This document shows positions 1 to 64,000 of a stretch of 64,000 nt of DNA, in pieces. Below the pieces are notes generated by a model that saw nothing but the letters and a program-made list of their open reading frames with translations, did no database searches and was not told the DNA's origin. The translations under genes and the position numbers were made by a program. Position 1 is the stretch's first letter. Each line of letters starts with the position of its first letter. Where the stretch lies: positions 62,001 through 126,000 of the forward strand of contig NKJG01000006.1 in NCBI GenBank assembly GCA_002256395.1. Reading direction: 5' to 3'. Source of the DNA: Bacteroidetes bacterium B1(2017). GTDB lineage: Bacteria; Bacteroidota; Bacteroidia; UKL13-3.

Positions 1-1253
1 CGGCCTTGCAAGCCAATAAAGGAGCTGGTTACGTTCAAAATGATACCCTATACAAGTTATTGGATAATGGTACGGTTGAACTAAATATAGGCAAGCAATC
101 GGCCGATGGAATTTTTCCAACCTGTAAGAATACCATTATGGATATTTGGTTGCCCTTAATTGGGTACCTCACCTTTTTCTGTGGCTTATTAAATCTGCTC
201 AACGATTCTAATGCCATTGGAAAATTGGCGGGTGTAATGGCTCCCTTTTTCATGCGCATTTTTCCAGAATTGCCAAAAGGGCATCCTGCCTATGGCTTTA
301 TGACCATGAACTTTGCTGCAAATTTCTTAGGATTAGATAATGCTGCTACACCCTTTGGATTAAAGGCAATGGAAAGTATGCAGGAAGCAAATCCAACAAA
401 GGAAAAGGCCTCCAATAGCCAAATTATGTTTCTGTGTTTACACGCAGCTGGATTAACCTTAATTCCAACATCTATTATTGGGTATCGTGCTGCACAACAT
501 GCAAGCAACCCGGCAGATATTATGCTTCCAACAATTATTACTTCTTTTATTGGAACATTAGCTGCTTTGATATTTGTGAGTATTAAACAAAAAATCAATC
601 TTGTAAATTTGGTTGTGGTGGGTTTGGTGGCAGGTGTTTCGGCAATTATTGCACTTTTACTGGTATATATAAATAAGCTTGATGGAATTGAGAAATTTCA
701 TTTTACAGGTAATTTAAGCAACGGTGTTTTGCTATTTATTATCTTATTAATTGTAGTGTATTGCATTGCTCAGGAAAAAGTATTTAAAGCAAATAACACC
801 AACATATTTGATTCATTTGTTACAGGTGCAAAAGACGGATTTACTACTGGAGTGCGTGTTTTGCCTTATATGATTGCTATGTTGGTTGCATTAAGCATTT
901 TTAGAAATTCAACTCTTATGACCATCGTTATGAATGGGATTGGATCGGCACTAAGTATTTTTAATGTAGATCAACAAATAATTAATGCTATACCTGTTGC
1001 CATTATGCGTCCGTTTAGCGCGGGTGGTTCAAGAGGCTTTATGTTAGATGCTATGAAAACATATGGAGCAGATAGTTTAACGGGTCAATTATCGTGCTTA
1101 TTTCAAGGTGCGGCAGAAACCACTTTTTATGTAGTGGCTTTGTATTTTGGATCCGTAAATGTTAAAGATGCACGCTATACTTTAAGCATTATGTTGCTAG
1201 TGGATTTGGTATGCGTAATTAGCGGAATTTTTGTTTGCCAGTTATACTTTTAG
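1..1253 (+). CDS. SpmA/SpmB-like nucleoside-recognition membrane protein (5' partial)
   Basis: The reading frame is open to the left edge, so the start lies outside the window; the TTG near base 6 is not convincing because the frame continues upstream. About 415 residues are visible, with roughly eight to ten hydrophobic segments. The stretch around 'NFAANFLGLDNAATPFGLKAM' and the later 'AIMRPFSAGGSRGFMLDAM' are typical of the two nucleoside-recognition (Gate) domains of SpmA and SpmB, here fused in one chain as is usual in Bacteroidota. In spore formers SpmA/B affect spore core dehydration; in non-sporulating Bacteroidota the substrate is unknown, so transport is an inference. The stop overlaps the stop of the convergent LD-carboxypeptidase by a few bases. 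Confidence 0.85.
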   Translation, partial: ALQANKGAGYVQNDTLYKLLDNGTVELNIGKQSADGIFPTCKNTIMDIWLPLIGYLTFFCGLLNLLNDSNAIGKLAGVMAPFFMRIFPELPKGHPAYGFMTMNFAANFLGLDNAATPFGLKAMESMQEANPTKEKASNSQIMFLCLHAAGLTLIPTSIIGYRAAQHASNPADIMLPTIITSFIGTLAALIFVSIKQKINLVNLVVVGLVAGVSAIIALLLVYINKLDGIEKFHFTGNLSNGVLLFIILLIVVYCIAQEKVFKANNTNIFDSFVTGAKDGFTTGVRVLPYMIAMLVALSIFRNSTLMTIVMNGIGSALSIFNVDQQIINAIPVAIMRPFSAGGSRGFMLDAMKTYGADSLTGQLSCLFQGAAETTFYVVALYFGSVNVKDARYTLSIMLLVDLVCVISGIFVCQLYF

Positions 1254-2146
1254 CAAGGTTTAAGAACCAATTGCTTTCCAACTTTTAAATGGTACCTAGT
1301 TCCCATAACTAGGCTTAAATTTCGTGACTCGTGGCCAGCAGGCCAGCCAAAAATTACAGGGTATGAATACTCTTTTACGTTATCGGCAATAATTTCATAC
1401 GCGGTTTTTCCAAATGGAACGGTATTGTCCTTCATATCGCTCATATCGCCTATTACAAGAGCTTCTAGGTTCGATAACTTACCCGCACGTTTAAGACCTT
1501 GCATCATTCTATCAATATGGTATAAATACTCATCCAGGTCTTCTAAAAACAAAATTTTATGGTCGTAATTTGGGTCGCTGGCCGAACCTAAAATGGAATA
1601 TAAAACCGAAAGGTTGCCGCCAATTAAAGTACCTTCTGCATCGTCTTCTCGTAGGTTAAGCGGATGTTTTGGAATGTGTATTTCTTGAGGTCCTTCAAAC
1701 AATGTTTTTCTAAGATGTTCCAGACTTTCGGGATGAAGTTTGTCTTTTTGCCAATTGATTGGCATTGGTCCATGCAAACTAGAGTAACCTAGTTTCTTTT
1801 GAATATGTGCATGAAGAACGGTTATATCGCTATATCCAATAACCCATTTGGGTGTTTCAAGGAATAAATCAAAATCGAGGGCATCTACCATTCTAACGGT
1901 TCCATAGCCGCCTCTAGCGCAGAATATGGCTTTAATGCTTGGGTCGTTTAGCAAATCTTGAAACGTTTTGCTACGTATGTCATCTGAACCAGCGAATTGG
2001 TTTTCATCTAAAAAAAGGTTTTCAGGAATTATTACCTTCAGGCCCCAGCTTTCCAAAATTTGGATAGCTGGTTTCATTTCCTCTGAGCTAACTTTTCGGG
2101 CGGTAGCGGTAATAGCAACCTTATCTCCTTTTTTTAGTGAATCCAT
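1250..2146 (-). CDS. LD-carboxypeptidase (muramoyltetrapeptide carboxypeptidase, family S66)
   Basis: A 298-residue protein of normal length for serine peptidase family S66, which removes the terminal D-Ala from murein tetrapeptides during cell-wall recycling. The Ser-Glu-His triad can be placed: nucleophile Ser106 in 'IGYSDITVLH', Glu202 in 'LFLEDLDEYL' and His272 in 'GWPAGHE'. The N-terminal 'ARGGYGTVRMV' motif is also typical. No signal peptide is visible, which fits a cytoplasmic recycling enzyme. It starts at ATG 21 bases downstream of the mannose-1-phosphate guanylyltransferase stop on the same strand, so the two may be cotranscribed. Confidence 0.93.
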   Translation of the reverse strand: MDSLKKGDKVAITATARKVSSEEMKPAIQILESWGLKVIIPENLFLDENQFAGSDDIRSKTFQDLLNDPSIKAIFCARGGYGTVRMVDALDFDLFLETPKWVIGYSDITVLHAHIQKKLGYSSLHGPMPINWQKDKLHPESLEHLRKTLFEGPQEIHIPKHPLNLREDDAEGTLIGGNLSVLYSILGSASDPNYDHKILFLEDLDEYLYHIDRMMQGLKRAGKLSNLEALVIGDMSDMKDNTVPFGKTAYEIIADNVKEYSYPVIFGWPAGHESRNLSLVMGTRYHLKVGKQLVLKPC

Positions 2147-2167
2147 TGTTTGGGGTAGATTTAGTTC

Positions 2168-3262
2168 TTAGCTATACTTTTCGTTGAATTTTATTTTAAT
2201 ATCGGTAGCAACCTCTTTTACTTCTTGCTCTTTGTTTTTATCGCAAATAAGTAAAACATCTGGAGTGTCTACTACAATAAGGTCTTTAACGCTGTTTAAT
2301 ACAAAAATCTTATGAGCTGGTTTTAGGGAAGTATGCACCATACACCCAGAAGTATTGTAGAACATAATGTTCTTGCCCGTACTCACATTTTCGTTTTCGT
2401 CTTTATCTGAAATTTCATATAAAGAAGTCCAAGTGCCTAAGTCGCTCCAGCCAAAATCGCTTGGAATAACATACACATTATTGGCTTTTTCCATAATGCC
2501 ATAGTCAATTGAAATGCTACGAGTTTGTTCGTAAATTTCTTTTATGGCCACACTTTCATTATCGGTAAAATAGGAATCGAGTGCTTCGTTAAACATCGAA
2601 AATTGCTCGTTCAAATGTTCTTTAAAAGCAGCTTTAATACTAGAAATACTCCAAACAAAAATGCCTGCATTCCAGAGAAAATCGCCACTATCTAAAAAGG
2701 TTTTTGCTAGATCTGCAGTAGGTTTTTCGGTAAAGGTTTTTACCTTATGAATTTCATCCACTTCGTTTCCATCGTGGTATTGAATATAGCCATAGCCCGT
2801 ATCAGGTCTACTTGGTCTGATGCCCAAAGTAACCAAGGCAGGGTTTTTTCTGGCGAATTCAAGGGCAATATTTACTTTTTCAAGGAAGCCAGGTTCGTCT
2901 AAAATTAAATGGTCGCTTGGAGCCACAATACAAACCGCATGGGTATTAATTTTACTAATTTTTCCGCAGGCATAAGCAATACAAGCAGCGGTGTTCTTAC
3001 CAATTGGTTCGCCCAAAATCTGTTGATCACCAATTCCTTTGAGTTGTTCTTTTACCAATCCCACGTATGCCTCATTGGTTACAATGTAAATATTTTCGGC
3101 AAGAAAGCTTTTGAGAAAACGCTTATAAGTCTGTTGTAATAAGGAAGTTCCCGTTCCTAAAATGTCTAAAAATTGCTTCGGAAAATTAGTTCTGCTACTA
3201 GGCCAAAATCTACTTCCTACTCCACCTGCCATGATGATGGCATAATTGTTTTTGTTTTGCAT
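2168..3262 (-). CDS. manC: Mannose-1-phosphate guanylyltransferase
   Basis: Makes GDP-mannose from mannose-1-phosphate and GTP for surface polysaccharide and glycoconjugate synthesis. The N-terminal nucleotidyltransferase signature 'IIMAGGVGSRFWPSSR' followed by 'FPKQFLDILG' is clear, as are 'TFTEKP' and 'FLWNAGIFVW'. At about 364 residues it contains only the transferase part and lacks the C-terminal cupin isomerase domain of bifunctional ManC proteins. I chose the ATG at 3262; an in-frame TTG at 3283 would add seven residues rich in Arg/Lys and is less likely. It leads a probable two-gene unit with the LD-carboxypeptidase and is divergent from recQ. Confidence 0.92.
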   Translation of the reverse strand: MQNKNNYAIIMAGGVGSRFWPSSRTNFPKQFLDILGTGTSLLQQTYKRFLKSFLAENIYIVTNEAYVGLVKEQLKGIGDQQILGEPIGKNTAACIAYACGKISKINTHAVCIVAPSDHLILDEPGFLEKVNIALEFARKNPALVTLGIRPSRPDTGYGYIQYHDGNEVDEIHKVKTFTEKPTADLAKTFLDSGDFLWNAGIFVWSISSIKAAFKEHLNEQFSMFNEALDSYFTDNESVAIKEIYEQTRSISIDYGIMEKANNVYVIPSDFGWSDLGTWTSLYEISDKDENENVSTGKNIMFYNTSGCMVHTSLKPAHKIFVLNSVKDLIVVDTPDVLLICDKNKEQEVKEVATDIKIKFNEKYS

Positions 3263-3394
3263 TTTGTTTTTCGTTCGTGGCAAACACAGTTTGCCTAAAA
3301 TCTATTGCAAATAAATAAAGTTTTTCGGCTATTTAGTTTTAATTACCCGAAATTTTATGTTAAATTAGCCTACTTTTTCTAAAAAATCAGCGAT

Positions 3395-5614
3395 ATGGCG
3401 GCAGCGAAACGTGTAAAAGAAACATCAACGGGTACTACACCCGATCTGAAAGAAGCATTAAGGAATTATTTTGGGTTTGATAGTTTCAAAGGGGAGCAGG
3501 AGGAAATTATCCATAATCTCTTGAGTGGCAATGATACATTTGTGATCATGCCAACAGGAGGGGGAAAATCTGTTTGTTACCAATTACCAGCTTTGATAAT
3601 GCCAGGTACGGCAATTATTATTTCTCCTCTAATTGCCTTAATGAAGAACCAGGTGGATGCCATTCGTTCTTTATCCCATGAGAGTGTTGCCCATTTTTTA
3701 AATTCATCCTTAAATAAAGGTGAAATCACTGCTGTAAAGAAAGATATCAATGCGGGTCAAACAAAAATGCTTTATATAGCTCCCGAAACCTTAAAGAAAG
3801 ACGAAACGATAGAATTCTTAAAAACCATAGATATTTCATTTGTAGCGGTTGACGAGGCGCATTGTATTTCTGAGTGGGGACATGATTTTAGGCCAGAATA
3901 TCGCCGAATTAAGCAAATGGTGAAGGAAATTAAGGATGTTCCTATGATTGCCCTAACCGCCACGGCAACGCCAAAGGTTCAAAGCGATATTATTAAAAAT
4001 TTGCAAATGACCGAGGCGGTGGTGTATAAATCCTCGTTTAACCGTTCAAATTTATATTACGAGGTACGTTCAAAAGGTAAAAAGGGTGAGGCAATAAAAG
4101 AAATAGTTTCCTTTATTAAAGCTCGCCCAAATAAAACGGGTATTATTTACTGTTTGAGCCGCAAACGTGTGGATGAAATTTCTGGAATTTTGCAGGCTAA
4201 TGGAATTAAAGCACTTGCCTACCATGCGGGTTTAGATGCCAAGGTACGCGCCGACCATCAGGATAAGTTTTTGATGGAAGATGCGGATGTTATTGTTGCC
4301 ACCATTGCTTTTGGTATGGGTATAGACAAGCCAGATGTTAGGTTTGTGATTCACTATGATATTCCTAAAAGTATTGAAGGGTATTACCAAGAAACTGGTC
4401 GTGGCGGGCGTGATGGACTGGAAGGCGAATGTATTTTATTTTACAACCCAGCGGATATTGAGAAGTTAGAAAAGTTTTTAAAAGACAAACCTGTTGCCGA
4501 ACGTGAAATAGGGGAGTTGCTTATATTTGAAACCGAAGCATTTGCAGAGTCGGCGGCTTGTAGACGTAAGTTTTTATTACACTATTTTGGAGAAGAGTTT
4601 CCTGAAAAAGATTGTAATAAAATGTGTGATAATTGCCGTCACCCTAAAGAAAAGGTAGATGGTAAAGAGGCTGCTATTGCTGCCCTTAAGATGATTAAAG
4701 AAATTAAGGGTAAATACAACCTGAAACATTGTGTAGATATTTTAATTGGAAGCAAAACCCATGAGGTAGCCATGAGTGGCCATCATGAGTTAAGTAGCTT
4801 TGGGGTAGGAAAAGATAAGGACGAGAACTATTGGAAATCGGTAATTAGGCAATTATTGCTTAGAGGCATGGTTACCAAAAATATTGAGAACTACGGCTTA
4901 ATATCTATCAACGATGTTGGAGAGGCCTATCTTAAAAAACCTATTGCCTTTGAAATGGCCGTTGATCGTAAGTTTGAGCGCTTTACCGATACCGACGAAG
5001 ACGATAGCCAAGTGGAGGCAGTTTACGATGAGGTATTGTTTAGCATCCTAAAAGATTTATGTAAAAAGGTTGCTAAGGCTAAAAACCTGCCTCCATACAT
5101 TGTTTTTCAGGAGCCTTCACTTCAAGAAATGGCATTTAAATATCCTATAACAATGGAGGAACTCTCCAAAATTACGGGTGTAAGTGCTGGTAAGGCTCAA
5201 AAATTTGGAAAAGAGTTTTTGGGAGTGATAGAAAAATATGTTACCGAAAACAATATTGAACGCACCGAGGATGTCACCATTAAATCGGTAGTTAATAAAT
5301 CGGCTAGAAAGATTGCCATTATTACCAATATTGATAAACGAGTTTCATTGGATGATATCGCCCGCGGCCAAGGAATTAAGAAAGAGGAATTGCTTGAGGA
5401 GATTGAAAATATTGTGAATAGCGGCACCAAGCTAAACCTAAGCAGGTATGTTCATGAGGTAACAGAGGAAGATATTGTTGAAGAGGTAATGGATTTCTTC
5501 CGTAAAACAAATGACAATGTTTTGGAGGCTGCCATGAAAGAATATGGCGAAGAATTTAGTAAAGATGATATTCACCTTTTGCATATTCATTTCGTTAGCG
5601 AGATGGCAAATTAA
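3395..5614 (+). CDS. recQ: ATP-dependent DNA helicase RecQ
   Basis: A 739-residue superfamily 2 3'-5' DNA helicase used in recombination and replication-fork repair. Walker A 'MPTGGGKSVCYQ' has Lys58, the DEAH box is at 153-156 ('VDEAHCISEWGHDFRPEY'), and motif VI is 'YYQETGRGGRDG'. The RecQ zinc-binding region follows with Cys residues in 'SAACRRKFLLHYFGE' and 'CNKMCDNC'. A winged-helix RQC region and an HRDC-like segment come next ('LPPYIVFQEPSLQEMA'). About 130 extra C-terminal residues make it longer than E. coli RecQ, as is common in Bacteroidota. Starts at ATG, monocistronic by appearance. Confidence 0.96.
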   Translation: MAAAKRVKETSTGTTPDLKEALRNYFGFDSFKGEQEEIIHNLLSGNDTFVIMPTGGGKSVCYQLPALIMPGTAIIISPLIALMKNQVDAIRSLSHESVAHFLNSSLNKGEITAVKKDINAGQTKMLYIAPETLKKDETIEFLKTIDISFVAVDEAHCISEWGHDFRPEYRRIKQMVKEIKDVPMIALTATATPKVQSDIIKNLQMTEAVVYKSSFNRSNLYYEVRSKGKKGEAIKEIVSFIKARPNKTGIIYCLSRKRVDEISGILQANGIKALAYHAGLDAKVRADHQDKFLMEDADVIVATIAFGMGIDKPDVRFVIHYDIPKSIEGYYQETGRGGRDGLEGECILFYNPADIEKLEKFLKDKPVAEREIGELLIFETEAFAESAACRRKFLLHYFGEEFPEKDCNKMCDNCRHPKEKVDGKEAAIAALKMIKEIKGKYNLKHCVDILIGSKTHEVAMSGHHELSSFGVGKDKDENYWKSVIRQLLLRGMVTKNIENYGLISINDVGEAYLKKPIAFEMAVDRKFERFTDTDEDDSQVEAVYDEVLFSILKDLCKKVAKAKNLPPYIVFQEPSLQEMAFKYPITMEELSKITGVSAGKAQKFGKEFLGVIEKYVTENNIERTEDVTIKSVVNKSARKIAIITNIDKRVSLDDIARGQGIKKEELLEEIENIVNSGTKLNLSRYVHEVTEEDIVEEVMDFFRKTNDNVLEAAMKEYGEEFSKDDIHLLHIHFVSEMAN

Positions 5615-5629
5615 AAAAGGTGTAATTTT

Positions 5630-5637
5630 TACCTTTG
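5630..5637 (+). promoter_or_regulatory. Candidate -7 promoter element TACCTTTG upstream of kup
   Basis: The octamer TACCTTTG matches the Bacteroidota sigma-ABfr -7 consensus TAnnTTTG exactly and lies about 48 bases before the GTG start of the KUP gene. No convincing TTTG -33 box is visible 19-21 bases upstream, so this is only a candidate. Confidence 0.35.
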
Positions 5638-5684
5638 CAATTTAAATGCTATTGATACATTTGTACACACTTTAAAAACTTTCT

Positions 5685-7682
5685 GTGAGTACTCAACACA
5701 AAAATGGCCACGGCCATATAGATTCTTTAACTATTGGTGGTCTAGTAATTGCTCTTGGAATTATCTATGGCGACATTGGAACATCTCCACTATATGTTTT
5801 AAAAGCCATAATTGGCGACAAAATCATAACCAAAGAACTAATTTATGGTGGGTTAAGTTGTATTTTTTGGACCCTAACTCTTCAAACAACGGTTAAGTAC
5901 GTTATTATCACTCTTCGAGCAGATAATAATGGGGAGGGTGGCATTTTTTCTCTTTATGCGTTAGTTAAGAGGAGGAGGCCTCATTTAATTTTTCCGGCCA
6001 TTGTTGGGGGCTGTGCCTTATTAGCCGATGGTGTTATTACTCCACCCATTTCGGTGGCTTCGGCGGTAGAGGGTTTGCGAATTATTAGACCCGATATTCA
6101 TACTGTTCCTATTGTATTATTTATTATTACCCTTTTGTTCTTGGTTCAAAGAGGTGGAACAAGCTTGGTAGGTAAAGCCTTTGGACCAATAATGTTTATT
6201 TGGTTTGGAATGTTAGCTGTATTAGGTATTCAAAATATACCTCACCATGTAGATGTATTAAATTGCTTAAAGCCATATTACGCCTATAATTTATTAGTAA
6301 ACTATCCGCAAGGATTTTGGATCCTAGGTGCCGTTTTCCTATGTACTACTGGAGCAGAAGCTTTATATTCAGATTTAGGACATTGCGGTAGAAAGAATAT
6401 TCGTATCAGCTGGATTTTTGTGAAATCGTGTTTGATGCTGAACTATTTTGGGCAAGGTGCACAAATGCTTACCATGGAAGGTAAATATTTAGGAAGTGTA
6501 AATCCGTTTTATTCATTAATGACGCCAGAGTTTTTACCTTATGGAATTGTGGTGGCTACCTTGGCTGCTATTATTGCTAGCCAGGCTTTAATTAGCGGTT
6601 CGTTTACCTTAATTTCTGAAGCGGTGCGATTAAATGTATGGCCAAAGGTTGCGGTTAAATATCCTTCCGATTTAAAAGGACAATTATATGTTCCTAGCGC
6701 CAACTGGATACTTTGGGCAGGTTGTATGTGGGTAGTAATATATTTTAGAGAATCATCAAACATGGAGGCAGCATATGGTTTGGCTATTACCATTGCCATG
6801 TTGTCTACCACTTTCTTGTTATCTAATTACTTGCTGAACCTAAAGGTAAATAAGTTTTTAGTTGCTACATTATTATTGGTATATATTACCATTGAAGGAT
6901 CTTTCTTGGTTGCCAATTTATTAAAATTTGAGCATGGGGGTTGGTTCAGCTTACTACTTAGTAGCTTCTTTATTTTTGTGATGTGGATTTGGTTCAAAGG
7001 ACGTAAAATTAAGAACCGCTTAACAGAATTTGTGTCACTAAAAACCTATATCCCCGTTCTAAAACAACTAAGTGAAGACAATACCATTTCTAAATATTCC
7101 ACTCACCTAGTTTATTTAACCAGCGCCGATACTCTGTTTGAAGTAGAATCAAAAGTGATGTATTCTATTTTGCAAAAACGCCCTAAGCGCGCCGATATTT
7201 ATTGGTTTGTGCATATAAACGTAGATGAAAAACCCTATACCATGGAGTATAAGGTAGAGCATATTGTACCGAATGATATTATTAAAATAGATTTTAGATT
7301 GGGCTTTAGAATAGAGCAAAAAATAAATTTCTATTTTAGAAAAGTGGTAGAAGAACTTGTTAAAAACAAGGAAGTGGATGTAACGTCGCGCTATACTTCT
7401 TTGAGAGAACAAAACATTACAGGCGATTTTCGCTTTGTTGTGTTAAAGCGTCACCTCTCACATGAAAATGAATTGAGTGGGTATGAGCGTTGGATTATGG
7501 ACGCTTACTTTACCTTAGATAGGTTAAGTTTAAGCGAAGAAAAAGCTTTTGGATTAGATACCTCTTCTGTTACCGTTGAGAAAGTTCCTTTGGTTATTTC
7601 GCCCATGAAGGAGTTCAAATTAAAGCGCGTATTTGATGAGGCATTTCATCAATATGAACCCAAAGTGGAACCTGCCGAATAG
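5685..7682 (+). CDS. kup: KUP-family potassium uptake transporter
   Basis: A 665-residue inner-membrane K+ transporter (KUP/HAK/KT family, K+/H+ symport). The diagnostic N-terminal motif 'GIIYGDIGTSPLYVLKAI' is present, followed by 'DNNGEGGIFSLYALVKRRR' and 'LLADGVITPPISVASAVEGL'. About twelve hydrophobic segments occupy the first 440 residues, then a soluble C-terminal domain of about 220 residues typical of the family. The start is GTG at 5685, just before 'STQHKNGHGHIDSLTIGG'; no earlier in-frame ATG exists. A TAnnTTTG promoter-like element lies upstream. Confidence 0.95.
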   Translation: MSTQHKNGHGHIDSLTIGGLVIALGIIYGDIGTSPLYVLKAIIGDKIITKELIYGGLSCIFWTLTLQTTVKYVIITLRADNNGEGGIFSLYALVKRRRPHLIFPAIVGGCALLADGVITPPISVASAVEGLRIIRPDIHTVPIVLFIITLLFLVQRGGTSLVGKAFGPIMFIWFGMLAVLGIQNIPHHVDVLNCLKPYYAYNLLVNYPQGFWILGAVFLCTTGAEALYSDLGHCGRKNIRISWIFVKSCLMLNYFGQGAQMLTMEGKYLGSVNPFYSLMTPEFLPYGIVVATLAAIIASQALISGSFTLISEAVRLNVWPKVAVKYPSDLKGQLYVPSANWILWAGCMWVVIYFRESSNMEAAYGLAITIAMLSTTFLLSNYLLNLKVNKFLVATLLLVYITIEGSFLVANLLKFEHGGWFSLLLSSFFIFVMWIWFKGRKIKNRLTEFVSLKTYIPVLKQLSEDNTISKYSTHLVYLTSADTLFEVESKVMYSILQKRPKRADIYWFVHINVDEKPYTMEYKVEHIVPNDIIKIDFRLGFRIEQKINFYFRKVVEELVKNKEVDVTSRYTSLREQNITGDFRFVVLKRHLSHENELSGYERWIMDAYFTLDRLSLSEEKAFGLDTSSVTVEKVPLVISPMKEFKLKRVFDEAFHQYEPKVEPAE

Positions 7683-7700
7683 GAAACAAACGGTTTTTAC

Positions 7701-8495
7701 TTAGGCTTTCTTTAATACGTAATAACAAGTAGTAGTTACAAAATCTCTGATCCAAGGTAAGGCCGAAATAAAGCCAAATTGTTTCTTTGGTGTTGCACCA
7801 AACTTGTATTTGTAACTCGGATTTATTAGGTAAAATTCTCTTTGGGCAATTTTAAATCCAGCAGCTTTTGTAATTCGTTCGAACCTATTAATGCTAATTT
7901 GAGTTTCCTTTACTTCAAGCGTATCTACAATTCTTCCTTCAATTTCGCCAAAGGCTTTCATAATGCCTCTGTAAATTGGTGTTGGCAGAATATGGAAATA
8001 CGGAAGCTTTTCTAAAAACTTACTATCTAAACTTTGTTGGTGACCGCCATAAGGCATAAACCAAGGTGGGAAGGCAAAAAAGATTACCCCATTTGGCTTC
8101 AAGAAATTGATAATATGTTGTACAAATTTATCTTGGCCATGTATGTGTTCAATGGTGTCTTTTAAAAGAATGATGTCAAATTTTTCTTGAAGGTCTTTGT
8201 CGGGATTAATATCGTAAACGTTTTTATTGATAATAGAAACAGAACCTTGGGCAATTTCTTCCTTTAAAAATTCTTTGGCAATTTGGCTGGCATGATCCAA
8301 TAATTCAATACCCGTTACTTGGCAACCTTTACTGGCAAAGGCCTTGCAAATACCGCCATAGCCACTTCCAACTTCTAAGAAGCGCATGCCTTTTTCTATT
8401 TTCTTTTCGCGTTCAATAAAAGGAATAATAAACTCTAGCGTGGTATCTAGTTGTTGTTGGTAATATCTGTTATGGTCGCCTTGTAGTTCTATCAT
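7701..8495 (-). CDS. Class I SAM-dependent methyltransferase
   Basis: A 264-residue methyltransferase with the SAM-binding motif I 'MRFLEVGSGYGGICKAFASK' at about residues 38-57, the acidic residue ending strand 2 in 'VTGIEL', and 'FDIILLKDTIEHIHGQ' as the motif IV region. This layout is seen in enzymes acting on lipids, quinones or small molecules, but the substrate cannot be read from the sequence. It converges on kup, with 18 bases between stops. The 160 bases upstream, before the divergent Rieske gene, contain no convincing additional gene. Confidence 0.85.
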   Translation of the reverse strand: MIELQGDHNRYYQQQLDTTLEFIIPFIEREKKIEKGMRFLEVGSGYGGICKAFASKGCQVTGIELLDHASQIAKEFLKEEIAQGSVSIINKNVYDINPDKDLQEKFDIILLKDTIEHIHGQDKFVQHIINFLKPNGVIFFAFPPWFMPYGGHQQSLDSKFLEKLPYFHILPTPIYRGIMKAFGEIEGRIVDTLEVKETQISINRFERITKAAGFKIAQREFYLINPSYKYKFGATPKKQFGFISALPWIRDFVTTTCYYVLKKA

Positions 8496-8655
8496 AATTA
8501 AAAATGCTTGCGGCGAAAATAGGGAATTTCTGCTTTACTCGTTTTAGTTATTAATTGGTAAACCGGCCCATTTAATGTAAGTTTTTTGTTATAAACAAAA
8601 CGCAGGCATAAATATTCAAGGTAGATTCCGTTAGGTTGCCATAAGAATAAAGAGT

Positions 8656-9063
8656 ATGAAGCGTAGAGAATTTTTATCAAGTATTGGCGTGGGAGCAGCG
8701 TTTGCTCTGACTGCCTCGTGTTTAGGTTCGTGCAAAAAAACCGATACCCCTGCCTCGGTAGATTTTACTATTGATTTAACAAATTCGGCTTACACGGCTT
8801 TAAAAACAAATGGTGGTTATATTATAAAAGATTCGGTAGTAATTGCTAAAACCACTGCTGGCGCATACGCTGCCGCTACGGTTATTTGTAGTCACGAAGG
8901 CCAACAAAAAATATATTATAATAAGAGTGTGAACCAGTGGAATTGTTCTGCCCATGGAGCAGCCTTTTCAATGGATGGAAGTGGCCTAAATGGAAATGGA
9001 AAAAACGGATTAACAATTTATAAAACCACCTTAACAGGCAATAGCCTAAGAGTTTATTCCTAA
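8656..9063 (+). CDS. Rieske [2Fe-2S] domain lipoprotein
   Basis: A small (135-residue) exported iron-sulfur protein. The N-terminus has a twin-arginine-like 'KRREFLSSIGVGAAFAL' followed by a Cys-containing lipobox 'CLGSC' near residue 26, so a Tat-exported lipoprotein is likely; this fits a cofactor that is folded before export. The Rieske ligands are C78-S-H80 and C97-x2-H100 ('ICSHEG' and 'NCSAHGAAF'). There is no partner oxygenase or cytochrome bc gene nearby, so its redox partner is unknown. A hairpin follows the stop at 9094-9122, and the convergent neighbour is an outer-membrane porin. Confidence 0.88.
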   Translation: MKRREFLSSIGVGAAFALTASCLGSCKKTDTPASVDFTIDLTNSAYTALKTNGGYIIKDSVVIAKTTAGAYAAATVICSHEGQQKIYYNKSVNQWNCSAHGAAFSMDGSGLNGNGKNGLTIYKTTLTGNSLRVYS

Positions 9064-9093
9064 GAAAAACAAAATTTTAAACCAGCAAAGCAG

Positions 9094-9122
9094 CGCACTG
9101 TTTTCGTAAGGGAGGCAGTGCG
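9094..9122. other. Hairpin between convergent genes
   Basis: Perfect 7-bp inverted repeat (cgcactg ... cagtgcg) with a 15-base loop, between the Rieske gene and the convergent porin gene. It could terminate both transcripts, but there is no clear T-tract on either side, so it is recorded as a hairpin only. Confidence 0.45.
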
Positions 9123-9131
9123 TTCACAAGT

Positions 9132-10247
9132 TTAAAACCAAACTGTTAAATTACCTATGAGTAAATTGTCGGTTTTAATGGGCAAATTATCCTTGCTTAT
9201 ATAAACACTTTTATCGGAGAAATAATGTTTGCCTTCTACTCTAAAAATGGCATGCTTTCCAATTTGTAGGTTATAGCAAAGTCCAGTTGAATAGGTGCTA
9301 AAGCCATGGGTATTTGTAATAGGTTTGGCTACAATTTCATGTAAATCTTCAAAATATTCAATTCTACCACTTACAGAATGTTGTTGGTTAAAGGCATACT
9401 TTCCAATAAAATTAGCTTGCCACCAATGTCTAGTAGTTGTTTTTGCAAGTAGGGTATCCTTAACCCCTTGCATTCCAACATACACATTGCTAGTAAACGA
9501 AAATTTACCTTTTGAGTAAATGGCATACAAATCTGTAAAATATCTGTTTTTATACGTGGGGTTTTGGTTTGATTCTTCTGAACCAACATAGGTATTCCAA
9601 TTAAACAGAATATAATCGGAAGGCTTGTATTCTATTTGAGTAGCAACAGATAGTGGATTATTTACATCTGAAATTTGTTGCCAACCGTTAATTACATAAG
9701 CGTAGGCTTTAATTTTTGGTGATAAAGGGACTGTTAACCTAGCGCCTGATAAATAATAGGGTGCATACTCGGCTGAAAAGGAACGTGTATACATTAAGTG
9801 GTCTTTGGATATCGCTGTTTCATTGGTAAAGGGTGAACCAATAACTCCCACATCCATCCAAACTTCTTTTTTCTTGCTTAATTTAACACCAGCATTAGCT
9901 TCAATAATGTTTTTAAGAGTGCCCGATTCGCTTGCATAATTTGAATTAATATAGGTTCCCACGCCAGGTACAAACCTAGCTCTAACTCTATCCGACCTAT
10001 ATTGAATATCTATATAGGCCAGATTAATATTAATTTCATTATGCCTTGGAGCCGATACGGTATAAGGTCTATCGGAGGATTTGGGCTGATTAAAACTAAA
10101 GCCATAATACACATCTACATATCCTGAGATGTTTATTTTTTCATTTTCAATCGAATCCCTATTATCTGTCATGCCCGAATTTGTAACTTGTGCATGACCA
10201 GCATAAACAAAAAAGGAACAAAAAATGAGTAGGAAAGCTTTTCTCAT
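9132..10247 (-). CDS. Outer-membrane beta-barrel protein, OmpL-like porin family
   Basis: About 371 residues with an N-terminal signal peptide (MRKAFLLIFCSFFVYAGHAQ, cleavage after AQ) and alternating aromatic/polar strands throughout ('GYVDVYYGFSFNQP', 'AYIDIQYRSDRVRARFVPGVG', 'YAYVINGWQQ'), ending in the hydrophobic-aromatic 'LTVWF' typical of an outer-membrane barrel terminus. The pattern matches the putative OmpL-like beta-barrel porin-2 family. I chose ATG at 10247; a TTG at 10262 would only add five residues before the signal peptide. It follows guaB on the same strand with almost no gap. The transported solute is unknown. Confidence 0.82.
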   Translation of the reverse strand: MRKAFLLIFCSFFVYAGHAQVTNSGMTDNRDSIENEKINISGYVDVYYGFSFNQPKSSDRPYTVSAPRHNEININLAYIDIQYRSDRVRARFVPGVGTYINSNYASESGTLKNIIEANAGVKLSKKKEVWMDVGVIGSPFTNETAISKDHLMYTRSFSAEYAPYYLSGARLTVPLSPKIKAYAYVINGWQQISDVNNPLSVATQIEYKPSDYILFNWNTYVGSEESNQNPTYKNRYFTDLYAIYSKGKFSFTSNVYVGMQGVKDTLLAKTTTRHWWQANFIGKYAFNQQHSVSGRIEYFEDLHEIVAKPITNTHGFSTYSTGLCYNLQIGKHAIFRVEGKHYFSDKSVYISKDNLPIKTDNLLIGNLTVWF

Positions 10248-10262
10248 TGGTGCTAAACCCAA

Positions 10263-11738
10263 TTAGTTTCTGCTATAGTTTGGAGCTTCTTTGGTAATGG
10301 TAATATCGTGAGCATGACTTTCTTTAGAGCCAGCTGTGGTAATTTTAATGAATTTACCATTTTCTTGAAGGTCTTCCACTGTTTTGGCTCCACAATAACC
10401 CATACCTGCGCGTAAACCACCAACAAATTGATAAACCACTTCTTTTAATAAGCCTTTATATGGCACAATACCCACAATGCCTTCTGGAACTAATTTGGCA
10501 ATTTCGTCTTCGGCATCTTGGAAATAACGGTCTTTGCTACCTTCTTTCATAGCTTCAATAGAACCCATACCGCGATACGATTTAAACTTACGTCCTTCGT
10601 AGATAATAGTTTCGCCTGGACTTTCCTCAACGCCTGCGAAAATAGAACCGCTCATTACCGTGCTAGCGCCGGCTGCTAGGGCTTTTACTAAATCGCCACT
10701 ATAACGTATACCACCATCTGCAATTACTGGAACGCCACTGCCTTTAATGGCTTTGGCTGCTTCGTAAACCGCTGTTAACTGAGGTACACCAATACCGGCA
10801 ATAATACGTGTGGTACAAATAGAACCTGGTCCAACACCCACCTTAACGGCATCCACACCCACATCAACTAAAGCTCTGGCAGCATCGCCTGTGGCAATAT
10901 TACCAGCAATAATATCAATATTGGTAAAGGCTTGGCGAAGGCGTTTTACCTCGTTCATAACCCCTCTAGAGTGGCCATGAGCTGTATCTATAATAACTAC
11001 GTCTACTCCAGCTTTAACTAAGGCGGTAATTCGTGCTTCTGTTTCGGCAGCAACTCCAACAGCCGCGCCTACTATTAACCTACCATGCTTGTCTTTACAA
11101 GCCATTGGATGGTCTTTAATTTTTAGAATATCTTTATAGGTAATTAAACCCATAAGCTTACCATCTTTATTAATTACAGGAAGCTTTTCAATTTTATATT
11201 CTTGTAAAATGCTTTCGGCTTGAGTAAGATTAGTTCCTTCTGGAGCGGTAACTAATTTTTCTTTAGTCATTACCTCTGTAACAGGTCGGTTCAAGTCTTT
11301 TTCAAAACGCAAATCACGATTTGTTAAAATACCTACCAATTTGCCGTTGTCATTTACAATTGGAATACCGCCAATTTTATTTTCGCTCATCATGCGGTGA
11401 GCATCTTTAAGAGTGGCGCCATCATGCAGTGTTAGAGGGTCTAAAATCATCCCGCTCTCACTTCTTTTCACCCTACGCACTTCATCGGCTTGGCGATCAA
11501 TGCTCATGTTTTTGTGCAAAATACCTACCCCACCTTGTTGCGCTAAAGCAATAGCTAATTTAGATTCTGTAACAGTATCCATAGCTGCAGATAACATAGG
11601 AATGTTAATGCGAATATTGCGTGAAAGTTGAGTGGCAGTAAGAACTTCTCTTGGAAGTACCTCGGAATAAGCAGGCAAAAGTAATACGTCGTCGTAAGTT
11701 AAGCCCTCACCGAAAAATTTTTTAGTGTCTTGAAACAT
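10263..11738 (-). CDS. guaB: Inosine-5'-monophosphate dehydrogenase
   Basis: Catalyses NAD-dependent oxidation of IMP to XMP, the committed step of guanine nucleotide synthesis. The 491-residue length is standard. The TIM barrel is interrupted by two CBS domains at about residues 95-205. The catalytic Cys308 lies in '[13 protein letters not shown]', and the flap region '[10 protein letters not shown]' and '[26 protein letters not shown]' are also canonical. Starts at ATG. The porin gene follows immediately on the same strand, probably by chance since no functional link is known. Confidence 0.97.
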
Positions 11739-11884
11739 GGCAAATAATACCTTTAGTTATTTGCCGGGCAAATATAGGTTCAAACCCACAGATTTACAAA
11801 CCAATTCTAAGCAGAGCAGATTTGTTGCCGCTTCAAGGCTAATTTACTAGCAAAAATCTTTTTAAATGGTCTGAACCAAAGAAG

Positions 11885-11892
11885 TAGATTTG
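11885..11892 (+). promoter_or_regulatory. Candidate -7 promoter element TAGATTTG for cdd-ade
   Basis: Exact match to TAnnTTTG, 23 bases before the ATG of cytidine deaminase, a plausible distance for a short leader. The -33 region is not recognisable. Confidence 0.38.
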
Positions 11893-11915
11893 TATAAATT
11901 TACCTAACATTGAAT

Positions 11916-12407
11916 ATGGAAATTGTGAAAAGAGAATCGGTGGTGAAAGAATTTACCAACGAAAGCGAGTTGGGTTCGGCCGACCAAGAACTTTTGGCCG
12001 AAGCCCGCAAGGTTATGGAAACAGCCTATGCTCCTTATTCTAGATTTTTAGTTGGCTGTGCCCTTAGGTTAGCCAATGGTGTTATTGTTACAGGTAGCAA
12101 CCAAGAAAATATGGCTTACCCAAGTGGACTTTGTGCGGAGCGTGTGGCCATTTTTTATGCTGGAGCCAATTTCCCAGATGTGCCTGTTTTAGAAATGGCC
12201 ATTACGGCAAGAGCAAAAGACTATAATGTAAAAGGCCCCATAATGAGCTGTGGCGCTTGCTTGCAGAGTTTATCTGAATATGAAGTGAGGTTTAAGCAAC
12301 CTATTCGAACCTTATTGCAAGGTCAAGACGGACCTGTGTGGCTAGCCGAGGAAGGAACTAAAACCTTTTTACCTTTTCAGTTTTTTGTAGAAGAATTAAA
12401 GCGTTAA
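11916..12407 (+). CDS. cdd: Cytidine deaminase
   Basis: Deaminates cytidine/deoxycytidine to uridine/deoxyuridine in pyrimidine salvage. Zinc ligands and catalytic Glu are in the expected arrangement: C73-A-E75 in 'YPSGLCAERVAIF' and C112-G-A-C115 in 'MSCGACLQSL'. The usual Pro before the second pair is Met-Ser here, as in some Bacteroidota enzymes. I chose the ATG at 11916 (163 residues); a TTG two codons upstream is possible. Adenine deaminase begins two bases after the stop, so the two salvage enzymes are almost certainly one operon. Confidence 0.93.
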   Translation: MEIVKRESVVKEFTNESELGSADQELLAEARKVMETAYAPYSRFLVGCALRLANGVIVTGSNQENMAYPSGLCAERVAIFYAGANFPDVPVLEMAITARAKDYNVKGPIMSCGACLQSLSEYEVRFKQPIRTLLQGQDGPVWLAEEGTKTFLPFQFFVEELKR

Positions 12408-12409
12408 GT

Positions 12410-14005
12410 ATGTTAGTAGAAGGCCAATTGGTAGCTATTGAACAGCGCAGAATTTACCCTGCTCAGCTCAGAATTGAAAATGGAATTATTGTTTCTATAA
12501 CTGAAATTGAGCAAGCACCGAATGTTTTTATTATTCCTGGTTTTGTAGATGCACATGTGCATATAGAAAGCTCTTTGCTTGCGCCTAGCGAATTTGCGCG
12601 CATGGCATTAACTCATGGAACCATTGCAACAATTAGTGATCCGCATGAAATTGCCAACGTTCTTGGTTTGGCAGGTGTAGAGTATATGATTGAAAACGGT
12701 CAGCAAGTTCCGTTTTACTTTAATTTTGGTGCTCCATCCTGTGTGCCCGCAACAGTTTTTGAAACCGCAGGTGCAGCCATGCCAGCAGCAGAAGTGGAGC
12801 AGCTTTTGGCTCGACCCGAAATTTTATACCTTTCTGAAATGATGAATTTTCCGGGTGTACTATTTGATGACCCTGAAGTTCATGCTAAAATTAAGGCTGC
12901 TCATAAATACGGCAAACCCGTTGATGGACACGCTCCAGGTTTGCGTGGCAAAGACTTAGAAAAATACGTTTCAGCAGGCATTAGCACCGATCATGAGTGT
13001 TATACATTAGAAGAGGCATTAGATAAAATTGCATTGGGAATGAAAATTTTGATACGAGAAGGAAGTGCTGCACGAAATTTTGATACCTTAATTCCATTGC
13101 TTAAAACACATGCCAAAGAGTTAATGTTTTGTAGTGATGATAAGCATCCAGATTCCTTATTACTTGGGCATATAAACCAATTGGCTGCACGAGCAGTTGC
13201 ACTTGGAAATTCTGTTTTTGATGTTTTAGAGGTAGCTTGTTTAAACCCAGTGAAGCATTATAAAATGACGCATGGGACCTTGCAAATTGGGCATTCGGCC
13301 GATTTTGTTATCGTTAAAGATGTAACTCATTTTGAGGTGTTAAAAACCTATATCAAAGGGAATTTATTAGCCCAAGAAGGTGTTTGTTTAGTTGAAAGTT
13401 CGCCTGTAAAAGCCCTTAATAATTTTGTTGCCAATGAAATAGACCTAGGTGATTTGACGTATGAACCAAGCGATGTAGAACCAATAATGGTTTGCCTCGA
13501 TGGGCAATTAATTACCGAACGAATAAATCTTCCAAAGGCAGAATTGACAGAAGAAAATGATGTATTAAAACTGGTAGTTGTAAATAGATACACTGCTGCT
13601 AAACCTGCCATTGCGTATATTAAAAACTTTGGTATTAAGGGTGGAGCTATTGCTGGAAGCGTGGCACATGATAGCCATAATATTATTGCGGTTGGCAGTA
13701 GCGATGAATTTATTTGCCACGCCATAAATAAAGTGATTAAAGAAACTGGTGCTTTGGTGGCATGCTCAAAAACCGAAACACATGTTTTACCATTAGCATT
13801 AGCAGGTTTAATGAGTGTTGGCGAGGCTTGGGAAGTGGCAAAACAATATTCTCTCCTTGATATTTTTAGCAAAGAGGTATTAGGTTCGAACCTACGCGCA
13901 CCATTTATGAGTTTATCATTTATGGCCTTATTGGTTATACCCCATTTAAAGCTTAGTGATAAGGGCTTATTTGATGGCGATACCTTTTCGTTTGTCAGAA
14001 ATTAA
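12410..14005 (+). CDS. ade: Adenine deaminase
   Basis: A 531-residue amidohydrolase-superfamily enzyme converting adenine to hypoxanthine. The metal-binding 'GFVDAHVHIESSLL' and 'VDGHAPGL' motifs, 'STDHECYTLEEA' and 'MFCSDDKHPDSLL' fit the ade family, and the C-terminal adenine-deaminase domain ('SVAHDSHNIIAVGSSD') is intact. Two bases after cdd. Together with guaB on the other strand this makes a small purine/pyrimidine cluster. Confidence 0.93.
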   Translation: MLVEGQLVAIEQRRIYPAQLRIENGIIVSITEIEQAPNVFIIPGFVDAHVHIESSLLAPSEFARMALTHGTIATISDPHEIANVLGLAGVEYMIENGQQVPFYFNFGAPSCVPATVFETAGAAMPAAEVEQLLARPEILYLSEMMNFPGVLFDDPEVHAKIKAAHKYGKPVDGHAPGLRGKDLEKYVSAGISTDHECYTLEEALDKIALGMKILIREGSAARNFDTLIPLLKTHAKELMFCSDDKHPDSLLLGHINQLAARAVALGNSVFDVLEVACLNPVKHYKMTHGTLQIGHSADFVIVKDVTHFEVLKTYIKGNLLAQEGVCLVESSPVKALNNFVANEIDLGDLTYEPSDVEPIMVCLDGQLITERINLPKAELTEENDVLKLVVVNRYTAAKPAIAYIKNFGIKGGAIAGSVAHDSHNIIAVGSSDEFICHAINKVIKETGALVACSKTETHVLPLALAGLMSVGEAWEVAKQYSLLDIFSKEVLGSNLRAPFMSLSFMALLVIPHLKLSDKGLFDGDTFSFVRN

Positions 14006-14068
14006 TCTGCTATTTATTTTCATCATTTTTTTGTCCCAAAATTTTGGCAATTGCCTTATACTTGTAGC

Positions 14069-14257
14069 ATGTGGTGGCAAAACGAAAATACGCAGCATTG
14101 GATTAGAAGAATTAAATCATTCATCTATATTTCTGTGATTTTGGTATTTTTTCTAATTTTTATCTTAGAACTTAAGCACGCATACAACATCAATATCTTT
14201 CCTGGCGTTAATGGTCCACTCGACGATATTTATTTTAAACTTAAAGATAGCCTTTAA
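14069..14257 (+). CDS. Small single-pass membrane protein
   Basis: A 62-residue ORF beginning MWWQNENTQHWIRRIK, then one strongly hydrophobic helix (about residues 17-35, 'FIYISVILVFFLIFILEL'), then a short polar tail. It fills the gap between ade and the DUF4175 gene, ending six bases before the latter. A positively charged N-flank and a single helix make it credible as a gene, but I recognise no family. An in-frame TTG at 14051 is an alternative start. Confidence 0.5.
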   Translation: MWWQNENTQHWIRRIKSFIYISVILVFFLIFILELKHAYNINIFPGVNGPLDDIYFKLKDSL

Positions 14258-14263
14258 CCCATC

Positions 14264-17200
14264 ATGTCTGCTAACCATTTGCTTATAGCCAAACTCGATG
14301 CGTTTATTAGAAAATATTACCGCAATTTGCTCTTAAAAGGGAGCATCATTTTTACCGGTTTATTTGTACTAACTTTTTTGTTTGTTTCTTTACTGGAGTA
14401 TTTTGGAAGGTATACCAGCAGCGTAAGAGCAACATTGTTTTATTCCTTACTCTTCATTTCTCTTGGCCTATTGGCCCGTTTTATTTTATATCCTTTGGCT
14501 CAACTTTTAAAATTGGGCAAGCAACTTTCACATGAGCAAGCAGCACAAATAATAGGGAAACATTTTTCGAACATTTCAGATAAGCTTTTAAATACACTTC
14601 AACTTCTTGGTAAAAGCAGTGCCGATGAACTGTTGTTGCTTGCTGCAATAGAACAAAAATCAAATGAACTAAAGCCAATTCCATTTGGTTCGGCCATAGA
14701 TTATAAAGCAAATATTAAATACTTGCGTTTTGCCATATTACCTGTTGTTGGGCTGATCCTAATCTTGCTGGTTTCGCCTAGTTTGGTAAGCGATGGGGCA
14801 CAACGTGTATTACAATATGATAAGACATTTAAGGTTCCAGCTCCTTTTGATTTTACTATTGAAAATGGAACATTAGAAGCAAATCAGTTTCAAGATTTTG
14901 AATTGAAAGTAAAATTAAGCGGAAAAGAAATTCCCAATGAGGTATTTGTACATATGCAAAATCAAACTTTGCGCATGCAAAAAACAGATGCCACTCATTT
15001 TACTTTTTTGTTTAGAAATTTGCAACAAAGCACTCCTTTTTTCTTGGAGGCTTTAGGTTTTGAAGATGCGCAAAAACTCTTAGAGGTTCGCACGTTACCC
15101 GTTATGTTAAACTATTCTGTGTACTTAGATTACCCAGCTTATTTAAACCAAAAAGATGAAGTTATAAGTAATGCCGGCGATTTATCTATACCTGCTGGAA
15201 CAACTCTTAAATGGCAATTTACAGGCAAGCAAACAGAAGATATTACCCTTTATTTTAATAAACTTATTGCCAAAGCAAGTACAAAAGACAAAGTGCATTT
15301 TGAGTATAGCAGAAAGTTCTTTTTACCCGATGCCTATTCTGTGAAATTAAGCAATAAACAAGTGGCTCAAGGCGATTCCTTATCCTTTCAAATTGATGTG
15401 GTGCCCGATGCTTTTCCTGCTATAAATATTCAAGAACAAAAAGATTCGCTGACAGGCAAGTTCATTTATTTTGGTGGAGATGGCTCGGATGATCACGGAT
15501 TGAGTAAATTGACTTTTAACTACAAGTTTTTAAAATCGGATACCAAAACTAAACTTGAGAAGGGCATGCAAACCTTGGTATTGCCAATTACTCCTTCGAA
15601 GAATATTAGCATTACCCATGTGTTTAATTTGTATGAAATAAATTTTGAAAGCAGCGATGAAATAGAATATTATTTTGAGCTTTGGGATAACGATGGTGTG
15701 CATGGAGCAAAAAGCACTCGCTCGAAAATATTTGCTATTAAAGCCCCAAATAGAAACGAAATTAAAGAACAAGCATCCTCTGATAGTAAGGCCTTAGAAG
15801 ATAAAATGGAAGAGGCGCTAAAAGAATCAAAAGATTTGGCTAAAGAGCTTAAGGATATTCAACGCAAATTAAAATCGCAGCAACCACTAACGTGGGAAGA
15901 GAAAAAGAAACTAGAGAATTTAACTCAAAGGCAAAAAGACTTGGCCGAAAAAATGGAGGAATTGCAAAAAGATTTTAAAGCCAAAAACCAGAAAGAGCAA
16001 GCTTTTAAGGAAGAAGATAAACGCATTATTGAAAAGCAGCAAGAGCTTCAAAAAATGTATGAGGAGTTGATGACGGATGAGATGAAAAAGTTGCTTAAGC
16101 AAATGGAAGAAATGATGAAGCAACAAAATAAAGAGCTTATTAAAAAAGAGCTGGATAAAATGGAGCTTAACAATAAAGATGTAGAGAAGGAATTGGATAG
16201 AATGCTGGATATGTATAAGCAATTGGAGGTAGAGAAGAAAATGGAAGATGCTAAGAAAGACCTAAGCGATTTAGCCAAAAAACAGCAAGAGCTTGCCAAG
16301 GAAACAGAAGAAAAAAGTAAAAGCAAAGAAGAACTTAAGCAAAAGCAAGACGAGTTAAATAAAGAGTTTAAGGATATACAAAAAGACTTAAAGGATTTAG
16401 AAAAACAGAATAAAGAATTAGAAACTCCCAAAGACCTAGCCAATACCAAGGAAGAGGAAAAGAAGATTGAGGAGAAGATGCAAAAGAGTAGTGAGGATTT
16501 ACAAAAAGGCGATTCTAAGAAAAGTAGTAAGGAGCAAAAAGAGGCTACGGATGAATTAGAAAAGATGAGCCAGAAAATGGCCGATCAACAAGAAAAAGAA
16601 GAGGAGGAAAAGGCCGAGGTAGACGAAAAAGCTTTACGCGAAATTTTGGAAAACTTAATTCAATTGAGTAAAGACCAAGAAAATGTAATGGAGCAAATGA
16701 AGGCCATTAATGGATATAACCCTCAATTTGTACAATTAGCTCAAGAGCAAAAAACCATTAAGGATAATGCTAAAATGATTGAGGATAGTTTACAGGCATT
16801 AAGTAAAAATGTGCCTGAAATTAAATCCTTTGTAAATCGCGAAATAACCAAAATGAATAGTCATTTGGATCATGCCGCCAATAGCTTTAGTACACGTAAT
16901 ACGGGTGAAATTAGAGTGCAACAGCAATATGCCATGACCCGCATGAATAACCTTGGTGTGATGCTAAGTGATGCCTTGCAACAAATGCAGCAACAACAGC
17001 AAGAAAAGAAAAACGGGAAAAGTAAGGGCAAAGGAAAACCTCAAAAGAAACCAGGAAGTGGCAAGCCTAGCATGAGTCAATTAAAGAAAATGCAAGAAGA
17101 GATGAACAAGCAGATGAAGGAAGGCATGAATAAAAATGGCTCAGGCGAAAAGGGAAAACAAGGAAGCGAACAATTTGCTAGAATGGCCGCTCAACAAATG

Positions 17201-17590
17201 GCCATACGCCAACAAATGCAGCGTATGTTGAGCCAAATGGATGCACTAGAGAAAGAAAAAATGGGTGGTGGAAAGCAATTGGGCGATTTGCAAAAGTTAA
17301 TGGAGGAAACGGAGAAGGATTTGGTTAATAAGCGCCTTACCCAAGAAACCTTAATGCGCCAACAAGAAATTTTAACCCGTTTATTAGAACACGAAAAGGC
17401 AGAGAAAAAGCAAGAAGAAGAGCAAAAACGTGAATCGCATGAGGGTAAGGAAATTCCTAAACCAAGCCCGCAATACCTCGAACAATTTAAGCGTAAAAAT
17501 ACGCGCGAAACAGAACTCCTTCAATCGGTGCCTGTTGAATTACAGCCCTACTACAAGGAAAAAGTGAAAGAGTATTTGGAAAAAGAATAG
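14264..17590 (+). CDS. DUF4175-family membrane protein with very long charged coiled coil
   Basis: 1108 residues. The N-terminus has three hydrophobic helices (about 20-50, 60-85 and 150-172), then a region of about 300 residues with beta-rich Ig-like character. From about residue 500 to 900 it becomes an almost continuous Lys/Glu/Gln-rich coiled coil ('KKLENLTQRQKDLAEKMEE', 'ELAKETEEKSKSKEELKQK'), followed by a Gln/Met-rich segment. This is the layout of the DUF4175 proteins widespread in Bacteroidota. Function is unknown; an envelope or scaffolding role is only an inference. The base composition of the coiled-coil part is purine-rich on the coding strand, which generates spurious antisense ORFs. 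Confidence 0.85.
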   Translation: MSANHLLIAKLDAFIRKYYRNLLLKGSIIFTGLFVLTFLFVSLLEYFGRYTSSVRATLFYSLLFISLGLLARFILYPLAQLLKLGKQLSHEQAAQIIGKHFSNISDKLLNTLQLLGKSSADELLLLAAIEQKSNELKPIPFGSAIDYKANIKYLRFAILPVVGLILILLVSPSLVSDGAQRVLQYDKTFKVPAPFDFTIENGTLEANQFQDFELKVKLSGKEIPNEVFVHMQNQTLRMQKTDATHFTFLFRNLQQSTPFFLEALGFEDAQKLLEVRTLPVMLNYSVYLDYPAYLNQKDEVISNAGDLSIPAGTTLKWQFTGKQTEDITLYFNKLIAKASTKDKVHFEYSRKFFLPDAYSVKLSNKQVAQGDSLSFQIDVVPDAFPAINIQEQKDSLTGKFIYFGGDGSDDHGLSKLTFNYKFLKSDTKTKLEKGMQTLVLPITPSKNISITHVFNLYEINFESSDEIEYYFELWDNDGVHGAKSTRSKIFAIKAPNRNEIKEQASSDSKALEDKMEEALKESKDLAKELKDIQRKLKSQQPLTWEEKKKLENLTQRQKDLAEKMEELQKDFKAKNQKEQAFKEEDKRIIEKQQELQKMYEELMTDEMKKLLKQMEEMMKQQNKELIKKELDKMELNNKDVEKELDRMLDMYKQLEVEKKMEDAKKDLSDLAKKQQELAKETEEKSKSKEELKQKQDELNKEFKDIQKDLKDLEKQNKELETPKDLANTKEEEKKIEEKMQKSSEDLQKGDSKKSSKEQKEATDELEKMSQKMADQQEKEEEEKAEVDEKALREILENLIQLSKDQENVMEQMKAINGYNPQFVQLAQEQKTIKDNAKMIEDSLQALSKNVPEIKSFVNREITKMNSHLDHAANSFSTRNTGEIRVQQQYAMTRMNNLGVMLSDALQQMQQQQQEKKNGKSKGKGKPQKKPGSGKPSMSQLKKMQEEMNKQMKEGMNKNGSGEKGKQGSEQFARMAAQQMAIRQQMQRMLSQMDALEKEKMGGGKQLGDLQKLMEETEKDLVNKRLTQETLMRQQEILTRLLEHEKAEKKQEEEQKRESHEGKEIPKPSPQYLEQFKRKNTRETELLQSVPVELQPYYKEKVKEYLEKE

Positions 17591-17629
17591 CTTTTTACAG
17601 CGGGATTTCACCCAATTTATTCAAAAATT

Positions 17630-17676
17630 AGTTTTCTTGTTTCTGACAATAAACAAGGAAAAAGCTAAGTTTTATC
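17630..17676 (+). terminator. Possible terminator after DUF4175 gene
   Basis: Nearly perfect inverted repeat, 17630-17642 (agttttcttgttt) with 17651-17666 (aaacaaggaaaaagct), loop of eight bases, followed by a T-containing stretch aagttttatc. The AT-rich stem makes it a weaker call. Confidence 0.35.
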
Positions 17677-17728
17677 ATGCCACCAAGCAGAGGTGATTTG
17701 TAATTTTACATCATAAATTACATGCAAT

Positions 17729-19864
17729 ATGGCAAACTTTGATACCGCCCATGTTAAGAATATTGTCTTGCTTGGGCACTCGGGCAGTGGTAAAACAACA
17801 CTTGCAGAATGTGCAGTTTACGAAGCTGGCTTAATTACTCGTAGAGGCACAGTGGAAGAAAAAAATACCATTGCCGATTACCACGAATTAGAACAAGAAA
17901 GAGGAAACTCTGTTTTCTCAAAATTATTACACACTACCTGGAAAGGGTACAAAATTAATATTATCGATACCCCTGGTTACGATGATTTTGCAGGAGAAGT
18001 TATTGCTGCTTTACGTGTTGCCGATACGGGCATTATGGTACTTAATGCCGCGCAAGGTGTTGAGGTAGGAACCGAGATAGTTTGGGAGTATACCGAAGAA
18101 TTTAAAACACCTATGATTTTAGCAGTAAATCAAATGGACCATGAAAAGGCCGATTTTGATAAAACGGTTGAGCAAGCTAAAAATAGATTTGGTTCGAGCG
18201 TTGTTGTGGTGCAATATCCTATGAATAGTGGACCGGGTTTTAATGCCATAGTAGATGTGTTAAACATGGTTCTTTATCAATTTGGACCAGAGGGTGGTAA
18301 GCCTGAAAAATTACCTATTCCTGCTTCAGAAATGGAAAAGGCCGAAGCCATGCACAAAGATTTAATTGAGGCCATTGCTGGAAACGATGAAGGCCTAATG
18401 GAGAAATACTTTGAGCAAGGTACCTTGGAAGAAGATGAAATGCGCGCAGGCTTAAAGAAATCATTAATCCACCACGATTTATTTCCTCTTTTCTGCGTAT
18501 CGTCTAAAAAAGATATGGGTATTGGAAGAATCTTAGGCTTTATAGATAATGTTTGCCCTAGTGCTGCCGAAATGCCTGAACAAGTTACCGAGAACGGCGA
18601 TTCTTTGCCATGTATAGGAAATGGTCCTGCTTGCATTTTTATTTTCAAAACTATTAATGAGCCGCACTTAGGTGAAATGAGTTTGTTTAAAGTTTATTCG
18701 GGCACAGTTAGTGTTGGAATGGAGCTTGTAAATGAAAATAATGGAACCAGTGAAAAGCTGAACCAATTGTTTTTATTAGAAGGTAAAAAACGCATTCCTG
18801 TTGATGAGTTGGCTGCTGGTGATATTGGTGCCACCATTAAATTGCGCAATACACATACCAATAATAGTTTGCATGTAAAAGGTAAAAATATTGCACTCAA
18901 ACCAATTGATTTTCCTGAACCACATCTTCAAATGGCCATTGAAAGTACTAAGAAAGGCGACGAAGAAAAATTGGCTCAGGCCATGCACCAATTGCATGAA
19001 GAAGACCCAAGTTTAAGTATTGAAGTTTCTGCCGAATTAAAGCAAACCTTATTAAACTGTAGAGGCGAAATGCACTTAGCAGTTATTAAATGGAAGCTTG
19101 AACATCTATATAAATTAGAAGTAAATTTTGTGATGCCTAAAATTGCGTATCGTGAAACCATACAAAAACAAGTAAGTTCAAATTATCGCCATAAAAAACA
19201 AAGTGGTGGCTCAGGTCAGTTTGGTGAAGTGCATATGTTGGTTGAACCCTTCTTTGAAGGTATGCCCGACCCAGAAGGTGTGAACGTGCGTGGAAGAGAT
19301 GAACATCCTCTACCTTGGGGTGGAAAATTAGTGTTCTTAAATTGCATTGTTGGGGGTGTTATTGATAATAGATTCTTGCCTTCTATTATGAAGGGTATTA
19401 TGGAAAAAATGCATGATGGTCCGCTTACTGGTAGTTACGTGCGCGATGTACGTGTTAGTGTATACGATGGCAAAATGCATGCAGTAGATTCGAATGATAT
19501 TTCGTTTAAAATTGCAGGTATGATGGCCTTTAAAGATGCCTTCCATAGAGCCGATCCTCAATTATTGGAGCCAATTTATGAGGTAGAAGTATTATGCGAT
19601 ACCGATTATACGGGTGCAGTTATGGGCGATTTACAAACGCGCAGAGGTATGATTGAAGGAATGGATACACATGGTCACTATCAAAAAATTATTGCCAAAG
19701 TACCGCTTTCAGAAATGCACGATTACCAGTCAACTTTAAAAAGCATGACACAAGGTAAGGCCAAATACAAAATGCATTTCGATTCGTACAATGCAGTTTC
19801 TTATGAAATACAAAAGAAACTTACAGAGGAACATCAAAAACATGCGAAAGACGATTTAGCCTAA
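17729..19864 (+). CDS. Elongation factor G paralogue (EF-G2-like)
   Basis: 711 residues with the five-domain EF-G fold: GTPase domain, domain II and C-terminal domains ('GRDEHPLPWGGKLVFLNCI', 'EPIYEVEVLCDTDYTGAVMGDL'). G1 is intact ('GHSGSGKT', Lys22). Other GTPase motifs depart from canonical EF-G: switch I reads RGNSV at 58-62 instead of RGITI, G3 is DTPGY at 80-84 so the catalytic His is Tyr, and G4 is NQMD instead of NKMD. These mark the EF-G2/EF-G-like branch rather than the main translocase. In Bacteroides an EF-G2 paralogue is reported to promote translocation without GTP hydrolysis. It stands alone, with a terminator after it and no ribosomal protein genes around. Confidence 0.88.
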   Translation: MANFDTAHVKNIVLLGHSGSGKTTLAECAVYEAGLITRRGTVEEKNTIADYHELEQERGNSVFSKLLHTTWKGYKINIIDTPGYDDFAGEVIAALRVADTGIMVLNAAQGVEVGTEIVWEYTEEFKTPMILAVNQMDHEKADFDKTVEQAKNRFGSSVVVVQYPMNSGPGFNAIVDVLNMVLYQFGPEGGKPEKLPIPASEMEKAEAMHKDLIEAIAGNDEGLMEKYFEQGTLEEDEMRAGLKKSLIHHDLFPLFCVSSKKDMGIGRILGFIDNVCPSAAEMPEQVTENGDSLPCIGNGPACIFIFKTINEPHLGEMSLFKVYSGTVSVGMELVNENNGTSEKLNQLFLLEGKKRIPVDELAAGDIGATIKLRNTHTNNSLHVKGKNIALKPIDFPEPHLQMAIESTKKGDEEKLAQAMHQLHEEDPSLSIEVSAELKQTLLNCRGEMHLAVIKWKLEHLYKLEVNFVMPKIAYRETIQKQVSSNYRHKKQSGGSGQFGEVHMLVEPFFEGMPDPEGVNVRGRDEHPLPWGGKLVFLNCIVGGVIDNRFLPSIMKGIMEKMHDGPLTGSYVRDVRVSVYDGKMHAVDSNDISFKIAGMMAFKDAFHRADPQLLEPIYEVEVLCDTDYTGAVMGDLQTRRGMIEGMDTHGHYQKIIAKVPLSEMHDYQSTLKSMTQGKAKYKMHFDSYNAVSYEIQKKLTEEHQKHAKDDLA

Positions 19865-19880
19865 TTATTAAAAAACCTCT

Positions 19881-19923
19881 AGTTGGGATTGAGCAAGGAT
19901 TTGGCTTAATCCCAACTTTTTTT
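19881..19923 (+). terminator. Rho-independent terminator after EF-G2
   Basis: Ten-bp perfect stem (agttgggatt at 19881-19890, aatcccaact at 19908-19917) followed by a run of seven T, 17 bases after the EF-G2 stop. Confidence 0.75.
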
Positions 19924-19982
19924 CTTGGTATGAATGTCTATATTTTGATAAAAAATAAAGTATTTACCTGCTATTTTTGAGG

Positions 19983-22937
19983 ATGAAGCAAACCTTCCTC
20001 CTTTTACTTTTTTGTATTTCTTTTTCCATTCATTCAGTTGGGCAAAATGGCCTCGATAAAAGCTTTGGCACAAACGGTAAAAAGAGCATTGCCTTAACAG
20101 CCGTATCTTCTAACTATGTGCAAAACATATTTCAAGCCTTGCCAGATTCTTTAAATAGAATTACGCTGGTAGCAAAGGAGTTTTTTGATGGAGGTTCTAA
20201 GATCATTGTCTCGCGACGATTAGAAAATGGAGCACTCGATACTACCTTTGGGAATAAAGGAACATTTTCTATTCCAATAAGCGATAGCAATGTGTTTTAT
20301 TATGATTTGGCAAGCATAGACCCACAAGGAAGAATTGTGTTTGCTGGCTTAAACAATACTCTTTTTTACGATGTAGTGGTGAGCAGATATTGGCCTACGG
20401 GTGCAATAGATACAAGCTTTTTTAATAAGGGATATCACCTCTATGCCTGGAGTATTTGGGGCGATTATATCAATTCATTGGCGGTTCAAAAGGATGGAAA
20501 AATACTTGTAAGTGGAACTGTAAATGCTGGTTATAATTCTGATTTTGCCTTGATGCGTCTATTACCTAATGGAAAGTTGGATAGCACATTTAATGATACT
20601 GGCGTTCAGTTTTTAGATATCGTAGCTCAAGATCAAAACCCTATTTTAACAACTTTGCCTAATGGAAAATATTTGTTAAGCGGTGCCTATCTAAGTATGG
20701 ATTCGGCTGGCTTAGCCATAGCTCAATTAAATTCAAATGGAACTATAGATAGTACGTTTGGAAAAAAGGGTTCTGTTACGTGGACCTATGGAAGAGGCGA
20801 TCATTATTTTATTGATATGCAGGTTTTGCCAAATGGAAAGTATTTGGGAATACTTAAAAAACCTGGTGAAGGCTCCATTTTAAGAGTGGCTCGTTTCCAT
20901 CCAACAGGTTTGCTAGATAGTACTTTTGGAACCAATGGATATAATTTGCATACTATGGATCCAACTCAAATTATACCAGATAGTTTGTCGGGATATTATA
21001 CCTGCGTTAACCGCAAAATTTTTAGGTTCACTAATAATGGTAGTCTCGATAGTTCTTTTGGCAATAATCAATTGAGTACACCTAATTACGATTTTTCTGA
21101 ACATACTAGTGGAGGCTTTTTTAATTTTTTTGTTCAACTTCCGAATAAAACATTTAGAGCATTTGGAGGAAAGGCTCTTGGCACACAAGAGGGGCATAAT
21201 GGAATTGCACTAATTACTGCCTTTACAAAAGCGGGTGCCTATCAGTATAGTTTTGCCGATTCTAGTATTCTTATTTTAGAAGGAAAAAAAATACAGGTTC
21301 TTTTACCCTTAAAAATCCTTTCAAGCAAATCTATGGCATCGGGCGAATTGCTTGTTGCTGGCTTAACTACCTTAACATATAAAGATAATTTAGTAGTTTT
21401 TAAAGTAGATGTAAATGGAAACCAAGTAATGAATTTTGGCGATGCGGGAATGTTTAAATTGCCACTTAGCACACTAAATAATTTTAAGTGCGATATTCTT
21501 GAATTACCTACTAAAGAAATTTGTATTGCCTATAATAAATATGAATCGGGTACAGATACTAGCTGGGTGATAAAATTGGATTCAATGGGTAATCGAGATT
21601 TTGCTTTTGGTGATAGGTATACCAGGGCTTATAATCCCATTAATGGAGTATTCTTAAATTTTCATAACAATACTATTTTGATAAGTGGAACAGGATATTA
21701 CCACCTTAATTATGATGGTACCTACGATCAAATATATTTGGGTTATGGAACCTTTACTCCTAAAATGGTGATGGTAGATCACAGAAACAGAATCTTTTTA
21801 GGATTTGATTCCACCCTCATGTGCTCCGATTCTATGGGTGCTATGGAGGATAAGTTTGCAGATCATGGAATGTTTAGCTACCAACACACCTATATCTGTA
21901 ATGGAAAATCGTATTCATCTTATTTGAAAATTAATTCTATGATAGATGACCCCGTGAATAATTACTATCTAATGGGTGGCTCAATTAAAAGAACTTGTCC
22001 GAGTAATTATACCGAAGATATTTGGATAAAGGTTACGTATGATGGCACTGTAATTGGTTCAAAACCACTCTTTACTTTAAGTAATTTTAGTGGCAAAACG
22101 CAGCAAGCTAAACTTTTAAAAAACGCTTATTTACTAAATGATTATTGGACACCACTAGCACAAAGTCCGCCGTTGGAAAAAGGTGTAGTGTATAAAATTA
22201 ACCACCAAGGTAGCATTGATACTAGCTTTGGAAATGCAGGTAAATTATTGGCACAAGATGCTATGTATAAAATTACAGATTCTAGCTCTTACCTTAGTTA
22301 TAGTAAGCTTGAACCTATAGATAATTCAAGGGTTTGGTGGATTCAAGGATATAATGACTCTGTTTATTTAAATAGAATGGTGGTCCAAGATATTTCTCCC
22401 ACACTCGAATTTGTTTCTGATTCACTTACAATCCACAAGCCATATTCTGTTAAATTAACACCCTCTTTCAATTACCCTGTTAAAAGTTATTATTGGAAAA
22501 TTTCTTCTAGTAATGGTGGTCAGTCTAGTTTTAGTTTTGGCACCGATTCAAGCGTTGAAAGTCCCTTTGTTTTGCTTCAAAAACCAGGACCCTACACAGT
22601 TGAGTTAAAGGTAAATTATTTAGATACATTTATTACGCTCACTAAAAATGCCTATATCAATTTTGTGAAGCCAAATGGATTAGCAAATTTGAAATCGCTT
22701 GATAAGTTTACTCTTTATCCTAATCCAATACAAAACGAAATTCGCATTGAAACCGAGTTAAACGGATGTTATGAGTTTAACCTTTATTCCATACAAGGCG
22801 ATTGTTTTTATCAGGCTAATTTTTGCAATAGGGATACCCATATTCCTTTCGCCAATTTGCCTGTAGGAATTTATTTTTATGTGATAAAAACAAGTACTCA
22901 AGAAGTAATAAAAGGTAAATTAATTAAAGCAGAATAA
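19983..22937 (+). CDS. Secreted delta-60 repeat protein with T9SS sorting tail
   Basis: About 984 residues. Signal peptide MKQTFLLLLFCISFSIHSVGQ is followed by many degenerate repeats with the core 'G.LD.SFG..G', the delta-60 (TIGR02608-type) repeat thought to form beta-propeller-like structures. The last 80 residues ('FTLYPNPIQNEIRIET' ... 'LPVGIYFYVIKT') match the type A C-terminal sorting domain of the type IX secretion system, so the product is expected at the cell surface or outside. A PKD-like segment precedes the tail. I chose ATG at 19983; a TTG two codons earlier is possible. It converges on truA. Confidence 0.85.
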   Translation: MKQTFLLLLFCISFSIHSVGQNGLDKSFGTNGKKSIALTAVSSNYVQNIFQALPDSLNRITLVAKEFFDGGSKIIVSRRLENGALDTTFGNKGTFSIPISDSNVFYYDLASIDPQGRIVFAGLNNTLFYDVVVSRYWPTGAIDTSFFNKGYHLYAWSIWGDYINSLAVQKDGKILVSGTVNAGYNSDFALMRLLPNGKLDSTFNDTGVQFLDIVAQDQNPILTTLPNGKYLLSGAYLSMDSAGLAIAQLNSNGTIDSTFGKKGSVTWTYGRGDHYFIDMQVLPNGKYLGILKKPGEGSILRVARFHPTGLLDSTFGTNGYNLHTMDPTQIIPDSLSGYYTCVNRKIFRFTNNGSLDSSFGNNQLSTPNYDFSEHTSGGFFNFFVQLPNKTFRAFGGKALGTQEGHNGIALITAFTKAGAYQYSFADSSILILEGKKIQVLLPLKILSSKSMASGELLVAGLTTLTYKDNLVVFKVDVNGNQVMNFGDAGMFKLPLSTLNNFKCDILELPTKEICIAYNKYESGTDTSWVIKLDSMGNRDFAFGDRYTRAYNPINGVFLNFHNNTILISGTGYYHLNYDGTYDQIYLGYGTFTPKMVMVDHRNRIFLGFDSTLMCSDSMGAMEDKFADHGMFSYQHTYICNGKSYSSYLKINSMIDDPVNNYYLMGGSIKRTCPSNYTEDIWIKVTYDGTVIGSKPLFTLSNFSGKTQQAKLLKNAYLLNDYWTPLAQSPPLEKGVVYKINHQGSIDTSFGNAGKLLAQDAMYKITDSSSYLSYSKLEPIDNSRVWWIQGYNDSVYLNRMVVQDISPTLEFVSDSLTIHKPYSVKLTPSFNYPVKSYYWKISSSNGGQSSFSFGTDSSVESPFVLLQKPGPYTVELKVNYLDTFITLTKNAYINFVKPNGLANLKSLDKFTLYPNPIQNEIRIETELNGCYEFNLYSIQGDCFYQANFCNRDTHIPFANLPVGIYFYVIKTSTQEVIKGKLIKAE

Positions 22938-22941
22938 ATTG

Positions 22942-23694
22942 TTAAGGCTTTAAAATGAATTTCGAATCGTAGCTTATTTTTGATAAATATAAACCATGAG
23001 CAGGCATGCTTTGGCCAGCTTCACTGCGGTTTTTACTCAGTAAAATGGCCTCCACTTGGGCCATGCTTAATTTTCCTTTTCCAACTTCTAAAAGTGTACC
23101 TACTATGGCCCTAACCATATTTCGCAAAAACCGATCCGCGCGAATGGTAAATAGAAGTTTATTATTGGGCATTACTTGCCAATGTGCATAGGATATTTTG
23201 CAATTAAAAGTTTTAACATCGGTATGCACCTTACTAAAACATTCAAAATCTGTGTGGCTCATTATAAGGGCTGCCGCCTTGTTCATGGCCTCCATGTTTA
23301 AAGGTCTAGGATATAAATAACTTAGTTCATGTAAAAATGGGTCGGGCAGTGTGCTAATCCAATATTCATACTCTCTAAGTTTTGCATCAAAGCGTGCATG
23401 TAGGCTTGGTTCAACCAAAAACACCTCATAAATTACTATGTCTTTAGAAAGCATAGCATTCAACTTAAAACAAACTACAGGCCCTTCTATTTCTTGATTG
23501 GTATCAAAATGCGCAAAATATTCTTTGGCATGCACGCCTGTATCGGTTCGGCCACAACCTACTATTTCAATTTCTTGCCTCAGTAAAGTGCTAAGTTTTG
23601 TTTCTATCTCGGCCTGAACGCTAGGCGCATTGGGCTGTTTTTGCCAACCACAATAATTCTTTCCATTATACCCCAAGCGAATAAAATAGCGCAT
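22942..23694 (-). CDS. truA: tRNA pseudouridine synthase A
   Basis: Converts U38-40 of the tRNA anticodon stem to pseudouridine. Catalytic Asp51 lies in 'GCGRTDTGVHA', preceded by 'LGYNGKNYCGWQKQP' and followed by 'RFDAKLREYEYWI' and 'ADRFLRNMVRAIVGTLL', all canonical. 250 residues, normal length. I chose ATG at 23694; the TTG at 23700 adds only two residues. A strong terminator of the upstream gene lies just before the start, so truA needs its own promoter. Confidence 0.95.
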   Translation of the reverse strand: MRYFIRLGYNGKNYCGWQKQPNAPSVQAEIETKLSTLLRQEIEIVGCGRTDTGVHAKEYFAHFDTNQEIEGPVVCFKLNAMLSKDIVIYEVFLVEPSLHARFDAKLREYEYWISTLPDPFLHELSYLYPRPLNMEAMNKAAALIMSHTDFECFSKVHTDVKTFNCKISYAHWQVMPNNKLLFTIRADRFLRNMVRAIVGTLLEVGKGKLSMAQVEAILLSKNRSEAGQSMPAHGLYLSKISYDSKFILKP

Positions 23695-23700
23695 GGGCAA

Positions 23701-23741
23701 ATATAAGAAAAACGCGTGAAGTCATTCGTACTTCACGCGTT
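23701..23741 (-). terminator. Strong terminator of the 188-residue protein gene
   Basis: Twelve-bp perfect inverted repeat (23711-23722 with 23730-23741) and a seven-base loop. Read on the minus strand it is followed by tttcttatat, so it should end transcription from the gene at 23771-24337 right before truA. The plus-strand side is also T-rich (tcttgttgttct). Confidence 0.7.
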
Positions 23742-23770
23742 CTTGTTGTTCTATTGCGTAATTTGGGTAT

Positions 23771-24337
23771 TTAGCAACCGCCTTTTTTACGTACACGTTT
23801 ATAAAGGAGTTTGCCATCTCGTTCTAAATAGTCGGCCGAAACTATTGGATAGGAATACTTGGGTGCGTAGGATTGGAATTGGCTTCTTATTTTTATTTTG
23901 TCGTTAACTTTTAGAGTATATAATTGTTCTAATCCAGTGTTAACATTCAGGCTATCCTTGCCTAGGTTGGCAGGCTCAAAAGTAAGAATATACTCTTCCC
24001 CATTAATTCTCACCATTATTCCATAGCCTAATCTTGAACCTGCTGGTAGAGTAAGCGAGCTTACAATAGCCTCCATAATGGCAAAATCCTGTATCGACTT
24101 CCTTATTTTAGCCATACTTGCATGCACTTTTATACCTGCAGGAGAGGCTTCCCATTTTCTAAACTTTATGGTCTCAGGGTTAGTCTCCCATTTCGCCAAT
24201 TCGGCTTTCTTTTCAGCCTCCGAAAGAGCCTTTTGAATTGGCTTATCTGAAGGTTCATTCTTGCTCTCACGATTTGCAAAAACAAGTCCACCTACCACAA
24301 CTAGTGATAAGATCAGCGCATAAATTATTTTTTTCAA
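23771..24337 (-). CDS. Unknown exported/membrane-anchored protein
   Basis: 188 residues beginning MKKIIYALILSLVVVGGLVFA from a TTG start, a signal peptide or N-terminal anchor. A charged helical stretch (about 30-80, 'SEAEKKAELAKWETNPETIKF') follows, then a compact part with beta character ('GYGIMVRINGEEYILTFE', 'LYTLKVNDKIKIRSQFQSY') and a basic C-terminus ending in Cys. I recognise no family. A 12-bp terminator follows it. It may share an operon with the upstream Cys-rich gene, although 137 bases separate them. Confidence 0.65.
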   Translation of the reverse strand: MKKIIYALILSLVVVGGLVFANRESKNEPSDKPIQKALSEAEKKAELAKWETNPETIKFRKWEASPAGIKVHASMAKIRKSIQDFAIMEAIVSSLTLPAGSRLGYGIMVRINGEEYILTFEPANLGKDSLNVNTGLEQLYTLKVNDKIKIRSQFQSYAPKYSYPIVSADYLERDGKLLYKRVRKKGGC

Positions 24338-24474
24338 ATTTGATATGTTAATTTAAATTGCGGTTTACTCTTCTGTTAAAGATTATTTAGCAAAATACTT
24401 TAATTTTCTTCCTCTCCCAACCCATCTCCCCAATCCCATCGCTTTTCATCTCGCTTCACGCCTTCACGTTTTTT

Positions 24475-24744
24475 TTAATTCGCGGGCTTCACTTCAGGCT
24501 TCACTTCTGTTTTAGCGCCTTTATGATCGCATTTTTTTTCGCAAGAAGCTTTGTCGTGTTTGCAGGTTTTATCATCATGCTTGCACTCTTTGTTACTGCC
24601 ATCTTTTTTGCAAGTACCTTCTTTACTACATTCCTGCTTATCGCATTTCTTTTCGCATTTTTTGCCGCATTTGTCGCCATCGCAGGCCATTGCAGTAAAA
24701 CCTAAAAATAAAATTGTTGCTGTGCTTAAAATTAACTTTTTCAT
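24475..24744 (-). CDS. Small Cys/Lys/His-rich exported protein
   Basis: 89 residues: signal peptide MKKLILSTATILFLGFTAMA, then a low-complexity mature part with ten Cys, several His and many Lys ('CGKKCEKKCDKQECSKEG', 'ECKHDDKTCKHDKASCEKKC') and a short Pro/Lys/Glu tail. The spacing of Cys and His suggests a periplasmic metal-binding or redox-buffering peptide; no family is certain. It is divergent from a two-component system, which could be its regulator. Opposite-strand ORFs over this interval are by-products of the repetitive codons. Confidence 0.68.
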   Translation of the reverse strand: MKKLILSTATILFLGFTAMACDGDKCGKKCEKKCDKQECSKEGTCKKDGSNKECKHDDKTCKHDKASCEKKCDHKGAKTEVKPEVKPAN

Positions 24745-24881
24745 ACTTGTTTTTGTTAGTTATTGTGATACAAATGTAGAAAGATAGCTTGGGCTATTTT
24801 GTTAGTAAGTAGTTATTAGCTTGTTAACGACTTGTTATTGGTTTTCGAAAAGAGCTTTATTTGCCTAGTTTTGAAGTGGAA

Positions 24882-26141
24882 ATGAAATTAAACAAAACAT
24901 TCATAGTACTGTCGTCTGTTGCCCTAGTATTGGTTTTGGCCATACAGGTTAATTGGTTGTTAAAAACAGCCCAAATTAAAGAGCAGTTATTTAATGAAAA
25001 GGCAAATATGGTTTTGTCTAGAACGGCAGAGGCTTTGGGAAGCGACAAAGAAACCTGTTTAAAAATGGGTAGGTGTTGTGTACTAGAAAACCTTTCTGAT
25101 TGTAAGCTAAACCTTGATAAGCAAGAAGTAAATAAAATAGATTCTCTACTTAAAAAATTTATGGGTTTCTATAATTTCCAGCTCAGTTATTCTTTTGAGG
25201 TTATACAGCCTGGGCCTTTTGGAGTGCCAGCAAAGGTTAGCATGAGCAATAATGTATTTGTTCAAAAGTTGGAAGAGGTAGCGATAAAAAATGGAATAGT
25301 TCTAAAGTTAATTTTCCCTGAAAAAAAACAATTTATCTATGCCGAAATGGGCCCCATGTTTATTGGATCTGTCCTCCTAGTTTTTGTTTTGATGATTTTA
25401 TTTTGGCAAACAATTCGTACCTATTTTAAGGAGCAAGAGTTGGCGCAACACCTCAGCGATTTCCTAAATAATATGGCCCATGAGTTTAAAACACCTCTCA
25501 CCAATATCGCTCTTTCTGCCAAGCTTATGCGCAAGGATGGAAATATTGGCAACGAAGAAAAACAAAAGCATTACACCGACATTATTCTTCAAGAAAACGA
25601 AAAGTTAAAATTGCAGGTAGAACAAGTATTAGGAATGACAGCCCTTGAGCGTGGTGAAATTCCATTGCACAAACAAAAACTCAATATGCATCAATTGGTT
25701 CAGGAGGCTGTAAAATGTATGAACTTACAAATAGATGCAAGAGAAGGGTCATTATTGCTGAACCTAGGCGCACAAGAGTTTGAGGTATTTGGTGATAAAA
25801 CACATCTCTCTAATTCTATTTGTAACGTAATTGATAATGCCATAAAATACTCAAAAGATAAACTGCAAGTAACTATTGAAACAAGTAACTCTTCTTCGAG
25901 TTTTTGTTTGGTGATAAGTGATGCTGGGATTGGCATTGATAAAGATTTTCAAAAGAAAGTTTTCGATAAGTTCTTTCGTGTTCCTACCGGCAATGTTCAC
26001 GATGTTAAAGGATTTGGTCTTGGCTTGGCGTATGTCAAAAAAATTATTGAGCTTCATGGAGGAACTATTTCTATAGAAAGTGAACTTGGTGTTGGAACGC
26101 GTTTTACTCTTAATTTACCTTTAAGCAATGACAGTAAGTAA
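24882..26141 (+). CDS. Membrane sensor histidine kinase
   Basis: 419 residues from the ATG at 24882 (a TTG at 24861 is less likely). TM1 about 7-26, a periplasmic sensor of about 140 residues, TM2 about 155-177 ('FIGSVLLVFVLMILFW'), then HisKA with 'FLNNMAHEFKTPLTNIAL' (phospho-acceptor His) and HATPase_c with N-box 'NVIDNAIKYS', 'DAGIGID' and 'GFGLGLAYVKKI'. The sensor has a Cys cluster, C59, C65, C66 and C74, directly after the first helix, unusual for this class. Overlaps the response regulator by 14 bases. Confidence 0.93.
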   Translation: MKLNKTFIVLSSVALVLVLAIQVNWLLKTAQIKEQLFNEKANMVLSRTAEALGSDKETCLKMGRCCVLENLSDCKLNLDKQEVNKIDSLLKKFMGFYNFQLSYSFEVIQPGPFGVPAKVSMSNNVFVQKLEEVAIKNGIVLKLIFPEKKQFIYAEMGPMFIGSVLLVFVLMILFWQTIRTYFKEQELAQHLSDFLNNMAHEFKTPLTNIALSAKLMRKDGNIGNEEKQKHYTDIILQENEKLKLQVEQVLGMTALERGEIPLHKQKLNMHQLVQEAVKCMNLQIDAREGSLLLNLGAQEFEVFGDKTHLSNSICNVIDNAIKYSKDKLQVTIETSNSSSSFCLVISDAGIGIDKDFQKKVFDKFFRVPTGNVHDVKGFGLGLAYVKKIIELHGGTISIESELGVGTRFTLNLPLSNDSK

Positions 26142-26829
26142 GCGTAAAATTTTATTGGCAGAAGATGATCTTAATTTAGGCGTTCTCCTGCTTGATTATT
26201 TGGAGGCCGAGGGATATGAGGTTAAGTTATGCAAAGACGGAGAATTGGCCTTAAAAGCCTTTGAAAACAGTGTATTTGATTTGTGTCTACTAGATGTAAT
26301 GATGCCCAAATTGGATGGATTTGAATTAGCAAAAATTATTAGACTTAAAAACAAAGACATTCCTTTTATTTTTATTACAGCTAAATCTCAAAAGGAAGAT
26401 AAACTAAAAGGCTATGAGTTGGGGGCCGATGATTATATTAGTAAGCCCTTTGATGAAGAAGAATTGCTTTGGAAAATTAAAGCGATTGAGCGCCGATTAC
26501 CAATTAAGGAAACTATAGGTAGCAGCAGCGATCCAATAGCCTTAGGAAACTATATTTTTGATCATGCAAATCAATCTTTGCGCATACATGCACAAACCAA
26601 ACGTATCACAGAGAAAGAAGCAGATGTATTATTGTATTTATACAAGCGCAAAAATTCTATTGTAAAACGCGAAGATATTTTGAAAGATTTGTGGGGCGAG
26701 AACGATTATTTTTTAGGAAGAAGTTTAGATGTGTTTATTACAAAAATTAGAAAGTATCTTAAAGAAGATCCAAGCATTCGCATTGAAAATGTGTTTGGTG
26801 TAGGCTTTAGTTTAAGTATAGATTTATAG
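26128..26829 (+). CDS. OmpR/PhoB-family response regulator
   Basis: 233 residues: receiver domain with Asp56 as phospho-acceptor ('CLLDVMMPKLDGFEL'), acidic pair 'LAEDD', Lys in 'YISKPFDEEEL', then a winged-helix DNA-binding domain ('LRIHAQTKRITEKEADVLLY', 'VFITKIRKYLKEDPSIRIENV'). Translationally coupled to the upstream kinase by a 14-base overlap, so it is the cognate partner. Likely targets include the divergent Cys-rich gene and the peptidase-like gene that follows after one base. Confidence 0.94.
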   Translation: MTVSKRKILLAEDDLNLGVLLLDYLEAEGYEVKLCKDGELALKAFENSVFDLCLLDVMMPKLDGFELAKIIRLKNKDIPFIFITAKSQKEDKLKGYELGADDYISKPFDEEELLWKIKAIERRLPIKETIGSSSDPIALGNYIFDHANQSLRIHAQTKRITEKEADVLLYLYKRKNSIVKREDILKDLWGENDYFLGRSLDVFITKIRKYLKEDPSIRIENVFGVGFSLSIDL

Positions 26830-26830
26830 C

Positions 26831-27646
26831 ATGCTGGTTTCAATACTAATTTTCATAGTACTTACGGTTTTTACCCAAATTGGAGGGCTAGTTTATCTCC
26901 TTTGTACTTTTCTTTACCGTTTTATCAATACACTTAGTAATCAAAAGTTAACCCAACTAGGACTAAAATTTACCTTATTCGTAAGTTTATATTTATTCTT
27001 TACTTTTTTGATTGTTCCTCCAATTGCTAAGCACTTTGGCAGAGTTCCGTTACCTATTTCGGAGCAAAATGGATTAAGGCCACTCACAAAGCTCACCTGT
27101 TTACTAAATAGAAATTATGTACGAACCGAATTGCGCGAGCTAGCATTTTCGGTTGCTACTCAAATGGGGCAAAAATATCCTGGCACCTGTGTAAATTATT
27201 TAGATGCTAATTTCCCTTTTATAAATCACTTTCCCTTAATTCCGCATTTAAGTCATAACGATGGAAAAAAGCTAGATTTATCCTTTTGTTATACTCTTTC
27301 AAGTACCGGTGAGGCTAGCAATCTAAATCCTTCTGTAATTGGGTATGGTGTTTGTGAAGAGGCATTGCCTGCGGAACAAAATACTGCCGAATTTTGTACT
27401 CAAAAAGGATATTGGCAGTATAGTTTTTTAACGCATATCATTCCGCAAGGAAAGAAGAAGGATTATGTTTTTGATCCCATACGTACAAAGGAATTGGTTT
27501 TATTATTTGCCTCCCAGCAAAACATAAGTAAGATATTTATTGAGCCTCATTTGAAATTGAGAATGAATTTAAGCAACGATAAAATTAGGTTTCACGGTTG
27601 CCAAGCAGTGCGGCACGATGACCATATTCATGTTCAGATAAAGTAA
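26831..27646 (+). CDS. Membrane-anchored LAS/M74-like metallopeptidase candidate
   Basis: 271 residues with two hydrophobic helices (about 4-30 and 44-65) and a soluble domain. The LAS-fold zinc signature is visible: H142-x6-D149 in 'SHNDGKKLDL' and H265-x-H267 in 'RHDDHIHVQI'. The latter closely resembles the end of MepA-type murein endopeptidases (family M74). Enzymes of this fold cut D-Ala cross-links in peptidoglycan. Several Cys in the domain may form disulfides, implying a periplasmic location. It begins one base after the response regulator stop, so it belongs to the two-component operon. The family call rests on these motifs only. Confidence 0.62.
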   Translation: MLVSILIFIVLTVFTQIGGLVYLLCTFLYRFINTLSNQKLTQLGLKFTLFVSLYLFFTFLIVPPIAKHFGRVPLPISEQNGLRPLTKLTCLLNRNYVRTELRELAFSVATQMGQKYPGTCVNYLDANFPFINHFPLIPHLSHNDGKKLDLSFCYTLSSTGEASNLNPSVIGYGVCEEALPAEQNTAEFCTQKGYWQYSFLTHIIPQGKKKDYVFDPIRTKELVLLFASQQNISKIFIEPHLKLRMNLSNDKIRFHGCQAVRHDDHIHVQIK

Positions 27647-27701
27647 CTCTTAATTACTATATTTGATTTATGCCTTCAAGTTAGGAAGGATATTTTTTAT
27701 T

Positions 27702-28106
27702 ATGGAACTCATACAAATTGAAAACCCGATAGAGGTGTTTTATATCGAAGCAAGCTCTTTCCCTGAAGGCGTTTTAGAGGCACATCAAAAAATGCATGCG
27801 CTTATACCATTTAATGCTGAGCGCAAAAGCTTTGGTATTTCAAGACCCGAGCAAGGTAAAATTGTTTATAAAGTGGCGGCACAAGAATTGGTAGAAGGCG
27901 AATTGAGCCAATATAATTTACCAAGTTTTTCCATCGCTGCAGGCACGTATTATGGGTTAAAAATTGCAGATTTTAGAAAAGATATTTCTAGCATTCAACA
28001 GGCATTTGACCATATACTTTCTCATGCTCCTATTCATCCGCAAGGGTATTGCATAGAATGGTATCAAGGTATGAACGATGTTATGTGTATGGTGAAGTCT
28101 AAATAG
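27702..28106 (+). CDS. GyrI-like/effector-binding-domain protein
   Basis: 134 residues from ATG at 27702 (a TTG at 27663 would add 13 residues). The pattern 'IEVFYIEASSFPEGVLEAHQKMHALIP', 'IVYKVAAQEL', 'FSIAAGTYYGLKI' and 'IEWYQG' resembles the stand-alone GyrI-like or AraC effector-binding (SRPBCC-like small-molecule) domain. No DNA-binding domain is present. Ligand unknown. Converges on rnc with a gap of four bases. Confidence 0.55.
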   Translation: MELIQIENPIEVFYIEASSFPEGVLEAHQKMHALIPFNAERKSFGISRPEQGKIVYKVAAQELVEGELSQYNLPSFSIAAGTYYGLKIADFRKDISSIQQAFDHILSHAPIHPQGYCIEWYQGMNDVMCMVKSK

Positions 28107-28110
28107 CAGT

Positions 28111-28857
28111 CTAAACTTCCGAAGATAAATTCATAAGCTCAAAGGATTTTTGAGCAGCCATTTGTTCGGCTTTTTTCTTCGAAGTATGTTGCGCTTGGCC
28201 TTTAATTTCGCCAGCAAAATTCACGCTTATTTGGTAGATTTTATTTTTGCCATCGGCAATTTCTTCTACTACAAAATCAATTGGCTTATTATTTTTTTGT
28301 GCGTATTCAATTAAGCGACCTTTAAAATTTGTTTCGGTGCTCTGTAGCTTATCTACATCAATATGAAAACGTAATAGGTTATCAATAATAAAACGCTTGC
28401 AACCATCAAAGCCAGAATCAAGAAAGATGGCTCCAATAAAGGCTTCTAAGGCATTGCCAAAAATACTATTACGTAAATTTATATTTTGCATGGCCTTGCG
28501 GTCATACTCCACCAACAAATTCAAATGAATTTTTATGGCCAATTCATTCAAACTCTCGCGGCTCACAATTTTAGATCGTAACTGAGTTAAAAAACCTTCG
28601 TCCTTAAACGGATATTTTTTAAATAAAAACTCAGCCACAATAGCGTTCAGCATGGCATCTCCCAAATATTCTAGGCGCTCATTACTGTCTTTATAACCGG
28701 TATGATGTATGGTTCTTGAAACAGAGTGATGCCTCAACGCTTGCTCATAAGCAATCAAATTCATTGGCATATAGCCAGTGATAGATTTTATTTTGAGCGC
28801 AAAGGTACGTTGGTCCGCAGTTCGCGGCTTAAGATGTGTAAGAAGTTTTCTTAACAA
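28111..28857 (-). CDS. rnc: Ribonuclease III
   Basis: 248 residues. Cleaves double-stranded RNA in rRNA processing and decay. Catalytic signature 'ERLEYLGDAMLNAIVAEF' near the N-terminus and the second acidic cluster 'NALEAFIGAIFLDSGF', followed by a C-terminal dsRNA-binding domain ('FKGRLIEYAQKNNKP' ... 'SKKKAEQMAAQKSFELM'). The start is probably the TTG at 28857, three bases after the fabF stop, because the next ATG (in 'GYMPMN') would remove family-conserved sequence. Third gene of acpP-fabF-rnc. Confidence 0.94.
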   Translation of the reverse strand: MLRKLLTHLKPRTADQRTFALKIKSITGYMPMNLIAYEQALRHHSVSRTIHHTGYKDSNERLEYLGDAMLNAIVAEFLFKKYPFKDEGFLTQLRSKIVSRESLNELAIKIHLNLLVEYDRKAMQNINLRNSIFGNALEAFIGAIFLDSGFDGCKRFIIDNLLRFHIDVDKLQSTETNFKGRLIEYAQKNNKPIDFVVEEIADGKNKIYQISVNFAGEIKGQAQHTSKKKAEQMAAQKSFELMNLSSEV

Positions 28858-28860
28858 AAC

Positions 28861-30111
28861 CTATTTGGCAAATTTTTTCACAATAACAGAAGCGTTATGT
28901 CCGCCAAAACCAAAGGTATTACTAATGGCTGCATTTACTTCGCGGTGTTGAGCCTTATTAAAGGTAAGATTCAATCGCGGATCAAATGCTGGGTCATCCG
29001 TAAAATGGTTAATGGTAGGAGGGATAACTCCTTTGTAAATTGCCAAAATACAGGCAATGGTTTCAATGGCACCCGCTCCTCCTAAAAGGTGGCCTGTCAT
29101 TGATTTGGTTGAACTAATGTTCATGTTATAGGCATGGTCGCCAAAAACCGACATAATTGCTTTGATCTCCTGCGGATCTCCTAAAGGAGTAGAAGTACCA
29201 TGCACATTTACGTAGTCGATTTCTTCAGGTTTCATACCTGCATCTTCCAAAGCATATTTCATCACATTGGTAGCACCTAATCCATCAGGATGTGGAGCTG
29301 TCATGTGGTATGCATCGGCAGAGAGGCCGCAACCCATAATTTCGCAATAAATTTTTGCTCCCCTAGCTTTGGCGTGTTCGTATTCTTCTAAGATTAAGGC
29401 ACCAGCGCCTTCTCCTAAAACAAATCCGTCTCTGTCTAAGTCAAATGGCCTAGAAGCAGTTCCAGGGTCATCGTTGCGCTCGCTCAAGGCTTTCATAGCA
29501 TTGAACCCACCAATGGCAGCTTCATTTACACATGCTTCTGAACCACCCGTAACAATTACATCTGCTTTATTTAAGCGGATATAATTAAAGGCGTCGGCAA
29601 TAGCATTTGTGGAAGATGCGCAGGCTGCAACGGTAACAAAATTCGGACCTCTGTATCCATGACGGATAGAGATCATACCCGCAGAAATATCCCCAATCAT
29701 CATGGGAATAAAAAACGGACTAAATCTAGGTGTACCATCACCTTTTGCAAATTCTCTTACTTCATGCAAAAAGGTATGAAGGCCACCAATACCGGTACCC
29801 CAAATAACTCCCACACGATCTTTATTTACATCGTCTGTTAGCCCAGCATCTTTTATCGCTTCATCCGTGCTAACAATAGCAAACTGGGTAAAGCGGTCCA
29901 TTCTACGGGCCTCTTTTTTGTCAATAAATTGGGTGGGATCGAAGTTTTTAACTTCACACGAAAACCGAGTCTTGAACTTGGATGTATCAAATTGGGTAGT
30001 TGGCGCACAGCCACTAACCCCATTTGATAATCCATCCCAATAGTCGGGTAAAGTGTTTCCGATGGGCGTAATAGCACCTAGTCCTGTTACTACAACTCTG
30101 CGGGAAAGCAT
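28861..30111 (-). CDS. fabF: 3-oxoacyl-[acyl-carrier-protein] synthase II
   Basis: 416 residues; elongates acyl-ACP with malonyl-ACP in type II fatty acid synthesis. Active-site Cys164 in 'VAACASSTNAI', and the two His in 'VNVHGTSTPLGD' and 'TKSMTGHLLGGAGAIE' complete the catalytic triad. I use ATG at 30111 (MLSRRVVVTGLGAITPIG); a TTG two codons upstream is possible. acpP lies 25 bases upstream and rnc three bases downstream, a classic arrangement. Confidence 0.97.
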   Translation of the reverse strand: MLSRRVVVTGLGAITPIGNTLPDYWDGLSNGVSGCAPTTQFDTSKFKTRFSCEVKNFDPTQFIDKKEARRMDRFTQFAIVSTDEAIKDAGLTDDVNKDRVGVIWGTGIGGLHTFLHEVREFAKGDGTPRFSPFFIPMMIGDISAGMISIRHGYRGPNFVTVAACASSTNAIADAFNYIRLNKADVIVTGGSEACVNEAAIGGFNAMKALSERNDDPGTASRPFDLDRDGFVLGEGAGALILEEYEHAKARGAKIYCEIMGCGLSADAYHMTAPHPDGLGATNVMKYALEDAGMKPEEIDYVNVHGTSTPLGDPQEIKAIMSVFGDHAYNMNISSTKSMTGHLLGGAGAIETIACILAIYKGVIPPTINHFTDDPAFDPRLNLTFNKAQHREVNAAISNTFGFGGHNASVIVKKFAK

Positions 30112-30136
30112 AAGCAATTAATTAATTAACGCTTAA

Positions 30137-30376
30137 TTAGCTTTTTACGTTCTGCTCGATGTACGAAATCGCTTGTCCTACAGTACCAATCTTCTCAGCT
30201 TGGTCGTCTGGAATAGCAATGTTGAATTCTTTTTCGAATTCCATAATTAACTCAACGGTATCCAATGAATCGGCACCTAAGTCGTTTGTAAAACTTGCCT
30301 CATCGTTGATTTCGCTTTCCTCAACGCCAAGTTTGTCCATAATGATGGTCTTAACTCTTCCTTTAATATCTGACAT
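30137..30376 (-). CDS. acpP: Acyl carrier protein
   Basis: 79 residues, acidic, with the 4'-phosphopantetheine attachment Ser37 in '[19 protein letters not shown]'. First gene of the acpP-fabF-rnc operon. The divergent 150-base space to the IPExxxVDY-like gene must hold promoters for both directions; no clear TAnnTTTG match is seen there. Confidence 0.97.
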
Positions 30377-30528
30377 TTTCTTAAGATTTAATAGTCTGCA
30401 AATAAACTACTTTTTGTAAATAAAATGCAAGTTTTCAAATTTTGACTTAATTTATCTCTTATTCTTTTGGTTCTCTTTGTTAAATTATTTCTCCTTTTGC
30501 AGACTTTTCACCCAAAATCCATTACTTT

Positions 30529-30954
30529 GTGAGCTTGAAAAAACTTCAATTAGAGGTCGAAGAAGACTTAGCTTTCCTACTTTTTGGCTTGGTTTCAGGT
30601 CATAAGGCTAGTAAATTGGTCTTTTTTCTAAATTTTGTGCCTCCGTTTAATTTTGAACGGGTGCCAGATTTAAAACTTCCCGATTTTAATCCTAAATCGG
30701 AAACAAGTTTTTCAAAATTTGCGTTTCAAGACGAGGAAAATCATCTCGATTTCTACTTATTAGCCAATAAAGAATTCGGTTTGACCCTAGTTAGTGAGCT
30801 CAAACAATTTGATTTTCTCCTAATTGTTAGGGGAGGATTGGAATTTTTTGATGCGAATTCCTTTGCTAGAGATTGCATGAAATTACAAGGTGTGCAACTT
30901 ATTGCCCCTATTGAAAACGATAAAATTAAATCCAAAATCAGTTGGATTATCTAA
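30529..30954 (+). CDS. IPExxxVDY-family protein
   Basis: 141 residues from a GTG start. It sits between acpP (divergent) and pyruvate kinase, the usual location of the Bacteroidota-specific IPExxxVDY family, and length and composition fit ('LEVEEDLAFLLFGLVSGHKASKLVFFLN', 'FLLIVRGG', and the C-terminal Ile-Ile). The name-giving motif is degenerate here ('FERVPDLKLPDF'). Function is unknown. It is separated from pyk by six bases, so cotranscription is expected. Confidence 0.7.
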   Translation: MSLKKLQLEVEEDLAFLLFGLVSGHKASKLVFFLNFVPPFNFERVPDLKLPDFNPKSETSFSKFAFQDEENHLDFYLLANKEFGLTLVSELKQFDFLLIVRGGLEFFDANSFARDCMKLQGVQLIAPIENDKIKSKISWII

Positions 30955-30960
30955 GACATA

Positions 30961-32397
30961 ATGAGCGAATTAAAATTTAACCGAACTAAAATTATTGCCA
31001 CCATTGGCCCAGCTACTAGTAGCTACGAGAATTTAAAAAGTATTGTAAAAGAGGGTGTAGATGTATGCCGACTGAATTTTTCTCACGGCGCCTATGAGGA
31101 TCACCAAAAAGTTATTGATAATATTAATAAGCTAAACGATGAACTAGGTACACACGTTGCCATGCTCCTCGATTTGCAAGGTCCTAAACTTCGCGTGGGC
31201 GAAATGGAAAATGGTAAAATAGAACTTAAAACAGGCTCTATTCTTGAAGTTACCACCGAGAAATGTATCGGAACTGCCGAGAAAATTTATGTGAACTTCG
31301 AAAACCTTCCCAAAGACGTTAATAAAGGCGAACGCATTTTATTAGATGATGGAAAATTAGAATTGCGAGTTCTTGAAACCAATCGTAAAAACTTAATTAA
31401 AACAGAAGTTATTGTGGGTGGATTCTTAACCAATAAAAAAGGGTTCAATCTTCCTAATACAAAAATGTCTATTCCAAGCATGACCCAAAAGGACTTAGAC
31501 GATTTAAAATTTGGCCTTGAACAAAAGGTAGAATGGGTGGCTTTAAGTTTTGTTAGAAATGCCGATGATGTAATTTTTATTAAAAACATTATTGAACTCA
31601 ACGAGTGGAAACCTCGTGTGGTGGCTAAAATAGAAAAACCAGAAGCCATTGTTAATATCGATAGAATTATTCAAGTAGCCGATGGTATAATGGTGGCTCG
31701 TGGCGATTTGGGTGTAGAAATGCCTATGGAAGAAGTTCCAGTGCTGCAGAAAATGATTGTGAAAAAATGCATCGAGGCTTCTAAACCAGTAATTATTGCC
31801 ACCCAAATGATGGAGAGCATGATTACGAGCCCAGTTCCTACACGAGCCGAAGTAAATGATGTGGCCAATGCAGTGATGGATGGTGCTGATGCCGTTATGT
31901 TAAGTGCCGAAACCTCTGTTGGTGCATTTCCTGAACAATGTGTTAGAGCCATGCAAAAAACAATTGCCCAGGTTGAGCAAAAAACAAATGCTCCTTATTT
32001 TAAAGGCAAACGCCCCGATGATCATTCGCCTACCTTTATTTCGGATGAAATTTTATTTACCGCTGTTCGTATCTCTGATCACTTACATGCAAAGGCCGTT
32101 ATAGGTATGACGTTCTCTGGTTATTCTGCTTACCGCTTATCATCGTACCGACCAAAAGCAGCAATATTTATTTTTACAACCAACCCTCGTTTACTTAAAA
32201 CATTAAGTTTGGTATGGGGAGTAAGAGGTTTCTTATACCGTGGCTTCGAAAGTACCGATCAATCTATTCAAGATATTAATAGTCAACTTGCCGAAATGGG
32301 CTATGTTAAATCTGGTGATATTGTTATTAATACAGCCAGTATGCCTATTACCGATAGATCTAGAACCAATGCCGTTAAAATTAGTGAAATTAATTAG
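30961..32397 (+). CDS. pyk: Pyruvate kinase
   Basis: 478 residues; transfers phosphate from PEP to ADP at the end of glycolysis. Start region 'RTKIIATIGPATSSYENL', 'CRLNFSHGAYEDH' and the active-site region 'VAKIEKPEAIVNIDRII' with 'DGIMVARGDLGVEMP' are canonical. The C-terminal regulatory domain is present; there is no additional PEP-utiliser domain. Starts at ATG six bases after the preceding gene. Confidence 0.97.
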   Translation: MSELKFNRTKIIATIGPATSSYENLKSIVKEGVDVCRLNFSHGAYEDHQKVIDNINKLNDELGTHVAMLLDLQGPKLRVGEMENGKIELKTGSILEVTTEKCIGTAEKIYVNFENLPKDVNKGERILLDDGKLELRVLETNRKNLIKTEVIVGGFLTNKKGFNLPNTKMSIPSMTQKDLDDLKFGLEQKVEWVALSFVRNADDVIFIKNIIELNEWKPRVVAKIEKPEAIVNIDRIIQVADGIMVARGDLGVEMPMEEVPVLQKMIVKKCIEASKPVIIATQMMESMITSPVPTRAEVNDVANAVMDGADAVMLSAETSVGAFPEQCVRAMQKTIAQVEQKTNAPYFKGKRPDDHSPTFISDEILFTAVRISDHLHAKAVIGMTFSGYSAYRLSSYRPKAAIFIFTTNPRLLKTLSLVWGVRGFLYRGFESTDQSIQDINSQLAEMGYVKSGDIVINTASMPITDRSRTNAVKISEIN

Positions 32398-32439
32398 GCC
32401 CGATTTTTGGTTTAAGAAAAATTATTAATACCTACTATT

Positions 32440-32826
32440 ATGAAAAAGTCAATTTTATTTTTGTTTGCCTTGGTTGCCCTCATGAGTGCATGTACCAAAT
32501 CTGGCACAAGTAGTTCTGATTCTACCAGCCCAATTATTACCGTAGATAGCTCCCAGTTTAATGGAAGGTTATATGTGTATACCTACGATGATTTTACTAG
32601 CGCTAAGCTTAGCAATACAGATGTTTTCTTGTATACCAATTACGACGATATTAAGCGTGGCATCTATTTGTTTTATAGAAAAAGCAATGTGTCTGCCGAA
32701 GCCGATTTTGGCTATTTACTTCAAGGTAATTATTATATAGTTGCCAAAAATAGTTTTAAAACAGATACTAGCTTGGTTCAGGTAACGAGCAAACGCACCA
32801 TTAATAAAAATGTATTCTTGCGATGA
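32440..32826 (+). CDS. Small lipoprotein of unknown function
   Basis: 128 residues with signal MKKSILFLFALVALMSAC, the Cys being a lipobox (LMSAC). A Ser-rich linker (KSGTSSSDSTSP) follows, then a beta-rich domain ('FNGRLYVYTYDDFTSAKLS', 'YYIVAKNSFKTDTSLVQV') resembling carboxypeptidase-regulatory or transthyretin-like folds. No family recognised. Its TGA overlaps the ATG of the DUF2480 gene (ATGA), so the two are translationally coupled. Confidence 0.7.
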   Translation: MKKSILFLFALVALMSACTKSGTSSSDSTSPIITVDSSQFNGRLYVYTYDDFTSAKLSNTDVFLYTNYDDIKRGIYLFYRKSNVSAEADFGYLLQGNYYIVAKNSFKTDTSLVQVTSKRTINKNVFLR

Positions 32827-33359
32827 GCGAAGATCTCTTAATAGAAAATAAAGTAGCCAACTCGGGTTTAGTTACACTGAACCTAGAGGACTATTATGAG
32901 CCTGCCGAAAAGCTTGTTTTAGATATTAAACCCTGGCTTTTTAGAGAACTTATTTTAAAAGAGAAAGACTATAGAGAATTTGTAAAGGCCCACGACTGGA
33001 GCCAGTATGCAGGCAAAATTGTTGCCTTTACTTGTTCGTCTGATGCCATCATTCCAGTTTGGGCGTATATGCTTTTAGGGGTTTCGGTTCAGCCCTTTGC
33101 CAAACGCTATTTTTTTGCCAGCCTACCCGAGGTAGAAACAATTTTATTTCAAGAAGCTTTGCAAAAAGTAGATTATTCTGCCTTTAAGGATGTGCGTGTA
33201 ATTATAAAAGGCTGCGGCCAAATTTCAATTCCAGTAAGCGCTTACGTTGAAATAACAGCCAAACTACAACCCTTTGCCAAAAGCATTATGTATGGCGAAG
33301 CGTGTAGCAATGTGCCGGTTTTTAAGAAGGCAGTCGCTAGTGTAAAGGAAGGTCGCTAG
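32823..33359 (+). CDS. DUF2480-family protein
   Basis: 178 residues matching the Bacteroidota DUF2480 pattern ('LVTLNLEDYY', 'LDIKPWLFRELILKEKDYREFVKAHDW', 'YAGKIVAFTCSSDAIIPVWAYM', 'GCGQISIPVSAYVEIT', 'YGEACSNVPVFKK'). Role unknown. The last nine codons and the stop are built from the GTCGCTA repeat that continues beyond the gene, so the native C-terminus may have been altered by that repeat. ATGA overlap with the upstream lipoprotein gene. Confidence 0.82.
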   Translation: MSEDLLIENKVANSGLVTLNLEDYYEPAEKLVLDIKPWLFRELILKEKDYREFVKAHDWSQYAGKIVAFTCSSDAIIPVWAYMLLGVSVQPFAKRYFFASLPEVETILFQEALQKVDYSAFKDVRVIIKGCGQISIPVSAYVEITAKLQPFAKSIMYGEACSNVPVFKKAVASVKEGR

Positions 33360-33434
33360 TCGCTAGTCGGAAAGAAGGTCGCTGGTGGGAAAGAAAGTTG
33401 CTGGTCGCTAGCAAACGAGATAACCAGCTAACCC
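33333..33434. repeat. Left GTCGCTA-type repeat cluster
   Basis: Heptamer GTCGCTA occurs at 33333, 33352 and 33359, followed by variants (gtcgctggtgggaaagaaag, gctggtcgctagc). It starts inside the end of the DUF2480 gene and runs up to the left inverted repeat of the S23 element. The piece 33387-33398 (gggaaagaaagt) can pair with 33438-33448 to form a hairpin. Confidence 0.75.
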
Positions 33435-33454
33435 GCGACTTTCTTCCCTACCAG
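33435..33454. repeat. Left 20-bp inverted repeat of the S23 element
   Basis: Perfect reverse complement of 33875-33894. Its first 16 bases also recur in direct orientation at 34045-34060 at the end of the heptamer array. Confidence 0.9.
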
Positions 33455-33850
33455 TTACACTATTCCATACCTCCTTTTTAAATAATCTAGGAAACTGGAT
33501 ATTTTTTTTCCGAGTTGGTCATATTCAATTAAGAGTTGCGAAGTTTCGCTTGAAAGATAAGGGTAAAGGTGATTTATTTTTAGGAGATGAAGGCTCGTTT
33601 CATCGCAACTTGCTAATGAATAAACCATGAACTTATACCATTCTTTTGGGTATACTTTTCTTCCATATCCTTCCACAATATTTGAGTTAACTGAATCGGC
33701 CGAACGCCTTAATTGACTGCCTAACTCGAACATTTCATGCCGAGGAAATTTCATTGAAAATTTGTGAGTTTTAATAAAAAGGTCGAACGAAGTTTTATAG
33801 ATTTCTAAATCCCGATATCCATTTTGTGTTTTATTATTCTTTTGTTCCAT
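33455..33850 (-). CDS. Four-helix-bundle protein (S23, 23S rRNA intervening-sequence family)
   Basis: 131 residues, all-helical by composition, with the family's hallmark 'QLRRSADSVNSNIVEGYGR' in the middle and 'RDLEIYKTSFDLFIKTHKF' at the start. Relatives occur inside 23S rRNA intervening sequences and as Avd proteins of diversity-generating retroelements, where they bind nucleic acid. No reverse transcriptase or variable-repeat target is present here, so it is not a DGR. ATG start. It is enclosed by 20-bp inverted repeats. Confidence 0.88.
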   Translation of the reverse strand: MEQKNNKTQNGYRDLEIYKTSFDLFIKTHKFSMKFPRHEMFELGSQLRRSADSVNSNIVEGYGRKVYPKEWYKFMVYSLASCDETSLHLLKINHLYPYLSSETSQLLIEYDQLGKKISSFLDYLKRRYGIV

Positions 33851-33874
33851 TCCCTTAAGATAGTAAGAAGGTCG

Positions 33875-33894
33875 CTGGTAGGGAAGAAAGTCGC
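33875..33894. repeat. Right 20-bp inverted repeat of the S23 element
   Basis: Perfect reverse complement of 33435-33454. Bases 33879-33894 can also pair with 34045-34060, folding the whole heptamer array into one long hairpin. Confidence 0.9.
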
Positions 33895-33920
33895 TTGTCG
33901 CGAGTCGCTAGTTGGGGGCC

Positions 33921-34046
33921 AACCAGCGACCAGCAACCAGCAACCAGCAACCAGCAACCAGCAACCAGCGACCAGCGACCAGCGACCAGCGACCAGCGAC
34001 CAGCGACCAGCGACCAGCGACCAGCGACCAGCGACCAGCGACCAGC
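33921..34046. repeat. Heptamer tandem array, 18 copies of (A/G)ACCAGC
   Basis: 126 bases divide exactly into eighteen 7-base units: AACCAGC, GACCAGC, five AACCAGC, then eleven GACCAGC. A 7-base unit leaves all three frames open, so spurious ORFs (heptapeptide SDQRPAT) run through it. It is bounded by gttgggggccaac on the left and gcgactttcttcccta on the right. Copy number is expected to vary between strains. Confidence 0.95.
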
Positions 34047-34060
34047 GACTTTCTTCCCTA
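34045..34060. repeat. Third copy of the 16-base GCGACTTTCTTCCCTA end sequence
   Basis: Direct repeat of 33435-33450 and inverted repeat of 33879-33894. It marks the right boundary of the array, 47 bases before the TrpF-like gene. Confidence 0.85.
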
Positions 34061-34107
34061 ACAACTTTTCCTTACTTTCGCTGCCGAATTTCTTAATACA
34101 ACAAATT

Positions 34108-34719
34108 ATGGCTACTTCAAGCAAACTAAAACTTAGTCCTATTACCAATTTATCCGATGCGCGTTTTGCCGCGGCAGAAGGTATTGCCTATATGGGTTTT
34201 TGTTTCGACCCAAGTTCTGCTGATTTTTTATTGCCTATAAAAGCGAAAGAAATTATTGAGTGGACAAGTGGCTCGCATACTGTGGGCGAATTTGGCGATC
34301 AAGAGTTGCAAGATATTGCCGAATTAAGTGAGCTTTTAAACCTAGATATTGTATTGCTTAGCAATGCTATTTTACCCGATGAATTACCGCAAATAGGCAA
34401 GCCAATTATTAAGGCAATAAACTTAAACGTAATGGATTCGGTTCAGCTTGCCAATGAGCTTTGCGCTTATGCACCTTATTGCGATGGCTTTCAATTAAAC
34501 GGAACCATAGAAATTAGTGAGCGCGAAGGAGAATTAATTGAAGCTTGCGCGCAGTATAAAATAATTTGGAACTTGCCTTTTGCTACAGAAAACGTTAAGC
34601 AAATTCTACATACCTATAAACCTTATGCCATTAATCTTTTAGCCGGTTCAGAAGAAAAAACAGGTATGAAAGAATACGATGAATTATATGCTGTATTAGA
34701 TGCTATATCTGCCAATTAA
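34108..34719 (+). CDS. TrpF-like (phosphoribosylanthranilate isomerase-like) TIM-barrel protein
   Basis: 203 residues from the ATG at 34108. The frame is open further upstream only because it crosses the heptamer array. The N-terminus 'LKLSPITNLSDARFAAAEGIAYMGFCFDPSS' resembles the first strands of TrpF (K-x-CG-x-T-x-x-x-D-A), and 'VGEFGDQELQDIAELSELLNLDIVLL' resembles the next unit, but the catalytic Cys of the 'KICG' motif is replaced (Ser-Pro). No other trp genes are nearby. It may be a divergent or non-catalytic relative; the true substrate is open. Confidence 0.6.
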   Translation: MATSSKLKLSPITNLSDARFAAAEGIAYMGFCFDPSSADFLLPIKAKEIIEWTSGSHTVGEFGDQELQDIAELSELLNLDIVLLSNAILPDELPQIGKPIIKAINLNVMDSVQLANELCAYAPYCDGFQLNGTIEISEREGELIEACAQYKIIWNLPFATENVKQILHTYKPYAINLLAGSEEKTGMKEYDELYAVLDAISAN

Positions 34720-34731
34720 ATTTGGTTCGGC

Positions 34732-36018
34732 TTAGAGCGTTTCTTTTTTTACGAGTTCTATAAACCTATCTATTTCGGAGGTGTTATTGTAAATATGTGT
34801 TGATACGCGTACGCTGTTTAAACTGTTTTCTTGCACCATTCTTATTCGCACTTTTGCCTCAGCGCATTTGCCATAGAATTTACTAAAATCAAAGCCTTTA
34901 ATTCTAAAGCCATTTACGGCACATCTCGATCGCTCTTCTGTAGGAGTTATTAATTCAATTTTTTCGCCCAAGTTTAGCAATTGATCTTGCGTATATTTTC
35001 CTAAATATGAAATTCTAGCATGAATGTTTTTTAAGCCAATGCTTTCTATAAAATCTATGGCTGCATCTACACCTTTATATAATCCTAAGTTCTGAGTTCC
35101 GCCATAATATCTGTGAGCAGTATCGGCGTATGTGCCAGTAGAAATAGGAACTGTAGCCATATTCCATTTTGCATTGTCGCTACCTCCACCTACAAAATAG
35201 GTTTGTAAAGTGCTTTGAAAATCTTTGCGTACATATAAGAAACCTGTGCCTTTTGGGCCAAGCATCCATTTATGACTGCATGATGCATAGGCATCGCAAC
35301 CCATATCATGTAAATCTAATTCTAGTTGGCCTGGACCATGAGCGCCATCAATAAAGGCAAACATATTTTTTTCTTTGGCCCAAGTGCATATTTCCTTTAC
35401 GGGCAAAATTTGTCCTTGCGTACAAGGTATATGCGGCACAGCAATAGCGCGTGTTTTTTTAGTGTATAATGCTTTTATTCTATCAAGCGTTTCGGCAGCA
35501 GTTGAAGCGGGTGTAAATACTTTTATAACAATGCCATGCAGCATTTGTCTGTTGAGCCAAGGAAAGGCATTTCCCACGTGCTCGTGTGTAGTCATAATAA
35601 CCTCGTCGCCCTTCTTTAAAGGTAGTCCCCAGCAAACAATATTTATTCCATCTGTCACATTATGGGTAAGGGCAATTTCGTTTTCGTTGGCACCAACAAA
35701 CTTGGCCAATTTGCCAGCTGTGGCTTCCCAGCCACCGTAGTTTCCAAACTGGTCACCATCCATCATTCCCTTGCGCACGGCTTCAATAACAGGGTAAGGC
35801 GAAGGGCCCATAGTACCATTATTTAAGTAGGCCCAATCCTTTGTTAAAGGAAACTGTTGGCGCACCAATTGCCAATAGGTTTCATCGGTAGGTAATACCT
35901 CGCCAGTTATTAAAGGCAAAGGAGTTGCTTGTATATCCTGAACCAAAGCAGGTAAAGTTAACGAACCAACCAATGCTGCCGAACTATGTTTTAAAAAACT
36001 TCTACGTGATGCTTTCAT
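34732..36018 (-). CDS. Tat-exported class-V aminotransferase (cysteine desulfurase-like fold)
   Basis: 428 residues. N-terminal 'SRRSFLKHSSAALVGSLTLPAL' is a twin-arginine signal, implying periplasmic export of a PLP-loaded enzyme. The body follows fold-type I class V: 'YLNNGTMGPSP', 'THNVTDGINIV', 'AFIDGAHGPGQ' (PLP-binding Asp), and Lys250 in 'SCSHKWMLGPKGTGFLY' as Schiff-base residue. The NifS/IscS active-site Cys loop is not evident, so a sulfurtransferase role is doubtful; isopenicillin-N-epimerase-like members are closer. Natural substrate unknown. Convergent with the TrpF-like gene, 12 bases apart. Confidence 0.85.
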   Translation of the reverse strand: MKASRRSFLKHSSAALVGSLTLPALVQDIQATPLPLITGEVLPTDETYWQLVRQQFPLTKDWAYLNNGTMGPSPYPVIEAVRKGMMDGDQFGNYGGWEATAGKLAKFVGANENEIALTHNVTDGINIVCWGLPLKKGDEVIMTTHEHVGNAFPWLNRQMLHGIVIKVFTPASTAAETLDRIKALYTKKTRAIAVPHIPCTQGQILPVKEICTWAKEKNMFAFIDGAHGPGQLELDLHDMGCDAYASCSHKWMLGPKGTGFLYVRKDFQSTLQTYFVGGGSDNAKWNMATVPISTGTYADTAHRYYGGTQNLGLYKGVDAAIDFIESIGLKNIHARISYLGKYTQDQLLNLGEKIELITPTEERSRCAVNGFRIKGFDFSKFYGKCAEAKVRIRMVQENSLNSVRVSTHIYNNTSEIDRFIELVKKETL

Positions 36019-36375
36019 AAGTTGAAAATGTATCTACAAGGTATGAGAATATTTTTAAAAGACAAGTCGCTAGTGAAGGGAGAGGGTCGCTTGTGGCTGG
36101 TCGCTTGTTTTGGGTATTTCCAGCAACCCATCGATTTCTTCTACACCGCAATCCGTCAAAGAGCAATGCATTGAGATGTTGGTGTGCCTAGGATTCTGCA
36201 AAAAAAAGAGAGTTTAAAAAATATGCTTTACACGCTCATGACTAATTTTTTGTCCATGTTTTCTATATTTGTATACTTTCTTTTAAAAAAGGAAAATCAG
36301 ATTAATTTTGTTTAACCATATAGCCCGCAAGTGAGTGTTAATAGTTTTTATCTCATACTGTGAGCACAACTCCTC
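36019..36375. other. Intergenic region of 357 bases with a degenerate GCGAC repeat copy
   Basis: No gene is apparent. It contains a degenerate heptamer-type repeat at about 36065-36108 and a TATATTTG match at 36264-36271 whose spacing to the next TTTG is too short to support a promoter call. Confidence 0.6.
36065..36108. repeat. Degenerate copy of the GTCGCT(A/T)GT repeat family
   Basis: Contains gtcgctagtgaagggagag, gtcgcttgtggctg and gtcgcttgt, clearly related to the clusters around the S23 element 2 kb to the left (compare gtcgctggtagggaagaaag at 33871). No ORF accompanies it. Confidence 0.65.
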
Positions 36376-37026
36376 ATGAAATACATCCTTCTCATTTTTT
36401 TTACTACCCTAAGCGCCTTTCTTATTCAGCTTAATGTTGCAGAGGACAGCTTTCTGTCTTCGCCTTACTGCCTAATACTATTTTCAGTGTTGGTTTTAGG
36501 GGTTTTCTTAGTGCGCTTCCACCAAATTTCTAGGCAGCAAATGCCGGGAGAACTATTTCTGAATAGAATAGATAAAAATATCCAAGAAGAATTGGCATAC
36601 ATATTAACTGTTCCAATCCTCTTACTAGTGCCGCTTTCAAGAAACATGGATTCTTATAGCGGTTATAGCATATTTATTATTCCCTTAACTTTTTTGAGCT
36701 ATGAGTTTATGTTGAAAGTGTATAGCAAGAAATATAGACCTTATGCAATTTCCATAGACCAGGAGTTTATATACCGTTTAGGAACTTGGGGTATAAAGAA
36801 ATACCCTCTAAACACTCTTTTAAAGATTAGCTATAATAGAAATTACCGTGCGATAAATTTTTCTTTTGAAGAAGGTTTGTATAATTTTAAGTTGGTATTC
36901 AATGATTTTTCAAAACCAGACCTTTTGAACTTTTATTCAAGTCTTAAGCAAGTTTCAATAGAAACTTTAGTTGTTGAGGAGGAATTAGAGTTGTATATGG
37001 AGCTTATGCAAAAAAAGAATCTGTAG
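36376..37026 (+). CDS. Unknown membrane protein
   Basis: 216 residues. Helices at about 2-20, 30-46, 75-90 and 97-115, then a soluble C-terminal part of about 90 residues ('SIDQEFIYRLGTWGIKKYPLNTLLKISY') that looks like a bacterial PH-type fold found after membrane segments in small Bacteroidota proteins, although this is a guess. No recognisable family and no operon partner; a LuxR-type regulator follows after 400 bases. Confidence 0.6.
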   Translation: MKYILLIFFTTLSAFLIQLNVAEDSFLSSPYCLILFSVLVLGVFLVRFHQISRQQMPGELFLNRIDKNIQEELAYILTVPILLLVPLSRNMDSYSGYSIFIIPLTFLSYEFMLKVYSKKYRPYAISIDQEFIYRLGTWGIKKYPLNTLLKISYNRNYRAINFSFEEGLYNFKLVFNDFSKPDLLNFYSSLKQVSIETLVVEEELELYMELMQKKNL

Positions 37027-37427
37027 AGAATACAAGTTTTAAAATACTCACTCTAAGAAATTTTTTTAAATAGACGCCAAATATTTCTCTACTGGCTATG
37101 TTTTTAGTTCAATTCTCCCCCCTATAAACAAAATTTGCCCTCATTGGCCCTTTTTATTAATCTCCTAATTGAGTTTTTGAGTATGTTAATTTAGCAATTA
37201 GCTATAGAATTGTTTCTACAGAATTGTTTCTGCGATTTTCGGTTTTGTTGGTTTTCCTATTTCTGTGAAGCCCAATAAATATTGATGTTGTGGCTGTTAT
37301 GAATAACTGTTATTTATTCCTTTTTGTTTTTTTTCAAGTGGCCTTCAAACAGATTTCGTAGTTCCCCCATATTGACAACTAGAATAGATAGAATTACCTT
37401 TTCAACTCAAATTAATGATTGCCTAAT
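37027..37427. other. Intergenic region of 400 bases without a gene
   Basis: AT-rich, no ORF with coding character. It contains a direct repeat (gaattgtttctac/gaattgtttctgc near 37206-37232) and a weak AT hairpin at 37301-37319 followed by tttttgtttttttt. It likely holds the promoter of the response regulator. Confidence 0.5.
37301..37334 (+). terminator. Weak terminator-like hairpin with T-tract
   Basis: Six-bp AT stem (gaataa/ttattc) with a seven-base loop and a following T-rich stretch. It lies about 280 bases after the nearest gene end, so it might end a long 3' leader or an unannotated transcript. Confidence 0.25.
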
Positions 37428-38102
37428 ATGCCGAAGTTTTTTGGAAAACCCCTAAATGCTGTTATCGTAGATGATTCACCAACCGATCAATTAATCATTC
37501 GAGAATGGCTAAAAGAATTACCCTACATTAAAATTGTTTTATTTTCTAAAACTGGTCACGATTTTTTAGCCAAATACAAACAACTAGAAAGTATTGATCT
37601 CATTATAATGGATTATTACCTGCCTTTGGGTAATGGACCAGAAATATTAGCCCAACTTGATCCACTTTTGCAACGCAAAAGTATTTTAGTAAGTGGAGGA
37701 TACCCGAGTAAAATTGAACAAATTGCCGAAACAAATGTGGGTGGCTTTTGCGAAAAGAAACATAAAGTTCTTATTAAGGCTATAAAACATATCTTAAGCA
37801 ACAAGCGCTTTTTTGATACCTCCTATATCGAGAACTATTTTAAGGAAAATTCAACAAAAGAATTGAATGATGAAGTATTGCTTTCGAATAATTTAAGTAT
37901 GAAAGAAATTCAAATCATTAATTATTTAAGTTGTGGACATTCCTATAAAGAAGCGGCAGAAAGAATTGGCTGTTTAAGCGCTCGTAGCGTAGAAACCTAT
38001 ACCTTACATATTCGTAAGAAATTAAAGTTTAAAAATAACTCACAGCTTGTTAAGTGGGCTTGTGTAGCTGGAATTCTCTATATGTTTGATGATGTGAAAT
38101 AA
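37428..38102 (+). CDS. NarL/FixJ-type response regulator
   Basis: 224 residues from ATG at 37428. Receiver: 'NAVIVDDSPTDQLII' acidic pair and Asp62 in 'IIMDYYLPLGNGPEI'. C-terminal LuxR HTH: 'LSMKEIQIINYLSCGHSYKEAAE' then 'SARSVETYTLHIRKKLKF'. No histidine kinase is adjacent, so it is an orphan. In Bacteroidota such regulators are often paired with distant 7TMR or PAS kinases. Followed by a strong hairpin. Confidence 0.88.
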   Translation: MPKFFGKPLNAVIVDDSPTDQLIIREWLKELPYIKIVLFSKTGHDFLAKYKQLESIDLIIMDYYLPLGNGPEILAQLDPLLQRKSILVSGGYPSKIEQIAETNVGGFCEKKHKVLIKAIKHILSNKRFFDTSYIENYFKENSTKELNDEVLLSNNLSMKEIQIINYLSCGHSYKEAAERIGCLSARSVETYTLHIRKKLKFKNNSQLVKWACVAGILYMFDDVK

Positions 38103-38170
38103 GTTCCGTACGTGTTTGTTTGCTTGGTAATTCCCTGATTTCTATCACATTTTTTATTAGAGATAAAACC

Positions 38171-38178
38171 TAGGTTTG
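38171..38178 (+). promoter_or_regulatory. Candidate -7 element TAGGTTTG before the Cys/Met enzyme
   Basis: Exact TAnnTTTG match directly in front of the hairpin 38179-38220. If used, the RNA would begin within the left arm of that hairpin, giving a highly structured 5' end. Confidence 0.4.
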
Positions 38179-38230
38179 AAGCGGCTTAAGAGCGTGTGTG
38201 GAGCAAGTTCTTAGCCGCTTATTTTTTTTT
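38179..38230 (+). terminator. Strong hairpin and T9 tract three bases before a start codon
   Basis: Stem 38179-38192 (aagcggcttaagag) with 38208-38220 (ttcttagccgctt), one bulge, then nine consecutive T at 38222-38230 and the ATG at 38234. It has the form of an intrinsic terminator. It can terminate the response-regulator transcript or attenuate expression of the downstream PLP enzyme. Confidence 0.65.
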
Positions 38231-38233
38231 AAC

Positions 38234-39484
38234 ATGAAACCAGAGAGTTTAATGATGAGCTATGGCTATAAGCCACAGCTTTCTGAGGGCGCCATTAAAT
38301 GCCCTATTTTTCAAACATCCACCTTTGTTTTTAAAAGTGCCGAAGCCGGTAAACATTTTTTTGAAGTGGCATACGGACTTAAAGAGCCTGAAGCGGGAGA
38401 AGAATTAGGTTTAATTTACAGCAGAATAAACAATCCCGATTTAGAGATTTTAGAAAACCGCCTTACCCTTTGGGATGAAGCAGAAGAAGGAGCCGTATTT
38501 GAAAGTGGCATGGCGGCCATTACCACAGTTCTGTTAGAGTTTTTGAAGCCTGGCGATTTACTTTTAACAAGCAATCCACTTTACGGTGGAACCGATCATT
38601 TTATCAGTAAAATCTTGCCTAAATTTGGTATTCATGTGGCTTCATTTAAAGTTGGGCAAAGCCAAGAAGAGATTTATAAAATTGTAGAACAAACTGGTTT
38701 AGCGGCTAATTTGGCGCTTATTTTTATTGAAACTCCCGCCAACCCAACCAACGATTTAATTGATATAGCAGGTAGCAAAGAGATCGCAAGCCATTTTTCA
38801 ACTTCAGATAAGGAAGTGCTTTTGGCAGTTGATAATACCTATATGGGTCCGCTTTGGCAACACCCACTAAAACTGGGTGCCGATTTAGTGGTGTATTCTG
38901 CCACAAAATACATAGGTGGACATAGCGATGTGATTGCAGGAGCCTGTTTAGGTTCGGCCAAACTTATGAAGCGTGTAAAAGGCTTACGTACCTTCTTAGG
39001 TAATATGGCTAGCCCAAATACAGGTTGGCTGCTCATGCGTAGCTTAGAAACGCTAAAAGTACGCATGGATGCCCAAACGCTTAATGCCGATAAGGTGGCT
39101 GCATTTTTAAATACTCACCCAGCAATAGAAAAGGTATATTTCTTAGGCAATTTAACTCCTGCCGATGGCGTGGCCTATGCCATTAAACAAAAGCAATGTT
39201 TAAGCAATGGGGCCATGATTTCGTTTGATATTAAGGGAGGCGAGCACGAAGCTTTTATGGTGCTAAATGCACTTAAATTAATTAAGCTAGCCGTAAGCTT
39301 AGGTAGCACAGAAAGCTTGGCCGAGCACCCTGCTAGCATGACCCATGCCGATGTGGACCTGGATCTTAGGAACGAATTGGGAATTACAGATAAAATGATT
39401 CGACTTTCGGTGGGTGTAGAAAACTATGAGGACATTATTTTTGATTTGAACCAAGCTCTAAATACGCTTTTAACTAAGGTTTAG
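38234..39484 (+). CDS. Cys/Met metabolism PLP-dependent enzyme (cystathionine gamma-synthase family)
   Basis: 416 residues of the trans-sulfuration family. Hallmarks: 'PIFQTSTFVFKSAEAG', 'YSRINNPDLEILENRL', 'ESGMAAITTVLLEFLKPGD', 'LYGGTDHF', 'VDNTYMGP', and the PLP-binding Lys225 in 'VYSATKYIGGHSDVIAGA'. Whether it is a gamma-synthase, gamma-lyase or O-acetylhomoserine sulfhydrylase cannot be settled by eye. I chose ATG at 38234; the frame is open upstream through the hairpin, but a start at 38198 would place it inside the stem. Confidence 0.88.
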   Translation: MKPESLMMSYGYKPQLSEGAIKCPIFQTSTFVFKSAEAGKHFFEVAYGLKEPEAGEELGLIYSRINNPDLEILENRLTLWDEAEEGAVFESGMAAITTVLLEFLKPGDLLLTSNPLYGGTDHFISKILPKFGIHVASFKVGQSQEEIYKIVEQTGLAANLALIFIETPANPTNDLIDIAGSKEIASHFSTSDKEVLLAVDNTYMGPLWQHPLKLGADLVVYSATKYIGGHSDVIAGACLGSAKLMKRVKGLRTFLGNMASPNTGWLLMRSLETLKVRMDAQTLNADKVAAFLNTHPAIEKVYFLGNLTPADGVAYAIKQKQCLSNGAMISFDIKGGEHEAFMVLNALKLIKLAVSLGSTESLAEHPASMTHADVDLDLRNELGITDKMIRLSVGVENYEDIIFDLNQALNTLLTKV

Positions 39485-39540
39485 GGGCTTATTGCTTTAT
39501 TGGGTTATATTTGCGGGTTCTAACGCGCAATAATATATAT

Positions 39541-40854
39541 ATGAACTATCAGCCCATACTTGCTAATTTTGGCATTACTCAATTAAATCAAATGCAGGAA
39601 GCTAGCATTAAAGCTATTTCTTCTGGCTCTGATGTAATGCTTATTTCGCCAACAGGTTCGGGCAAAACCTTGGCTTTTTTACTTCCTATTTTGGCCAATT
39701 TGCAGCCCGATAAAAACTATGTGCAGGTGCTTATCATTGTACCTTCACGCGAATTAGCCATTCAAATAGAAAAGGTATTTAAACAAATGGGCACTGCCTT
39801 TAAAGTAAATTGCTTTTATGGGGGCCATTCGGTTCGAACCGAAGAAAATAGCTTAACAGAACCTCCAGCCGTATTAATTGGAACGCCCGGCAGATTAGGC
39901 CACCATTTGCGAACTAAGAGTTTGGATTTACGTAAAGTGCATACCCTAATACTTGATGAGTTTGATAAATCTTTAGAATTTGGCTTTAAAGAGGATATGG
40001 ATTTTATAATTGGTATGTGCAAGGTGCTTAAGCAACGCGTGCTTACTTCTGCAACAGCCTTAGATGATGTGCCTAGTTTTGTTGGATACGATAAGGGTGT
40101 TACTTTAAATTATACGCAAGAAGACAAAGAATTAGAATCGGCATTGGTGAGCAAATTTATGCGTGTTCAAGGCGACGATAAATTGGAAGCCTTGATGTTA
40201 CTTTTGGGTAAAATTGGATCTAAACCAACCATTGTTTTTTGCAATCATAGAGAGGCCGTAAACCGTATTTCTGAGCAATTAGCGGTGCATAAAATTGCAC
40301 ATGGTTTTTACCATGGCGGACTGGAGCAAATAGATCGCGAGAAGACTTTAATTAAGTTGCGCAATGGTTCGGTTCATTTTTTAATTACTACAGATTTAGC
40401 AGCGCGAGGCCTAGATATTCCAGAGATTGAATATGTAGTGCATTATCAATTACCTGCCACAGAAGATGTATTAATTCATAGAAATGGACGTACCGCCCGA
40501 ATGAATGCTGCTGGAACGGCTTATTACCTCTTAGATTTAGAAGATACTTTGCCAAGGTTTATAAGCGATACCCCAACAGAAGAGCCTTTGCCTAAAGAAT
40601 TTGTTATGCCAGAACCAATGGCATGGAAAACCTTGTATATAGCAGCAGGCAAAAAGGATAAAATTAATAAAATGGATATTGTGGGAATGCTTCTGCAAAA
40701 AGGCAATTTAAAGAAAGACGAATTGGGTAAAATTGAAGTGCTAGATAAATCGGCTTATGTGGCAATAAAGGCAAACAAAATTCAAAAAACCTTGCAGTTG
40801 GTTCAAACCGAAAAAATAAAAGGCCGCAAGATTAAAATGGAAATTGCTTCTTAG
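39541..40854 (+). CDS. DEAD-box RNA helicase, DbpA-like
   Basis: 437 residues. Walker A 'SPTGSGKT' (Lys42), motif Ia 'VPSRELAIQI', motif II DEFD at 139-142 in place of DEAD, SAT motif, and 'TDLAARGLDIPEI' with 'HRNGRTARM'. The last 75 residues ('TLYIAAGKKDKINKMDIVGML' split across strands) match the DbpA RNA-binding RRM, which in E. coli targets 23S rRNA helix 92. So a role in 50S assembly is likely. ATG at 39541; an upstream in-frame start at 39511 is possible. Confidence 0.9.
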   Translation: MNYQPILANFGITQLNQMQEASIKAISSGSDVMLISPTGSGKTLAFLLPILANLQPDKNYVQVLIIVPSRELAIQIEKVFKQMGTAFKVNCFYGGHSVRTEENSLTEPPAVLIGTPGRLGHHLRTKSLDLRKVHTLILDEFDKSLEFGFKEDMDFIIGMCKVLKQRVLTSATALDDVPSFVGYDKGVTLNYTQEDKELESALVSKFMRVQGDDKLEALMLLLGKIGSKPTIVFCNHREAVNRISEQLAVHKIAHGFYHGGLEQIDREKTLIKLRNGSVHFLITTDLAARGLDIPEIEYVVHYQLPATEDVLIHRNGRTARMNAAGTAYYLLDLEDTLPRFISDTPTEEPLPKEFVMPEPMAWKTLYIAAGKKDKINKMDIVGMLLQKGNLKKDELGKIEVLDKSAYVAIKANKIQKTLQLVQTEKIKGRKIKMEIAS

Positions 40855-42291
40855 TTAAAATACGATTGTTTGAATGCTATGAGCAGCACAAGTTACCTCC
40901 AACATTTTTGTGCCCGAGTACAGCATATAGCTAATGGCTTTATCGCCTTTGTTTAATACTACCACACTTGTTTTTCCTTGTGCATTTATAAAGGCCGAAG
41001 CTTGCAAGGTGCTGCGGCTGCTAGAGCAAGCTACTCTGTAATCGCCGGGTCTTATAAACTTGCTAAAATGACCAATATAATAAAAGGCATTGGTGTAAAT
41101 AATTTCGCTGGTTTTAGTATTTACATGCACGGGTGCAAAGCAAAAATTTTGAACATGATTTGGGCCACCTGTTTCATCTAAAAAAATATTCCAATCGGTC
41201 CATGCACATACGCCACGGTTAAAGTCTTTAATCATGGCATCGGCATAATACTCACCAATATCCCAGTTTTTATACTTCTTTTTGTTAAATGATTCTTTGC
41301 AGCCTTCGGTAAAAATTAAGTTGGTATTAGGATATACTTGTTTAACTAAACTTAAGTTATCATGTTGTTGTTGGGCACCTGTCCACGTTTCATACCAATG
41401 GTAGCCAACGCCCCACACATAGGCCGCCGCAGCGGGGTCGGATAGAATGGTATTGGCTCTATGAAAAAGTAAATCGCGGTTATGGTCCCATACAATAATT
41501 TTCTTGTTGCCAAATCCATTGTTTTTAAGTGTTGGTCCAAGGTAATTTTTTAAGAAATCTCTTTCTTCTTCAGCAGTATAAATACACGATTCCCAGCGTT
41601 GTTTTGCCATAGGTTCGTTCTGAACCGACACGCCCCAAATAGGCACGCCAGCCGCTTGATAGGCCGTTATGAATTTTACGAAATAAGTAGCCCAAGATTG
41701 ATAGTAAGCTGGAAGTAATTTTCCACCTTGCAACATGTTATTGTTATCCTTCATAAAGGCAGGAGGGCTCCATGGCGATGCAAAGAGTTTAAGTTCGTTA
41801 TTTGTTTTTGCAAAAGCCTTCTTAAGCAATGGAATTCGGAAGCTTAAATCGTGTTCAATGTTAAACGAGTTGAGTTCTTTATCACCCTCTAAAATGTAAG
41901 TATAGCTCTCGCTCGAAAAGTCGCAGCTATGAATATTGGTGCGGGCAAGTGAATACCCAATACCTGTATTCTTATCAAAGAAAGCATTCAGTAATTCTTC
42001 TTGTGCAGCTGCCGAAACTTTAGCAAATGTTTCGGCACTTGCATCGGTAATAGCTGCGCCAATGCCTTGCATTTCTTGAAAGGTTTTTGTGTTGTCTATA
42101 AACAAGCAAATTTGCGTTTCGAGGGGTTGTTTGCTTTCCTTAAAACTTAGGGTATCGCTCGGGCTTAGTTTATAGGAGCTACCCTTTGCGGTGGTATAAA
42201 TAATTGCTTGGGTTGCTGTTTGAGCCAAAAGTAGATTTGACCAAAGAATAAGACTAGCGATAAGTAGGGGTTTGATTTTAATTTGGTGCAT
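40855..42291 (-). CDS. Glycoside hydrolase family 30 enzyme (A)
   Basis: 478 residues with signal peptide (ending in LLAQ). Retaining GH30 (clan A): acid/base Glu226 in 'WGVSVQNEPMAKQRWES' and nucleophile Glu329 in 'LIFTEGCKES'; 'SPWSPPAFMK' and 'GVGYHWY' are also conserved. Resembles the GH30 subfamilies with glucosylceramidase/beta-1,6-glucanase activity. Last gene of the PUL, ending next to the helicase gene. ATG at 42291; a TTG six codons upstream exists. It shares the fold and layout of its neighbour but the two are diverged, so substrates or products may differ. Confidence 0.88.
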   Translation of the reverse strand: MHQIKIKPLLIASLILWSNLLLAQTATQAIIYTTAKGSSYKLSPSDTLSFKESKQPLETQICLFIDNTKTFQEMQGIGAAITDASAETFAKVSAAAQEELLNAFFDKNTGIGYSLARTNIHSCDFSSESYTYILEGDKELNSFNIEHDLSFRIPLLKKAFAKTNNELKLFASPWSPPAFMKDNNNMLQGGKLLPAYYQSWATYFVKFITAYQAAGVPIWGVSVQNEPMAKQRWESCIYTAEEERDFLKNYLGPTLKNNGFGNKKIIVWDHNRDLLFHRANTILSDPAAAAYVWGVGYHWYETWTGAQQQHDNLSLVKQVYPNTNLIFTEGCKESFNKKKYKNWDIGEYYADAMIKDFNRGVCAWTDWNIFLDETGGPNHVQNFCFAPVHVNTKTSEIIYTNAFYYIGHFSKFIRPGDYRVACSSSRSTLQASAFINAQGKTSVVVLNKGDKAISYMLYSGTKMLEVTCAAHSIQTIVF

Positions 42292-42312
42292 TTGAAGGTG
42301 GTATTGCAATGG

Positions 42313-43761
42313 TTATTGCCATTTAAAGCTCACTAAGGCGCCAGATTCTAGGCTATAGCTGTATGATTGGCTTCCAATATTAACTTGTAATTTAAGGGCG
42401 GTGGCTTGGTGGTTATAAGCAACTACTACTTTTGTTCCATCGGGGTTTAAGTAGGCTACTTGCGATAAGCCTAGCGAACGTGTATCGGCAGTTTGTAACT
42501 TTAATGCATGGGCTTGAAGCAATTTGCTAGAATGGCCAAGCACATAGTATTCTACATTTTTATCAATAAACTTAGTGCTACTATTTACAGTTATTACACC
42601 TCGGCAATCGGCACATCCACCGTTTTTAGGGCCATGGTTTTCATCTAAAGCAAGGTTCCAAAACAATACTGTTTTAGCGCCATTTCGGGGCGAACCAATC
42701 AATAGGTTTTCTGAATTCCAGGCTAGGTTATTTCCAAAATCGGTAGAGAAATCACCACCTGAACATTCGGTAAAGTAAATGCCTTTATCGGGGTATTGAG
42801 TCATCACTTGGCTCATGGCACTAACGTTACCGCCATAGCAATGAAAGGCTGTGCCCGATACATATTTGCGAGCATCTGCATCTGCCAAAATGCTTAATGG
42901 ATAATCGGGTCTATCCCAATTGTGATCGTAAATAATAATTTTTGTGGTGATAGAATTGGCTGCAAAAGCAGGTCCTAAATAACTTTTAATAAATAGGGCT
43001 TGTGCTTCGGCGCTCATCTCTGTGCTCATATATGGAGCGGCATATAAGGGTTCATTTTGTATGGTTATGGCATCTATAAGTATCCCATTTTGCTTAAAGG
43101 CTTGAATATATTTTACAAAGTATAAAGCATAGGCACTGTAGTAGGCAGTATCTACTTTTCCTCCGTTTGTAAAACTTTTATTTGACTTCATCCAAACGGG
43201 TGCGCTCCAGGGCGAACCCATTATTTTTAGGTTGGGGTTAATGGCTAAAATTTCTTTTAATAGGGGTATTAAATTTGTTTCTTCTTGTGCAATAGAAAAG
43301 CTTGTTTGTAGCATATCTGTTTGCCCGTTTGGAATATCGTTGTAGGTGTAGTTTTGGAGCGAAAAATCGCTAGCGCCCATTGTTAAACGAACATAACCAA
43401 GGCCAATTCCATCTTTGGTATCAAATAAATCTTTTAGTATTTGTGCTCGCTGAGTGGCACCTAAGTGGGTCATTAATACATAGGCCGATGAGCCTGTTAC
43501 CGCTGCACCAAAGCCTTCCATTTCTTGTTTTGTTTGGCTAAGGTCGAGGTCTATATTTACATCTGCTGTGGTTTTGCTTTGGAGTTTTAATTGAAGCGGA
43601 CTTTTAACCATTTTTAAACCGCCAGAGTGGGTGGTTAGCCATACGCTTACCGAACCATCTGTTGGGTTGTTGCTGGTGTTTGGCACCATAATTTCTTTGC
43701 TCTTGCAGTTTACTTGCAAGAAACAAATAAGTAGTAATACAGGTGCAAAAATACCTTTCAT
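42313..43761 (-). CDS. Glycoside hydrolase family 30 lipoprotein (B)
   Basis: 482 residues from ATG at 43761 (an earlier ATG at 43800 would add 13 residues before the signal). MKGIFAPVLLLICFLQVNC is a lipoprotein signal with the lipobox Cys, so it is probably tethered to the outer membrane. GH30 residues: acid/base Glu237 in 'AITIQNEPLY', nucleophile Glu332 in 'IYFTECSGGD', 'GSPWSAPVWMK'. The surface-anchored enzyme would cut polymer first and feed SusCD. Gene A follows after about 20 bases. Confidence 0.88.
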   Translation of the reverse strand: MKGIFAPVLLLICFLQVNCKSKEIMVPNTSNNPTDGSVSVWLTTHSGGLKMVKSPLQLKLQSKTTADVNIDLDLSQTKQEMEGFGAAVTGSSAYVLMTHLGATQRAQILKDLFDTKDGIGLGYVRLTMGASDFSLQNYTYNDIPNGQTDMLQTSFSIAQEETNLIPLLKEILAINPNLKIMGSPWSAPVWMKSNKSFTNGGKVDTAYYSAYALYFVKYIQAFKQNGILIDAITIQNEPLYAAPYMSTEMSAEAQALFIKSYLGPAFAANSITTKIIIYDHNWDRPDYPLSILADADARKYVSGTAFHCYGGNVSAMSQVMTQYPDKGIYFTECSGGDFSTDFGNNLAWNSENLLIGSPRNGAKTVLFWNLALDENHGPKNGGCADCRGVITVNSSTKFIDKNVEYYVLGHSSKLLQAHALKLQTADTRSLGLSQVAYLNPDGTKVVVAYNHQATALKLQVNIGSQSYSYSLESGALVSFKWQ

Positions 43762-43810
43762 GATGGGTTTAATAATAGGTTCAATATACAGCAAAAGCAT
43801 TTTTATTTGG

Positions 43811-43844
43811 TAAAAAAGGCAATGAACGTTTCCTGTTCATTGCC
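43811..43844 (-). terminator. Terminator between the glycan-binding gene and the GH30 genes
   Basis: Ten-bp perfect stem (43818-43827 with 43835-43844), loop of seven; on the minus strand it is followed by TTTTTTA. It separates susC-susD-cbm from the GH30 pair, so the hydrolases may be expressed through read-through or a separate promoter. Confidence 0.75.
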
Positions 43845-43858
43845 TCTGTTTGAAAACT

Positions 43859-43950
43859 ATAGAACCCACCCCTGGCCTAAACAAATCATACTAAAACTAA
43901 CTCCTAATACTTTTTATAAGTAATGAAAAACGGAAGGGGTGGGATTCTAT
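43859..43950 (-). other. Long-loop inverted repeat in the 3' region of the glycan-binding gene
   Basis: 43859-43873 (atagaacccacccct) pairs with 43935-43950 (aggggtgggattctat) with one bulged base and a loop of about 60 bases. It lies 11 bases after the stop and before the terminator. Confidence 0.55.
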
Positions 43951-43961
43951 ATTATTTTTAA

Positions 43962-44957
43962 TTAGTCAACTAAAAATCTTTGAACAGCTTTGCTATTGTT
44001 TGAGCTTACTTCTAATAAGTATAACCCTTGGCTTAAACCTTCAACAGATATTCTTTTGTTTAAGCTAAGTTCTGTTCTCTTAACATTTTCTGTAGAGATT
44101 ACTTGACCGCTAATTGAATAGATAGTGAAGTTTACATCTTCTTTATTTACCGATTCAAATTTTACGTTGATGAAATCGTGTGAAGTTGTAGGATAGATAG
44201 CGAAGCTAAATTGGTTAGCAACAGAAGCAATACCCGTAGTAGTAGTTTTGGTACACGTATTGAATTTGTAGTTTGGTAAGCTACCAGCAGTTGCAATGGT
44301 GTCAATTCTGTACAAACGGTTGTGTGAAGCCGCATCAGCACAAGGTGCGCCTGGTGATTCGTCTTTACCCCATGAATCTCCGTTTAAGAATTTGTATTGC
44401 AATTTTAAGATCGAGCTTAATACAACTGCATCTGCTTTGTAAACAGTACCATTGTATTTGGTTAAAGCTGTAAAGCTTGGGTTCCAGCCATTGAAGTTAC
44501 CAGCAACGTGAACTCCAGTAGATGCAACTGTTGAATCGGCCATATCTACATAAAAGGTAATGGTTTTAGTTGCAACAGAAGTAGGGCAGCTACCAAATAA
44601 TACCGCAGGAATTGTGATATCACTTAAAGGAGCAGTTAAAATTCTGTTTCCGCTGTTACCAGTTGTACAGTTACCAGTTGGTTTGCTTTCTTCGGTACCC
44701 CAAGCATTACCATTCATAAATTTGTACTCAATATCATCACCTGGTTTTGCGCTAAGTGTGCATGAGTAAATGTTGTTTCCTTCTGGCAACATAACGTTTG
44801 CTTTAGGATTCCATCCATTAAAGCTACCTACCATGTGTACGCTATCAGCCGATACCGTTTTGCCTGTCATATCTACCTTAATGGTAACATTAACAGTTTG
44901 AGCTTGCATTACAAATGCAACTAACAAGAATGAAAATAGTAAATTGATTTTTTTCAT
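43962..44957 (-). CDS. T9SS-sorted protein with two glycan-binding (E-set/CBM48-like) modules
   Basis: 331 residues: signal peptide (ending VMQAQ), two repeats of about 105 residues each with 'VHMVGSFNGWNP' and 'VHVAGNFNGWNP' and matching 'YKFMNGNAWG'/'YKFLNGDSWG', the pattern of carbohydrate-binding E-set modules related to AMPK/CBM48, and a type A T9SS tail ('FAIYPTTSHDFINVKF', 'GLYLLEVSSNNSKAVQRF'). It occupies the position of SusE/F in the locus and is likely the surface glycan-binding protein. The glycan is unknown. Confidence 0.83.
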   Translation of the reverse strand: MKKINLLFSFLLVAFVMQAQTVNVTIKVDMTGKTVSADSVHMVGSFNGWNPKANVMLPEGNNIYSCTLSAKPGDDIEYKFMNGNAWGTEESKPTGNCTTGNSGNRILTAPLSDITIPAVLFGSCPTSVATKTITFYVDMADSTVASTGVHVAGNFNGWNPSFTALTKYNGTVYKADAVVLSSILKLQYKFLNGDSWGKDESPGAPCADAASHNRLYRIDTIATAGSLPNYKFNTCTKTTTTGIASVANQFSFAIYPTTSHDFINVKFESVNKEDVNFTIYSISGQVISTENVKRTELSLNKRISVEGLSQGLYLLEVSSNNSKAVQRFLVD

Positions 44958-45003
44958 GTGTTTTGGTTTTAATTGTTTAAAATATATAAATTGTGTTTTG
45001 AGT

Positions 45004-46440
45004 TTAGTAGCCAGGGTTTTGGATAAGTTTAGGGTTTCTGTCCATTTCTACTTGGGGAATAGGAAAGAGCAATCCTTTGCTTGTTACAGAATAATTTAAG
45101 CCAAGATTATTCATAACAGTGAGCGCATTTCCACTACGTTTAAGGTCGAACCAACGTTGACCCTCAAAGGCAAGTTCTAAGCGGCGTTCATTAGCTATAG
45201 CTTCCTTAACTTCTGCTTGTGTGGAGGCAGTTGTATTGCCAAGTTTAGCACGTGTTCTAATTAAATTTAAATCATCTTTTGCGCCACTTGTATTTCCAAG
45301 TTCGTTTTTTGCTTCTGCTTGTAATAAGATAATATCCGCTAATCTAATTAAGATGTTATTGTCGCTGCGGCCGGCACTTGCAGTTCTTTGCTTGTATGGG
45401 AAAGGAAGGGTATCGTTTGGATAGTGTGAATCTTTCCAAGGCAAGGCACCTTCAAAGAGGATAGATGATTTTAAACGTACAGTATCTCCTGCTGCTTTAA
45501 AGGCTGCAACAAGGTTGTTTGAAGGCATATTAAACTTCTTCCACGAAGTTGGATTCATGGAAGGTGGTAGCCATAACATTGGTCCCCAGTTTGCTTGCTC
45601 ACCCGAGTTAATAAATTGTATTTCAAAAATAGATTCACTTGAATTTTCGTGTTTACCATCCCATAAGAAATCATAATCAGTAAGCAACTGATAAGAAGCG
45701 CTGCTAGTTACTTCTTCTGCATATTGCAGCGCTAGTTGCCAATCGGGACTAGGTTTTTGAGCGTATGCTCTAGCCAACATAGCATTGCAAGCTCCTTTTG
45801 TTACGCGTTGTTTTCCTTGAGGGTGTTGAACCGGAAGTCTATCGGCTGCAAATTTTAAATCGGCAATAAGGCTTGCATATACGGCATCTACACTGCTGCG
45901 TGGTTGGTAAATGACAGATGGATCTGTGGAGTTTACTTTTTTAATAATTAATGGCACATCACCATACAGGTTTACCAATTGAAAATAATGGAAGGCTCTA
46001 ATAAATGCGGCCTCGCCTAATATCTCTTGTTTTCTCTGCTCTGTAAGGTCTAAGGAAGTAATGGTACCTACATTGTCTAAAACGGCATTGCATCGACCAA
46101 TGGCATCATATAAATAATTCCAATCTCTGCTTACATTTCCGTTAAGTGCAGTGGTAGTAAATTCGTCTAATTGAAAGTTGTTTGGATTGTCGCCACCTGC
46201 ATAGCAATTATCAGAAACTACATCATTGTTGATGTAATAATCAAATACATAATACTCAGATTGAAAATTATTATAGCAGGCAATAATAGCCGATTCGGCA
46301 TCAGCACCAGTTTTAAAAAAGTTGCCTTCTGTAACTTCCGAAATGGGTTTTTTGTTTAGGAAATCTTTCTTACAAGCGCCAAGGCCTAGGGCAACTAAGA
46401 AAAGTATAGAAAGTATATAGTTTGTTCTTGTTCTGTTCAT
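45004..46440 (-). CDS. SusD/RagB-family nutrient-binding lipoprotein
   Basis: 478 residues. Signal with lipobox 'ALGLGAC', then the SusD helical repeat fold ('FNNFQS'-type helices, 'AEAFIRAFHYFQLVNLYGDVPLI', 'GACNAMLARAYAQK', C-terminal 'ERRLELAFEGQRWFDLKRSG' and 'LFPIPQVEMDRNP'). It caps the SusC transporter and binds oligosaccharides at the surface. Separated from susC by 12 bases, certainly cotranscribed. Confidence 0.95.
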   Translation of the reverse strand: MNRTRTNYILSILFLVALGLGACKKDFLNKKPISEVTEGNFFKTGADAESAIIACYNNFQSEYYVFDYYINNDVVSDNCYAGGDNPNNFQLDEFTTTALNGNVSRDWNYLYDAIGRCNAVLDNVGTITSLDLTEQRKQEILGEAAFIRAFHYFQLVNLYGDVPLIIKKVNSTDPSVIYQPRSSVDAVYASLIADLKFAADRLPVQHPQGKQRVTKGACNAMLARAYAQKPSPDWQLALQYAEEVTSSASYQLLTDYDFLWDGKHENSSESIFEIQFINSGEQANWGPMLWLPPSMNPTSWKKFNMPSNNLVAAFKAAGDTVRLKSSILFEGALPWKDSHYPNDTLPFPYKQRTASAGRSDNNILIRLADIILLQAEAKNELGNTSGAKDDLNLIRTRAKLGNTTASTQAEVKEAIANERRLELAFEGQRWFDLKRSGNALTVMNNLGLNYSVTSKGLLFPIPQVEMDRNPKLIQNPGY

Positions 46441-46452
46441 GTGTTGGTTCTC

Positions 46453-49395
46453 CTAAAAATCTATTTTAACTCCGCCAATAAATGTTTTGTATTGTGGGTA
46501 GGTTCCATAGTCAATTCCTTGCGAAATGCTGCTATTCCCATCCCTATTCACCTCTGGGTCGTAGCCCGAGTATTTGGTCCACACCAATACGTTTTGACCG
46601 CTTACATACACATCAAACTTGCTAATTTTTAAACGCGGTATCCATTTCAATGGGATATGGTAGGATAGAGTAATATTTCTTAAACGTAAGAAAGATCCAT
46701 CCTCAATAAAACGGTCGCTAATTCTACTGTTTTTGTTCGGGTCGCCAAACATGGCTATTGGCATATCTGTAATATCGCCTGGCGTTTTCCATCTTTTCAA
46801 GGTAGTAGTGCTGGCATTTTTCACGTCAAACATTCCTTCTGTTTCAATGCGTGTGGCATTTAACACTTGGTTGCCGTAGCATGCTTGAAATAAGAAGTCT
46901 AAATCAAAGTTTTTGTAGCTTAAAGTATTGGTTAAACCTGCAATAAATTTTGGTGTTGCATTTCCAATTACTTTTCTATCTGCATCGGTAATTTGTCCAT
47001 CGCCATTTAAATCTTCAAAAACAATATTACCCGTTAATGGGTCTACACCTTGGCTCACAAAGCCATAAAATTGGCCAATAGAACCACCCTCTTTAAGTAT
47101 AACCGAATAGCCTCTTTCGGGAATATCTCCTGCATAGATAACTTTCTCTGCCCCACCAATAGCTAAGATTTTATTTCTATTGCTAGAGATGTTAAAATTG
47201 GTAATCCAAGTGAAGTTAGCTTTAGAAATATTTTTAGTTTTAATAGCAAATTCAAGTCCTCTGTTTTCAATTTCACCAATGTTTTGAATACCGCTGCTAA
47301 AGCCTGTACTGCGTGGTAAATCTACGTTTACTAATAAGTTGTTTGTGTGTTTAATATAGTAGTCGGTAGTAATTGTAATGGCATAGTTTAAGAAACTATA
47401 ATCTAAACCAATATCAAACTGGCGTGTGCTTTCCCATTTAAGATTTGCATTGCCAATGGTAGATGGGCGTGTACCAGGGTAAATGGTTCCGTTTAAGGTA
47501 TAGCTCGAACCTAAAAAGTAAAGTCCAAAGGATGAATAATCACCAATATTTTGGTTACCTGTAGTTCCTAAGCTTAGGCGAAGTTTTAAATCATCTACCC
47601 ATTTTGTTTCTGGCATAAAGCTTTCTTCCGAAACACGCCAGCCCACAGATGCCGATGGGAAATAACCATATCTGTTTTCTGCACCAAACCTCGAAGATCC
47701 ATCGCAACGTAGGTTTACTTCTGCTAGATATTTGTCTTGATATTTATATGAAACCCTTCCTAAGTAGGATAACAATGCCCATTCTGATGCCGATGAACTT
47801 GCATCTATCTTTCTGCTGCCTGCATTTAAGGTACTTACAGCTGCATTTGGATATCCATTTACATTGCCTCCAGTTGATTCGTATCTGCTTGCTTGCGCAG
47901 TATATCCACCTAAGAAATTAAAATCGTGTTTGCCAAAATTCTTCTTGTAGGTAAGGGTATTTTCTGATAACCAAACAAGTTGATTGTTGGTGTTTGTATA
48001 TCCTATACCATTTAAGCTACGGCCATATTGGGTTCTAAATGGATCTAAGAAATAATCACTTTTGCTGGCGTATGCTTCTACATTAAAGGAACTCTTAAAA
48101 GTTAAGTTTTTAATAATATCGTACTCAGCAAAAAAACTGCCTACAAAGCGTTTGGTATTGGTAGTGTTAATGGGTGCCTCAATATTGGCAACAGGGTTTT
48201 CCCAAGCTTGTAATGGGTTTACAGTGTATGTTCCGTTTGGATTATAAATACCAATAAGTGGTGGTGTAGAAAGAGCGCCTAAAATAACTCCACCTTGGTT
48301 TACGCGACTATTATCTGGAACGTTTTTGAAGTTGATATTGGATACAGAAATATTGGTTCCCACTCTTAGGTTTTGTCTCACCTCATTGGTCATGTTTATT
48401 CGTGCAGTGGTGCGGTCGTAACCAGAGTTTTTTACAATTCCATCCTGACTTTGCTTGTTGATGGAGTAGTAGTACCTGCTTTTATTGGTTCCACCTGAAA
48501 GTGATAATTGAAAATTTGATTGAGGAGCTTTTCTGTAAACCTCCTTTTGCCAATTGGTATTGATGGTATAATCGGCTTGGTTCAAACGAGCTGAACCGCC
48601 TGCATTGATATATTCCTCGTTTATTAAATCAATATACTCTGAGGTTCCTAAAACAGGCAAGGTTTTGGTAATGCTGCTTGAACCATAAGAGTAGTTAACA
48701 CTAATTAGTGGTTTGTTGGCAGTACCTAATTTAGTCGTAATTAGCACCACACCATTTGCCGCCCTAGCTCCATAAATGGCAGATGCCGAAGCATCTTTTA
48801 AAACTTCAATGGAAGCAATATCTGAAGGGTTTATTCCTTCGGCCGATAATAAGGGAATACCATCTAAAACATATAATGGTTCGTTTCCTGCCGAGAGGGA
48901 AGTGGTTCCTCTCACACGAATACTTAACTCATTACCTGGGCGGCCAGAGTATTGCATTACTTGAACGCCAGCGGCCTGACCTTGTAAGGCATTTTCTATA
49001 CGCGTTATAGGTCTTTTATCTAAGTCCTTTCCAGAAATAGAAGAAATAGAACCGGTAATATCCTTTCTCGATTTACTTCCGTACCCAACAACCACTGCTT
49101 CTTGTAATTGCTCTGAGCTAAGGCTTAATTGAACATCAACCTTTAGCACATTGCCAATTAGCACCTCTTTGGTTTGGTAGCCAGTGTAGCGCACAATTAA
49201 AATACTTCCAGGTTTTGCTTCTAGGCTATATTTACCAGTAGCATCTGTGGAAGCTCCTTTTTGCGTTCCCTTAACTATAAGTGTTGCACCAATTAATGCA
49301 TCTCCATTTTTAGCGTCGCTTACAGTTCCAGTAATTACCTGTGCCGAAAGTACACTTGTTAATAGAATAGAAATAGTAGTAAAGAGTAGTCTCAT
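46453..49395 (-). CDS. SusC/RagA-family TonB-dependent transporter
   Basis: 980 residues: signal peptide (ending VLSAQ), carboxypeptidase-like regulatory domain (about 20-100, 'GTVSDAKNGDALIGATLIVKG'), plug with 'VVVGYGSKSRKDITGSISSISG' and 'DGIPLLSAEGINPSDIASIEVLKDASASAIYGARAANGVV' in pieces, and a 22-strand barrel ending 'YKTFIGGVKIDF'. Imports oligosaccharide across the outer membrane with SusD. ATG start. The 331 bases upstream contain no gene and must hold the PUL promoter. Confidence 0.96.
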   Translation of the reverse strand: MRLLFTTISILLTSVLSAQVITGTVSDAKNGDALIGATLIVKGTQKGASTDATGKYSLEAKPGSILIVRYTGYQTKEVLIGNVLKVDVQLSLSSEQLQEAVVVGYGSKSRKDITGSISSISGKDLDKRPITRIENALQGQAAGVQVMQYSGRPGNELSIRVRGTTSLSAGNEPLYVLDGIPLLSAEGINPSDIASIEVLKDASASAIYGARAANGVVLITTKLGTANKPLISVNYSYGSSSITKTLPVLGTSEYIDLINEEYINAGGSARLNQADYTINTNWQKEVYRKAPQSNFQLSLSGGTNKSRYYYSINKQSQDGIVKNSGYDRTTARINMTNEVRQNLRVGTNISVSNINFKNVPDNSRVNQGGVILGALSTPPLIGIYNPNGTYTVNPLQAWENPVANIEAPINTTNTKRFVGSFFAEYDIIKNLTFKSSFNVEAYASKSDYFLDPFRTQYGRSLNGIGYTNTNNQLVWLSENTLTYKKNFGKHDFNFLGGYTAQASRYESTGGNVNGYPNAAVSTLNAGSRKIDASSSASEWALLSYLGRVSYKYQDKYLAEVNLRCDGSSRFGAENRYGYFPSASVGWRVSEESFMPETKWVDDLKLRLSLGTTGNQNIGDYSSFGLYFLGSSYTLNGTIYPGTRPSTIGNANLKWESTRQFDIGLDYSFLNYAITITTDYYIKHTNNLLVNVDLPRSTGFSSGIQNIGEIENRGLEFAIKTKNISKANFTWITNFNISSNRNKILAIGGAEKVIYAGDIPERGYSVILKEGGSIGQFYGFVSQGVDPLTGNIVFEDLNGDGQITDADRKVIGNATPKFIAGLTNTLSYKNFDLDFLFQACYGNQVLNATRIETEGMFDVKNASTTTLKRWKTPGDITDMPIAMFGDPNKNSRISDRFIEDGSFLRLRNITLSYHIPLKWIPRLKISKFDVYVSGQNVLVWTKYSGYDPEVNRDGNSSISQGIDYGTYPQYKTFIGGVKIDF

Positions 49396-49726
49396 ATAAT
49401 CACATTAATGAATTTTTTTACCTGACAATGCATCTTTTTTTGCCCTACATTTTACTTCTTTTTAATTCAAGAAGCTTTTTCATTTTCGGTGCAAACTAGA
49501 TTTATAATTAAAATAAAACACTGAAAAACAGAATAATAGATGTGTCCTTTTCTGTAATCTCGTGGAGATGTTTTAATTGTTGAATCAAATCTAGGGGTGA
49601 AAACTAGCTTTTGGCATAAAAACACACCTGACAAATACTCTTCATTTTGAAAAAAAATGGAGTTTCGTTCAGACCCATTCTAAATAGGAATGGTAATAGG
49701 AGTTGAAATTTGGTGAAGTTGGGGCC
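49396..49726. other. Promoter region of the susCD operon
   Basis: 331 bases without a gene between susC and the upstream regulator gene on the same strand. AT-rich. A near match to the -7 box (ctagtttg on the minus strand) lies about 100 bases before the susC start, but it is one base short of TAnnTTTG. Presumed binding region of the HTH regulator. Confidence 0.4.
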
Positions 49727-52700
49727 TTAAATATTTATAATATATTCATTTAGAGAAGATTTGTCCTCTAATTGCATCTTTTTCTTAAGCCTGTATTTGG
49801 TTTGTTCCACTCCATTTACGGTAATATGTAAAATAGAGGCTATTTCGCGGTTGTTTAATTCTAATCGTAAGAAGCAACATAAGCGTAAATCGTTTGCGCT
49901 AATGCTAGGATGCATTTTTTTAAGTTTGCCCACAAAATCTTTATGCATCTCATCAAAGTTAAATTGAAACTGTTCCCAGTAGTCTTCTTGATTAATTTCG
50001 GTATTAATCTCCCGCAATACTTTTCTAATTTCTGTTTGATTGCTGGTGCTGGCTTCTATTTTTTGGATTTTGTTCTTTAAATCATTGAGGAATTGATTTT
50101 TATGGGCACTTTGTAAAAGGGAAACACTTAAGCGTGTTTGTTTGGCTTCTACTTCTCGAGCTAAGTTTTCGTTTCTAAGGTGTAAGAGTTCTTGTTCCGT
50201 TTTCTTTGCTTCAACCTCGCGTTCAAGGTTTTGATTTCTTAGGTGAAGAATTTCTTTTTCGGCTTTTTTCGAGTTAACCTCCTTTTCTAGGTTATCGTTT
50301 TTAAGCTTTAGAATTTCCTGTTCGCGTTTTTCGGCTTGGAAATTTCTTTCTAGGCTTTCGTTTTGGAGTCGAAGTATTTCTTGCTCTGCACGTTTTGCTT
50401 GTATTTCGTTTTCTAGATTTTCGTTTCTAAGTTTCAAAATCTCTTGTTTCGATTTATCGGCCTGGAGTCGGTAACGTGCCTTTTGTTGTTTTAAAACATA
50501 CCAAACAAGAAGTACGAGTATGAATATACTTACAACAATTAAGAGTAAAACAAACCACCAGGTTTTCCAAAAGGGCGGTTTCACTTTTATAGGAAGTATA
50601 AACTCATCGCTCCATTGGTTATTTGGGTTCAGCACTTTTACCTTTAATTTATAGGTGCCAGGGGGCAGGCTCGAAAATAGGGCTCGATGTTCACCCGTAT
50701 TTAATAGGTTCCAATTGCGCTCAAAGCCTTCTAATAAATACGCAAAGCGCTTTTTATTTAAGTTAGCCAAATCGTTTGTGGTAAATTCAATGGCTATTGC
50801 CTTGTCTGAATAATCAAGCTCAATATGAGCTTTAGGAGTGTTTAATCCTTCGGGTAAAATGTTTCTATTATTAAAGGTGGCACTCGTAACTTCTTGGTTA
50901 AATACTTTTAAGCCAGAAAACAATACCTTTTGGTTTGGGAAGTTTTGTATTTCAGAAATGGGCTGAACCAAGGATAATCCGCCAGTACCGCCAAACAAAA
51001 TATTTCCATTCGAGAGCAGGTAACTCGATTTTGGATTGTATTGGTTATTAGTTAAGTTTTCGTCGCTACCAAAATCAATAAGGTTTAAATTAGTTGGGTC
51101 GATCCTATGCAAGCCTCTTTGAGTAGTAATCCAAATAAAGCCCTTTGGGTCTTGCACAATCGAATGAACTACATTGCTAGAAAGTCCATTTTCTGTATTA
51201 ATAATTTTTACTAACTCTGTTTTTGGATCTAAAATGGAAAGTCCATTAAATTCGGTGCCAATCCAAATGAGGCCATTTTTATCTTCAAAAATGCATCTAA
51301 GCTTATCGCTGCTAAGTGCTTTGTTTGTTTGTTTGTTTTTCTGACTAAATCGTTTGAACTTACCTGTTTCTAGGTTCAAGCAACTAAGGCCTTTATCTTC
51401 ACTAGCGGCATATATTTTTTTGCGATCATGGTCTAATAGCACATCTACAATTTGGAAACTAGCAAGGGAGCTAGGGTCAATTTTATTTGGCTTATAACTT
51501 GTAAACTTTTTTGTACTCACATCAAAATATGAAAGTCCGCCACCTAGAGTAGCAATCCATAAATTTCCTTGAGGCGTTACTTCAATATCCCAAACATTAT
51601 TATGAGCAATAGAATTGGAATTTGATGCATCATATTGATAATTGACAAGGCTATAGGTGCTATAATTATATAAACTTAGGCCACCAGCAAAGGCGCCCAC
51701 CCAAAGGGCATTTGGGCCAGCTTTTTTTATGCACGTAATTGCTTGAAAAGGAAAATTGCCAGACCCTACTTTGGCTGGATATAATTGTCGACCATTCTTT
51801 TTTGGTTCAGCCAAAAGCAATCCATCCCCATCGGTGCCTAACCAAATTCTATTTTGCTCGTCTTCCTGTATGGCTAAAACAGATTTAAGCGCTCCATTTT
51901 CATAGTTAAGCTCATTCATTTGAAAAGGCGACAAATTTCTAGAGAGCACATTTATGCCACCATTAAAGGTTCCTACCCAAAGGCTTCCTGCATTATCAAA
52001 CAAGAGTTGGTAAAGGGCGTTTGTGTTTAATGATTGGTATTGTTGTTTTGAACCTTGAATGGTTTTAAGGGCATTTGTGTTTGGTTCAAAATAACTTAAA
52101 CCACCTCCATCTGTAGCTATCCAAACTTGGTCGTTTGAGTCTGTTTCAACATCTGTAACTCTATTGTTTATTAGCCTTTGCGGGGCTGTATTCCATGTAG
52201 CATAATTGCTAAATTGTTTGCTCGTTAAATTAAATTTATACAAACCACTGCCACAAGTTCCAATCCAAAGGTTTCCCTTTTTATCTAAACACAGCGATTT
52301 TTCGTAGCTATTTAATTCATATACATCTTTACTTACATAATGATTTACTTGGTTTGTACTAGGGTTAAATGCATGTAATCCAATTCCCGAAGTTCCAATC
52401 CAAATAATTCCCTTGTTGTCTTCTACAATATCAAAAACAAAGTCGGTCCATAAGCGCTTGTTTTCTTGCGTGGGCAAAGTAGTCAGGTGAGTAATAATCT
52501 TACCTCGTTTATCCATACAAATAAGTCCTTCGCCCGAAGTGCCGAGCCAAATATTACCTTTGCTATCCTCAAAGATTTTGCGCACACTTAGTGTTTTCCA
52601 ATCTATAGTAGAATCAGAGCCTACAAAATGAAGTATGTTTCCAGAGTTTTGTTCAATAATAGAAATTCCAGCGTCTTTATGTCCCACCCAAATGGAGCCT

Positions 52701-52990
52701 GTTTTATCTTGCATAAGAGAGTGCACAGTAGGGCCTGCAAGATCTTTTCCATCCAGGTAAACTTTAAAATCAAAGCCATCATATTTGTTTAGGCCATAGC
52801 GTGTGCCAGCCCAAATAAACCCGTCTTTATCTTGCAAGAGGGCATAAACGGTATTATGAGATAAGCCATTATCAATAGTAAGATGTCTGAACTTTGGCGT
52901 GCTTTGCAAGGTTTGAGCCCAAAGGCCAGTTGTTTGAACCAATACCAAACACAGAGTTCTAAAAATAAAGTAGTAGAATTTTGTTTTCAA
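49727..52990 (-). CDS. Membrane-spanning propeller/Y_Y_Y regulator with C-terminal LuxR-type HTH
   Basis: 1087 residues from a TTG start. Signal peptide, then many Reg_prop repeats ('GLNKYDGFDFKVYL', 'IWIGTSGEGL'-like blades) forming two propellers, a Y_Y_Y domain (about 700-790), one TM helix (about 811-833), a coiled coil of five 21-residue repeats (846-950), and an HTH ('LELNNREIASILHITVNGVEQTKYRLKKKM', about 1025-1087). There is no kinase or receiver domain, so signal passes in one chain from periplasm to DNA. By position it should regulate the neighbouring SusC/D-GH30 locus. Confidence 0.9.
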   Translation of the reverse strand: MKTKFYYFIFRTLCLVLVQTTGLWAQTLQSTPKFRHLTIDNGLSHNTVYALLQDKDGFIWAGTRYGLNKYDGFDFKVYLDGKDLAGPTVHSLMQDKTGSIWVGHKDAGISIIEQNSGNILHFVGSDSTIDWKTLSVRKIFEDSKGNIWLGTSGEGLICMDKRGKIITHLTTLPTQENKRLWTDFVFDIVEDNKGIIWIGTSGIGLHAFNPSTNQVNHYVSKDVYELNSYEKSLCLDKKGNLWIGTCGSGLYKFNLTSKQFSNYATWNTAPQRLINNRVTDVETDSNDQVWIATDGGGLSYFEPNTNALKTIQGSKQQYQSLNTNALYQLLFDNAGSLWVGTFNGGINVLSRNLSPFQMNELNYENGALKSVLAIQEDEQNRIWLGTDGDGLLLAEPKKNGRQLYPAKVGSGNFPFQAITCIKKAGPNALWVGAFAGGLSLYNYSTYSLVNYQYDASNSNSIAHNNVWDIEVTPQGNLWIATLGGGLSYFDVSTKKFTSYKPNKIDPSSLASFQIVDVLLDHDRKKIYAASEDKGLSCLNLETGKFKRFSQKNKQTNKALSSDKLRCIFEDKNGLIWIGTEFNGLSILDPKTELVKIINTENGLSSNVVHSIVQDPKGFIWITTQRGLHRIDPTNLNLIDFGSDENLTNNQYNPKSSYLLSNGNILFGGTGGLSLVQPISEIQNFPNQKVLFSGLKVFNQEVTSATFNNRNILPEGLNTPKAHIELDYSDKAIAIEFTTNDLANLNKKRFAYLLEGFERNWNLLNTGEHRALFSSLPPGTYKLKVKVLNPNNQWSDEFILPIKVKPPFWKTWWFVLLLIVVSIFILVLLVWYVLKQQKARYRLQADKSKQEILKLRNENLENEIQAKRAEQEILRLQNESLERNFQAEKREQEILKLKNDNLEKEVNSKKAEKEILHLRNQNLEREVEAKKTEQELLHLRNENLAREVEAKQTRLSVSLLQSAHKNQFLNDLKNKIQKIEASTSNQTEIRKVLREINTEINQEDYWEQFQFNFDEMHKDFVGKLKKMHPSISANDLRLCCFLRLELNNREIASILHITVNGVEQTKYRLKKKMQLEDKSSLNEYIINI
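50141..50455 (-). repeat. Five 63-bp in-frame repeats encoding a coiled coil
   Basis: Encodes five consecutive 21-residue units, consensus EQEILxLRNENLExEVxAKxA (three heptads each). Each unit keeps exact length, so the coiled coil stays in register and could expand or contract by 21 residues. Confidence 0.85.
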
Positions 52991-53038
52991 ATTTCTCGCT
53001 CGATAAAAAGAGCAAGGTAATAAAAAAAGAATAAATGG

Positions 53039-53054
53039 CCTTCGACAGGCTCAG
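53039..53054 (+). repeat. CCTTCGACAGGCTCAG dispersed-repeat fragment
   Basis: This 16-base word is a fragment often seen in intergenic repeats of many bacterial genomes. It is a single copy here, in the gap between the PUL regulator and a membrane protein, and is G+C-rich compared with its surroundings. Confidence 0.45.
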
Positions 53055-53144
53055 TCACCTTTGCGGCGCTTTAACTAAATCTCCTAGGCATCCTTGTTTT
53101 AAGAATATTTCTTCCTTTAATTCACATAAATAATTGCAGTAGAA

Positions 53145-53774
53145 ATGTATAATAGAAGTTTTTTAAACAAACACCTTGTATTGCTTGGCTTGTTACTTTC
53201 AATGCTATTTATTGCTATTGCCATGCTGGTATACCCAGGTGGTAGTATAATAGATAAGCAAGCAAGTGGGTATAGCTTTAGCCAAAACTATATTAGTAAT
53301 TTATTAGAGTATACCGCCCTCAATGGAAGGGATAATACGGCTAGGCCTTTTGGAGTTATTGGCGTAGTGTTAATGGGCGTATTTACAGGATTGGCTTTTG
53401 TGCGTTTTGCCAATAAGGTGGATATCAAAAAATATTCCCTACCCATAATGTATTTTGGTTTTTGTCTTATGCTTTTTTCTTCGCTTATAAGTATTCCAGC
53501 ACAGCACGATTTAATGATAACTATTAGTAGTGTTTTTACTTTACTTGTTGTTTTTTATAGCAGCATTTTGCTTTTAAAAACAAAATTAATGCCTCTAAAA
53601 ATACTAAGCATAAGCATGCTCTTGTTTTTATATGCAATGGTGTATATGTATTTTACCCAAACGGGTTTAGTGTATTTGCCAATCCTACAAAAATGGATGC
53701 ATATCCTGCAATTTATTTGGCTATTAAATTTAGAATATGCCACAAAGCAGAGCGACTTTGAACAAGTAAAATAA
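53145..53774 (+). CDS. Six-helix membrane protein (DUF998-like)
   Basis: 209 residues, six hydrophobic helices, with the motif 'GYSFSQNYISNLLEYTALNG' after the first helix and 'ARPFGVIGVVLMGVFTGLAF', a layout seen in DUF998/FRAG1-type proteins. No catalytic motif identifiable. ATG start, isolated between the PUL and the sigma/barrel cluster and convergent with the latter. Confidence 0.65.
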   Translation: MYNRSFLNKHLVLLGLLLSMLFIAIAMLVYPGGSIIDKQASGYSFSQNYISNLLEYTALNGRDNTARPFGVIGVVLMGVFTGLAFVRFANKVDIKKYSLPIMYFGFCLMLFSSLISIPAQHDLMITISSVFTLLVVFYSSILLLKTKLMPLKILSISMLLFLYAMVYMYFTQTGLVYLPILQKWMHILQFIWLLNLEYATKQSDFEQVK

Positions 53775-53791
53775 TATTGAATGAGTAGTAC

Positions 53792-55198
53792 TTACCAAAG
53801 ATATCTTGTTAGAGCAAATGAGGCTTGTTGGGCATTATTAACTAAATGCAAACTTGTTTGATTTGGGTTAAGGCTATACATATAATTAACACCAATTGCC
53901 CAATTTATATTAAGAGCATAACGTATTCCACCTCCTGCACAAACTTGCATAGAATATGTTGGAAAAGTAGTTTTTATTTCGGCGTTAGAAACTTGAATTG
54001 GGGCATTACTTTGTTGCGCAACCCTTATATGGTGTAATGCCCCTCCTTCAAGTATTAGGGTAAATCTGTTTAGCGGAATTTTATAGTGTAGTGTGGTTGG
54101 TATGCTAAGAATTTGATATTGGTAACTGCTTTCTTTCGCATATGAAGTAGTCGTTACAGATGTTGTATCAAGGTGTTTTTGAACCAAGGCAATTGGTTTG
54201 CCCGAAGGAGTTGTACCGTAATTGGGGTTAACAATTTTATACGTTGTATCAACAGTATACACAGTATTTAAGTACTGAGTAGTAAGATTGATAGTAGAGT
54301 TACTAATTGCAAAACCTGTTCTAAAAGAGATGCGTTTAATTGTGCTTTCCACACTAATACCATAGGTGAAATTTGTTTGGGCAGGAAGGGTATACGATTC
54401 AATGGTTTTGCCCTGCTCTTGACGGATGGCGCCTATAAAGGCAGATACGTTTAGATGTTTAAAGACACTGTTTCTAGTTGGATTGATGGGTGTAGATATT
54501 GGAAGCAGAGCTAAAGCAGGTGTTTGTAAAGTAAAATTTGGAAGATGTGAATCAATGACATTGAATTCTGATTGTGTATGAGAGAATTCTTCTATTTCTG
54601 TGCTTGAAGGCATTGTTTCTTCAGGAAGTACTTCAAAAGAATTTGAGCTCTCTGTGTAAGAGTATTCACTTTCAAAAGGGCTAGGTTCAGCATTCTTTTT
54701 ATTTGTTTTACGAGTGTTATTTAACGAGCTTATTTTGTTGTTTGAAATATCTGTTGCTGCCAGAATGTTTGTTGTTTGCTTTGTGTTGCTGCTATTTTGG
54801 GAAACTGTTGCTTCTGTTTTAGTAGTTGTTTGTAAAGGGGTTGTAAGTTCATGTTGTCTTTCGGTTTGAACCAAAGTGGAGTTAATAGGAGTTGTTTTGT
54901 TTTCTGAATTTACTGTTGGACTTAGGCTTGCAACTTGGGATGTTTTAGGAGAAGTGATTTTTGAATTAAAATAAGAATACGAAAGAACAGAAACGGTAAT
55001 AAGCATCACGCTGGCCACCGAAATAAAAACTAATTTTAAAATGCTTGTAGTTTTAGCTGCACCCGCAGCAGCATGGCTTACAGGCATATTTGCATCTAAT
55101 AAATCGTTCATTGAATTCCAATACTCGTCCTTAAATGGAATTCCATTTTCGGCATCAAGCTTATCTTGGATAAATGTGTTTAAATCTTTCTTTTTCAT
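53792..55198 (-). CDS. Anti-sigma-like/TM/outer-membrane beta-barrel fusion
   Basis: 468 residues in three parts: about 50 cytoplasmic residues with a short acidic amphipathic region ('FKDEYWNSMNDLLDAN'); a single TM helix at 53-77; a Ser/Thr/Asn-rich linker, about 78-245; and a C-terminal region (247-468) with barrel character ('HLNVSAFIGAIRQ', 'ISFRTGFAISNSTINL', 'CAGGGIRYALNINWAIGVNYMYSL'), ending in Trp. Its start codon overlaps the sigma factor stop, so the two are coupled; the N-terminus may be an anti-sigma domain. This topology would span the whole envelope. Confidence 0.75.
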   Translation of the reverse strand: MKKKDLNTFIQDKLDAENGIPFKDEYWNSMNDLLDANMPVSHAAAGAAKTTSILKLVFISVASVMLITVSVLSYSYFNSKITSPKTSQVASLSPTVNSENKTTPINSTLVQTERQHELTTPLQTTTKTEATVSQNSSNTKQTTNILAATDISNNKISSLNNTRKTNKKNAEPSPFESEYSYTESSNSFEVLPEETMPSSTEIEEFSHTQSEFNVIDSHLPNFTLQTPALALLPISTPINPTRNSVFKHLNVSAFIGAIRQEQGKTIESYTLPAQTNFTYGISVESTIKRISFRTGFAISNSTINLTTQYLNTVYTVDTTYKIVNPNYGTTPSGKPIALVQKHLDTTSVTTTSYAKESSYQYQILSIPTTLHYKIPLNRFTLILEGGALHHIRVAQQSNAPIQVSNAEIKTTFPTYSMQVCAGGGIRYALNINWAIGVNYMYSLNPNQTSLHLVNNAQQASFALTRYLW

Positions 55199-55761
55199 TA
55201 TAAAACCTTCTTAAGACTCACAATTTCTTGGTTCACTCCTTGTAACATTTTCAGAATACGTTTACGCCCATCGTGCACCAACCATTTTGAATGTGCTTCG
55301 GATATATTTAGCATCGTTGAAATTTCTTTGTGTGAATAGCCATCTAAAACAAAGAGATTAAACGTGTTTCTATGCAATGGGGGTAGAGTAAAAATTAGTT
55401 TCAGGATATCGTTATAGGCAAGATCTTGCTCCGATTCATTTACGCTAAATTCATATTCATATTCTATTTCATCTTCATCTAAAAAAAGTAGCCCATATTT
55501 TGAGCGTGCTTTAATATCTGTTAGAATAGTATTCATTAAAATTCTTCCTAAATAGGTAGAAAGAGAAAAAGATGAATCGTAGTTTTTTATGTTTTGCAAG
55601 AGTTTTAAAAAAGCAAGATTCATGCTTGCCACAGCATCATCTGTATTCTCGTAATAGCGCATGGCAATTTTGCTCATAAATGAAAAGTAGAGCTTATAGA
55701 GCTGGCTCTGACACCGTCTATCATTAGCTATACATCCATTTATGAGCTCTGCCTCGGTCAT
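55198..55761 (-). CDS. ECF-type sigma-70 factor
   Basis: 187 residues. Region 2 ('YENTDDAVASMNLAFLKLLQNIKNYDSSFSLSTYLGRILMNTILTDIKAR') and region 4 ('LPPLHRNTFNLFVLDGYSHKEISTMLNISEAHSKWLVHDGRKRI', shown here in part of the sequence) are recognisable. It begins MTEAELINGC at ATG. Its stop overlaps the start of the TM-barrel gene by one base. Upstream lies the PKD adhesin gene on the same strand, 11 bases away, so all three may form one operon. Confidence 0.9.
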   Translation of the reverse strand: MTEAELINGCIANDRRCQSQLYKLYFSFMSKIAMRYYENTDDAVASMNLAFLKLLQNIKNYDSSFSLSTYLGRILMNTILTDIKARSKYGLLFLDEDEIEYEYEFSVNESEQDLAYNDILKLIFTLPPLHRNTFNLFVLDGYSHKEISTMLNISEAHSKWLVHDGRKRILKMLQGVNQEIVSLKKVL

Positions 55762-55772
55762 GTTGTGTGAAC

Positions 55773-57971
55773 CTAGTTTTTAATTACTTTAAAGGTAGAT
55801 ACGCCTTGGTTTGAGCGTATACTTAGGAAGTAAATGGATGGTTTTAATTCACTTAAATCTAAGGATTCTTTATAGTTACCAGATGCAAGGCCTATGTTTT
55901 TGGTTGCAAGTATTTTTCCTGAAATATCCATTAGTTCAAAGTTAAGCGGGGTGGCTTCTCTTAAATTAACTTCTACGTTTAGTTCACCTGCACTTGGGTT
56001 TGGATACACAAAATACTTCATTGGTTCAGCCATTTTTACTAAACCAGTAGCGCCTGTAAGTTTAGTATAATCGAGCGTTCTAAAACTAAAGCCTCCTTTT
56101 TTCAAAAGATTACCTAAAGAATCCATTCCAATAGAATCGCAATAAGTGCTGGTGCAAACAGAATCAGATACCGTTAGGCATACAAGATATTTTCCAAAGG
56201 TAGAGTATGCATGTGTTGGGGTCATAGAGGTAGAACTGCCACCATCTCCAAAGGTCCAGTAAAAGCTAGAGCCTGGGCGAATTAAACTGGTGTTTAATAA
56301 GAAGAAATTAAATGGTGTGGTAGTATCAATTGCTAAGGCAAAACTTGCGCTGCAAAGTGGGGTAGGGGCAACTAAATTGAAGGTGTCTGATTTGGAAGAG
56401 GTACAATTTGTTATACTGTCGTAAATAAATAAACCAATAACTTGTAGCCCTGCGTTAGAAAATGTTATGATTGGATTTTTTTGTGTTGTATTAGGAAAAG
56501 TACCACCCCAGGAATAAGATAAACCTGCGGTATTTCCATTTCCATTAAGGGAGGTATTGTTTAAGGTTACAGTAAGGCCGCTAATAGTTTTGGTGAAGTT
56601 TGCTTGGCATGAATTTCCTGATAAAATAAAGCTATCTCTAGCAGAAGCTGTACATGGATTAATACTGTCGGTAATATCTAATTGAATTGTTTTATACCCA
56701 CCTGTAGCAAATGTCTTGGTTAAGTTTTTCTGTGTAGAACTAGTCATATCGCTAAATGTCCATTTATATGTTAATCCCAAAGAAGTACCACTTGAGTTAA
56801 GAGAAAGGTTGTTCAATGTAACACTTAGTCCGCTTTTGGTTCCATAAAAGTTTGCGCTGCATGGAGGTAAACCACTGCTTAAGATAAACGTAACAAGTGT
56901 TGTATCGGTGCAAGAAGAAATAGAATCATACAAACTCAATCGTGCTGATTTGACACCGCCGCTGGTAAAAAGTTTGGTGGGGTTTTTTAAGTTTGAGCTT
57001 GTTCCATCAGAAAAATACCAATTATATCTTATAGCACTTGAACCAGATGAACTTGTTGAGGTATTTGTAAAAGCAACACTTAACCCAGTAATAGTTTTTG
57101 TAAAAGATGCAGTGCAACTAACAGGTGCTGTTAAAATTACTGTATCTATTTTGGTATGGGTACAAAAATGTGCGCTGTCTTGTATGGTTAAACGTATTGT
57201 TTTCATTCCACCAGTGGCAAATGTTTTAACTGGGCTTGGTGTCGTAGATGTTGTTCCATCACTAAATTGCCATAAATAGTTTAAGCCTGAAGAGGTATAA
57301 GCTGCATTAATAGAATTGTTGTTAAGAGTTACATTTAAGTTGCTAATAGTTTTTCCAAATAATGCTTGGCAAGCAAGACCATTATATAAAATAATAGAAT
57401 CCATTTTAGTGGCGGTGCATGAACTTATTGAATCATACATTGTAAGTCGAACATATTTGATGCCCCCGTTAGTGAATGTTATTGTTGGGTTTTTTAAGGA
57501 GGAAGTAATGGTATCAGTGTAATTATAATTATAAAAATTCCAAGAATATCGGATGGCATTTGAGCTAGATGAGCTTGCACTAGTATTAGTAAATGCTACG
57601 GTAAATCCACTACCTCCTGTTATAAGTTTTGTATATGATGCATTACAGGTGGGTGTAGGGTTTACCAAAATAAACGTATCAATAGCCAAATGTGTGCAAC
57701 CAAACGAATCGTTAATAAATAATTGAATTCCTTTTACTCCGCCTGTAGCGTATGTTTTAACAGGGTTCTTAACAGTAGAGTAGGTTCCATCTCCAAAGCT
57801 CCAATTATACATCATCATGTTAGGAAACCCGCTGGTGGTGGTAGAGGTATTGGTAAACGTTACCGTAAGTCCGCTAATGGCATAGGTAAAGGAAGCATTG
57901 CAGGAACTCTGGGCTGATTTTGCATAGAGCAAAACCATTGCTGTAATGAGTAGTAGCTTTAAATTTTTCAT
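55773..57971 (-). CDS. PKD-repeat surface protein with T9SS sorting tail
   Basis: 732 residues. Signal peptide (ending AKSAQS), then seven PKD-like modules of about 85 residues, each starting with Cys-x-A-x-F ('CNASFTYAISGLTVTFTNTS', 'CTASFTKTITGLSVAFTNTS', etc.) and containing a 'Y.W.FSDGT' core and a conserved second Cys in 'SCT'. The tail 'YFVYPNPSAGELNVEVNL' ... 'KPSIYFLSIRSNQGVSTFKV' is a type A T9SS sorting domain. Predicted cell-surface adhesin or matrix protein. It heads the minus-strand unit with a sigma factor and a TM-barrel protein. Confidence 0.88.
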   Translation of the reverse strand: MKNLKLLLITAMVLLYAKSAQSSCNASFTYAISGLTVTFTNTSTTTSGFPNMMMYNWSFGDGTYSTVKNPVKTYATGGVKGIQLFINDSFGCTHLAIDTFILVNPTPTCNASYTKLITGGSGFTVAFTNTSASSSSSNAIRYSWNFYNYNYTDTITSSLKNPTITFTNGGIKYVRLTMYDSISSCTATKMDSIILYNGLACQALFGKTISNLNVTLNNNSINAAYTSSGLNYLWQFSDGTTSTTPSPVKTFATGGMKTIRLTIQDSAHFCTHTKIDTVILTAPVSCTASFTKTITGLSVAFTNTSTSSSGSSAIRYNWYFSDGTSSNLKNPTKLFTSGGVKSARLSLYDSISSCTDTTLVTFILSSGLPPCSANFYGTKSGLSVTLNNLSLNSSGTSLGLTYKWTFSDMTSSTQKNLTKTFATGGYKTIQLDITDSINPCTASARDSFILSGNSCQANFTKTISGLTVTLNNTSLNGNGNTAGLSYSWGGTFPNTTQKNPIITFSNAGLQVIGLFIYDSITNCTSSKSDTFNLVAPTPLCSASFALAIDTTTPFNFFLLNTSLIRPGSSFYWTFGDGGSSTSMTPTHAYSTFGKYLVCLTVSDSVCTSTYCDSIGMDSLGNLLKKGGFSFRTLDYTKLTGATGLVKMAEPMKYFVYPNPSAGELNVEVNLREATPLNFELMDISGKILATKNIGLASGNYKESLDLSELKPSIYFLSIRSNQGVSTFKVIKN

Positions 57972-58133
57972 AGTGTGTTTGTTTATACCTCTATATACTT
58001 GCTAAGCTTTTAAAAGGTTAGAAGGTATTTGTATTTGCTTGAAAGATAGCTTGATAAAAATTAATCAAATCTTAAAATTTAAAAATTTGCCACCTGTGTA
58101 ACAATTTGCTTCAAAACATAGTCTACACTACTA

Positions 58134-58140
58134 TAGGAGA
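58134..58140 (+). promoter_or_regulatory. Shine-Dalgarno-like site for the CTG-initiated sigma gene
   Basis: TAGGAGA lies eight bases before the CTG at 58149. Such strong ribosome-binding sites are uncommon in this window, which supports initiation at that non-standard codon. Confidence 0.5.
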
Positions 58141-58148
58141 CAATTAAC

Positions 58149-58703
58149 CTGACAGAATCTGAACTGATTGCAGCCTGCCTTAAGCGCAATTCCAAAGCAG
58201 AGCGCTTGCTTTGGGATACTTACGCTCCAAAATTATTTGGGGTATGTAGACGTTATTGCCCAATTAGAACAGAGGCAGAAGAGGTACTTCAGGAAGGATT
58301 TATAAAAATTTTTGATAAGCTTTCGCAGTATAAACAAAATGGATCCTTTGAATCTTGGCTCAGAAAAATAATGATTAACACCGCCCTCACACAGTTGCGA
58401 TTAAACAAGAAATATACTTTTGAATTAGATGTAAACGAGTTAACAGAAGTGTTTTTAACCGATACCGATCCTTTAAAACAATTGGAAGCAAAACAATTGA
58501 TGAACCTAATTCAAACCTTGCCCTACCCCCAACAATCTGTTATGAATTTGTTTTCTATTGATGGGTATTCGCATAAGGAAATAGCCGAATTGCTTGGCAT
58601 CACCGAAGCATCCTCAAGGGTTTTGCTGCATAGAGCAAAGGCTAAATTAATAGAACAAAGTGCTCACAACTATCCTTTATCTAAGAAATATGGAAGTAAG
58701 TAA
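58149..58703 (+). CDS. ECF-type sigma-70 factor, probable CTG start
   Basis: 184 residues if started at CTG 58149. The in-frame sequence before the first TTG (58206) reads L-TESELIAACLKRNSKAER, which aligns with the start MTEAELINGC of the paralogous sigma factor at 55761, and a stop lies at 58134-58136, so the true start must be in this interval and no ATG/GTG/TTG exists there. Region 2 ('EAEEVLQEGFIKIFDKLSQY') and region 4 ('LPYPQQSVMNLFSIDGYSHKEIAELLGITEASSRVLLHRAK', abbreviated) are typical. Overlaps the following gene by 14 bases. Confidence 0.85.
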   Translation: MTESELIAACLKRNSKAERLLWDTYAPKLFGVCRRYCPIRTEAEEVLQEGFIKIFDKLSQYKQNGSFESWLRKIMINTALTQLRLNKKYTFELDVNELTEVFLTDTDPLKQLEAKQLMNLIQTLPYPQQSVMNLFSIDGYSHKEIAELLGITEASSRVLLHRAKAKLIEQSAHNYPLSKKYGSK

Positions 58704-59961
58704 TAAAGACCAAACCGACGATATTTTGTTTGAGAAACTGCATGGGCTAGAAATGGAGGCTCCCTTGCATGTGTTTCAACAGGTTCAGGAAAAGAGAAAG
58801 AGAAAAGTGGCAGCCTTTTGGCTTTTTGGTATGGCAGCAATGGTGCTGGTATCAATAGTATTTGTTTGGCAATTTGCCGAACCTAAGCCTACAAAGGTGC
58901 AAGAAAAGCTTGTTGTAAATACTCCTAAGGTAGAAAAAGTGCTTGTAAATAAAAGTGCTGAAAAGTCAGATTTGGCCGAACCAAGGATGGAGAGACCTAT
59001 GAAATTAAACACGCTTGCAAAATCAACTAAAGTGCCTATTTCTGAACCTATAAAAACAAGCTATCCTCAACCCGAAGCTGTGAAACCAAAAATAGAAATA
59101 GAAAAGGTTCCCGCAACAGCAAAAATAGAAAAAGCGGAGCCAATTGCCTTTTCTGCAAACTCTGTAAAAGGCATTCCTAAATTTGATAGCCTAGAAACCC
59201 AACAAAGCAAAGAGCATATTCAGGTTTGCGAGCAAGTAGTAATTCCTGATTCTGTATTGAACAAAGAGCCAATAAAATTTTCTAGAAATAATTGGTTTGT
59301 TGGCATAGGGTATACGCAAACTGTTTTCAGCACTCAACAAGCGTATAATTCAAAAAGTGTATTGGTGTTTGGCGATAGTTCACAAGAGCACGATAAGCCT
59401 CTTTCTTCCTGGCGTTTTGATGGGTATTTTGGTAGAACCTTTAGCCAAAATTGGTATTATAGTGCTGGCATAAGCTATTTAAAAACCACCTATGCATCTG
59501 TTTCTAAAGCAGAGCAAGATTCATCTATCCTAAATTTAAGTACGGGCGGCCATACTCGTTTGGCCTATCAAACAGATGCGGTATATTTTGATGAAAGTTT
59601 AATCTATTTAGCCCTGCCTTTAGAAATAGGATATTGCAAATCGTTTGGCAAATGGCAAGTTCTGATAGGCCTGGGGCCACAGCTTACCTACCTTTATAGA
59701 ACTAGCAGTTACAAAGCTTCAACTACTATTGGATATGCACCAGAGCACCTGCAAGATGCCAAGAACGAACGTTTTACTAACTATATCTTTTCTCTTCAAG
59801 AAAAATGTTTGGTTTCGTATCCAATTCTACAAAATTGTTATGTGGTTTTAGGAGTTCAAGGCCAGCAAAATTTGCAGAATACGTTTCAATCTTCTTATTA
59901 TAATGATCATAAGGCAAATTTGTTTGGTGTGCAGGTTGGATTAAAATATTATTTACCTTAG
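58690..59961 (+). CDS. Anti-sigma-like/TM/outer-membrane beta-barrel fusion
   Basis: 423 residues from ATG at 58690. Cytoplasmic head with 'MEAPLHVFQQVQEKRKRK' before a TM helix at about 40-62; Lys/Pro/Glu/Ala-rich linker about 63-198; then a beta-barrel region ('NNWFVGIGYTQTVFSTQQAY', 'SWRFDGYFGRTF', 'LALPLEIGYCKSF') ending 'LFGVQVGLKYYLP', the typical aromatic terminus of PorT/OMP_b-brl_2 barrels. Same plan as the 53792-55198 protein but little sequence identity in the linker. Coupled to the sigma factor by overlap. Confidence 0.78.
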   Translation: MEVSNKDQTDDILFEKLHGLEMEAPLHVFQQVQEKRKRKVAAFWLFGMAAMVLVSIVFVWQFAEPKPTKVQEKLVVNTPKVEKVLVNKSAEKSDLAEPRMERPMKLNTLAKSTKVPISEPIKTSYPQPEAVKPKIEIEKVPATAKIEKAEPIAFSANSVKGIPKFDSLETQQSKEHIQVCEQVVIPDSVLNKEPIKFSRNNWFVGIGYTQTVFSTQQAYNSKSVLVFGDSSQEHDKPLSSWRFDGYFGRTFSQNWYYSAGISYLKTTYASVSKAEQDSSILNLSTGGHTRLAYQTDAVYFDESLIYLALPLEIGYCKSFGKWQVLIGLGPQLTYLYRTSSYKASTTIGYAPEHLQDAKNERFTNYIFSLQEKCLVSYPILQNCYVVLGVQGQQNLQNTFQSSYYNDHKANLFGVQVGLKYYLP

Positions 59962-60022
59962 CTGTAACATTTTTGTACCTGAGGTAGTTTTTGCGATATA
60001 TAAACTTACAACAACTTTATCT

Positions 60023-61003
60023 ATGAAAAACTTAAATTCAATAGTAGCATTACTAGCATTAGTTATTGTTATGTACAGCACTTCGTGCAAGAAATGGGGC
60101 GATGAACCAGGCGGTGGAACAGGAGGAGGCACAGGAGGAGGCCCTCAAGCCTGCAATATTAAAGGCGAATTGTTTTACCCTATGTGTGGCACAAGCGCAT
60201 TAGATAATTTTTGGATTAAAGCCGAGAATGGTAAAATTTATCAACCTTGTGCAAACGATGTTTTAAATATTGCCGCAGAAATTTATCGAGAAGGAGATCA
60301 AATTAGTTTTTCTGTGCGCAATTTAAAAAGTGGTGAGTCATGTAAAGATGAATTAATTCTATGCCCGGCAAACACTATTCCTGCCGATTATAAAGTTGGA
60401 CTTACTTGTATTAGCAGAATTGCTTCAAAAGAACTTATAGCCGATGGATACTTTAGAGATTACAGAAAATTGGATGGATGCAATTGGGTATTTGAGAGTT
60501 TAAGTGGCGAGAAGTTTGAGATTGCATACATACCAAAACTATATGCCATTTATGCCAACAAAAGAGCCAGTATTAGGTATACTCTTTCAAGTTCTGGAGC
60601 CTCTATTTGTATGGTAGGTAGTTCAATAGATATTCGTGCCATTCGTTATTATGATGTAGTAGGAGGCTGTAGACCATTTATTACCGGTAAATCGCCAGAA
60701 ACCAAGAAAACGGTGAGCATACTTAAAGCTTGGACAGAAGGAAGCAAATTATGGCTGAGCCTAGGGTATGGAGGATGCAGTTTTGAAGATGAAGCTATAT
60801 GTATGTATAATGAAGGAACTATTTACAGCAGCGATCCTAATATTATTCATATAAAGCTTGGCAACTTGCCAGAAGCACAATTATGCAATGCCTATTTTAC
60901 CAAAGATATTTGTTTTGATTTGGGCATGTTGGTAAAAGCAGGCGAATACCACAATTTAATCCTCGATGGATATAGCGGTGGGCCAATTGCGGTGAAGTTT
61001 TAA
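60023..61003 (+). CDS. Cys-rich lipoprotein of unknown function
   Basis: 326 residues. Lipoprotein signal MKNLNSIVALLALVIVMYSTSC followed by a Gly-rich flexible linker (PGGGTGGGTGGGP) and a domain with about fourteen Cys. A repeating pattern such as 'CNIKGELFYPMCGTSALDNFWI' and 'CMVGSSIDIRAIRYYDVVGGC' suggests disulfide-stabilised duplicated units. No family recognised. It lies 61 bases after the TM-barrel gene on the same strand and may be part of that sigma-controlled unit, ending in a good terminator. Confidence 0.7.
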   Translation: MKNLNSIVALLALVIVMYSTSCKKWGDEPGGGTGGGTGGGPQACNIKGELFYPMCGTSALDNFWIKAENGKIYQPCANDVLNIAAEIYREGDQISFSVRNLKSGESCKDELILCPANTIPADYKVGLTCISRIASKELIADGYFRDYRKLDGCNWVFESLSGEKFEIAYIPKLYAIYANKRASIRYTLSSSGASICMVGSSIDIRAIRYYDVVGGCRPFITGKSPETKKTVSILKAWTEGSKLWLSLGYGGCSFEDEAICMYNEGTIYSSDPNIIHIKLGNLPEAQLCNAYFTKDICFDLGMLVKAGEYHNLILDGYSGGPIAVKF

Positions 61004-61030
61004 GAATACTATCCAAATAATTTTAAATAG

Positions 61031-61076
61031 AAGGCTTGTGAGTATTTTTTAATCCAAATACTCATAAGCCTTTTTT
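61031..61076 (+). terminator. Terminator after the Cys-rich lipoprotein gene
   Basis: 17-bp stem, 61031-61047 with 61056-61072, one G-U-type mismatch, loop of about eight bases, ending in a run of T. Confidence 0.78.
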
Positions 61077-61198
61077 GTTTAACTGTAATTAATATTCTAA
61101 AATTTTGTTTGAAAATTAAATACCATTTGCTGTACTAGAATTTCCATGAAACATCTTTGTAGAGTTTATCCTTAATAAAGGGTATCTTCATTTATTAT

Positions 61199-61894
61199 TT
61201 GGCAAACTTGAAAACAAATAAAACCCATGCTCGCTTATATTATTTGCCAGGACTTATATCATTAGTTCTTTTGCCTCTTATTATAATACCCTATATATTT
61301 ATTAAGTCTACACCTAAGCCTCAATATTGTTTGGAACTTAATATGCCTCCCAATATTACTTATGGTAATAGTATAGGGGAAGATAGAATTACTTTAGATA
61401 TGCATTTGCCAATTTTTGAACGCAAATATTCCTATAAGGTATTTTCACAAAAATCAAAGGACAATTTAATTGCAATTGATGAAGGCATTCAGAAAATTAG
61501 TTCCATACAAAGAAATAAGGATAGCCTACATGGACTTGCGTTTGTTTTTAAGGATGTTTGCTTTGGAGATTTTATTTACCTGTTAAGTGGTTTAAGGAAG
61601 AATAAAATTAATTTATACCTAGTATTTGGAGATACAGTTAGAACCTATTATTTACCACCTGCACCTATTGTTAAAATTCCAGAGGTAGAAAAAATGCAAC
61701 TTATTGGCTGTGGTACTGCAGGTATGATGAATTTACAGAGATTGCAAGAATTAGAACTAGAGAATGAAAAACATTTTGCTGAAATGCGATGGAATTATTT
61801 AAAACAACGAAAACGCCCTTTGTTAATTCTTTCAATTGCTTATCTAGCTTTAACTTTTTTTGCCTGTAAAAATTTGGTATGTACAAAAATTTGA
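61199..61894 (+). CDS. Unknown two-helix membrane protein
   Basis: 231 residues from a TTG start (no ATG fits). One TM helix at about 16-35 ('LISLVLLPLIIIPYIFI') and one at the C-terminus (about 209-227), with a periplasm-like domain of about 170 residues between them. Neither domain nor family is recognised. Convergent with hypE, two bases apart. Confidence 0.58.
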   Translation: MANLKTNKTHARLYYLPGLISLVLLPLIIIPYIFIKSTPKPQYCLELNMPPNITYGNSIGEDRITLDMHLPIFERKYSYKVFSQKSKDNLIAIDEGIQKISSIQRNKDSLHGLAFVFKDVCFGDFIYLLSGLRKNKINLYLVFGDTVRTYYLPPAPIVKIPEVEKMQLIGCGTAGMMNLQRLQELELENEKHFAEMRWNYLKQRKRPLLILSIAYLALTFFACKNLVCTKI

Positions 61895-61896
61895 CC

Positions 61897-62952
61897 CTAG
61901 CAAATCCTCGGCAATTGTTCGCCCGTTAAATAGTTAACAACGCGCTTGCCGCCAATTCTGCTTTTAAGAATTACTTTGCCTGGGTTTTCTGTATTTACTT
62001 CCCCAATAATAGCAGCATCTGCTCCACATGTATGGGTTTTAAGGTGTGCTAAAAATTCTTCTGCGATGCTATCTTTTACCACTGCCATAAACAATCCTTC
62101 GTTGGCTACATAAAGTGGGTCAAGGCCCAACATTTCGCAAGCTCCTTCTACTCTTGGGTCAATGGGTAATTGGTGTTGATCCAATAAAAAACCAAGTTTA
62201 CTTAATTCGGCAATTTCATTTAAAACAGATGCTACTCCACCACGAGTTGGATCGCGCAAAAACTTTATGTCTGAACCAAAAGTGTCTAATAAATTTTCTA
62301 TGCAATGATTTAAATTGGTAGTATCACTTTCTATATCTGTTTCAAATTCTAAGCCTTTGCGTTGGCTCATTATAGCAATGCCATGGGTAGCAATTTTACC
62401 ACTTACTATAAGTTTATCTGTGGGTTCAATTCTATTGTGATGAATAGTTGCTTTTGGGTGTAATAAACCAATGCCCGAAGTATTAATAAATATTTTATCG
62501 CCTTTCCCTTTTTCCACCACCTTGGTATCGCCAGTTACTATTTTAATTCCAGCTTTATCTGCAGCTTCTTTAATGCTAACAAGTACTTGCCAAAATTCTG
62601 TCATCAAAAAACCTTCTTCAATTATAAATCCTAAGGATAAGTACTTGGCTTGAGCGCCACACATGGCCAAATCGTTAACAGTTCCATTAATGGCTAAATC
62701 GCCAATGTTTCCACCTGGGAAGAAGATTGGGGATATAACATAGCTATCGGTGCTAAAGGCTACTTTGCCGTTTAGTTCAAAGATGGCGCCATCGTGTTGC
62801 TGATCCAATAAATCGTTTTTAAATAAACTAAACACACCACTTTGCAAAAGTTTATGTGTAAGTAATCCGCCACTTCCATGCCCAAGAGTTATTACATCAA
62901 AATCAAATTTTGGCATCGGGCATTGCAAGGTCATTTTTATTTTTTGGTCCAT
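61897..62952 (-). CDS. hypE: Hydrogenase maturation factor HypE
   Basis: 351 residues. HypE dehydrates the carbamoyl group on its C-terminal Cys to cyanide, which becomes the CN ligand of the [NiFe] hydrogenase active site. Seen: 'VITLGHGSGGLLTHKLL', 'FSTDSYVI', 'DPTRGGVASVLNEIA' and the invariant C-terminal 'PRIC'. I chose ATG at 62952; a GTG at 62976 would overlap hypD. Follows hypD directly on the same strand. Confidence 0.93.
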   Translation of the reverse strand: MDQKIKMTLQCPMPKFDFDVITLGHGSGGLLTHKLLQSGVFSLFKNDLLDQQHDGAIFELNGKVAFSTDSYVISPIFFPGGNIGDLAINGTVNDLAMCGAQAKYLSLGFIIEEGFLMTEFWQVLVSIKEAADKAGIKIVTGDTKVVEKGKGDKIFINTSGIGLLHPKATIHHNRIEPTDKLIVSGKIATHGIAIMSQRKGLEFETDIESDTTNLNHCIENLLDTFGSDIKFLRDPTRGGVASVLNEIAELSKLGFLLDQHQLPIDPRVEGACEMLGLDPLYVANEGLFMAVVKDSIAEEFLAHLKTHTCGADAAIIGEVNTENPGKVILKSRIGGKRVVNYLTGEQLPRIC

Positions 62953-62968
62953 GTTTGCATTCTTTAAT

Positions 62969-64000
62969 TTATGCACTTAGTGAATCAACACTTGCATAGT
63001 GGTAATAGGCAGCGCAGGCTCCTTCACTACTTACCATTGGCGCTCCCAAAGGATGCTCTGGTTTGCATTTGCTGCCAAAATTGGGGCATTGTTTAGGCTT
63101 CTTTAAGCCTTTCATTATTTCGCCGCTAATACATTCTTTGTTTTCTTCGGCCGCAGGTAGGTTCAGCTTAAATTTTAAACGCGCATTATAATGCTTATAG
63201 GCTTCGTTTACTTCGTATCCACTTTGTGGTATGGAACCAATGCCTCGCCAAACTCTATCGCTTACCGCAAACACCTCCTTAATGGTGTTCATGGCCATTT
63301 CATTGCCTTGACGTTGCACATAGCGTGCATATTGGTTTTCTACTTGGTATTGGCCTTTTTCTAATTGCTCTACACACATCAATATTCCTTGCAATAAATC
63401 AACGGGTTCAAAACCTGTAATAACAATAGGGGTTTTATATTTTTCGGCCACAGGGTAATACTCTTCCATACCCATAATGGTGCAAACATGCCCTGCAGCT
63501 AAAAAGCCATCTATCTTATTATCTTCATCGCTAAGTATTGCCTCCATGGCAGGTGGTACCAATACATGTGAAGCTAAAATGCTATAATTTAATACACCCA
63601 TTTTATGTGCTTGAACCACACTTAATGCATTTGCGGGAGCAGTTGTTTCAAAGCCTACTGCAAAAAATACTACTTCTTTTGTAGGGTTTGCTTTGGCAAT
63701 TTCAACCGCTTCTAAAGGCGAGTATAATATTCTAATATCTGCACCAGAGGCTTTTACTTCTAATAAGTTTTTATGACTTCCGGGTACGCGCAACATATCG
63801 CCAAAAGAACAGAGTATTACATTATTTTGTTCGGCTAAATAAACTGCCTCGTCTATAACACTTACACTGGTAACACATACAGGGCAACCAGGGCCATGCA
63901 CCATAGTAATGTGTTTGGGCAATAAATCTAAAATGCCATTCTTAACAAGGCTATGTGTTTGTCCGCCGCAAACCTCCATTAAGGTCCAATCCTTGGTAGT
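62969..64000 (-). CDS. hypD: Hydrogenase maturation factor HypD (5' partial)
   Basis: The frame is open to the right edge. It has '[10 protein letters not shown]', the Cys pair of '[10 protein letters not shown]', '[10 protein letters not shown]', '[14 protein letters not shown]' and the C-terminal cluster '[15 protein letters not shown]' that binds the [4Fe-4S] cluster. The N-terminal about 30 residues are outside the window. HypD, with HypC, carries the Fe(CN)2CO intermediate for [NiFe] hydrogenase assembly. Other hyp genes should lie to the right. Confidence 0.95.

Follow-up and report, generated by a model that had tools for sequence, protein, structure and literature searches.

The locus described here is probably one copy of a widespread small mobile element, made up of an S23 gene and terminal inverted repeats with a period of seven nucleotides. 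It lies in a stretch of 64,000 nucleotides from Bacteroidetes bacterium B1(2017) (contig NKJG01000006.1, positions 62,001 to 126,000), hereafter called the window. The initial annotation had reported an S23 open reading frame (ORF) between perfect 20-bp inverted repeats, with its stop codon abutting the left one. Both observations were confirmed: the 20-mers are 100% complementary at a spacing of 420 nt, and the stop codon adjoins the arm at 33435-33454. The proposal that the 20-mers bound the element exactly, giving it a size of 460 bp, is not supported. They are the inner halves of two larger repeat hairpins and not the element ends; the unit measures about 730 bp and holds two complete hairpins, one on either side of S23. 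The features of the locus are as follows.

33331..34063, minus strand: whole S23 unit, with edges placed within a few bases by comparison with congener sites without the unit
33455..33850, minus strand: S23 / 23S rRNA-intervening sequence protein, 131 aa four-helix bundle (PF05635, TIGR02436, AF2, fold matches)
33435..33454, minus strand: inverted-repeat arm of 20 bp that follows the S23 stop
33875..33894, minus strand: inverted-repeat arm of 20 bp that precedes the S23 start
33371..33454, minus strand: downstream hairpin, G-rich then C-rich arm (-38.1 kcal/mol, z=-5.8)
33876..34063, minus strand: upstream hairpin, arms 33876-33912 and 34027-34063, 86% complementary
33922..34049, plus strand: 18.3 tandem heptamers ACCAGC(G/A) (Tandem Repeats Finder), within the upstream hairpin
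33332..33434, no strand assigned: degenerate repeats from the same family, which run into the end of the DUF2480 gene and give it its stop codon
32823..33359, plus strand: DUF2480 gene, left neighbour, outside the unit (PF10652, E=5.5e-71)
34108..34719, plus strand: TrpF-like gene, right neighbour, outside the unit (PF00697)

On the left, homology to DUF2480 stops at ...SNVPVFKK (33329) and repeat-like sequence follows from about 33331; on the right, the final repeat, GCGACTTTCTTCCCTAACA, terminates at 34063. Along the S23 strand, the parts follow one another as G-arm, C-arm, S23, G-arm, C-arm, and the polarity of the inner arms is reversed compared with the usual S23 brackets. The unit encodes neither a nuclease nor a transposase. 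A PADLOC search gave no match, and a defence role is unsupported for this locus.

The enclosed protein belongs to the S23/IVP family. PF05635 is its sole Pfam match (E=2.1e-22, 79.8 bits against a cut-off of 33.8), and the curated threshold of TIGR02436 was also passed (E=8.4e-25, 87.1 bits against 24). ORF starts were taken from simple calling, and 29 sequences went into the S23 profile. The AF2 model (pLDDT 95.9) is predicted to be a four-helix bundle that folds like 2GSC, 2RLD and Avd 4DWL (TM up to 0.82/0.93). The motif GxxRxxxSxxxNxxE, described for the family (PMC3936711), is present in the window's S23. Residues Q46, S53, N57 and E60 are invariant and R49 is nearly invariant; together with R64, they form a set of polar residues that are all invariant or nearly so.

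The initial annotation had suggested a small mobile unit, a reading open to refutation if the repeats were unique to the locus or if empty orthologous sites never occurred. Neither turned out to be the case. In congeners, 0-100 bp separate the DUF2480 gene from the TrpF-like gene, compared with about 730 bp in the window, where the last DUF2480 codons and the stop consist of repeat sequence. One congener (G018) carries another repeat array at this junction, without S23. Moreover, the ACCAGC(G/A) heptamer arrays and the cap GCGACTTTCTTCCC recur without S23 at many intergenic places of the same genome. According to a whole-genome pattern search, the window heptamer has 38 matches in its own genome and none in 18 congeners. 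The heptamer of another locus (L264) is also present in three other genomes, mostly in one. Such pattern searches superseded earlier counts of cognate k-mers in a 0.46-Mb genome sample, a weak test with no difference at k=12 and a mean of 1.33 own against 0.33 foreign clusters at k=16. In solo hairpins with both arms, the G-rich arm precedes the C-rich arm (9/9 in the window family and 8/8 in a second set), as expected of terminal inverted repeats in fixed orientation. These S23-less repeats are best explained as solo derivatives of the S23 element, which would by analogy be a RAYT/REP counterpart without a transposase. Solo arrays mixing heptamer families of different S23 genes at one intergenic spot were also seen in this genome (L009, L036, L054, L055, L056).

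Each of the other seven S23 genes of the window's genome is flanked by a different repeat family; therefore, all S23 genes were tested for brackets. In Bacteroidia, 120 of 149 genomes have S23 above the cut-off, with up to 23 matches each. Flank complementarity was compared between 41 S23 genes of this class (those in 40 regions plus the window) and 626 control ORFs, and S23 stood out (p=1.8e-21), also against size-matched controls (p=1.8e-18). A Xanthomonas S23 query retrieved 80 further loci from many phyla. The 68 with usable flanks again differed from 556 controls (p=1e-19). In this second set, lag-7 identity of the flanks was 0.72 against 0.54 (p=2e-15), with no difference at lag 6; period 7 was also found in the flanks of the Bacteroidia set. 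The upstream arm was richer in G than in C in 43/43 cases of the many-phyla set, and G-rich-upstream polarity prevailed by 87 to 15 in the pooled set. In total, 105 of the 153 pooled S23 genes were bracketed above the threshold and 48 (~30%) were below 13, counts that depend on an author-chosen aligned window and thresholds and include some related S23 loci. As a supporting result only, 34 solitary period-7 arrays were counted in 1.51 Mb of S23-bearing and none in 0.39 Mb of S23-lacking genome samples (eight genomes), with p=0.0004 to 0.04 over four settings that were loosened after a strict threshold had yielded almost no arrays.

Two further families of small genes in the same class, PDDEXK_3 and Y1_Tnp, often have inverted-repeat brackets as well, without period 7. 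The heptamer bracket is thus a property of S23 and not general to small mobile genes. PDDEXK_3 (GxxExxY) brackets reached 13 or more in 13/27 cases (p=2.5e-6) and are often CACAGAG-like (L329-L358, with L358 in the window's genome, and L328 at the metH junction of G011); these genes are possibly a parallel element family. Among the strongest control flanks were those of AAA_14/DUF4143 ATPase genes (L173:15743-16924, L174:2952-4133, L185:2998-4179), with scores of 42, 20 and 18.5.

The description of the locus as an intervening sequence (IVS)-like design outside rRNA was borne out. An Rfam search of the window gave no known RNA and no rRNA, and the same period-7 bracket occurs in a true rRNA IVS. 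On plasmid AZO_p2 of Azospirillum lipoferum 4B (~2001-2348 of the region analysed), an S23 ORF lies within a full-length 23S rRNA match, between the same G-rich/C-rich period-7 arms. The gene table of this plasmid lists no feature at the site. In the Coxiella IVS, heptamer repeats lie just upstream of S23 (PMC4990558). Twelve S23 loci, chiefly of candidate phyla, showed no rRNA in their surroundings. S23 genes were also located inside CRISPR-Cas operons of named cyanobacterial plasmids (L390, L393, L395), between cas6 and cas4 and between cmr2 and cmr3; inverted repeats bracket them, and period 7 is strong where the neighbours are cas6 and cas4. In the open-licence literature searched, no description of a link between S23 and heptamer repeats was found; heptamers beside S23 were found for the Coxiella IVS only, and S23 in cas loci had been reported with no mention of repeats.

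An IVS-like design could also mean that the arms are kept for a transcript stem, which RNase III would cut to free the S23 message or to split the operon mRNA. Folding gives this self-processing RNA some appeal: the 460-nt RNA reaches z=-5.0 and the whole unit z=-11.2, in a structure whose stem encloses S23. Likewise, S23 points the same way as both of its neighbours in 33/41 cases compared with 277/544 controls, and RNase III cleaves the Coxiella IVS at its first heptamer repeat (PMC4990558). In the window, however, S23 is antisense to both neighbouring genes, and the enclosing stem faces competition from local hairpins. Furthermore, the mismatches in the 105 S23 brackets comprise 90 G.U and 129 A.C, no excess of G.U but a difference in the wrong direction (p=0.01). 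Selection for an RNA stem is not supported, and the self-processing RNA, which the initial annotation had offered as an alternative to the mobile unit, is unlikely.

The repeats follow the protein. Arm similarity grows with S23 identity (Mantel p=0.0005), and among S23 pairs of at least 55% identity the similarity of the heptamers still holds once homologous-site pairs are removed (p=0.0002). AGGCACA-like repeats, for instance, are common to S23 genes of Nitrospirae, KSB1 and Niastella. Each lineage of S23 carries a heptamer of its own. The literature provided a prediction. GGGAATC is reported as a genome-wide heptamer of Xanthomonas and GGGGATT as one of Nostoc (PMC4692102), and the S23 nearest to Xanthomonas XCC0516 should accordingly carry GGGAATC. 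The nearest such locus found, a Luteimonas S23 between accB and accC (gene names deduced from the sequence on either side and not taken from an annotation), does carry it. GGGAATC has 214 matches in this Luteimonas genome and none in 14 other genomes.

Turnover is visible at a metH junction within one genus. S23 is carried there by 13 of the 15 genomes with the gene, in two distinct types with distinct heptamers, and two of the S23-bearing genomes keep remnants of the other type's heptamers. At L322, a solo hairpin stands at the junction without S23; together with the DUF2480 site, this provides orthologous sites that lack the unit. In genome G011, the same junction holds a PDDEXK_3 gene within inverted repeats. 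Presence at non-homologous sites was established for an S23 family other than the window's: a unit of 477 bp in the window's genome (L004) is 78% identical to units of two congeners (L141 and L142), and the flanking genes are unrelated. A conserved leader of more than 100 nt, with possible hairpins, lies upstream of one S23 family (L004:1341-1488 and L141/L142) and is kept at unrelated sites.

Cognate heptamers might also be expected of a regulator. S23 would then be an RNA- or DNA-binding protein, the heptamers its regulatory sites at operon junctions, with a TRAP-like ring and mobility as a secondary trait. The conserved polar residues listed above agree with such a role, as does the ring-shaped, pentameric structure of the S23 homologue 2GSC (PMC4990558). 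Of the 17 solo sites that were scored, 13 lie at junctions between tandem genes. At one metH junction within a genus, however, both S23 types and heptamers have turned over, and the window heptamer family is absent from all 18 congeners, which makes this explanation quite improbable.

S23 could be passive, with heptamer arrays expanding by slippage in tolerant intergenic spots where S23 merely happens to be. Arrays without S23 and with mixed families do exist, but the S23-specific bracketing, the fixed arm polarity and the co-specificity of heptamer and protein already disfavour this reading, which is very improbable. An assembly or contamination artefact of the metagenome bin (225 contigs, 7.13% contamination) is scarcely credible: in congeners, orthologues of the genes that flank the unit in the window keep the same order, and complete named plasmids show the pattern too.

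We return to the mobile S23 element. In its favoured form, the S23 ring would bind its cognate heptamers and recognise the element ends, acting on DNA or on RNA. Units and solo hairpins would spread through S23 together with host replication, repair or some nuclease. Operon junctions would be preferred sites, since they tolerate a short co-directional insert. The rRNA IVSs would be copies of the S23 unit that landed in rRNA, and they are best explained as a special case of S23 elements. We lean towards the broader proposal that S23 and lineage-specific heptamers are two-component, transposase-free mobile elements across phyla, including the rRNA IVSs, and that they explain the dispersed heptamers reported without a protein.

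To our knowledge, the abundant S23 proteins have no known function, and we know of no agent proposed so far for the heptamer repeats of Xanthomonas, Nostoc, Beggiatoaceae and others. The link between S23 and heptamers turns these two open questions into a single testable one, namely whether every S23 binds the heptamer that goes with it. If the proposal is true, the rRNA-fragmenting IVSs would join a far larger group of elements whose movement involves no recognised transposase.

Several known systems resemble the S23 unit in part. The 23S rRNA IVSs of Coxiella, Leptospira and A. lipoferum share with it complementary ends that enclose an S23 ORF. They are about 0.4-0.5 kb long, whereas the window's unit lies in no rRNA gene, measures about 730 bp, and has two hairpins and a dispersed repeat family. 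Avd of the diversity-generating retroelements (4DWL) has the same predicted fold as the window's S23 (TM 0.71/0.86; PHROG Avd E=1.5e-5), but neither a reverse transcriptase nor a template/variable repeat turned up beside the window's S23, where four ORFs were profiled at the locus. The genome-wide heptamers of Xanthomonas, Nostoc and Beggiatoaceae and the cyanobacterial STRRs have the same period, and the Luteimonas GGGAATC is the Xanthomonas heptamer. In the available text of the two reports, the repeats are not linked to S23 (PMC4692102; PMC4679880); the latter gives TAACTGA for Beggiatoaceae and leaves the repeat-binding protein open. The REP/REPIN-RAYT system also combines a small gene in inverted repeats with dispersed solo hairpins, both of which are found here. 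In contrast to RAYTs, the four-helix bundle S23 has no Y1 (HUH) transposase domain, and its repeats are period-7 arrays, not REP palindromes.
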